Assembly: GCA_014238525.1 (NCBI GenBank)
Contig: JABAAY010000004.1
Location: forward strand, 1-40,203
Direction of reading: 5' to 3'
DNA: 40,203 nt
Origin: Mycoplasmatales bacterium
GTDB taxonomy: Bacteria > Bacillota_I > Bacilli_A > Mycoplasmatales > JABAAY01
Part shown: positions 1 through 40,203 of the stretch, piece by piece
Layout of the letters: each line of letters starts with the position of its first letter
How positions within the stretch are numbered: the stretch's first letter is position 1
The notes under the pieces: generated by a model
What the model saw: only the letters and a program-made list of their open reading frames with translations
Told to the model about the DNA's origin: nothing
Database searches by the model: none
Program-made: the position numbers and the translations under genes

Positions 1-261
1 CAAAATTTCTAATTTTATCATTTCAATCATTTCAGCATTACTCTCTTCTTTTAGAGCAGCACTGCTAATTTTTATATTGTCTTCCAACTTGATAAATTCG
101 TTATATGAATCGTATATATCTTTATTTTGAGCAATTTTAATGTTCATTTCCTTGACTAACTCGTAATTCTCAAATACTTCTTTTTTAGAAAGCGATCCTT
201 GTCATTGCTCGCAATTTTCCTTGATACCATTTAGTCTAAGTCTTAAGTCTTTTGAAACCAT
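1..261 (-). CDS. prfA: Peptide chain release factor 1 (RF1), N-terminal part only
   Basis: Only the first 87 or so codons are inside the window; the gene continues past base 1. The start is ATG at 261, seven bases after the tdk stop. The translation begins MVSKDLRLRLNGIKENCEQW with a UGA-encoded Trp, followed by a charged helical region like domain 1 of RF1. The catalytic GGQ domain is outside the window. The identification rests on this N-terminus and on gene order: rpmE - tdk - prfA is a common Firmicutes/Mollicutes arrangement. Mollicutes that read UGA as Trp keep only RF1, which recognises UAA and UAG, and lack RF2. This agrees with the UGA usage throughout the window. It is probably co-transcribed with the upstream genes. 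Confidence 0.75.
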
Positions 262-268
262 ATTAAAT

Positions 269-850
269 TTATAAAACTGTGTGGCAAAAGCGACAGCGTG
301 CTTCGTATGAATCACTACCACTAATTAAAATTATTGGATCGGTAGTTTTTGCCGGCTCTCCATCGATTAATCTTTGTGTTTTGGTGGCTGGATTTCCACA
401 AATTACACAAACCGCTGATAATTTTGTTACAAATTCTGCAGATGTTAAAAGTTGGGGTATAAAAGAAAACGGTTTTCCTGTGAAATCCTGATCTAGACAC
501 CCGATAATAACTTTTTTTCCTTGATTGGCTATCTCGTTTGCTAATTCTACCAATGACTCGTCTAGAAATTGAGCCTCATCAACGACAAGTGCACTAAAAT
601 TAGGATTTTTACTTATTAATTTTCTAATGTCGCCTGAATTTTCTACAAAATTAGCATCAACAGAAGCGCCTAAATGAGTGATAATAACTGGTTTTTTACT
701 ATATCTAGTATCGATATGTGATTTTACAATTATTATGTTTTCTTTCGCATATTTAAGTGTTGTTATTCTTCGTATCAATTCTTCGGTTTTTCCTGCAAAC
801 ATACATCCGCAGATAACCTCTATTCACCCATCTCTGAATTTTTTATACAT
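269..850 (-). CDS. tdk: Thymidine kinase (type II)
   Basis: This enzyme phosphorylates thymidine to dTMP in pyrimidine salvage. The protein has 193 residues, the usual length for the family. It starts MYKKFRDGW with a UGA Trp; the ATG at 848-850 overlaps the rpmE stop in a TAATG junction. The Walker A loop is GCMFAGKTEELIRR near residues 15-28. The Walker B-like segment LVVDEAQFLDE carries the conserved Asp and Glu. Zinc ligands are visible as CVICG in the C-terminal half and CRFC at the very end. A shorter start at the internal Met of MFAGKT would remove the first strand of the P-loop fold, so the longer start is preferred. It lies between rpmE and prfA. Confidence 0.95.
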
Positions 851-1062
851 TATTTCTTCTTCTTTATATTGTATTTGGTGCGGAATTTCTCAACTCTTCC
901 TTTTGCTTTATCCAAGTTTAATTTATTGGTATAAAAACTATGGCAATTAGAACAGGTGTCAATTCTTATTTCTTTTTCGGTGCTTTGTGTCTTAAATTTT
1001 TTATGGCAAGTTGTACAAACAATCGTTACATCTTCCATAATTGGGTGAATATTTTTTTTCAT
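850..1062 (-). CDS. rpmE: 50S ribosomal protein L31 (bL31), zinc-binding form
   Basis: The protein has 70 residues. It begins MKKNIHPIMEDVTIVCTTC and carries two CxxC pairs (CTTC near residue 16 and CSNC near residue 36), so it is the C+ form of bL31 that binds zinc. The C-terminus is very basic (KKKK). I chose the ATG at 1062, just after the fba stop and preceded by an AGGA-like Shine-Dalgarno site, over an in-frame upstream TTG that would lie inside fba. The stop codon overlaps the tdk start in TAATG, which suggests translational coupling. It is a structural protein of the large subunit, made from the same run as fba and tdk. Confidence 0.93.
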   Translation of the reverse strand: MKKNIHPIMEDVTIVCTTCHKKFKTQSTEKEIRIDTCSNCHSFYTNKLNLDKAKGRVEKFRTKYNIKKKK

Positions 1063-1063
1063 A

Positions 1064-1936
1064 TTACGCTTTTCCTGTTGAACCAAATAATTTTAACTTA
1101 TTCTCAATAGCATTGTTCATTGCTATAAGACCCGGTTTCATAATGTTTCTTGGATCATATCCTTTCCCAATTTTGTATTTTTCACTTTCAAAGTAAACAA
1201 CTAGTGCGTCACAAAAAGCCTCCTGAATTTCAGTATTAACATTGATTTTAGACTCGCCGCATGAAATTGCTTTTTTTATTAAATCATCTGCAATGCCGCT
1301 TCCGCCGTGCAAAACTAGAGGTAATCCAGTGGCTTTAGAATATTCTTTCATTTCCTCAAACCCCAATTTAGCTTCGCCTTCGTAATGACCGTGCACAGAT
1401 CCAAGGGATGCAGCAAGAGCGTCAACACCAAGTGCAGCCATTCTTTTACATTCATCTAGTGATGCGTATCTAATTCCGCCAACAACGCCGTCTTCTTCTC
1501 CGCCAACGCTTCCTACTTCTGCTTCAACAGAAACACCGTGTTCCATAGCTAAAGCAACTACTTTTTTAGAAATTTCTAAATTTTCTTCAATATTTCTTTT
1601 GCTTCCGTCGAACATCACAGAACTGAAACCGCCTTTTATAGCTTCTTCTACTACTTCGTATGTTGTGCCGTGATCTAGATGTAAAATAACTGGGATGGTT
1701 ATTTTATAAAAATCTATCATTCCTAAAACCATTCCCGTGATAGCTTCGAATCCTCCCATATATTTTTTAGCTCCTTCTGAAACTCCCAAAATTATTGGCG
1801 AGTTACATTCTTGAGCGGTATTAAGTGCTGATTTTGTTCACTCTAAATTATTTATATTAATTTGAGCAACAGCGTACTTTCCTTGTCTTGCCATTGGCAA
1901 TATGTCTTTTAATGTCTTTAGTCTTTTGTTAAACAT
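1064..1936 (-). CDS. fba: Class II fructose-bisphosphate aldolase
   Basis: This is the zinc-dependent glycolytic aldolase that cleaves fructose 1,6-bisphosphate into dihydroxyacetone phosphate and glyceraldehyde 3-phosphate. The protein has 290 residues. The N-terminus MFNKRLKTLKDILPMARQGK leads into the family motif YAVAQININNLEWTK (Trp is UGA). Visible motifs are HLDHG (catalytic Asp and zinc His), SSVMFDGS, SVHGHYEGEA (zinc His), VLHGGSGI (zinc His and phosphate-binding glycines) and NVNTEIQ. The start is ATG at 1936, with a strong AAAAGGAG Shine-Dalgarno site 5 bases upstream, and lies 19 bases inside the 3' end of pyrG. It is expressed with pyrG and transketolase genes. Confidence 0.96.
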
Positions 1937-3573
1937 TGTACTCCTTTTAAGTGGTTTTGTTTTTTTACTATTTCTATTAAACCATAAAATAACGGTGATG
2001 GTGTATTAGGACGACTTTTAAATTCAGGATGAAATTGACATCCGATAAAGAAGTTGTTTTTAGGTAATTCAAGGATTTCTATCAGTTGATTCTCTGTGTT
2101 TACACCTGAGCAAACAAGTCCACTGTTTTCAAATTGTTCTCTAAAATCATTGTTAAATTCATAGCGATGTCTGTGTCTTTCGGTAATGTTATTCTTGCCA
2201 TAAATTTTAAATGCCTGTGTGTTGGACTTTATTTTACATTTAAAGTTGCCTAACCTTAATGTTCCACCATGGCCGACTTTTTTGTCATCACATTCTTCTA
2301 AAATATTAATAATGGGGTATTGTGTGTTGGCATCAAATTCAGTAGAATTGGCATTTTTTAAATTTAAAACGTTTCGGGCAAATTCTACTGCCATAAGTTG
2401 CATTCCTAAACAAATACCAAGAATAGGTATGTTGTTTTCTCGACAATGTTTTATTGTAGCAATTTTACCGTTGATTCCTCTGTCCCCGAATCCGCCGGGA
2501 ATAATTACACCATCATTTGAGGATATTATTTCACCAACGTTTTTTTCATTTATGGAGTCAGAATTAACCATTTTCAATTCTACATTTACCTCCGCTGCGA
2601 ATCCCGAATGTTTAATAGATTCACAAATAGAGAGGTAGGTGTCTGATGACTCAGTATATTTGCCGACAAGAACAATTTTTATTTTCTCTGTCTTGTCGTT
2701 ATCAATAAAAGAAATTATGTTATTAAAATCTCTAAATTCGATTATAGGCTTTGTAACTTTGAAATGATTATAAATTTTGGACATAATGTCTTGTTTTTCT
2801 AAAAATAGCGGAACATGATAAATGGACTTAGCATCCTCGCACGCGAAAACATTGTCTTTTTTAATGTTGCAGAAAAAAGCAATTTTAGAAAGTAACTCCT
2901 TTTCTATTGGAACGGAAGAACGACACATTATAAAGTTAGGGTGAACGCCTTGTTGATTTAGGGTTCTTGTAGAGTGTTGAGCAGGCTTGGTTTTTAGTTC
3001 CTTAGTTATGGGCAAATAAGGAAGAAGAACTGTGTGAATATAAAGAACTTGGGATTTATCAAGCAATAATCCTATTTCTCTTATTGCTTCGATGAAAGGA
3101 TCTAATTCTATGTCGCCTACTGTTCCACCAATCTCAACAATCATATAATCATAATCTTTTTTTTCTACAGTGCCTAGTATAGCGTTAACTATACTAGAAG
3201 TCAGGTGAGGAATAACTTGGACTGTTTGTCCTAGAAATTTACCTTGTCTTTCGTCTTCTATTAGTCTCGAATATATTTTTCCGGCAGTTATGTTTGAATG
3301 TTTATTTAATTCCACATTAGTCATTCTTTCGTAATGACCAATGTCCAAATCTGTCTCAGCACCATCGTATGTAACAAAAACTTCTCCATGTTGTGCAGGG
3401 CTAATTGTGCCTGGATCTACATTTAAATAGGGGTCGATTTTCTGTAAAAAGACTTTATTTTTAGAATTTTTAAGTAGTCGAGCTGTGCTCGCTGCTATAG
3501 TGCCTTTGCCTAAAGATGAGACAACACCCCCAGTAATAAAAATAAATTTAGTTTTATTCGTCGCTGTTTTCAT
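1918..3573 (-). CDS. pyrG: CTP synthase (glutamine-hydrolysing)
   Basis: It converts UTP to CTP using ATP and glutamine. The protein has 551 residues, close to the usual 530-550. The synthetase domain opens with FIFITGGVVSSLGKG (P-loop-like); the ISPAQHGEVFVTYDGAETDL region and IGGTVGDIE are typical. The C-terminal class I glutamine amidotransferase domain has the nucleophile elbow GICLGMQ and the catalytic His-Glu in QFHPEFKSRP. The exact start is uncertain: ATG at 3573 is chosen, ATG at 3579 is also possible. Either overlaps the 3' end of rpoE by 20-26 bases. The rpoE-pyrG order is well conserved in Firmicutes, and fba often follows. Confidence 0.97.
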   Translation of the reverse strand: MKTATNKTKFIFITGGVVSSLGKGTIAASTARLLKNSKNKVFLQKIDPYLNVDPGTISPAQHGEVFVTYDGAETDLDIGHYERMTNVELNKHSNITAGKIYSRLIEDERQGKFLGQTVQVIPHLTSSIVNAILGTVEKKDYDYMIVEIGGTVGDIELDPFIEAIREIGLLLDKSQVLYIHTVLLPYLPITKELKTKPAQHSTRTLNQQGVHPNFIMCRSSVPIEKELLSKIAFFCNIKKDNVFACEDAKSIYHVPLFLEKQDIMSKIYNHFKVTKPIIEFRDFNNIISFIDNDKTEKIKIVLVGKYTESSDTYLSICESIKHSGFAAEVNVELKMVNSDSINEKNVGEIISSNDGVIIPGGFGDRGINGKIATIKHCRENNIPILGICLGMQLMAVEFARNVLNLKNANSTEFDANTQYPIINILEECDDKKVGHGGTLRLGNFKCKIKSNTQAFKIYGKNNITERHRHRYEFNNDFREQFENSGLVCSGVNTENQLIEILELPKNNFFIGCQFHPEFKSRPNTPSPLFYGLIEIVKKQNHLKGVQCLTKD

Positions 3574-4081
3574 CAACATCAAGTATTATTTCTGTTGTTT
3601 CGCTTGTTTCCATTTCGCTCATGGTTTCATCTATTAAAATATCATCTAAATAAACTTCTTCATTAGCATCAGCAGCCTTATTAAGGTTTATATCCTTAAC
3701 TAAACTTTCTTCACCTAATTTTTCTGTATCTAAAGTTATAGGTAAATCACCATCATCGTTAAGCGCTTCTTCTTTTTTGTAACTATCTTCTTCGTTTATG
3801 TCTGTTTCATCATCATGAAACAAATCGCTTTCATCATAAACACTACTTACGTTGTGCTGAAATTCATCAAAAGGTTGGTTTCTCTTAATATCTCAATTAT
3901 TCCTTCCAACAGTTACAAACCTTCTATCGTTTATAAAATTAAAATAAAATTTGGTCATTTCTTCGCTTTTTTGATTATCAGTCATTTTAATGCCCTTTGT
4001 GAAGTGGTTTCAAATCTCGTAGAAATCTTGAGGACATCCTTTTTTTTCAAGATATTCGTATGCTTTTTCTAAATCTATCAT
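3554..4081 (-). CDS. rpoE: RNA polymerase delta subunit
   Basis: The delta factor of RNA polymerase in Firmicutes and Mollicutes promotes recycling and promoter selectivity. The protein has 175 residues. The first about 90 form a HARE-HTH domain: [23 protein letters not shown], then RRFVTVGRNNWDIKR, with Trp codons written as TGA. The remaining half is an extremely acidic disordered tail (runs rich in Asp and Glu to the C-terminus), the hallmark of delta. The start ATG at 4081 shares one base with the transketolase stop (TAATG). It sits upstream of pyrG as in many Firmicutes. The acidic tail overlaps the start of pyrG. Confidence 0.93.
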
Positions 4082-6060
4082 TATATTTTTCCTTCCAGGT
4101 AAGAAATTATTTTTTTCTTTACACTTTCTTTATCTAGTTTTAATTTTTTGATTAAGTTTTCTTCTTTTGCTGATCCGCCGAAATCATCAACACCTATAGC
4201 TAATCCGTCGCTTCCAATATACTTATGTCAACCAAAAGTTGTTGCTATTTCATAAGAAATTTTTATTGACTTAGGAGTAATAACTGACCTTTTGTATTGT
4301 TCTATTTGTTTATCAAATAATTTCATACACAGCATGCTCACGACATTTATTTCTCATTGTTTCTCTTTATGAAGTTCTTTAGCAATTTCAACAGCAGTAG
4401 ATACTTCGCTTCCTGTGGATATGATTATGGCTTGTGGTTTTTCTGAAACTTTATGAATAACATATGCTCCTCTTATTCCAACAGAGTTTTGTGGAGTTTT
4501 AGTAATTTTAACTTTTTGCCTCGATGTACCGATAAAAACAGGTTTGCTTCTTTGAAAAAATCCAAATGCCATGGCTTCTATCATTTCTCTTAGATTGGAT
4601 GGTCGAAGGAAGTACAAATTAGGCGTGGAGCGAAGCATCGCAAATTGTTCTATAGGTTGGTGAGTAGGTCCGTCGGTTCCAACCCATACAGAATCATGAG
4701 AAAAAATGTTAACAACAGGAAACTTACTTAATGCCCCCAATCTCAATGCTGGTTTTGTGTAATCCGAAAAAACCAAAAAACTACTTGTGACAGCTTTCAA
4801 AATTCTAGTTCCAACAATTCCGTTGGCAATTGCTGTCATAGCAAATTCTCGAACTCCTGCTTTTAAATAGTTGGAATTTCTGTTGGTTGGACTGTAAGGA
4901 TTGTCAGTTCCGACTATCTTAGTGCTGGATCCTAGATCAGCATTTAAAACTACAATGCCTCTTGTTCTTTCCAAGAAAAGCTTCAGAACTTGAATGGAAA
5001 TATTCCTAAGTTGGTCGTCTTTTTCTTCCATAAAGTTTTTTGGGAGAGTTTCTCTATCGACAGGAAACATTCCTTTGATATAAATTTCCATTATTTCCGG
5101 AAAAAGATTCAATAATTTCTCTGAAGTTTCTTTTCATACATTGATTATTTTTGAATTTCTTTCATCAAAGAAATTCAAAAAATCGTTTTTCAAAATTTCA
5201 TTGTTGGAAAAAGGGTCTTTTTTTATTTTATAGTGTTTTTTTGTGGCATCGGCTTGCTCATTTAGAATAGCTCCATGAGCCTTATTCGTATTTTCTACCG
5301 GTGATCCTGCTCCTATTATGCTTTTAATTTCAATAATGCTAGGTTTTTCGGATCGTTTAGCATTTTCAATAGCCTTATTTATCTCGTCAATGTTTTCGGA
5401 ATCTTTTACTAATTGGTAATGTCATTGGTTGCTTTCGAAATATTTCTTTATATCTGTATTAGTACACTCGCTTGTTTTACCGTCTAGCTGAATGTCGTTA
5501 GAATCATAAAGCAAAGTTAATTTGTCCAATTTTCATGTACCCGCAAGAGCAATGGATTCTAATGCAACTCCTTCTTGAAGATCTCCATCACCACACATTA
5601 CGTAAGTGTGATAATTAATAGGGGACTGGGATTTCTTGTTTTCGTAGTTAGCTCTTCAGTATGTTTCAGTAACAGCAGCACCAACGGACATTGCAATTCC
5701 CTGCCCTAAAGGACCTGTTGTATAATCTATTCCTTGTGTTACAGTGTTTTCGGGATGTCCAGGGGTTTTTGAATCCAATTTTCTAAATTGTTTTAAATCA
5801 TCCATTGATAAATAATCCAACATGAATAGTACAGTGTACATCATTGCTGATCCATGACCAGCACTTAAAATGAAACGATCTCTATTTATTCAGTCACGAT
5901 TTTCTGTATCTCAGCATATATGGTTTTTGAATAGCAAATACATAGCAGGCATAGCTGCTATTGCCATTCCAGAGTGTCCGATTTGGGCATTATTTACTTG
6001 ATCAATGGCAAGACCTCTCATAAAATTTATAGTTTGAATATCTTTTGTATTGCCGTCCAT
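4081..6060 (-). CDS. tkt: Transketolase
   Basis: This thiamine-diphosphate enzyme transfers two-carbon units between pentose and hexose or triose phosphates; it supplies ribose 5-phosphate when the oxidative branch is absent. The protein has 659 residues, the normal length, with several UGA Trp codons. Visible: [16 protein letters not shown] (GHGS motif), [22 protein letters not shown], then in the pyrimidine-binding half [14 protein letters not shown] and [20 protein letters not shown], and a C-terminal domain with IISTGSEVS. The start is ATG at 6060, six bases after a TAATAT box, so the transcript may be leaderless. It heads a seven-gene run ending in prfA. Confidence 0.97.
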
Positions 6061-6073
6061 ATATACATATTAC
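6061..6073 (-). promoter_or_regulatory. -10 box for leaderless tkt transcript
   Basis: On the minus strand TAATAT (6072-6067) is followed by six bases and then the tkt ATG at 6060. No convincing -35 box is seen. The spacing equals that at the tmRNA promoter, which points to a start at or next to the A of the ATG. Confidence 0.55.
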
Positions 6074-6102
6074 ATTTATTTGTAACAAAAACCAAGCACA
6101 AA

Positions 6103-7728
6103 TTACATTACGGAAGGATGAGAAACGCTCAAAAGATTTAGAATTGTTTTCATAAAATTTTGGGTTTTTTGAACTATTTTTATTCTTAAATTTTCTATTG
6201 CTTTGTTATCGTTAAAAACACGATTAAGAGAATAGAAATTATGAAATGATTTTGCTAATTTAATGGCATATCTAACCAAAAAAACTGGATCTAACTCTTT
6301 TATGCTTTGTTCTAAAACATCCTCAAATTCTTCAAATGTTTTCAACAATTCTTTTTCGCTATCGGTAAAGTTATGTTGTTCGTGAGTTTCTATGGAAACA
6401 GGTTTTATATATTTAGCCAGTAATTGACATGATCTTGCATACACATATTGACAGTAATAAAGGAGGTTTTCTTTAGTTTGCTTTCTTGCCTCATTGATAT
6501 CTATTTCAATGCTTGTTTTTTTAGAATTATTTAACAAAAAGAAGAAGGAAGCATCTTTCCCAATTAAAGAAAACAAGTCTCTTCATCAAAAAACATTTCC
6601 CTTTCTTTTAGACATTTTAATTTTTTGATCAGCGTTTTTTAGTTTAACTAATTCCATAAGAGGAATTTGAATTTTACTCATGGGATACCCCATTGTTTCG
6701 CATAAAATTTTTAATCTTTTAACATAACCGTGATGATCAGAGCCCCAAACATTTATTAACATATCGTAATTGTGCTGAATTCGCTCGTAGTGGTAAACAG
6801 CATCCGGGAGAATGTATGTATAGGACTTATCACTTTTAACAAGAACTCTGTCTTTATCGTCTCCGTATTTTTGTGTTTGAATTCACAAAGCGTTGTCTTT
6901 TACATAAACAACTTTCTTTTCTTCTAAAATTTCCAAATATTTTTTTATCAAATACTCTTGGTTATTATAAAGATCCGATTCATTAAATCATTCGTCAAAA
7001 ACAATATCTAAAGACGAAATGTCCTCTTTAATTTCAGAAGTAAAATATTCTCGCACTTTTTTTCTTGCAATAATAAAATTATCAGATGTAAAATTATATA
7101 TTTCAAAGTCTTCCTTAGCAAAATTAGTGTTTATGTTTCTGGCCGCTTCTTCGATTTCTGTACCTTTATAAAAATCTGGATCTTCGATATCCAACGAGAA
7201 AAATAGATTCATAACGCTCTGAGTACACACGTTTATTTGGTGACCATGATTGTTGTTGTAGTAAATAGTGGAAACATTATGACCCTTGAATTTCAAAATA
7301 TTTTTTAAAACTTTTGCATATACCGCATTTCTCATATGACCTATGTGCATGTAACCGGTAGGATTAGCACATATAGATTCAATATTTATGTTTTGAGGTT
7401 CCTTTGCACGAGAAACTAAGTGGTGATTTTTGTCAAGAATGTTTTGGTACATTTGATTGGACAAAAAAACGTTAAAAAAACCATTTTTAGCCACATTTAT
7501 TGTCATTCCTGTATCTTTTGTTATTGATTTTTTAATTTTTTCAGCAATTGCTACTGGGCTTTGTCGCAGTTTCTTAGATAATAGAAAGGGGAAATTAGAA
7601 TAATAATCACACACAGAAGGGTGTTTGCCTTTTAAAACTTGTGCATTGAAGTCAATGTCAAAATCCGCTTTCACCTGTTTACTTAAAATTTGAGAAATGT
7701 ACTCAGCAATGTTCACTGTTTTATCCAT
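6103..7728 (-). CDS. argS: Arginyl-tRNA synthetase
   Basis: This class I aminoacyl-tRNA synthetase charges tRNA-Arg. The protein has 541 residues. The N-terminal additional domain starts MDKTVNIAEYIS; the HIGH signature is in ICANPTGYMHIGHMRNA near residue 120; the second signature reads KIKMSKRKGNVFWWRD (both Trp as TGA); the C-terminal helical anticodon domain contains the EKELLKTFEEFEDVL region. Two UGA codons split the frame if the standard code is used. The start ATG at 7728 overlaps the 3' end of the HD-domain gene by eight bases. It is the last gene of the ychF - ispF - gltX - HD - argS run. Confidence 0.96.
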
Positions 7729-8901
7729 AAAAAATATAAGTTATTTTCTGTTCTGTTTTTCCCAAATCTTTAAGTAGTGGGGATATCTTATCAATTATTT
7801 GATAAGTGCTGTCGTAGTTTTTTATATAAATATTTTGTTCAGTAATGTTTCCTATTGATTTGTAAGCAATATTTCTAGATGAAAAGTAGTGAAAATAATA
7901 ATCTGGGTCAAGTCCTTGAGAAATTACGCTTTTTTTTATATTTTCTCTTTCCTGAATAGTTGTTTTTCTTGAATAGTTGAATAGTCTTGCCGTAGATACT
8001 TTGTAAACCAAATCGCTCAATATATTGTCATTTTCTTTTTCTAAGTTAAAAATACTGGACATAAAATTAAAATCATTTAACTGTGTGTACTCTTCAACCG
8101 TAAAGTCTCTTTCTCTTAAAATTGGCAGTAATAGTGTTATGTCGGATGAAAAAGAAAAGTTCTCTTTGTAAAGTGCTCTTGCTCTCTTAATTATTTTTCA
8201 AATCATAATTTCAAAACCCACACTTTTTGGATGGAGAACAACTTGTTTGTACAAATACATTCTTCCAAGCAAATATTTTTCTAAAACGTGCGTGCATCCA
8301 ATGCCAAATCCCATTATTCTTTTTTTTCCTTTTTCAAAAAAGGATAACGACTTTAACATTAATTCTAAATCAAAAACACTATAGGAAACGCCTGAAAAAT
8401 GTCCATCCCTTAGTAAGTAGTCCATCCTGTCTGCATCTATCTGTGAAGAGACGATTTGATTAACTGAATTATTAGAATATTCTTTTCTTAAGACTTTCGC
8501 AATATCATCAGGTAATCTTTTGTCGATTTTTTTTAAAATCTGAAAAAGTTCTGTACGGTTGGAATTAATGATTTGAATTCCGTATTCCTCGTGTGATGTT
8601 TTTGTAAACATCTCAAATGTATGAGACAAAGGCCCGTGACCAACATCATGTAATAGGGCAGCCACTTGAACCAATAATCTTTCATATTCAGAGAATTCTG
8701 AATAGTGATTCTCTGTAATGCGTCTAGCAATTTCATATGTTCCCAAACAATGTAAAAATCTTGAATGTGTGCTTCCTGGATAAGCGTACCTGACACTGTA
8801 CGATTGGCTAATGTTCATTAATCGCTGAAACTCTTTTGTTTTCAATATATTGTAAACATCAGGATTTTTAAAAGTTATAAACTGATGAATTGGGTCTCTT
8901 A

Positions 8902-8917
<16 letters not shown>
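7721..8917 (-). CDS. HD-domain phosphohydrolase (YwfO / dNTP triphosphohydrolase-like)
   Basis: A 398-residue member of the HD superfamily (COG1078, related to SAMHD1 and YwfO). The N-terminus MFEKIIRDPIHQFITF is typical. Metal ligands are visible: the His of STHSRFLHCLG, the HD pair in AALLHDVGHGPLSH and the distal Asp in SSQIDADRMDYLLRDG. The family hydrolyses deoxynucleoside triphosphates or related nucleotides; the substrate here is unknown. The first 240 residues hold the catalytic core; the rest, joined through a UGA Trp, is less conserved. It overlaps gltX upstream by 16 bases and argS downstream by 8, so its expression is tied to two tRNA synthetases. Confidence 0.88.
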
Positions 8918-10799
<1,882 letters not shown>

Positions 10800-10819
10800 G
10801 TTAAGGGCCTTAAAACCTA

Positions 10820-11908
10820 TTATATATTAAACTTAAAAAAACAAACATCGCCATCCTTCATTAAGTATTTTTTACCTTCAGTTTTTATTAATCCTTTGTT
10901 TTTTAAGTTTTGAATTGTGCTTCACACTTTCAAATCATTGTATTTATATATTTCTGCCTTGATAAATCCTTTTGCAAAATCTGTATGTATTACTCCAGCG
11001 CACTCCTGTGCTGTCATTCCATCAACATACACTCATGCCCTAGTCTCTTGTTCACCGGCTGTGAAAAATGTTTTTTGATGTAAGGTTCCATAACACTGTC
11101 GCACAATCTTATCTAGCCCGCTCATTTTCAATCCTAGTTCATCTATGAATTCTTGTCTTTCTTCTTTTGCAAGTTTCGAAATTTCCAATTCTAATTTTGC
11201 GCTTATTGTGATAACTTCTGTGCCGACTTTCTCAATAAGTTTTTTATAGTGTTCGTTTTCAAGGGGATTTAGTATTTTATCTTCTTCTACATTAGCAACA
11301 TATAACATATGTTTTATTGTTAGAAAATTTCACTCTTTTAAAATTTCCTCGTCTTCTGATCTAAAAGAAACTTCATTTAGCATTTGGTTTTTGTTTAAGT
11401 GTTCAATTACATTTTCCAGTAACTGTTTTCTTGAAACCAGGCTTTTATCGTGATTAGAATTTTTAGAGATTTTTTTCAATATGTTTATGGCTTGTTCCAA
11501 GTCTGCATAAATAAGTTCCAGGTTAACACTTTCCAAATCATCTATTGGATCAATTCTGTCGTGTACGTGAATTATGTTTCTATCTTCAAAACACCTAACT
11601 ACATGACAAATCATATCAACATTTCTAATATTTCCTAAAAACTGATTTCCCAACCCCTCGCCCTTGCTTGCTCCTTTAATTAATCCAGCAATATCAACAA
11701 TTCTTAAATTAGCTTCAATAACTTTTTTGCTAGAAAATACCTTGCTAAGAAAATTTAATCTTTCATCATAAACTTTAGCAATACCTACGTTTGCATCGAT
11801 TGTCACAAACGGGTAGTTTGCTATTTCTGTCTGAATAGCAGTAATTGCACTAAATAATGTTGATTTTCCAACATTAGGTAATCCTACTATTCCAACTTTT
11901 GAAGACAT
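10820..11908 (-). CDS. ychF: Ribosome-binding ATPase YchF (OBG family)
   Basis: A translation-associated P-loop NTPase of the Obg family that prefers ATP. The protein has 362 residues, the usual length. G1 is GLPNVGKSTLFSAIT near residue 8; G3 is RIVDIAGLIKGASKGEGLGNQFL; the NVEE region after MLYVAN replaces the GTP-specific NKxD; the C-terminal TGS domain includes FFTAGEQETRAW (Trp as TGA) and TDFAKGFIKAE. It is the first gene of a five-gene run and lies divergent from a lipoprotein gene 38 bases away. I could not identify its own -10 box with confidence (TATATT is 4 bases and TAGAAT 9 bases from the ATG). Confidence 0.96.
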
Positions 11909-11934
11909 GATTAATATATTCTACTTGTTTTGTA

Positions 11935-11946
11935 TAAAATAAATAT
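11935..11946 (+). promoter_or_regulatory. -10 box for leaderless lipoprotein transcript
   Basis: TAAAAT at 11935-11940 (within TATAAAAT at 11933-11940) is followed by six bases and then the ATG at 11947. There is no Shine-Dalgarno site between them. Confidence 0.55.
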
Positions 11947-13176
11947 ATGAACAAAAAAAATAAAATCATAACGACGGCGCTGGGAGCAGGTGTGTTGGGA
12001 AGTGGAATTGCATTAACCGCAATTGCACAGGCATGTACTGATGATTCCCCAGCGATTGATCCACAACAAGAAGAAGCAATAAACACAATAACCACTGAAT
12101 TGAATGCGGTAACTTCCTACAGAGAAGGGGATATTCCTGATGGTATTTTGTGAGAACTACTTAGACTAGCTATAAACGATAGTGATTCTGCAGCAGTGAA
12201 TGTACTAGAGTGAAATTTTAGTACGATTTCTGCTGAAGATATTTCTGTTTCCGGATATGACTATACAGTTCAATTAAATAATTTCCAGGGACTTTTTAAT
12301 GATGGACAAGTTGTCATGCAGGCGACGCCTTCGACTTCTGTCTCGTGAGTGTTGAGAAACAGAAATGTAAATGATAGCATTGGACAATTAGCTTTGAGAA
12401 CGGTTTCTCTAGATGATATTTCTGCCTCAAGACAGAATGATCAAACAATTATTGCGGAAGTTAACACTTTATCTAATTATAATGTCAGTACTTCTCAACC
12501 TTCAGGCCTTGCCTTAGAGTTGTTAACAGCCATTGAATCAAATATCACAGGTAGTTATCCGTTTGGTGCCCTTACTTTGTCAACACTAACTTTTAGTGAA
12601 TTAAATTCCTCAAGAGTTTTTCCGTTTAATACTAGCGGAGAAAACAATATTTATTCGATAAATATCGACATTGCTTCAGGAGTTGCTGCTTCTGGAACTG
12701 AAACAATATCCGTTGCAGGCAGTATGATTATTGCTGTTGAGGTAAGTAACATCAATAATTTTGCAATTAGTGCAACAACAGGCGTTACAGGCGTAACGCT
12801 TGGTGACGAGGCTTTGCGTGATACTATTCGTACAGCGGTAAATCAATTTTCCAATTACGATTCAATGGTTGGTGTAACCGATGCTTTAGCCTTGGCAATT
12901 CTTCCTGTCCTTAATTCCACAATACAAACTGTGTATGGAGAGCCTTCTGCAACTTTACTTACTTTAAATTTCAATATGGTCACATCCACCGACACATTAA
13001 TATCCCCTAGCAGCACTAACTATAATATTGGGTTTATTTCCATTACAAGTGCGACGATTAGCACTGATTCGGGTCCCTTTACTATTAATGATATTAATTT
13101 CAGAATCACAATCGGCGCTAATAGTGATTTTACACTTGATGATCAGAATATCGCAGTTATAATACCTACCGTTTAG
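11947..13176 (+). CDS. Modular lipoprotein with three repeat modules
   Basis: A 409-residue predicted lipoprotein. The signal peptide MNKKNKIITTALGAGVLGSG is followed by a hydrophobic stretch ending IAQAC, with the Cys at residue 30 as the acylation site. The mature part is rich in Ser, Thr, Asn and Val and consists of about three degenerate modules of 115-125 residues. Each opens with an I--IN-L-NY-like helix (ELNAVTSY, EVNTLSNY, AVNQFSNY) and continues into a beta-rich part (SLTFxxI... then TGVTG). At least three Trp codons are TGA. The same module occurs in the other lipoproteins of the window. Function unknown; a surface antigen or adhesin is the default inference. Its stop overlaps the parB stop by four bases. 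Confidence 0.88.
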
Positions 13177-14081
13177 TCAATTAAAAAACCCAAAAGTTCA
13201 AGAATTCTATTTAAGTCGTTGTTACTTTTGTATTTAATTTGAATTTTATTATTTCCAATATCTATTTTGGTTTGTAATTTTGCTCTGATGAAATTTTCTA
13301 TTTCTAGAATTTCTATGGATTTATTGGATTTTAGCTTCTTATGTCGGTATTTTTGTAAACCGTGTCCTCTAACAATATCTTCTACCTGTCTTACGGACAA
13401 TTTTTCACGCATGATTCTTTCAGCAATACCTAAGATTATTTTTTCATCGTCTATTGTAATAAGGGGTTTAACATGACCCATGCTTACCTGGTTGTGCAAA
13501 ACCATTTGCTGAATAGAATAAGGAAGTTTTAACATTCTTATTGTATTAGCAATGTAACTTCGTGATTTTCCTAAATGTTGTGACAGCTGCTCTTGTGTGA
13601 AACTACGATCATTCAATATTTTTTCGTATGCTCTACCTTCTTCAAGTGGATTTAAATTTTCACGATGAATATTTTCGATTAATGCAATATCTTGCATTTG
13701 AATGTCGGTGGCGTTAATAACAATTCCCTTTATAAAGGGCTTGTTGAGGATATCCTTAACTGCTTTTAAGCGTCGTTCACCGGCAATAACATAATACTGA
13801 TCCTCAGATGCTTGTTTTAAAATAATTGGACTTAATAACCCTTGCTTTTCAATTGAATGTGCCAACTCTCTTAAACCATCTTGATTAAAAACTAATCTAG
13901 GTTGAAAAGGATTGGATAATATAGAATTGGTTGGAAACTCGTCTGCTTGTCTTATTATTTCTTCATCTTGCTCAATACTATCTATTTGTTTAAGAATGTC
14001 ATCGTCTCCTTCCATTTGTTCAGAGGCACGAAATAAATCTTTTAATCCCCTACTTAATCCTGATTTTTTTGAGTATTTCAA
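13173..14081 (-). CDS. parB: ParB/Spo0J chromosome-partitioning protein
   Basis: A parS-binding CTPase clamp that works with ParA in chromosome segregation. The protein has 302 residues. After an acidic N-terminal stretch come NPFQPRLVF, the CTP-binding box AGERRLKAV near residue 100, LIENIHRENLNPLEEGRAY, the helix-turn-helix TQEQLSQHLGKSRSYIANTI, and a basic C-terminal dimerisation region. The start is TTG at 14081, just after the parA stop (14083); no ATG or GTG would keep the conserved N-terminus. An AGG lies about 10 bases upstream of the TTG. I saw no consensus parS (TGTTTCACGTGAAACA) in the window. It is translated with parA. Confidence 0.94.
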   Translation of the reverse strand: MKYSKKSGLSRGLKDLFRASEQMEGDDDILKQIDSIEQDEEIIRQADEFPTNSILSNPFQPRLVFNQDGLRELAHSIEKQGLLSPIILKQASEDQYYVIAGERRLKAVKDILNKPFIKGIVINATDIQMQDIALIENIHRENLNPLEEGRAYEKILNDRSFTQEQLSQHLGKSRSYIANTIRMLKLPYSIQQMVLHNQVSMGHVKPLITIDDEKIILGIAERIMREKLSVRQVEDIVRGHGLQKYRHKKLKSNKSIEILEIENFIRAKLQTKIDIGNNKIQIKYKSNNDLNRILELLGFLID

Positions 14082-14082
14082 T

Positions 14083-14847
14083 TTATTTACCTATTACCTC
14101 TCCAACAAAGGCAGAGTATGCCTTTGCTCCTGCAGATTTTTGATTGTAATCATAAATTGATAATCCAGCAGATTGTGATTCACTAATTTTTACGTTTCGT
14201 GGAATGTAAGTTTTATAGACCTTTTCTCCAAAATATTTTCTTACTTCGTATGCTATTTCTGTTGATAAATTTGTTCGCATATCAAACATGGTTAATAAAA
14301 TCCCTTCGATTTTAATTTTTGGATTATAAAGTTTTTTGATAAATTTTATTGTTGACAATAACTGTGTTAGCCCCTCAAGTGCATAGTACTCTGTTTGAAT
14401 AGGTATGATGACTCCATTTGTAGCAGCAATACCATTCCGATTTAGTAAACCTAAACTTGGGGGACAATCAATAATTATGTAGTCGTAAAGATGTTCAATT
14501 GTTTTAAATTTAGGTTCTAAAATATTTTCACGAAGCCTATTGTGTTCAACTATATAAACATCTGCTGCCGCTAAGTCAATGGTTGCCGGAGCAAGATCAA
14601 CATTAGGAACAATATTTTTGATTAAGATGTCCTCTATTGTGGTTGCTTTTTCCACAACCAAGTGAAATACACTCTTCTCTACAGAATGTTTTGATATACC
14701 AAATCCTGTTGTAAGGTTACCTTGTGGATCTAAGTCAATGACAAGGCATTTAAAACCTCTTTTACCTAATCCGGCGCTTAGATTAATTGCGGTTGTAGTT
14801 TTTCCGACTCCGCCTTTTTGATTAGTTATTGATATTTTTTTAGCCAC
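14083..14847 (-). CDS. parA: ParA/Soj chromosome-partitioning ATPase
   Basis: The protein has 254 residues and is a deviant Walker A ATPase. The N-terminus MAKKISITNQKGGVGKTTTA contains the signature Lys of KGGVGKTT; next are LVIDLDPQGNLTTGFGI and the Walker B DYIIIDCPPSLGLL, all typical of Soj. It binds DNA non-specifically as an ATP dimer and moves ParB-parS complexes. The start is GTG at 14847. A TATAAT box ends six bases before the GTG, so the mRNA is probably leaderless. It is followed directly by parB. In this window the pair sits downstream of mgtE and cdaA rather than next to dnaA. Confidence 0.96.
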   Translation of the reverse strand: MAKKISITNQKGGVGKTTTAINLSAGLGKRGFKCLVIDLDPQGNLTTGFGISKHSVEKSVFHLVVEKATTIEDILIKNIVPNVDLAPATIDLAAADVYIVEHNRLRENILEPKFKTIEHLYDYIIIDCPPSLGLLNRNGIAATNGVIIPIQTEYYALEGLTQLLSTIKFIKKLYNPKIKIEGILLTMFDMRTNLSTEIAYEVRKYFGEKVYKTYIPRNVKISESQSAGLSIYDYNQKSAGAKAYSAFVGEVIGK

Positions 14848-14859
14848 GGTTAAATTATA
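14848..14859 (-). promoter_or_regulatory. -10 box for leaderless parA transcript
   Basis: On the minus strand TATAAT (14859-14854) plus six bases leads directly to the GTG start of parA at 14847. There is no Shine-Dalgarno site. Confidence 0.6.
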
Positions 14860-14901
14860 TCTTTGTTTTATTGATAATATTGAAGACTTTTATCTTTTTG
14901 T

Positions 14902-16371
14902 TTATATTGAACTTTGAAAAATTCCTTGGCCTGCACTAAAAACTCCAAACGCAATTAAAAAGTATACTGAATTACTAAGTGCATCAGTAATTGTTGTTAA
15001 TAAAGGAACACCCATAATTGCGGGATCAAGTTTTAATTTTTGAGCAATAACCGGGACACTACCCCCCACTATATTTGCTAATAAAACAGCAGGAATGATT
15101 GCTACTGTGGCAGAAATTGCAGCACCGTATTGTTCTGGTCCTATAATAGAACCATTAGGCCGTTCACCAACAATTAAATTTGTTATTGTATAAACGAAAA
15201 GTGATCTTGGTATTTCAATTACGGCTAAAACAGTTCCCACAATTAAAGAAATTCTAGACTCCAACCAAACAACCTTGAGGAGGTCGGTTTTTTTTATTTC
15301 TCCTATAGCAAGCCCTCTCACCACAATCGTTACTGCTTGACTACCTGTGTTGCCTGCAGTATCAGAAATAATGCCTGTTAAAACAGCAACAAAAGCAAAA
15401 ACAGTTGCCCCTTGGACAAAATTACCGCTATCTCGAAACAAAAGCAAAAATGCACTATTCACAAATTGATACAAAGAGGTGGAAATTATTAAAAAAACTA
15501 GTCACGGTATTCTTTTTCCGCTATTTCTTAGATATCCCGATCTAAAATAATTGTGTCTATCTGGTGTAATATTTGCTAATCGTTGTATGTCTTCTGTTGC
15601 TTCTTCTTCTATAACGTCGATAACATCATCCACACTGATAACGCCAGCCAATTCAAATAAACTATTAACAACAGGAATTTCCAGTAAATCATAATTTTTA
15701 ATAAACTCAACAACTTTTTCTTGATCATCTGCCGTCTTGACAAAAATTATTTCTTTTTTCATTATTTCTTCTATTTTTTTAGAATTATCAGTAATCAATA
15801 AATCTTGTGCAGTGACATACCCCTTTAAGTGGTTGCCTTCATCAACAATATAATATAAAGGTAATTTTTCATATTTTCCTATATTTTTTTTAATGAAATC
15901 TATACAACTAGCAACTGTCTTTTCAAGCCTAAAATAGATATAATCGATATTCATTAAACTTCCCGCGGTGTCTTCTCCGTACTTTAAAAGTTGGTTAATT
16001 TCTTTCCTTGTTTCTTTGTTAGAAGCTGCAATAATTCTTTTGGAAATATCGTTAGGCATTTCCTCTAGTAGTTCAACAAGATCATCACTATATAGTGAAT
16101 TTAAAATATTAGAAATTTCTTTACTATTCAAATTGTCAATGATTTGTTCTTGAAATTCCGGATCTAAATAACTGAATAGTGTTGCGCTGTCACCTGTTTT
16201 CAAGCAACGAAGAACAAATAGTTGTTCTTTTTCATCTAATTGTTGAAATAATTGTACAAAATCATAAATATTCGTCTCTTTAGCTCAATATCTAATTTTT
16301 TCTAAACTTTTTTTCTCAATTAATTCTTTTAGAGATGCAAGGTCAATGGATGATGCTGGTTTTTTTAGCAT
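14902..16371 (-). CDS. mgtE: Magnesium transporter MgtE
   Basis: A 489-residue Mg2+ channel/transporter. The cytosolic N domain is a helical superhelix (LFSYLDPEFQEQIID, LVELLEEMPND). A CBS-domain pair follows (LYYIVDEGNHLKGYVTAQDL and FELAGVISVDDVIDVIEEEA), then about five membrane helices with the family motifs GNTGSQAVTIVVRGLAIGEI and DPAIMGVPLLTTITDALSN, including the pore Asp. CBS domains sense cytosolic Mg2+ and gate the pore in known MgtE proteins. The start ATG at 16371 lies two bases after the stop of the diadenylate cyclase reading frame, so the two are probably co-translated. Some Trp codons are TGA. Confidence 0.95.
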
Positions 16372-16373
16372 TA

Positions 16374-16980
16374 TTATTTACCTCTTTTTTCTGTGATAAT
16401 TGAAAATATAACTTTAGAAATATCTGCCGATAGAACTCTATGAAGTTTGCCGTTAAGTGCGTACGAAATCTTGCCATTAGTTTCAGAAACAACAATTGCA
16501 AAAACATCTGATTGTTCACTCGCTCCAACTGCGGCTCTGTGTCTACTCCCATAATTAGATGACATCTTTTTTTTTCATGGGAAGGTACGAGGCAACAGAA
16601 ATGACTCGATCTCCTCTAATTATTAATGCTCCATCGTGTAAAGGAGAGGTTTTTTGAAACAAAGCAACTATGATTTGTGGTTGAATAATGGAATCCATTG
16701 GTACTCCTAAATCTATGTAACTTTTGACCTGTACTTTTCTTTCGATTAATATTAATCCACCTATTTTGTTTTGTGATAATTCAGAAATGGCTGTTGCCAA
16801 TTTATTAGCAATTTGTTTTTTTAATTCAATTCCTGATAGTTTTTTTCGTCCACCAAAAAATGTTTTAGATTTAGCAATTAAAGGTTGTAGAAAAGCAAAG
16901 TATCCAAAAAGAATAAACAAAAATATCACCATACTAAATGTGACAGCGGTAAGTATTAAAACAGTTTGTAGCGGATCCAT
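16374..16980 (-). CDS. cdaM: Diadenylate cyclase (CdaM-like), interrupted by a frameshift at an A9 tract
   Basis: This enzyme makes c-di-AMP from two ATP. The first frame (16980-16555) encodes one N-terminal membrane helix (residues 1-35), a linker, and the DAC-domain half with the DGA motif (SPLHDGALIIRGDRV). It ends shortly after SYLPMKKK. The second half, with the RHR motif (YGSRHRAAVGASEQSD), lies in another frame (16565-16374). The shift falls at nine T on the plus strand (16567-16575, A9 in the mRNA). Removing one A, or adding two, restores a single DAC protein of about 200 residues. A single-helix N-terminus matches Mollicutes CdaM rather than three-helix CdaA. It could be a real disruption, polymerase slippage, coupled translation of two halves, or a sequencing error. 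Confidence 0.85.
16567..16575 (-). repeat. Homopolymer A9 tract at the cdaM frame change
   Basis: Nine consecutive A in the mRNA directly after an ATG codon. The frame breaks exactly here; 8 or 11 A would join both halves of the diadenylate cyclase. It is a plausible slippage site. Confidence 0.8.
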
Positions 16981-16992
16981 AACTGTATTATA
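16981..16992 (-). promoter_or_regulatory. -10 box for leaderless cdaM transcript
   Basis: On the minus strand TATAAT (16992-16987) is followed by ACAGTT and the ATG at 16980. The remaining spacer to the lipoprotein gene (up to 17069) is AT-rich; I see no terminator hairpin with a T tract there. Confidence 0.6.
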
Positions 16993-17069
16993 GTGAACAA
17001 AAGAAACAATTTTCTATTATTTAAATTTTTTATTATCTCAATTAGATTTATTTATAAATAGATTTAATA

Positions 17070-19631
17070 CTATGAAGTAGCGCCAATATTCATTCAAGTA
17101 CCGGTGATAATTACATTGCTTGCAAAGGTGACCCCAGTGATTGTTACATTTTCACCATTAATTGCTCCAAAACTTGTTTGTACAGTATTTAGATCGTAAG
17201 TTCCCGTGACTTCGGTAAGTGTTATTGTGTATGTAGGAGTATCCCCCGCACCACCAGCGTCTGTTCTTTGAACAGAAGTTCCTAGAAGACCTCCTGCTGC
17301 TAGTGAATTAACATCTTCAACTGGAACACTTAATGCTGTGGCAAGTTGATTTATTAAAAACACTGCACTTGGAGAGGTTGGAAGAATAGTTGAAAAACTC
17401 ATTCTTTGCACGATCGCATGTATTTCAATTTCTCTGCTGTCTACTGGCACAATACCGCTAACGCCTGTTTCAGGGTTAATTGACAAAGAAGCACCGTCAA
17501 ATCCTATTGAAACTCTCATTTCTCCAGAAAACGAATCTTGATTGGAAAGAGTGTTAACAACAGGCGCAAGTGCAATTCTGACTTCGTATCCTGAGCTGGT
17601 TGCTGTAATATTTGATGCACTAATGGATGCAAAAAATATGCTTGTAATTGTAGCGTTTGGTTCGCTAATATTAATGTGTGCAGTCATTGCACTTAACATT
17701 TCTTCAGCCAAAAGACCAAGATTGTTTATATCTGAACTGTTGTAATTCCTCAATTCATTAACATCACTTATTATTTGAGCAACAAATGTGCTTCCACTTA
17801 AACTTAAACCCGTGGTACCATCTGTAGCAATTGTAAACGAACCGCTTGTATAATCAATTGTTGTCACCGCAGTGCCACCAATGATTTCTCCTGTACTCGC
17901 AGTTCCCGTCATTGCCACACTAGCAGTAAAAATATCCCCTGATTCTGAAATGTCTTGAGTAGTAATTTCGGTAAAATTCAACTCCCTTACAGTGTTGCCT
18001 GTGGATACATCGGATAAATTATTATTTATAGAAACTAAGTAATTTTGCGCCAATCTTCCTATTTGTTGTCCTACAATGTATGAACTAATCTCATTAATAG
18101 CATTAACGATTACACTTTCATTAGGTAAATCGGACAAAGTAAGTCCCGTTACGCCGCCTGATGCAACAGATAATGTGGAGGTTACGGGATCATATGAAAT
18201 CGTTGCCACGGCATTTCCACTAATTGCCTGGCCGTCATCTGCTGTTCCTGTCATTGCTATAGTGACTGTATATACATTACTGTTCTCGCTTAAGTCTTCA
18301 GTAGTTATAGGTGAAAAGGTAAGACTCGTTACAAAAAGAGAATTATCCGCGCTTTCAGTTCGTATGTTATTATTAATTGCTGTTAAAAATTCTGCTGTTA
18401 CTCCCGATACCTGTGAGTTCGCTCTGTAGTCTTGCAAACCATTAATGCTTGTAACTATTCTATCTTCAACATTTCCTTCATTAACACCTAATCCAGTGAC
18501 AGTGCCTGCAACTAGAGTTTCACCAGAAATTGTAAATGAAGTGTTTATTTGCCCGGAAATAACATCATCCGTTGTAGTTAAACCTGTAACAGCGCCTGTT
18601 GAAACCGTATACTCGTTATTTGCGAATCTAATGGCTGCATTGTTTATTTGAGCAAACTGCATACTTTGAATGCTCGAGGAAGGGTCTGTTGCAAGATTAT
18701 TATTTATTTCTTGTAAAATGCTTCCAGCCAACCCTGTTGGTAAATTACTAGGGTTTATTGTGTAGTTGGAAAAAACATTTATAGCATCTCTTATGAATGC
18801 TGAGTTTTGGGGATTTATAATTTCAAGTTGTGAAACGCCTGTAACGCTTAAAACATCGTTTTGATTTGCTATAGCAACTCTGATTGTACCAAAGACGTCT
18901 CTAGAGATTTCAGAACTGCCGGAAGGTATATTTACTGTTGTTCCGCTCACAGAAAAATCAGCTTGAAAATTAGTGAATCCTTCTCCTGTAGTTGAAACAT
19001 TAGTGTTTTGTATTGGAGTAAATTGTAATGAGTCTAAAACATCTCCCTCTAGGTTGTTTCCAATTACAACATTTGTTTGAGCAATAAATTCTTCAGACAA
19101 ACCTGAATATATATTAGTTCTTGAATAATTATTTGTTGCATTTAAAGCAGAAACAATCTGACTAATAACTGCGGTGTTTGACACTTGTAAATTACTAACG
19201 TCAGAGGTTGCGGTGTCAATACTAAAATTTTCATTAACAAATCTAGCAGCAATAGTTATTGTGCCGGTTACAAGCAAGCTTGAGTTAGTTTCTCCACTTA
19301 TGTCGATATTAATCGACAATTCATTTGTAGTGCTATCGACAATAACGTTTTGGCTTTGCAATGCGGCAAAAGTTAGAGAATTAAGCTCTGAATTGGGCAC
19401 GCTGCTGGAAATTCCGTTATTGATTAAACTTATCACCTCTGTTTGGAAACCATCCGGACTAAAAGTCATTCTGTTGTATTGGTCAAGTCCGTTTAACTCA
19501 TTTGTGAAGGCAACGCTTCTATCTGTTGTAGGTTCAGAAGCACATGCTTGTGCAACGGCTGCTACCGCTACGCCGGTTCCTAATGCTGTTACACCCATTA
19601 AAGTTGCTAGTTTATTTTTGTTTTTTTTCAT
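17070..19631 (-). CDS. Large modular lipoprotein with about seven repeat modules
   Basis: A predicted lipoprotein of 853 residues. The signal peptide MKKNKNKLATLMGVTALGTG runs into VAAVAQAC, with the acylated Cys at residue 30. The mature protein contains about seven degenerate tandem modules of 105-130 residues, starting near residues 40, 155, 285, 390, 505, 615 and 735. Each opens with a helix like INGLQDY, INVFSNY or VNELRNY, followed by SLxFxxI, and closes with a beta segment such as TGVTGL or TTGLSL. It is rich in Ser, Thr, Asn and nearly free of Trp; one UGA near the end adds seven codons after a Trp (WMNIGATS). Function unknown; surface exposure is inferred. Unlike many first genes here, it has a leader of about 20 bases after a TATAAA box. 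Confidence 0.9.
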
Positions 19632-19688
19632 GAAATTTCTCTTTTCTTTTATTTATATAGTACATTCTTATTTTTTGTTATTTTAATT

Positions 19689-20339
19689 TTATTTGATTTT
19701 TTTCAATCTATGTTTGTTTACTGTGACTGTAAAATCATTTATTAATACGAGAGTATACAAAGCCAAACCCAATACGAAATATAAGTCGCCAATGTTCGTA
19801 ATAAAGGAAACTTGACCGCGCGCGCCTGTAAAATACTGCCCTCAGTTTATATAAATGTAGTCTATAACAACCGGAAGTCCGTCTCGATTAGTAAAAATAA
19901 ATCTATCAACAAAATGACTAAATAAGCCTGTGAACATCAATCCCACAAATAAAGTGTGTGAAGATTTTTTAGTAAACAACAGCAGCAGCAATAATGGCGC
20001 TAATATGACAACGGAAACAATTCATATTCCCACCTGGTCTCGTCCTCCAGGAAAGGTGCCAAAGAATAAACCCTCGTTGCCAATTAAGTAAATTCCGAAA
20101 GCAGAAGTTGGTTCAGCTCTTCCTGTGGGAAAGTTATTCGTTGGTATTGTGTTAAATCCATAAATACTTGGATTGATAACAGCATAGACCGCAATAAGCC
20201 GTATGGATATGAAAATCAGAATCAAAAATAGAAAAATAAAAATTTTGCTAAAAATTATTTTTTTTAACCTTTGTTTGTTTGTTTGTTCTTTTAATTTTTT
20301 AAAATTCACTGATTTCTGCCTGTACAGTTTCTGAAACAT
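19689..20339 (-). CDS. lspA: Lipoprotein signal peptidase (LspA, signal peptidase II)
   Basis: A membrane aspartyl protease that removes the signal peptide of lipidated prolipoproteins. It has about 216 residues and four membrane helices. Family motifs are present in diverged form: GNEGLFFGTF (canonical NxGxAFG), HFVDRFIFTNRDGLPVVIDY with the first catalytic Asp region (canonical N-x-x-DR...VVD), and FITNIGDLYFVLG (canonical FNxAD) with the second Asp. The start is uncertain: ATG at 20339 or GTG at 20309, both overlapping the end of the upstream gene. An additional basic N-terminal segment precedes the first helix. The substrates are nearby: five lipoproteins with AQxC lipoboxes. Confidence 0.82.
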
Positions 20340-22266
20340 CTTGGGCAAAAATGTTTTTGCCGATGTACTCTCCACACAATAAAGAAACATCTAATTTCAT
20401 TGCAGTAATTAACAAAGTATGTGTGTCAATATTTATTAGAGCGGTTTCTATTTTGTTCTTTTTTATGTTATCTAATGATATCTTAAAGCCTTGTAATAAG
20501 GACCTATCCTTATGAACAGCATTAATGGTATACGGCTTAAAAAGTACAAAAGCTGGTTGGATTTTAGGAAGAAGTTCATGGTGTTTTTTGCTTTTGTAAT
20601 CAAAATTACTCAAAATTATTCTAATTTTATTTTCGTTTAATGTTTTTATTTTTTCAAGGAGCGTGTTTGTGATGGATGATAAATGTTCACAATTAAAGTC
20701 AATCATAATCTTGCTTGGGTTTATCCCAAAATTACGAATGCGTTCGACAAAAGAATGTGGATTAAATCATTCGTTATTTATAGAGCCTGCGTCATAAGTT
20801 ATGGCAAGGGGTTGTTTGGTGTTGCCCTGCAAAACGTATTGATTAATACTTAGTCCGGCGAAATACCTAAGCATTGTATCGTACAAAAATTTATCATATA
20901 CATAATCAAATAATTCTTTAACGTTGGAAAATCGATTCATCTTCGAAATATAGTAACGCGAGTTATAAAAAATGATTTTTGAATTAACTGAGGAAACGAC
21001 TGGCATGTATTCAACTTGTAAATCCCTTATGGGGAATAAATTAGATAAAGCACTAAATTTTTTGCTTTCTGTAATTCCTTCGTTTCATATCTTAGGGTTA
21101 AATATGGACACATGCTTACATTTGGTTGAATCAGGTTTTTGTAAAAAGTTCTTTTGATTGTAAGTCTCTAATTCTTCTAAAGAGTTAGAATGAACACCAT
21201 AATAACTCACTACACACCGCGGATTTATGCTTTTGTATTTGTTTTCGTTTTTTTGAATTTTTTTCTTAATGTTTAAAGCAGATTGTTCCAACAACAATAA
21301 GAAGTTGTCGTTTTTTAAGTGGTAATCTGGAGAGTCCATTTGCTCGCTAGAAACAACATTAGAGAGATTTTCAATTGGTTTAAATAATCCATATTGATCT
21401 TTTGTAATTTCAAAAAGCAAAATATCATCATTAGAATATGTGTGACCCAACTCATGCCGCAATTCATTAAGGAAAGACTGTTTTGCTCTTGTGCCGTGTT
21501 TAATTTCAAGAGTTTTTAATGCTTCGAAACCAAACGTTACAAAAAAACCAGCAGTTACATTTTTGATATTTATAAATTTTTCTATCTCAGTAAAAGCCAA
21601 GGAAGATCTGATAAATTTTTCATAAACGTATATGTTTACAATATTTAATTGAAATGCACTATTTACAACGGAAGTTATATAGGCAAAAGCAATAGAAAGA
21701 AGAGATAGAGAAAGAAAACTTCATAAAACACCATATAAGTTTGTGGTTTGATCAAGAGATGGGAAAGCCCTTGTTGGTGTAATAAAATAATAAATCAATA
21801 TTAGGCCCACAGTTTGAAAAATAATTGAAAGAACAATAGCTATGCTTTTATATTTTTTTAAAATAAGAGAAACAATTCAATAAAAAATAATTGCTACGAA
21901 GACAACAAGAAAAATTACATTGGTTTGTGTGCTTGATGAGTAATTAGCTAAATCAATTACCCAACTACTTGCAATAGTAAGAACGCCAACAATCGGATTT
22001 ATAAATATTCCTATCACCAAAGGGATTATTACGGCATAACTTATAGAAAAAAAGCTTTCCGTTGTTCTTTGAAATAACAAACTTTGGAATAAGTTTAGGA
22101 GAATAATGATCGCAGCTCATTCAAGAAAAATAACAGCACTATACACCTTTCTAAAATTGGAATTAATAAATGGCTGAAGAACAGCTCATGTCGTGGAAAA
22201 AATAATAATTATTAATAAAAGGAGTGCAAGATTAAGGAGAATTTCAAATACTATGGAATCTAACAT
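20299..22266 (-). CDS. Multi-pass membrane protein with degenerate GGDEF and EAL-like domains
   Basis: A 655-residue protein. Residues 1-215 form about six membrane helices. Residues 223-390 resemble a GGDEF fold (FGFEALKTLEIKHGTRAKQ ... DDILLFEITKDQYGLF), but the GGDEF loop is replaced by KDQYG near 289-293. Residues 418-655 align along their whole length with the EAL fold (VEYMPVV, LAITYDAGSI, PSKIMIDFN, IRIILSNFDY, LLCGEYIGKNIFA), yet EAL reads YNS near 434, DDFG reads SNFD near 553, and most metal ligands are absent. It is therefore probably not a c-di-GMP enzyme but a sensor or scaffold. The ATG lies six bases after the tmRNA CCA end. LspA follows with an overlap. The fold call comes from motif order seen by eye. 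Confidence 0.75.
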
Positions 22267-22272
22267 TTTTTT

Positions 22273-22652
22273 TGGTGGAGATGGTGGGAATCGAACCCAC
22301 GTCCAGACTAAACAATCCTAAAACGTCTACAGTTTAGGGTGCCTTGTTTTTAACTATGAAAATATAAGACAACCAAAACTTCTCATAGCGAGTTCTCTAA
22401 AATTTCAACTGATTAGCGAGAAAATAATCAATCTATTCGGTTTATTTGGCGTTTGCCTGTAGACTACCGACTCATCTACAAGAAACGGGTTTCTGCTTTA
22501 TTAAGCAGTAGCAAAAGTGCTTGAAGCACCTCTACTTTGTAAGAAACCAAGGTCGACTTTTTTTTCGTCTGCGGTTATAAAACCTAGTGTCTATTAGGTA
22601 GACAACCACTGCAATTTTAGGTTGATAAAATCTGTCGAAGCCCTACATCCCC
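22273..22652 (-). ncRNA. ssrA: Transfer-messenger RNA (tmRNA)
   Basis: About 380 bases. The 5' end GGGGATGTAGGG pairs with the 3' end CATCTCC-ACCA, with the G-U third pair typical of tmRNA. The T-arm GTGGGTTCGATTCCCAC is intact and CCA is encoded. The tag frame starts at GCA (22572) and ends at TAA (22503-22501): 23 residues beginning ADEKKVDLGF and ending STFATA. With SmpB (24828-25277) it frees stalled ribosomes and marks the product for proteolysis. A TATAAT box (22664-22659) lies six bases before the 5' end. I did not fold the pseudoknots. Confidence 0.97.
22501..22572 (-). other. tmRNA proteolysis-tag reading frame
   Basis: GCA resume codon at 22572 to TAA at 22503-22501. The encoded tag has 23 residues, begins ADEKKVDLGF and ends STFATA. 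The length fits the long tags of Mollicutes; the last residues (ATA) differ from the AFA or ALA endings I know from other members. Confidence 0.85.
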
Positions 22653-22664
22653 AATAAAATTATA
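22653..22664 (-). promoter_or_regulatory. -10 box of the tmRNA gene
   Basis: TATAAT (22664-22659 on the minus strand) is followed by TTTATT and then G at 22652, the expected mature 5' end. This fixes the -10 to start spacing at six bases and calibrates the leaderless mRNA calls. The -35 region is only weakly T-rich. Confidence 0.75.
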
Positions 22665-22707
22665 GTTCTTTTTTGTTAATTTTTAAAAATTAATTTTACG
22701 AAATAAA

Positions 22708-22715
22708 TATAAAAT
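22708..22715 (+). promoter_or_regulatory. -10 box of the 22725 lipoprotein gene
   Basis: TATAAAAT ends nine bases before the ATG at 22725, leaving a leader of at most about three bases. No Shine-Dalgarno site is present. Confidence 0.5.
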
Positions 22716-22724
22716 AAGTAAATC

Positions 22725-23681
22725 ATGAATAATAGAAAAAGTAAATTTAAAAAAGTGTTTTTGGGTGGCATTGGCGGTGCTGCAGTTATTACAAGTGTTG
22801 TAGCACAGGCATGTGGCGATGATAGTTCTCAATTCATAAATCAAAATTTTATACTGAAAGAAATAAACTCTTTTTCAGAAAATTTTAGAATAAATGAACT
22901 TACCCAAAATCAAGAAAACATGCGAGACGGAATTTTAAATACTGTAAACAATTTAAACGCTGGAATATATAATCAAAATCCCGCACGCACAACATATGAT
23001 CTTCTAGCAAATATAAATTTTCCCGAGCTTTCAATTTCAAATATTCGTGTGGTTCCTGGTTCGTTCAATCAGGATTTTATAATAAACTATGATTCGCCAA
23101 TAACTTTTATTGGTCAGAGCACACAATTCGAAGGAATTAACAAAAACTTTTCAAACGTACAAAATAATAGCGGCACGACTATTTTGATTACATTAAGCGA
23201 TAAAATTATACAAAATTTTGGGATTTTAAATATTGCTGCCGTTAATTCTTCAGAAAAAATTACTTTGCCAACCTTCCTGAGTCGTTTAGATATTGAAATT
23301 CTTTTGAATAAATTATCCAATGCTCAACAAAACGAAATATTTGACTATCAAGAATCACCTTCTTTTTATTCCTTAATTTCGTTTATTAATGCATTAGGTA
23401 TTCAACAAGGTGTAGATTTTTTTGGTGGTCAAGGATTTTTATTTTTAGAAAATTTTACTTTCGAAAATATTATTGAATACAATGAACAAACACTAAAAGG
23501 AAGAATTTTTATAAAAAGGACTGATTTTGGTATTCGAATCGGTAGTGGGGTGTTCAACAGTCAGTGGCAATTGCCTGGTGGGCAATCCGCTCATTTATTT
23601 GAAGAAAGTGTTGTTTTATCTTTTGAAGTTTTCCTGGGCTCTGGTGTGGACGGCAACGACTTGATAAGTTTTTATGTATAA
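22725..23681 (+). CDS. Lipoprotein with about two modules
   Basis: A 318-residue predicted lipoprotein. The basic N-terminus MNNRKSKFKKVFLGG is followed by a short hydrophobic stretch ending SVVAQAC, with the Cys at residue 30. The mature part contains one module opening EINSFSENF and a second, more diverged one opening LLNKLSNAQ (around residue 190). It is Asn- and Phe-rich and beta-like. It is divergent from tmRNA. The stop TAA (23679-23681) overlaps the birA start, so birA is probably translated from the same message. No function can be assigned beyond a surface lipoprotein. Confidence 0.85.
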   Translation: MNNRKSKFKKVFLGGIGGAAVITSVVAQACGDDSSQFINQNFILKEINSFSENFRINELTQNQENMRDGILNTVNNLNAGIYNQNPARTTYDLLANINFPELSISNIRVVPGSFNQDFIINYDSPITFIGQSTQFEGINKNFSNVQNNSGTTILITLSDKIIQNFGILNIAAVNSSEKITLPTFLSRLDIEILLNKLSNAQQNEIFDYQESPSFYSLISFINALGIQQGVDFFGGQGFLFLENFTFENIIEYNEQTLKGRIFIKRTDFGIRIGSGVFNSQWQLPGGQSAHLFEESVVLSFEVFLGSGVDGNDLISFYV

Positions 23682-24378
23682 AAAACAAATTTATACCGTG
23701 AAAAGCTTTGAGTGCCTTGAAAGCACTCAAAGCGAAATAATGTTGAAAAAATGGGATAAATACGAAGACTTTCTTTTTTTAGAAACCGAAAGCCAAACTA
23801 AGGGACTAACCCGAAAAAAAAACACTCTTTGACATTCAAAAAAAGGAGATATTCTTTTCTCTTTGCGTTTTAAATCAAAATTACTGAGTTCTCAAATAAT
23901 GTTTTTAAATTTTATAATCGCACAACAAATTATTAAGGTAATTGTTTCCTCCCCTGGAGCAATCCTGAAAATAAAATGGCCCAATGATGTTTATTTAGGG
24001 AAAGAAAAAGTTGCTGGTATTTTAACGAACGTTTCTTCCTTATTAAACACTGATGAAAAAATAGTCTACATTGGTGTCGGAATAAATACTTCTCAAGACA
24101 GAAGTAAATCTTCAAGAGTTAAAATTAACTCAAAGTGATTGTTGTTTGAAAAAATTGTTGAAAAAATTAAACGGTTTGAAGATAATCCTTCCTTGTATAC
24201 AAAAAAAATTCAAAAATCATTTACGAAGTATGATTATTTCAAAGACATGCATTTAATACATAAAAATAAAAAACATAAATCAATCGGCATAGATCGTTCT
24301 GGATTTCTTTTGATTGGTACTAGAGGGGAAATAATTACTATTTACGATACAAAAGAAATTCAATATATTAAAAAATAA
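23674..24378 (+). CDS. birA: Biotin-[protein] ligase (BirA catalytic domain only)
   Basis: A 234-residue single-domain ligase without an N-terminal HTH repressor domain. It joins biotin, through biotinyl-AMP, to a Lys of a carrier protein. Motifs: FECLESTQSE (canonical LDSTN), ESQTKGLTRKKNTLW (canonical QTxGRGRxGRxW, with the Arg/Gly loop altered; Trp is TGA), ILKIKWPNDVYLGKEKVAGIL, and YIGVGINT. The ATG at 23674 lies inside the end of the upstream lipoprotein gene (eight-base overlap). A perfect inverted repeat sits at codons 11-20. The C-terminal domain is short. A lipoate ligase is less likely because KWPNDVY is specific to BirA. Confidence 0.88.
23705..23733 (+). repeat. Perfect 11-bp inverted repeat (hairpin) inside birA
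   Basis: GCTTTGAGTGC (23705-23715), seven-base loop, GCACTCAAAGC (23723-23733). It begins 24 bases after the lipoprotein stop codon and is not followed by a T run. It could attenuate read-through into birA or bind a protein. Confidence 0.7.
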
Positions 24379-24382
24379 TCTC

Positions 24383-24394
24383 TATAATTAGAAA
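24383..24394 (+). promoter_or_regulatory. -10 box for a leaderless GTG gene
   Basis: TATAAT (24383-24388) plus six bases leads to the GTG at 24395. It lies immediately after the birA stop. Confidence 0.55.
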
Positions 24395-24823
24395 GTGGAA
24401 AAACCCAAAAAAGCTAGTGAAAACTCAAAAAGCGTAAAGTTTAATGATTTTTGAAGTAAATGAAAAGACAACCCTTACTTTAAAACTACATTAACGTTGG
24501 TAGGAGTCTTATTTTTTGGAATTCCGGGAATAATAATTGTAGGTATTGCCTCTCAATTTGTCGATTCAAATCCCTCAAGAATAGCCAATGATTTTTTCTT
24601 TCAATTAGGAATAGCCATGTTTTTGATTTTCATCTTTTTTTCTTTGTTTGAGGTTTATTTTTTTATTTTAGAAACCATAACTCTTATTGCAAAAAAAAGT
24701 AAATTGAAAAAAAGTTTTGCTGTCGGTGTTTCATCAGATGGTAAAACAATTCCTCACGATAAGAAAAGTACTGACTTAAAAAAAAGTGTTGATGTTAAGA
24801 AAACTTCGTCTAAAAAGAAATAA
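24395..24823 (+). CDS. Two-helix membrane protein, unknown
   Basis: A 142-residue protein starting with GTG at 24395. A charged N-terminus with two UGA Trp codons (DFWSKWKDNPYF) is followed by a first membrane helix (LTLVGVLFFGIPGIIIVGIA), a short loop and a second helix (GIAMFLIFIFFSLFEVYFFI). The C-terminal tail is very Lys/Ser-rich (KKSVDVKKTSSKKK). I do not recognise a family. The start is chosen because of the TATAAT box exactly six bases upstream; a later internal start would cut off the first helix. It is convergent with smpB, four bases apart. Confidence 0.7.
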
Positions 24824-24827
24824 ATTC

Positions 24828-25277
24828 TTATTTGAATTTTAAATTTCTATTCATTTCTCTGTCTAAGTCTCGTTTTTGAATTTCTCGTTTTCTATCGTGT
24901 AATGTTTTTGGCTTTCCCAAACCGACGTCGACTTTAATTTTATTGTTTTTTCAGTACATTTTAACTGGAATAACTTGCAATTTTTTTTCATTTTTCTTTC
25001 GAATTATTCTAAAAATTTCCTTTTTGTTTAAAAGCAATTTTCTTGTTGCACTATCGTTGTAATTAGGATCGGTATTGAATTTATATTTATTTATTTTTGC
25101 ATTAATTAAAAAGGCTTCCTCGTTACGAAAAACTACATAAGAATCTCTTAAATCGATTTCATTTTTTCTAAGAGACTTTACTTCGCTTCCGCTTAATACT
25201 ATCCCCGCTTCGTAGTTATCAATAAATGTATATCTATAGTTTGCGTTTTTATTTTTTGTGATTATTTTAAATGCCAC
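24828..25277 (-). CDS. smpB: SsrA-binding protein SmpB
   Basis: This is the partner of tmRNA in trans-translation, which positions the tRNA-like part in the decoding site. The protein has 149 residues. Motifs: NYRYTFIDNYEAGIVLSGSE (canonical A..Y.I...YEAGI.L.GTEVKSLR), VKSLRKNEIDLRDSYV, RKLLLNKKEI, VIPVKMYWKNNKIKVDVGLG (Trp as TGA), then LGKPKTLHDRK and a basic C-terminal tail (RDLDREMNRNLKFK) that is helical on the ribosome in known SmpB. It starts 9 bases after the secG stop and is probably in the same transcript. ssrA lies 2.2 kb away. Confidence 0.96.
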
Positions 25278-25286
25278 TTTTTTATT

Positions 25287-25598
25287 TTAATTTAAAATTA
25301 AAGTAATTCCATTACTAATAAACATTTCAGTTGTTACAGGTGATTCAGCCCTAAACAAACGAGCAGAAAGTATGGCGATTACAAAAATTACGGCCACAGT
25401 TCCAAAAATAACATATTTAAAAACAATTTCTGAAGTTCTCTCTTTGGATTGCTGAAAGAGATTGGCATCGCTAGCACCAGTTAAGGCTTGTCCTAGTCCC
25501 TGAACCTTCCCACCTTGTAACAATACTAAGAAAATAACCACTATAGATAAAATAAAAACTATGATCTGTATGGCTTCAAGGGTATTGGCGTCTATCAT
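25287..25598 (-). CDS. secG: Protein translocase subunit SecG
   Basis: A small accessory subunit of the SecYEG channel. The protein has 103 residues with two membrane helices: IQIIVFILSIVVIFLVLL, then the conserved cytosolic loop GLGQALTGASDANLFQQSKE, then YVIFGTVAVIFVIAILSARL. The start ATG at 25598 gives the proper N-terminus; a TATAAT box ends seven bases upstream. A longer in-frame extension exists upstream but would add an implausible hydrophobic run through the promoter. It is followed by smpB. SecG and SmpB are near each other in many Firmicutes too. Confidence 0.92.
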   Translation of the reverse strand: MIDANTLEAIQIIVFILSIVVIFLVLLQGGKVQGLGQALTGASDANLFQQSKERTSEIVFKYVIFGTVAVIFVIAILSARLFRAESPVTTEMFISNGITLILN

Positions 25599-25611
25599 AG
25601 ATACTATTATA
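25599..25611 (-). promoter_or_regulatory. -10 box for leaderless secG transcript
   Basis: On the minus strand TATAAT (25611-25606) lies seven bases before the ATG at 25598. Confidence 0.55.
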
Positions 25612-25667
25612 ACTTTAAATAAAAATAATTCAAATAAAAACGATATCAAATAACCTGCAAATAATAA

Positions 25668-25679
25668 TAAAATAAGTGT
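25668..25679 (+). promoter_or_regulatory. -10 box for a leaderless GTG gene
   Basis: TAAAAT (25668-25673) plus six bases leads to the GTG start at 25680. The 81-base spacer between secG and this gene holds both divergent promoters. Confidence 0.45.
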
Positions 25680-26075
25680 GTGAAGAATTATTCTACTGAT
25701 CCAAAAATAAAACAGGCACTCAATAAAATACACGTAACAAGTATTGTTGGTCTCTCCATATTTATGTTTTTGTTCATTGTTTTTTTAGTTATCGGTATAA
25801 GTATTGCTGTGCCTAATTCCGCTGATACTCAAAATAACACGGAAACATCAATAATAATCGGTATTGTTATCATTATTATCGGTTTTATCTTTTTTCTTAA
25901 TTCAATGATTTTTGCTAATAATTTGATTCGTGTGTGAAGATTAAGTAAAAGCTGAACGAGTTACCATTATTTTTTGATAAATGCAATCCTTATGTTTGTT
26001 CTCTTAAATTGAATTTTTGCAATAATAATGCTTTTCTCATATAGAAAAATAAACCAAATTTGCGCGAATAACTAG
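25680..26075 (+). CDS. Four-helix membrane protein, unknown
   Basis: A 131-residue protein, GTG start (MKNYSTDPKIKQALNKI). Hydrophobic segments: SIVGLSIFMFLFIVFLVIGI, SIIIGIVIIIIGFIFFLNSM, FLINAILMFVLLNWIFAIIM, with a possible fourth before the basic C-terminus. Three Trp codons are TGA, so under the standard code it would appear to stop at 25938. The stop TAG at 26073-26075 overlaps the opposite stop of the exchanger gene. I do not recognise a family; no catalytic motif is seen. Confidence 0.7.
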
Positions 26076-27304
26076 GACAAACTAGCACTAGGAATTCAAA
26101 ACGAGAGAAAAACAATATAGTTTATAGCAGTAAATATGATGCTGTTTCTCAACCTTAATTTAAATAAAAATTGAGAATAAAAAAAAGATAGGTTAACTGC
26201 CACAAGAGAGAGCAGTAAAATTGTGGGTATAAATGAGTCTGAATCCGACCTAATTACCTCCAAAGAGTTTTGATTACCGGAAATAATGTCACCAATAAAA
26301 ATCAAGGAAAAAGTGAACAAGTTGTCTAAAAATAAAGCCTGTAAACCTTCTTTTTGTCTGTTGTTTTTAAAAAGGAAAAAAGTACTGCTTATTTCTGGCA
26401 ATGCAGCACTTATGCCTAGAAATAGTCCTCCTGCTGACACTTCGCTTATTCCGTATCCTCCTCTAGAAACTGGTAACGACATAGCGTTGACAGTAGCAGA
26501 CTGCAGGAAACCAAATCCAGCTAAAAGACACGAAGAAACAATTATTAGGATTCATATCCGAATTTGTCGTTTAGTTTTACCGACTATTTTGGTTTCACTA
26601 TTGCCAACGTTCAAGTTTTCATTGATTTGTTCGTTTTTAATTTCTTTGTTTACGTCTTGTAGAATAAATAAACTGTGTTTTTTTTCCAATGACAATATTT
26701 TTTTTCTCTTATTTTCTTTTGCTCCTAAAATAATAAAAGCCGCTAAAGTTCCTATGTACATGAAGAATGTTAATGCTGAAAAGATAGAAAAATTTGCTCC
26801 GCCAATAAATACGGTTGTTGAGTTAACGGTTATACCAATAATTAAAAATGCAACAACAACCATGATAGCAATATATGATAGTAAGTTATCTCTGAAAACA
26901 TGTTTACCGACCAAATTCATTTTTTTGTTTTCTTTGATTGGTTTCTTTTTTGTTTTGTTTTTCATTTTTTGAAATGCAAATAAAATTAAAATATTTGTAC
27001 TGGCAATTATGACAAGAAAAACATTACTTCCGATAGCGCCAGTGATGCCAATGGTTGAATTGCCGAATGCTGATTGTGACACCATCCCGATTATTTCCGG
27101 AATGGTTGTTATAATAGGCAATAAAAGAAAAGTGAAAACAATTCCTAGATTAGAGTCTTTTTTGTAAAAATATTCAACCTGATCTATAAGAAGTTTAGCA
27201 GCAAGAACTACTCCGGCAGAAAAGAAAATAAAAGAGAATCACAAAATTGCAGGCTGAAAAAAGAATACGCTGGCTGGTATTCCGAATATGGTTGGTGGTT
27301 GCAC
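26072..27304 (-). CDS. Na+/Ca2+ exchanger-like membrane protein (CaCA superfamily)
   Basis: A 410-residue protein with about 10 membrane helices in two halves separated by a charged cytosolic loop (around residues 185-260). The alpha-1 repeat is TTIPEIIGMVSQSAFGNSTI followed by GAIGSNVF; the alpha-2 repeat is LGISAALPEISSTFFLFKNN followed by LFLDNLFTFSLIFIGD. Both contain the PE pair that binds the cation in CaCA exchangers. The direction and ion are inferred from the family. It starts with GTG at 27304; TATAAT ends six bases upstream, so it is likely leaderless. Its promoter overlaps that of the divergent rhodanese gene. Several Trp are TGA, including one seven codons before the TAG stop. 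Confidence 0.82.
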
Positions 27305-27328
27305 CTAAAAATTATATAATAATAAACA
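27305..27328. promoter_or_regulatory. Compact bidirectional promoter with shared -10 palindrome
   Basis: Only 24 bases separate the GTG of the exchanger from the ATG of the rhodanese gene. ATTATATAAT at 27311-27320 is a perfect palindrome that supplies a TATAAT to each strand (27316-27311 minus, 27315-27320 plus). The spacing to the start codon is six bases on the minus strand and eight on the plus strand. Any -35 contact must fall inside the opposite coding region. Confidence 0.65.
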
Positions 27329-27670
27329 ATGGCAATAAAATTTATTCATTCTAGGCGATTGAAAAAAATACTTCAAAATGAAAAATGATTTATTCTTGAT
27401 ATTAGGCCTCCTGATGATAATTTTGAGTCTCATATTGCTGGCAGCCTTAATATTTATATAGAAATGTTTTTTATGCCTAAAATTTTAGGAGTTTTTAAAA
27501 AAATACCAGAGAAAAAGAAAATTCTTGTCGTAACACGAAACGGAAGGAATTACATGCGCTTAGTGCAAACATTAAATGCACATGGTTGTAATAACGTCTT
27601 TGTATTAAAAAATGGATACGAGTCTTTAAACAAAAATGAACCTTATATTGAAAGTAAAAACATTTATTAA
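27329..27670 (+). CDS. Rhodanese-like domain protein lacking the catalytic Cys
   Basis: A 113-residue single rhodanese fold. WFILDIRPPDDNFESHIAGS matches the conserved D-R-x-x-x-E-x-x-H-I-x-G-S segment (Trp as TGA). KKILVVTRNGRNYMRLVQTL matches the active-site strand and loop (canonical vvyCxxGxRS), but Thr stands where Cys is expected and the loop is one residue shorter. HGCNNVFVLKNGYESL matches the C-terminal G-F-x-x-V-x-x-L-x-G-G part. It is therefore probably not a sulfurtransferase; inactive rhodaneses serve as binding or regulatory domains elsewhere. It is divergent from the exchanger and its stop overlaps the XRE gene stop by four bases. Confidence 0.8.
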
Positions 27671-27897
27671 TAATTGAAAGAAAGCAATTCACTTATGGTA
27701 ATTTCAAGCGCTTCGGCTATTTTTCAAATTGCTTTTATCGAGAGATTCCTTTTTCCTAATTCTACATCATTAATGTAATTGAAATGTAAATGAGCCTTGT
27801 CAGCAAGTTTTTTTTGAGTCATATTGCGTTTTATTCTTAATAATCTTAGATTTGCTCCAAATTTTGCAATTATTAAATCACTATCCTTCTTTAGCAT
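27667..27897 (-). CDS. XRE-family helix-turn-helix regulator
   Basis: A small 76-residue protein with an XRE/Cro-C1 type HTH. It begins MLKKDSDLIIAKFGANLRLL; the HTH reads RNMTQKKLADKAHLHFNYIN with the recognition helix near residues 37-47, followed by VELGKRNLSIKAIWKIAEAL (Trp as TGA) and a typical fifth helix ITISELLSF. The UGA and the small size make it easy to miss. The start ATG at 27897 lies 17 bases inside the whiA end, so it is co-transcribed with whiA. The target is unknown; no restriction-modification genes are nearby. The stop TAA overlaps the rhodanese stop. Confidence 0.85.
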
Positions 27898-28630
27898 ATT
27901 CAATTGCTCTCCTTAATATGTTATTTATTCCTGATATTGAAATGGGCTTCAGGTGTGTTGAGTTAAATATTTGACTTAGTTCTTTCAAGCTTGCAGAAGA
28001 ATTATTTTTTCTAAGCTCGCAAATCTCCAAAAACAATCCCTCTAATGATGGATGATAACGAGATGCAATAAGATTTATCGCACTTATTTGCTTTATTGCG
28101 GCTTTATCTGTTTTAATCTGATTTAGAATTTCAATATTGTTGGCTTTTACAATAGAATTTATAAACCCTGATTCAACGATGTTTTTTTCAAATTTCAAGA
28201 AAGATTTTGAGGCACCGAGTATTGCTAGAATATCGAGAATTTCTTCTGTTTTTTTCAAATAAAAAGTAGTTAGTCCATTTCTTTTGTATTTTTTGAATTG
28301 TGGCGAATATGAAGCAAACAATTTGCAAATTGTTTTTTCATTCTTGTAGTTATAGTTTCTTATCTCAAAATGAAGATTGCCCTTTTGAAAATTACTAATA
28401 CTTCCCTTGCTGAAAAAAGCTCCTTGGAGAAACGTAAAAAAACTTTTTTTAGTAAAGTCATTTACTGTAAAAACATAATCTTCTACTAGATACGATTGTT
28501 TTTGAAAATAACTGTGGTTAATTACCGAGTTTTTAGAAAGCAGTTTTATTCCAAGTAAAAAGTACTTTAACTCCTTTTCGTCACTTAAATTATTTAAAAC
28601 CTCTTCTTTTATATCTTTTGAAAAGCTCAT
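27881..28630 (-). CDS. whiA: WhiA-family DNA-binding regulator
   Basis: A 249-residue protein with the degenerate LAGLIDADG homing-endonuclease-like fold (N-terminal) and a C-terminal HTH. Motifs: MSFSKDIKEEVLNNL, FLQGAFFSKGSISN followed by LHFEIRN (canonical FLRGAFLxxGSV...YHLE), ILGASKSFLKFEK, AISAINLIASRYHPSLEGLF, and SASLKELSQIFNS (HTH). It is shorter than the Bacillus protein (about 316). In Gram-positive bacteria WhiA is encoded beside rapZ (yvcJ) and yvcK; here rapZ is directly upstream and yvcK is absent. In Mollicutes WhiA controls ribosomal-protein genes in some species; in this organism the target is unknown. Confidence 0.9.
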   Translation of the reverse strand: MSFSKDIKEEVLNNLSDEKELKYFLLGIKLLSKNSVINHSYFQKQSYLVEDYVFTVNDFTKKSFFTFLQGAFFSKGSISNFQKGNLHFEIRNYNYKNEKTICKLFASYSPQFKKYKRNGLTTFYLKKTEEILDILAILGASKSFLKFEKNIVESGFINSIVKANNIEILNQIKTDKAAIKQISAINLIASRYHPSLEGLFLEICELRKNNSSASLKELSQIFNSTHLKPISISGINNILRRAIEYAKEG

Positions 28631-28631
28631 T

Positions 28632-29264
28632 TTATTTAATGTCTATAACCCTAACATCGTAGATTTTATGTATTTTTTCTGCCAATCATTCAGAAAATGA
28701 TTCAGCGATTTCTGTGTTTCCTTGTGAACCAACCCCTATTACTAAAGGAAAACCAAAATTTTGTTGCTTTAAAAAACTATTTACTGCCACCAGCGGATTG
28801 TTATGTCTTTTCTTGTTTTCACCAGAAATGCCTCATGCCCGAAGGTCTATTATAAAGTTAGTATCAGAAGGTATCCCGTTTTCAAAAGAAAATGTTTTCA
28901 AAATGACTACTTTGTTGTTGTCTGCAAAAACATCAATATACAAACTTAAAGTTTGTTCTACTTGGTTTTGGTGATATCCCGTTACATCTATTACGTGACT
29001 TCTTATTTTATAATTATCAAAAAAACCTAAGGAATGTCTTTTTTTCATGTGTCTGTTATAAAAATAAATTGCTTCTGGCCTTCTAAAAATCTTATTGAAC
29101 TCTAGCGTTTTGTCTTCTCATTGTTTGTTTTCATTTAAATATAGAAAAACATTTCCCGAAAAATATCTTTTTTTATACAGTTTATAAGCTGATTTTTTTA
29201 AGTAATAGAAAGCATATCCTTGTGATACTTTGTCATTGCCAGCAACAATTAATTGTAATGCCAT
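28632..29264 (-). CDS. rapZ: Degenerate RapZ/YvcJ-like protein
   Basis: A 210-residue protein (family usually about 290). The N-terminus MALQLIVAGNDKVSQG stands where RapZ has the Walker A loop GxSGAGKS, which is lost here. The middle has FLYLNENKQWEDKTLEFNKI and a kinase-like remnant. The C-terminal domain is better kept: KTFSFENGIPSDTNFIIDLR (canonical SFGxKYGxPxDADxxFDVR), then AWGISGENKKRHNNPL and FPLVIGVGSQGNTEIAESFS (canonical IGCTGGxHRS), but CTGGxHRS is also altered. NTP hydrolysis is unlikely. The gene starts at the base after the lgt stop and its position next to whiA supports the identity. Confidence 0.75.
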
Positions 29265-30362
29265 TTATTTTTTTTTCTTGTTATGATCATCTTTAATAAA
29301 ATAATCAATCTCGCCTAATATTTCGTTGGCTAATTTTTTATTTTCTTTTTTTGAGTCGTAATGTTCGTCAACAACATTTTCAGGATTATTAAAGGACTCG
29401 GTATTTAAGAGTCTTTCTTCAGGAATGGGTTCATTCTTATCTACAGGCATTTTCTCAGGTTCAATGCCAATAATTTTAGCATTAACATCTGAATCAATTA
29501 GCCCTGTAGCCTTTGATGCGAAATGGCCTACGTGTGCTACTTGAGGTTTGTCCCTCTTTGGAAGAATTGCATAGTGTCAAACAATAATTCAAATAAGAGC
29601 TGCCAAAGAGAATATGACGATTATTATTGCCGATACAAAAGAGAAACTACCCCCTAAAATATCTGAAGAGTTCCGAAAGTTCTCAGTAATGGCTCGGAAC
29701 GCACCTCATCAAATCCCTGTTATTGCTGCCCCCATTCCAATTCTGTATCCCTTTATTTTTGGAAATACAAAAACAACAAGGAAGAACAAGGTTAAATTAG
29801 ATAATGCCTCGTATAGAAATAACGGTTGCAGAAAGCCGGTGTTGCTGGTACCGGGCAAATGGAAAAATTCCGCAATTACTCTGAAAAAATTGGAAATACT
29901 TGCAATATCGAACGGCACATTCAGAAATATTTCCTGATTAAAATAATTCCCAAGCCTTCCTACTGCCTGTCCAACGACTAATGCAGGAACAATAGCTTCA
30001 AAATAAGTGAATACTGATACTCCTGTTTTTCAAGATGATCATCATATCCCGCCAATAATAATTGGAACGCCAACGATAAGAGCTCCCAATATGGAAAATC
30101 CTCGAATTCCGCCTGCATCAATCCCGAAAAAGAGTCGTCAAAAGGCTATAAAACCTCCAATATTGTCTAATTCTCCACTAAATATTAGGGAGGCAAGTCT
30201 CGCTCCAAACAAAGCAAAAATAGCAAAAACAAAAAATCCTATTTCAACATGAAGTAAGTCTATTCCTCTTCGTTTTGACCTAACTAAACTTATAGCAAGA
30301 GCAATAAGTATTCCAGATGCAAAGAAAACACCATATCAATTAAACCCTGAAAAATCTACCAT
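29265..30362 (-). CDS. lgt: Prolipoprotein diacylglyceryl transferase with long C-terminal tail
   Basis: Lgt moves diacylglycerol from phosphatidylglycerol to the lipobox Cys, the first step in lipoprotein maturation. The protein has 365 residues. Membrane helices carry FALFGARLASLIF, the signature GQAVGRLGNYFNQEIFLNVP (canonical GRxGNFxNxExxG), GFLQPLFLYEALSN and GAFRAITENFRNSSD. After about residue 275 the last helix ends and a charged tail of about 90 residues (PEKMPVDKNEPIPEERL ... KKKK) extends into the cytosol; standard Lgt ends near 270-280. Many Trp are TGA. The ATG at 30362 overlaps the stop of a possible six-codon leader ORF. It is followed by rapZ with no gap. Confidence 0.93.
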
Positions 30363-30376
30363 CTGTCTATTTCCAT
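30356..30376 (-). other. Possible six-codon leaderless mini-ORF overlapping the lgt start
   Basis: Minus strand ATG (30376) reads MEIDRW then TAG (30358-30356). The lgt ATG (30362-30360) lies within the last two codons. A TAAAAT box (30389-30384) lies seven bases before the mini-ORF ATG, the same spacing as at leaderless genes. A second TATAAT box lies at 30399-30394. Translation is inferred only. Confidence 0.35.
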
Positions 30377-30420
30377 AATTAGTATTTTACAAAATTATAA
30401 GTTTATTTACCACTTATATT

Positions 30421-30852
30421 TTACTCAAATATGTCTAATGGGTTCACTCCTTTGGTATTGGAGTAAATGAAAAATGAAACTTGGTATACAAAAAGAAAAA
30501 CAACATTCACCATAAAAAACGCAAACCCAGAAACCGCTAAGTTTCAAATTTCCAAATAGTTGGCACCGAGATTAACATTCTGCTGTGCAATAATAATATT
30601 CCGTATTTCGAAAAGCGACTCGCTTGTCTCTCCCGTTAGCACATTTAAATTAATAGAACTTAAATCACCAAACATTAGAGGTCTGTTGAAGTTTATTAAA
30701 AAACCACATGTTAGTAAGATTGACGCGACTATCAAAACAATCACAAAGATGAATCAAACATAATACCAGGGAATTTTAAGCGCTTTTTTAAAATTTCTAA
30801 GACGTCTTTCTTTTTTGCTTAAAATTTTGTGTATTGTATTGGTTTCTGTCAT
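30421..30852 (-). CDS. Two-helix membrane protein, unknown
   Basis: A 143-residue protein. The basic N-terminus MTETNTIHKILSKKERRLRN leads to a first helix (VWFIFVIVLIVASILLTCGF), an outside domain of about 45 residues (NRPLMFGDLSSINLN ... QNVNLGANYLEIW), a second helix (LAVSGFAFFMVNVVFLFVYQ) and a short C-terminus. Two Trp codons are TGA. I do not recognise a family. It lies between a lipoprotein gene (29 bases upstream) and lgt. Confidence 0.7.
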
Positions 30853-30881
30853 ATTAAATTGCTTTTTTTAAAATCTTTATC

Positions 30882-31478
30882 CTACGAAGTGGGAGGGTTT
30901 GGAAATATTTCGACAAAATTAGTTGCATTAGCTTGCACACCGAATGAATTAGCATTTATTTGAGGTCTTTGATTCGAATCAAGTGATGCAGTTATAACTA
31001 TCATAAAACCAGGAGTATTGTTTGCAGCGCCTCCTCATATTCCTCTATTAGAAACTCCTCCAGAAGAAAGTGATGCTGTAACAAGTAACTCGGTAATTGT
31101 AATAGTAAACATGTTACTATCTTCGTCAAAGGCTACGTTAGAATTCTCCAAAGTGCCGATATAAACGTTATTTAATGTGATTGGTTCAAGATCTGTGTCG
31201 GTTGGACTGGCTGTGGGCGTTCCGCCCATCATATTGTTATAAATTAATACTCTTGCTCCTCGTACAAAGTCTCTTTGAATTTGAGTTTGGGGATTCTCGA
31301 GATTAAATATTCCAGAATCAAAATTATTAAGATCGTTCACTATTTCTTCAATATTGTCGGTTGTTGTTGTTCCAGTGGCACACATTTGAGCAACCGCTCC
31401 AATTGTTGTTGCGCCTGCAAGAGTTGTAATTCCTAATGCCGCGGAAATGATTTTTGTATTTTTGCTTTTTTTATTCAT
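30882..31478 (-). CDS. Small lipoprotein, one module
   Basis: A 198-residue predicted lipoprotein. Signal peptide MNKKSKNTKIISAALGITTL ... GAVAQMC, with the Cys at residue 33. Methionine just before the Cys is unusual. The mature part has one module: EEIVNDLNNFDSG, then the YNNMMGG region, ITLNNVYIGTLENSNV and a beta-rich stretch FTITITELLVTASL. A UGA Trp extends the frame by about 50 residues to TAG at 30884-30882. The start has an AGAAGG Shine-Dalgarno site 10 bases upstream rather than a leaderless promoter, and lies 26 bases after the uvrA stop, so it may be co-transcribed with uvrA. Confidence 0.85.
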
Positions 31479-31504
31479 GTAAATATAACCTTCTTGTTAT
31501 TATT

Positions 31505-34342
31505 TTAATACTTTTTTAAAATTTTTTGTAAATATAAAGCGGTATAGCCGTTCTGCTTTTCAACAATCTGCTCTGGCGTTCCTTTAGTGACTACTTCTCC
31601 TCCGAATTGTCCTCCGTCGGGACCCAAGTCGATGATATAGTCAGCAACCTTTATTACTTCCAAATTGTGTTCAATAACAACTACTGTATCTCCGTTATTC
31701 ACTATTCAATCTAAAACCTCTATTAGTTTTTTTACATCATCTGTATGCAAACCTGTCGTAGGTTCGTCCATTATGTATATGCTTTTCCCGGTTGGCTTTT
31801 TTTGTAAAAAGGTCGCAAGTTTAACTCGTTGAGCTTCTCCACCAGACAATTGTGTGGCTGGTTGCCCTAGTTTAATATATCCCAAGCCTACATCGAAAAT
31901 AATGTTTAGCTTACCCATGATTTTTGGATGATTCTCTCAAAAAATTAAGGCCTTTTCAATTGTCATATTCAAAATGTCAAAAATGTTTTTTCCTTTATAT
32001 CTAATTTGCAAAGTTTCATTATTGTATCTTTTGCCTTTACATTCTTCGCACTCCACAAAAACATCGGGTAAAAAATTCATGGATATTCTTAAGACTCCAT
32101 CACCTTCACATTTTTCGCATCGCCCTCCCCGAACATTAAACGAGAATCTTCCTTTTAAGTAACCTCTGATTTTTGATTCTGGAGTATCCGCGAAAACATC
32201 TCTTATTTCGTTAAACACACCTGTATAAGTTGCTGGGTTGCTTCGAGGCGTTCTTCCAATTGGATCTTGCGAAATATTTATGATTTTATCGACATAATTA
32301 CTTCCTTTTATTTCTTTATAAGCCGCAGGTTTAATATTTAAATATTTTTTTTCGTGTAGTAACCCCTTGTATAGGGTCTCATTTATTAAAGTAGACTTTC
32401 CACTTCCACTAACGCCTGTAACACAAATGAACTTGCCCAATGGAAAAGTAACATTTATGTTTGCGAGGTTGTTTCCTTTGGCTCCTTTTATTTCTATTTT
32501 TTTAGAATTACCGCCTCTTCGTTTACGAGGAATGGGAATAGTTTTTTTCTGAGCCATATATTGACCAGTTAATGATTTATCGTTTTCCATTAGTTCTTCG
32601 GGAGTTCCTTCAGCAACTATATTTCCACCGTGAATTCCTGCACCAACGCCCAGGTCTACAATTCAGTCGGCTGATTCTAAAGTTTCTTCATCGTGCTCCA
32701 CAACAATTAAAGTATTTCCTAAATCCCGCATTTTTTTAAGTGTTTCAATTAATTTTTTGTTATCTTTTTGATGTAGTCCGATTGAGGGTTCGTCAAGAAC
32801 ATATAAAACCCCCGTCAAGTGTGAACCAATTTGAGTAGCAAGCCTAATTCTTTGTGCTTCTCCGCCACTTAGGGTTTGTGAACTTCTAGATAAATTCAGA
32901 TAACTCAATCCTACATTTTGCAAAAATTCTAATCTATGTAAAATTTCATTCAAAACCAATTTTGCAATTTGGAATTCTTTATCAGTTAACTTTAAGTTTT
33001 TTGTAAATAGTACAGCGTCATTAATATCCTTTTGAACAAAATCATCTATGTTAATATCATTTAATTTAACACTTAACGCTTCTTCGTTAAGTCTTTTCCC
33101 TAAACACTGTAAACACTTTTTATCGCTCATAAATTTCTTATAAAATTTTCGGGCGCCTTCACTGCTAGTTTCCATATATCTTCTTTCGATCAATCTTGCA
33201 ATGCCTTCTATATAATCATATTTTTCATATCTATTGCCACTTTTGGTTACTATCACATAGTGAATTTCTTCATCGCTGCCTCTCATTAAAATTTTTACTT
33301 CGCTTGGTGTGAAATTACTATAGGGAGTATTTAAGTCTATATTATAGTGATCACAAAGCTTTTTAAAATTTTGTCACTCGATGTTCATTGTTCCAATTAT
33401 GTTTTTTATATATTCTATTGCACCTGCATTTAGTGTTTTACTTTTGTCTGGGACAAGAATGTCGGTATCAACTTCGAGCCTTACCCCAAGCCCCTTACAC
33501 GCGGAACACGCGCCCACAGGTGAGTTAAAACTAAATAATCTTGGTTCTAAATCTGAAATTGAAAATCCGCATTTTTTACAAGAATGTTTCTGAGAATAAA
33601 GAACTTCTTCTTTATCCAGAAAATTAACTAATACTAGTCCCCTTCCGTAATTTGCAGCAACCTCCACCGCCTCATATAGTCTAGAATTAGTCTCTGCTTC
33701 TTTATTTAAAATCAACCGATCAATAACAATCTCCACATTATGTTTTTGATTTTTATTAATGTTTATTTCATCATCCAAAGAAACAGTAACTCCGTCAATT
33801 CGAATCCTTAGAAAACTTTCTTTTCTTAATTGTTCAACAAGTAAATGATGCCCACCTTTTTGTGATCTAACGACTGGTGATAAAATTTCTATTTTTTGTC
33901 CTTCGTCGTGAGTGTTTATTTGATCAACAATTTCTTGTACAGTTTGCGCTTGAATGATTCCGTGATTTTTAGGACAGTGTGGGTTACCAATTCTGGAAAA
34001 CAATAATCTAAGATAGTCATATATTTCGGTAACGGTTCCAACCGTACTTCTTGGGTTGTGGCTAGTTGATTTTTGGTCGATGGAAATAGAAGGCGACAAT
34101 CCTTCGATTGATTCGACATCAGCTTTGCTGACTGAATGGAGAAATTGTCTTGCATATGAACTCATAGACTCAACATATCTTCTTTGCCCTTCAGCATAAA
34201 TAGTATTAAACGCTAAAGAGGTTTTGCCGCTTCCGCTAACTCCGCTGAAAACAACCAACTTGTTTTTTGGAATATTAAGACTAACAGATTTTAAATTGTG
34301 TTGTTTCGCTTTTTTTACAATGATGAAATCTTTTGTGTTCAT
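31505..34342 (-). CDS. uvrA: UvrABC system protein A
   Basis: The damage-recognition ATPase of nucleotide excision repair. The protein has 945 residues, full length. First [20 protein letters not shown]; zinc finger [10 protein letters not shown] ... [23 protein letters not shown] and [13 protein letters not shown]. Second [20 protein letters not shown]; zinc module CEKCEGDGV ... [25 protein letters not shown] and [15 protein letters not shown]. At least four in-frame UGA codons must be read as Trp, yet all segments lie in one frame, so there is no frameshift. A TAAAAT box lies seven bases before the ATG at 34342. It is divergent from the next lipoprotein. Confidence 0.97.
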
Positions 34343-34355
34343 TATAGTTATTTTA
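34343..34355 (-). promoter_or_regulatory. -10 box for leaderless uvrA transcript
   Basis: On the minus strand TAAAAT (34355-34350) plus seven bases reaches the uvrA ATG at 34342. Confidence 0.45.
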
Positions 34356-34402
34356 CTGAAAAATTGATTTTAAACAAAATTAAAATTACGCGATAAAAGT
34401 TT

Positions 34403-34414
34403 TATAATTGTGAA
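34403..34414 (+). promoter_or_regulatory. -10 box for leaderless lipoprotein transcript
   Basis: TATAAT (34403-34408) plus six bases leads to the ATG at 34415. No Shine-Dalgarno site. Confidence 0.6.
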
Positions 34415-35404
34415 ATGAAGAAAAAATACAAAAAAATATTCAAAATATTTTCGTTATCCTCAATAGGTGCGTCTTCAACTGTTCTGGTTGCTCAATCGTG
34501 TTCCAATATTCCTTCTGCTCCTCCGGAAATTCTCAATGATTTAAGTATTATCTTTGCCAACTTAAATCATAATAATTTGAATGTGAACACGTCTCCTGAA
34601 ACGGAAGTGATACTGGATAGTTTTTTAGATGTGATTAATGCTTCTACTTCCCTCCAAAGCATTGATGAAAATTTTGATGAAATTTTAGCAATGAATAATC
34701 TTTCTGTACAAAGTATAACGGACGAGGGTGGTGGTGCTTTTCGTATATCCTTGCCTACAACAGTCACAATAGAGGTCAGAAATTCCAAAATTTCTGCCTC
34801 ACAAACAACAATAAAATTGCAAAATACCACAATTAATTTTTTTCTTGTTGTTAGAACATCTAATGATTCAGAAATAAATTTTTCAACCGTTTCACTTCCT
34901 AATAATGATTTTGAATATGTCTTTGATAGGGATTATTCAAACTCTCAAATAAACAGTTTATTTACTAGCACTATTTTAGAAACAATTAACGCTACTTCTC
35001 CTACGAAGGGATCTTTATTAAGAAGTTCTGCGAATGATAATGCAAATTTTAATTTACTGGAAACAGAAATCAATGGCAATTATAATTTTTTAAGTGTTCG
35101 TGGTTTTGTTCACAAACTAAATTCTTTATTGCTTTCGCCTAACTCAACATTTACAAATGGAATTTTTGCTCCACTTGAAGGCGGAGAATACGGAATTTCC
35201 TTAACTTGAGACAACATGAGTCGAACTGGGATTTTAACTTTTAGTGATTCCTCGGTTTTTTCTAGAGTGGAAATGGATGGAACTGTTGTTAACGATTCTT
35301 GATTAGAAAATAATACAGAAGTGTTTACAAACTTTCGTTCTCCCTTAAATTTGTCTTTTACAATTGTGCAAACAAGTTCTGAATTGGCAACCTTTCTATT
35401 TTAA
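34415..35404 (+). CDS. Lipoprotein with about two modules
   Basis: A 329-residue predicted lipoprotein. Basic start MKKKYKKIFKIF, a hydrophobic stretch ending VLVAQSC, with the Cys at residue 29. The mature part begins with SNIPSAPPEILNDL and has a module opening IFANLNHNNLN, followed by MNNLSVQSIT; a second opens SQINSLFTSTILETINAT near residue 190. UGA Trp codons at 35210 and later continue the frame to TAA at 35402-35404. Divergent from uvrA. Function unknown. Confidence 0.86.
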
Positions 35405-35427
35405 CTATGATTGAGTTTTTTATTTGT

Positions 35428-35433
35428 TATAAT
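35428..35433 (+). promoter_or_regulatory. -10 box upstream of the MFS transporter
   Basis: TATAAT lies 32 bases before the ATG at 35466, so this gene would have a real leader of about 25 bases, unlike most first genes here. Confidence 0.45.
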
Positions 35434-35465
35434 ACAAATCAATCTAGTCATGGTTTTAGTAATTA

Positions 35466-36977
35466 ATGGATAAACAACAGTTAGAGCAAAACAATGCTCT
35501 AAAATATAAAAATGGAGTTTTTGATCAATCACAGAGAAAAAAAGGATTGTTATTTGCCTTTATAACAATTATTTTAAGCAGTTCACTAACATCTGTAACA
35601 GGCTTGGTAATAATTAATGTTAGTCAATTCTTTGGAGAATCACAGGCACTAATACTTGCGTTTTCACTATTGGTGATATTGTTTTCGGTTTTTGGAAATT
35701 TAATTTCTGGACCTTTAGTTCATAAATTCGGAGCTAAGAAAAATATTCTCTTTAGTTCTATTTTGTTTTTTCTTTCGGCTGCTGGCACAGCAGCTTTAAT
35801 AACTTCGAGCACAACTACACTTGTTTTGTATGGTGTTTTCTTAACATTACAGGGAATAGCAAACGGATGAATTCATCCCTCCGTATACACCTTGGTTTAT
35901 GGTTACACCTCGCAGAAAAGAAAAGAAAAAACATCATTAAATTTAGTTTTAGCTTTTTATGGACTAGGTTTTGTTGTTTTTTATTTGTTGAACACTTTGT
36001 TGTCACATACAATTGAACAAACAGTAACAAATGGTGCTGGAAGCAGTATATTTTGACATTCGGCATTTGCAATCAATGCATTTTTCTATCTTGTTGTTGT
36101 AGTTTATGTTTCGTTTAGTAAAGTTACAGAAATATCTGCCCGGGATTTAGAAAGAATGGCGTCTGGTATCACGAAAAAGAAAATTATTCCAAAATGGGCG
36201 AAATCAAGCATAAAAAAATATTCGTCGCTTTCTCAATTTAAAGAACAAGAAATTAGAAACAAAAACGGTAAGAGTTTCTGAAGCAACAATAAATATTGAA
36301 TTATTTCTCTAATTTTTCTCTTATTTGCAGCTGGATTTTATTCTTCCACGGAATATTTTTGAACCAATTATGGAATTACTTTTTTGGTTGGCGCGCGTTC
36401 TAGCGATGGTGCCTTCATAAACGGACGTGGTTTTTCTGCATTGAACGCAGGGCTAATTTTAAGTACTTACAATATTGGATTAACAATCGCAAGATTTGTT
36501 TACTATTTTATAGGCGAAAGGAAAAAAAGCAAGGGAGCGATATACTATTTATTTTTAATATACATTTTAACTTTTGTTGGCATATCTCTTGTATCGGTTG
36601 GTAACCCTAGTGAAGACTTAAGCTTATCGGTTAATTACATATTATTCTTTATTCAGGGGACAATTTCTGGGATTTTGTACGGGGTTTTTATAGGTTATGT
36701 ATTAAAGCTGTCTCAAAAATACTCGAATATTGTTTCTTCAGTAACGGTTGCTATATATAATTCTGCGGCATTTTTAACAGCAGCAATTTTTTCATTAACT
36801 GCCCATTTGGCTATAGTACAAGGAGGAGCGATTGGACATGAAATTTTGGTTGCCCCAGTGTATGCAATGCCTGTGATAAGCGTTCTTATTTTGATTTCAT
36901 TCGTTATTGCACATTATTTTAACTCTAGAAACACAAAAGAGTGAAATTTTGAAAGAGTTAGTTTTCAGATACTCTAA
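35466..36977 (+). CDS. Major facilitator superfamily transporter
   Basis: A 503-residue protein with about 12 predicted membrane helices. The first six include AFITIILSSSLTSVTGLVII, LISGPLVHKFGAKKNILFSS (the MFS loop 2-3 motif, canonical G-x-x-x-D-R-x-G-r-r), and LYGVFLTLQGIANGW. A long basic cytosolic loop (SKVTEISARDLERMASG ... NGKSFWSNN) separates the halves. Helices 7-12 include STYNIGLTIARFVYYFIGERKK. Substrate unknown; the overall look is like mycoplasma MFS permeases. Trp codons at several points are TGA, including one eleven codons before the TAA. The stop overlaps the metG stop by four bases. Confidence 0.85.
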
Positions 36978-38506
36978 TTATTTATTCTTTCAAATAAATG
37001 ACTTGTTCTCTTCACTTTTTTATTAGATAAAAAGCCAAAATTTTCTATGCGCGCGTTGTCTATGTTTTCATTTAATATTCCAAGCTGTTCACATATTTTT
37101 TCCCAACTGTCAACAAGCACAGGGCTGAACATTCAACCTATGTATAGTAAACAATTGGCCAGCAGGTTTAACAAGTTGTTTAATTTTGTTTTGTTGTTTG
37201 TTTTAAATAGGGTTCATGGTTTTTGATCTTCGATAATTTTATTAATATCTCTAATGAATGCAAGAAGTTCATTTATTCCTTTTGAAAAAAAATAGTCTTT
37301 TCAAAAATTTTCAACTTTTATCTTGTTTTCCATAATTATTTTTTTTATATGCATGGTATTTTCTGATTTCAAATCGCTCTCAGGAATTATCCCGTTAGCA
37401 TACTTAATTATCATTTGAATTGTTCTCGAAAATAAATTACCAAATTCATTAACAAGATTATTATTAATGCAGTCAACCAATAGTTCTTCAGAGTATTTAC
37501 CGCCTTTGGAGATTGTAATTTCTTTTAAAAGGAAAAATCGTAATGCGTCTGATCCATATTTATTTATCAAAAGATTTGGATCAATTATATTGCCTCTTGA
37601 CTTGGACATCTTCTCTCCCTGAAATAAAATTCAGTCATGTGCCAAAATTACGTTTGGTTGGGGTTTATTTAATAGATCAAGAAGTATGGGTCAGTAGAGT
37701 CCGTGAAATCTAGAAATCTCCTTGCCTATGATTTGAATTTTAATATTTTCATCGTTTCAAAAATCTATTTCCTGCGATTCCGATTTCAGTTGTTTGAAAC
37801 CACTTAAATAGCTTAAAAGGGCATCAAACCAAACATATATTTCTTGCCCCGAAGAAATAGGGGTTTCAATTCCTCATCCGTTCTTTTTTCTAGAAACACA
37901 CAAATCAGACAAGTCATTATCTATAAAATTATTAAATAACTCATTCTTAATTTTTTCAGGTATCAAAAATCTTGGATTTTTTTTATATAAATTTATTATT
38001 CATTCTCTTTTATTTGTAACCTTAAGGAAGAAAACCTCTTCATTTAGAAATTGCAATGTGCCATTACAATTTATGCATTTTTGATTATCGGTTGAAAATT
38101 TCTTCGTAAAAAAGTCCTCGCACTTCACGCAGTAAAATCCCTCGTAATTTCCTTCATAAATTTCTTTGGTTTTGTACAAAGAGGAGAACACTTCCTTTAC
38201 AAGATCTTCGTGTTTTTGATTTGTTGTTCTGGTAAAAACAGAATAATCAATGTTTAACATGTCTCATAGTTTCTTAAAATTTGTAACATTATCTTCTACA
38301 AAATCAACTACATCTTGTTTGTTTTCTTGACTACTTCTTAGGATTTTCTTGCCGTGTTCGTCTGTCCCCGTCAACAAAAAACAGCGGTGTCCTCTTTGCT
38401 CAAAATATCGTTTTAGAAAATCAGCAATAACTGTTGTATATGCGTGTCCAATGTGCGGCTTACCATTAACATAATAGACTGGGGTACTTATGTATATATT
38501 CTTCAT
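36974..38506 (-). CDS. metG: Methionyl-tRNA synthetase
   Basis: It charges tRNA-Met, including the initiator. The protein has 510 residues. The HIGH motif is in [32 protein letters not shown] follows; a zinc knuckle of four Cys (CVKCEDFF ... CINCNGTL) lies in the connective domain; [17 protein letters not shown]; and the second signature [16 protein letters not shown]. No C-terminal tRNA-binding (OB) domain is fused. Many Trp codons are TGA. The promoter is TATTAT, six bases before the ATG, overlapping the divergent promoter of the 38529 gene. The stop overlaps the MFS stop. Confidence 0.96.
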
Positions 38507-38528
38507 AATAAGATAATATAATTTTATT
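38507..38528. promoter_or_regulatory. Compact bidirectional promoter (22 bases)
   Basis: Plus strand: TATAAT (38517-38522), six bases, ATG at 38529. Minus strand: TATTAT (38518-38513), six bases, metG ATG at 38506; TATATT two bases further upstream is an alternative. The two -10 boxes overlap. Confidence 0.6.
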
Positions 38529-39239
38529 ATGGTATTTCGTCGATTAACTAACAGTCCTAGCTATTTATTGTTTAAGGAAAAATGATCCAAAATAATTACT
38601 GTAGATAATGCTGCCAAAATCAATAAAAAAACAATACATGATTTTTTTAAAGATGCGAATGAAAATTGAGCAGCTGTTTATGGGATGTCAATCTTAAAAA
38701 AATACATTGAAACCAAAAATAACTATTCTTCAAAATTTATAAAAACATGCTTTTCAATTGCTCAAAATTTTGAAATAAAGTTAACGGGCGAGGAGCAAAG
38801 CTATATTTTTGAACAAGAAGCCATCGGATTTGCTCTAATTAGAAACTTTAAGGAGCTAAGTGTGCCGGTTTCTCTTTCTACTGGTGTCACTTGTTTTGCA
38901 AGAATGCCGTCAATAACTAGATTCAAAATTGATGAGGGAGATATATTAACAAATATGAAAAGAGGTGAGCTTTTTTTCACAAACGTTTACATGTCTTTTT
39001 TTTATAATAAGTCTGAAGAAAAAGTATATTATGATGAGATAGAAATAATGATAATTGAAAGCTTCGGAGTAAAATTAAAGTTGGTGAAAGAAGAAAAATC
39101 GATATTTTGAAGAATACCCCAGGTAGATTTGTTCCAAATTTATATTTACTATGTTATAAAGGTTTATTTTAAAAAACAGGATGTTTTTCAAATTCAAAAC
39201 TATAATAAAAAGATCAGAAGGATAATTCTTGAAAAATAA
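38529..39239 (+). CDS. Unrecognised protein, possible PH-like (GRAM/bPH) domain
   Basis: A 236-residue cytosolic-looking protein (MVFRRLTNSPSYLLFKEKW). Two UGA Trp codons occur in the first 55 residues, so a later start would be wrong. The first half is helical and Lys-rich. The middle (about residues 115-190) has the pattern of a bacterial PH or GRAM domain: SLSTGVTCFARMPSITRF, then RGELFFTNVYMSFFYN (like G-x-L-x-x-T-N-x-R-L-x-F), then YYDEIEIMIIESFGVKLKL. The C-terminus is basic. I base this only on the pattern of beta strands; function unknown. It ends 11 bases inside nagA, so both are in one transcript. Confidence 0.6.
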
Positions 39240-40203
39240 AATATTAATCAAAAACGTTGATATATACAACCACAACGAAACACTGAAAACTAAAGACATC
39301 CTTATAAAAGATGGTTTAATAGAAAAAGTAGAGAACGGTATCCCCACACAAAAAAACATTGAAGTAATCGATGGTAGTGGACTATACTCAATTCCTGGTT
39401 TTATTGACTTACAAGTAAACGGCGCATACGGAAGCGACATATGAGATGCAAGTGAGAAGTCCGTGAACAATATAATAAAAATGTTGCCTTCCGAAGGAAC
39501 AACCAGGTTTTTATACACATATATAACCGCTGATGTAAAAATCACAACATCCACAATGAAAAAGAATGTAGCGTTGTTTGACAGAATTCAAAAACAAATG
39601 CATGGAGCTTTTTTGGAAGGTTTTCATCTAGAGGGTCCTTTTATAGATAAAAAGAAAAAAGGAACACATAATGAAAAATACATTATTCCCTACAATAAAG
39701 ATGTTTTTGAAACATTTTGAGACGCAACTAGTCAATCTATAAAGGTGGTGACCTTTTCCCCAACGGATGAGACAGTGCCGTTTGCAAATGAAGTCATCAA
39801 TCGAAATATTGCTCCATCCATTGGTCACAGTGCGGCGCATAATTCAAAAGTAAAAAGTAATATAGATGCTGGGGCGATTTATTGCACTCATTTATTTAAT
39901 GGCATGACCGGAATAAATCATCATGAAGTTCTAGTTGCTCATGAATTTTTAATAAATCCAAAGACCAGTGTTATGCTTATTGCTGACTTTATTCATTTAA
40001 CTAGGTCTACTTTGGAGTTGGTCCTAAAGACAAAATCTGTTAATCAGATAATGTTGGTTACCGATTCAGTAAGCCCAAAGGGTTTGAAAAATGGCATTTA
40101 TAATATGGGACCAATCAAAATACAAAAAGATGACAGCAGAATTCATCTTCTTGGTCACCCTGAAACTCTTGCTGGTTCAGGCGGAAAAATGAGTCAATCT
40201 TAC
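39229..40203 (+). CDS. nagA: N-acetylglucosamine-6-phosphate deacetylase, C-terminus outside the window
   Basis: It removes acetate from GlcNAc-6-P in amino-sugar catabolism. About 325 codons are in the window. The start is TTG at 39229, with an AGAAGGA Shine-Dalgarno site, inside the end of the previous gene. Motifs: IPGFIDLQVNGAYGSDIW (the family's Q-x-N-G form), FLEGFHLEGPFID (metal Glu), PSIGHSAAH, YCTHLFNGMTGINHHE (metal His), MLIADFIHLT, MLVTDSVSPKG (catalytic Asp) and ETLAGSGGKM. Trp residues are TGA (at 39441 and elsewhere). No nagB is in the window; it may follow. Confidence 0.94.

Follow-up and report, generated by a model that had tools for sequence, protein, structure and literature searches.

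In Mycoplasma pneumoniae (MPN244) and Mycoplasma bovis (MbovP496), the diadenylate cyclase CdaM is a short protein in which an N-terminal membrane helix precedes a DAC domain that carries a DGA and an RHR motif (PMC5508000, PMC13022847). Genes frameshifted within poly(A) tracts have been described in Buchnera and Blochmannia, and slippage during transcription is said to repair them (PMC3017870 and references in it); eight such genes, with unaccelerated evolution, are present in Blochmannia vafer (PMC3017870). Bacterial slippage on runs of nine A or T has been documented, in some cases at high efficiency (PMC5009743), and the slippage sites of Thermus thermophilus dnaX and of IS elements are conserved and functional (PMC1088944, PMC5009743). 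The cdaM gene described here likewise encodes a DAC domain with both motifs, a short product and an N-terminal membrane helix, and its ortholog in the sister species is an enzyme of standard CdaM size; unlike MPN244 and MbovP496, however, it has its two motifs in different reading frames. The frames part at a run of nine A, a run length common to this gene and to the dnaX and IS-element sites, although the tract is absent from the sister whereas those sites are conserved.

The gene lies in a window of 40,203 nt (the whole stretch of DNA that was analysed) from the MAG of an uncultured mollicute (G000; 666 kb, 127 contigs, 77% complete). This organism uses genetic code 4 with TGA as tryptophan, as transketolase, argS, gltX, uvrA and other genes are unbroken under table 4 alone. 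The sister species is represented by the only further genome of the genus, G001 (contig JABABL010000003.1 of the MAG 'Mycoplasmatales bacterium isolate bin5p'); it is a short-read assembly at ~14x coverage, and the gene order at the cdaM locus is common to both genomes. For their comparison, samples of 367 kb (G000) and 363 kb (G001) were drawn, of which about 126 kb align, and an order-wide survey of DAC and GdpP covered 99 genomes, G000 included. The features of the locus are given below.

14902..16371, minus strand: intact gene directly downstream of cdaM, putatively for an mgtE-like Mg2+ transporter
16374..16980, minus strand: cdaM, diadenylate cyclase gene with a frameshift; matched by PF02457 in two frames, each time over the curated cut-off; ortholog in the sister intact
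16374..16565, minus strand: downstream ORF of 63 aa; RHR half (GSRHRAAVG), DAC profile 81-119, own ATG at 16565
16555..16980, minus strand: upstream ORF of 141 aa; hydrophobic N-terminal helix and DGA half, DAC profile 2-77
16567..16575, minus strand: A9 tract (plus-strand T9), the point where the frames part; ACC followed by A8 in the sister
16987..16992, minus strand: TATAAT, resembling a -10 box, with 6 nt between its end and the cdaM ATG; shared with the sister

Read on the minus strand, the sequence across the break is ...cttcccATGAAAAAAAAAGATGTCATCTAA..., with the nine A corresponding to plus-strand T at 16567-16575. The upstream ORF, which begins at the ATG at 16980, ends in an out-of-frame tail (KKKDVI) and lacks the RHR motif; it overlaps the downstream ORF by 11 nt. 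Both motifs are intact, one in each half, and they lie in different frames under tables 4 and 11, in contrast to the sister CdaM, which has both in one ORF. No in-frame UGA codon occurs in the window allele or in that of the sister. A profile search of the genome returned these two ORFs as the only DAC matches in G000, both of them over the PF02457 curated cut-off, and no second copy of the cdaM locus was found in the MAG. An earlier note on this DNA had placed the switch between the two DAC halves at the A9 tract after an ATG, as is borne out by the ORFs and the profile matches, and its frame arithmetic was right: one A fewer or two more at the tract would give a continuous CdaM, and one more gives the wrong frame. 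A minus-one shift of the ribosome on A AAA AAG was rejected, because by the same arithmetic it also ends in the wrong frame. The position of the TATAAT box suggests that the cdaM mRNA is leaderless. A search for RNA families over the cdaM locus gave nothing above threshold, and an inverted repeat that flanks the A9 tract (16551-16566 / 16608-16623) was given no weight in any reading.

Elsewhere in the window, five lipoprotein-like genes (11947-13176, 17070-19631, 22725-23681, 30882-31478 and 34415-35404) share an N-terminal signal (..VAQAC/VAQSC); their dN/dS values, 0.08-0.19 in the four of five that were measured, are mostly above those of the rest of the window, and the 853-aa protein of this group looks repeat-built. 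A 655-aa membrane protein (20299-22266, minus strand) matches the EAL domain (Pfam E 1.4e-9). Its EAL signature appears replaced, with FYNSRYY where Y-E-A-L is expected, and the domain is probably, judging from these residues, a non-catalytic c-di-GMP-type domain in a mollicute.

The origin of the lesion can be read from the sister, whose CdaM is intact (203 aa; 87% DNA identity to the window gene). At the break site the sister has ATG ACC AAAAAAAA G and the window ATG AAAAAAAAA G, that is, ATG-ACC-A8-G against ATG-A9-G. The distance from the loop to GSRHRAA is constant among the intact relatives listed, most of which have Thr at the ACC site. The sister sequence and the loop length kept in relatives therefore point to a net 2-nt deletion, and on this comparison the lesion is a net loss of 2 nt in the window lineage, with the A9 tract as its product. 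Comparison with relatives thus upholds a frame disrupted here and intact in the sister, but places the origin of the disruption in a 2-nt loss and not in a slip of a pre-existing tract. If an A8 had been read as A9, a codon would have to be missing as well, and if the tract were truly A11, two substitutions and a loss would be needed, so that a simple homopolymer artefact is less likely; the one-base miscount previously put forward as the form of an assembly error fails, as a change between A8 and A9 alone would not account for the difference from the sister.

The statement that all other genes are intact held up: over the 40.3 kb aligned to the sister, and leaving gene ends out of account, the indel in cdaM is the only one within a gene that changes the frame without compensation, and some 30 further A/T runs of 8-9 inside window genes stay in frame. 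Across the ~126 kb aligned there is one net frameshift in G000 (cdaM) and one in G001, in a different gene. A single lesion over this length indicates that the G000 assembly is clean, yet an error rate of one per ~100 kb is possible for either MAG. The frameshift in G001 (L109:3091-5806 compared with G001:C11:24108-24112) affects a long gene that is open over 905 codons in G000 and whose N-terminal part looks FolD-like.

Both halves of cdaM are under purifying selection, with dN/dS relative to the sister of 0.070 (5' half) and 0.065 (3' half), comparable to the intact genes nearby (Nei-Gojobori method, table 4); the 3' half has 5 nonsynonymous and 17 synonymous changes over 63 codons. A rough Poisson bound disfavours, at about the 5% level, that the gene was wholly free of constraint over more than some 15% of the branch since the split. 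Selection on both halves thus leaves three options, a recent lesion, a bypassed one or one that is not real, and any null allele would be recent. Like recent pseudogenes of genome reduction, cdaM is frameshifted and dispensable in some relatives; unlike them it has no further decay, and its partner GdpP is intact. Neither relaxed selection nor additional lesions, by which pseudogenes are recognized, are found in the gene, although a very young pseudogene is still compatible with these data.

To evaluate slippage at the tract length in question, A-runs were counted in 295 sampled coding sequences of G000 relative to synonymous shuffles. Runs of A9 (12 versus 48 expected), A10 (1 versus 14) and at least 11 A (2 versus 15) were depleted; A8 was not (165 versus 144 expected), and shorter A-runs were as common as expected or in excess. 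Coding A-runs of the sister drop in the same way at 9 and above. By the reasoning of PMC1088944, the length at which depletion sets in marks slippage-prone lengths, so the depletion of runs of at least nine A in both species suggests that slippage, in transcription or replication, matters at 9 A and becomes costly at this length in the lineage. T-runs are depleted at 8 and above in the sampled coding sequences of G000 and G001. In Buchnera transcripts, homopolymer insertions outnumber deletions (PMC5574713), and since added bases dominate there and one added A gives the wrong frame here, productive mRNA would be expected to make up a small share at most. The proposal that slippage may rescue the gene is sustained in part: the A9 tract, the intact motifs, purifying selection, the intact GdpP and the clean assembly all fit it, but the dominant plus-one slip does not repair the frame. 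Similar to the Buchnera and Blochmannia cases, the genome is of the AT-rich host-associated type and the gene has one frameshift in a long A tract (at least 9), is otherwise intact and does not evolve faster; in contrast to them, it belongs to a mollicute, is the one such gene in the compared part, has a tract that arose from a 2-nt deletion and is known here from DNA alone.

Next, we examined the c-di-AMP pathway. The GdpP phosphodiesterase is intact in G000 (656 aa), and its retention suggests that c-di-AMP is made now, or was made until recently, in this lineage. Among the 99 genomes of the order, a DAC gene is present in 67 and 32 have no DAC match; full-length GdpP occurs together with DAC in 43 genomes and alone in none, while 24 have DAC only and 32 neither, an association whose Fisher value is inflated by relatedness because many of the DAC-less genomes come from two families. 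DAC is missing from whole families and also from G016, which belongs to another family than the main DAC-less two, one that otherwise has DAC genes; G016 lacks full-length GdpP as well. In G000 a KtrA-like subunit adjoins a KtrB-like transporter. This KtrA-like protein (L065:830-1507, minus strand) has Val in its RCK_C segment at the position of an Arg in the aligned KtrC of B. subtilis. In KtrC/KtrA the corresponding Arg is in contact with c-di-AMP (PMC5508000), so the downstream need for c-di-AMP is uncertain. The earlier note had called c-di-AMP synthesis usually essential. This agrees with M. pneumoniae, whose cdaM could not be disrupted and appears essential (PMC5508000), but not with the 32 genomes that have no DAC match, nor with M. 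bovis, in which a cdaM transposon mutant is viable and devoid of c-di-AMP (PMC13022847).

The explanation that we favour, tentatively and with slightly less than even confidence, is that cdaM is a recent allele with a net 2-nt deletion, probably leaky through slippage on the A9 tract. The ancestor would have had ATG-ACC-A8-G in the lysine-rich loop that joins the DGA strand to the RHR helix, and a net 2-nt deletion in this loop would have fused the sequence into ATG-A9-G. RNA polymerase would then slip on the nine A and produce a mixture of mRNAs. Those with one A fewer or two A more would encode full-length CdaM, made at a lowered level, whereas the majority would yield the 141-aa product, which is inactive and has no RHR motif. 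We infer that the allele is probably both young and leaky. Several points weigh against this explanation: the MAG is 77% complete and in 127 contigs; insertions dominate in Buchnera (PMC5574713) and plus one is wrong here, which leaves rescue to minority transcripts; the depletion of A9 may stem from replication slippage and not from transcription; and the KtrA-like protein without the c-di-AMP-contacting Arg leaves the downstream need in doubt. It is improbable, in our judgement, that the species lives on a permanently frameshifted single-copy synthase, with all enzyme coming from slippage on A9 and c-di-AMP low and set by transcription error.

Most of the remaining likelihood is shared by a recent null allele and an assembly error. 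In the former, the deletion would be real and slippage negligible, c-di-AMP synthesis would just have been lost in the strain or species, and erosion of the gene would be under way; the 32 DAC-less genomes of the order (whole families and G016, the latter also without full-length GdpP), the viable M. bovis mutant (PMC13022847) and the KtrA-like protein without the key Arg make this a reading to be taken seriously, albeit unlikely, given that selection shows no relaxation, GdpP is still intact and the event would need to be very recent. Somewhat more doubtful is an error of assembly or consensus calling, or a consensus that took in a variant from a minority strain, with cdaM intact in the population. 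The break falls at the longest A run of cdaM in a single MAG of 77% completeness and 127 contigs, and the sister, a short-read MAG of about 14x, has one comparable frameshift in the same comparison; against this, the change consists of 2 nt lost rather than one base miscounted in an ancestral homopolymer, about 126 kb of G000 contain no further net frame break and other long A/T runs stay in frame, and the MAG has no second copy of the locus.

The two other readings have very low probability. The downstream half does have an ATG of its own at 16565, as had been pointed out, overlapping the end of the first ORF by 11 nt, and a structure model built from three sequences (mean pLDDT 55, low confidence, and so a hint only) would put the break in a loop, so that two translationally coupled polypeptides of 141 and 63 aa might form one DAC domain. 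This ATG, however, is the conserved loop Met that is also present inside the intact chain of the sister, which makes a split enzyme improbable; the enzyme is a single chain in all intact relatives, with no conserved second start, no Shine-Dalgarno-like sequence was found before the ATG at 16565, the first chain ends in out-of-frame residues and the break divides a compact domain, leaving the idea of coupled polypeptides with little in its favour beyond the ATG. We regard as just as improbable a maintained regulatory or phase switch, in which the A tract would be kept and slippage, in transcription or replication, would set the level of CdaM. The tract has the length of the apparent slippage threshold of the lineage, and the DAC gene of G055, another genome of the order, is broken at the same loop; yet the tract and the two-frame layout are missing from the sister, which makes such a switch improbable, the other intact relatives have the gene in one frame, and the arrangement is seen in one genome only. 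The G055 break (G055:C1:1310800-1311150, L034) was rejected as independent support, as it is a 1-nt loss in A7, giving A6 against A7 in near-identical relatives, with several other frameshifts nearby, and is better read as ordinary erosion or error. G055 itself is a repeat-rich genome of 2.1 Mb.

Enzymes sustained by transcription errors have so far been described mainly in insect endosymbionts. Slippage-type frameshifted genes being already described in Buchnera and Blochmannia, the cdaM of the window would be a further case of that kind. If the lesion is an assembly error, the lesson is limited to the annotation of MAGs. If it is real and the allele leaky, a mollicute would join them with a signalling enzyme kept going by errors of transcription and, given the tight link between DAC and full-length GdpP in the order, the gene would offer a way to follow the loss of c-di-AMP signalling, with G000 at the first step.
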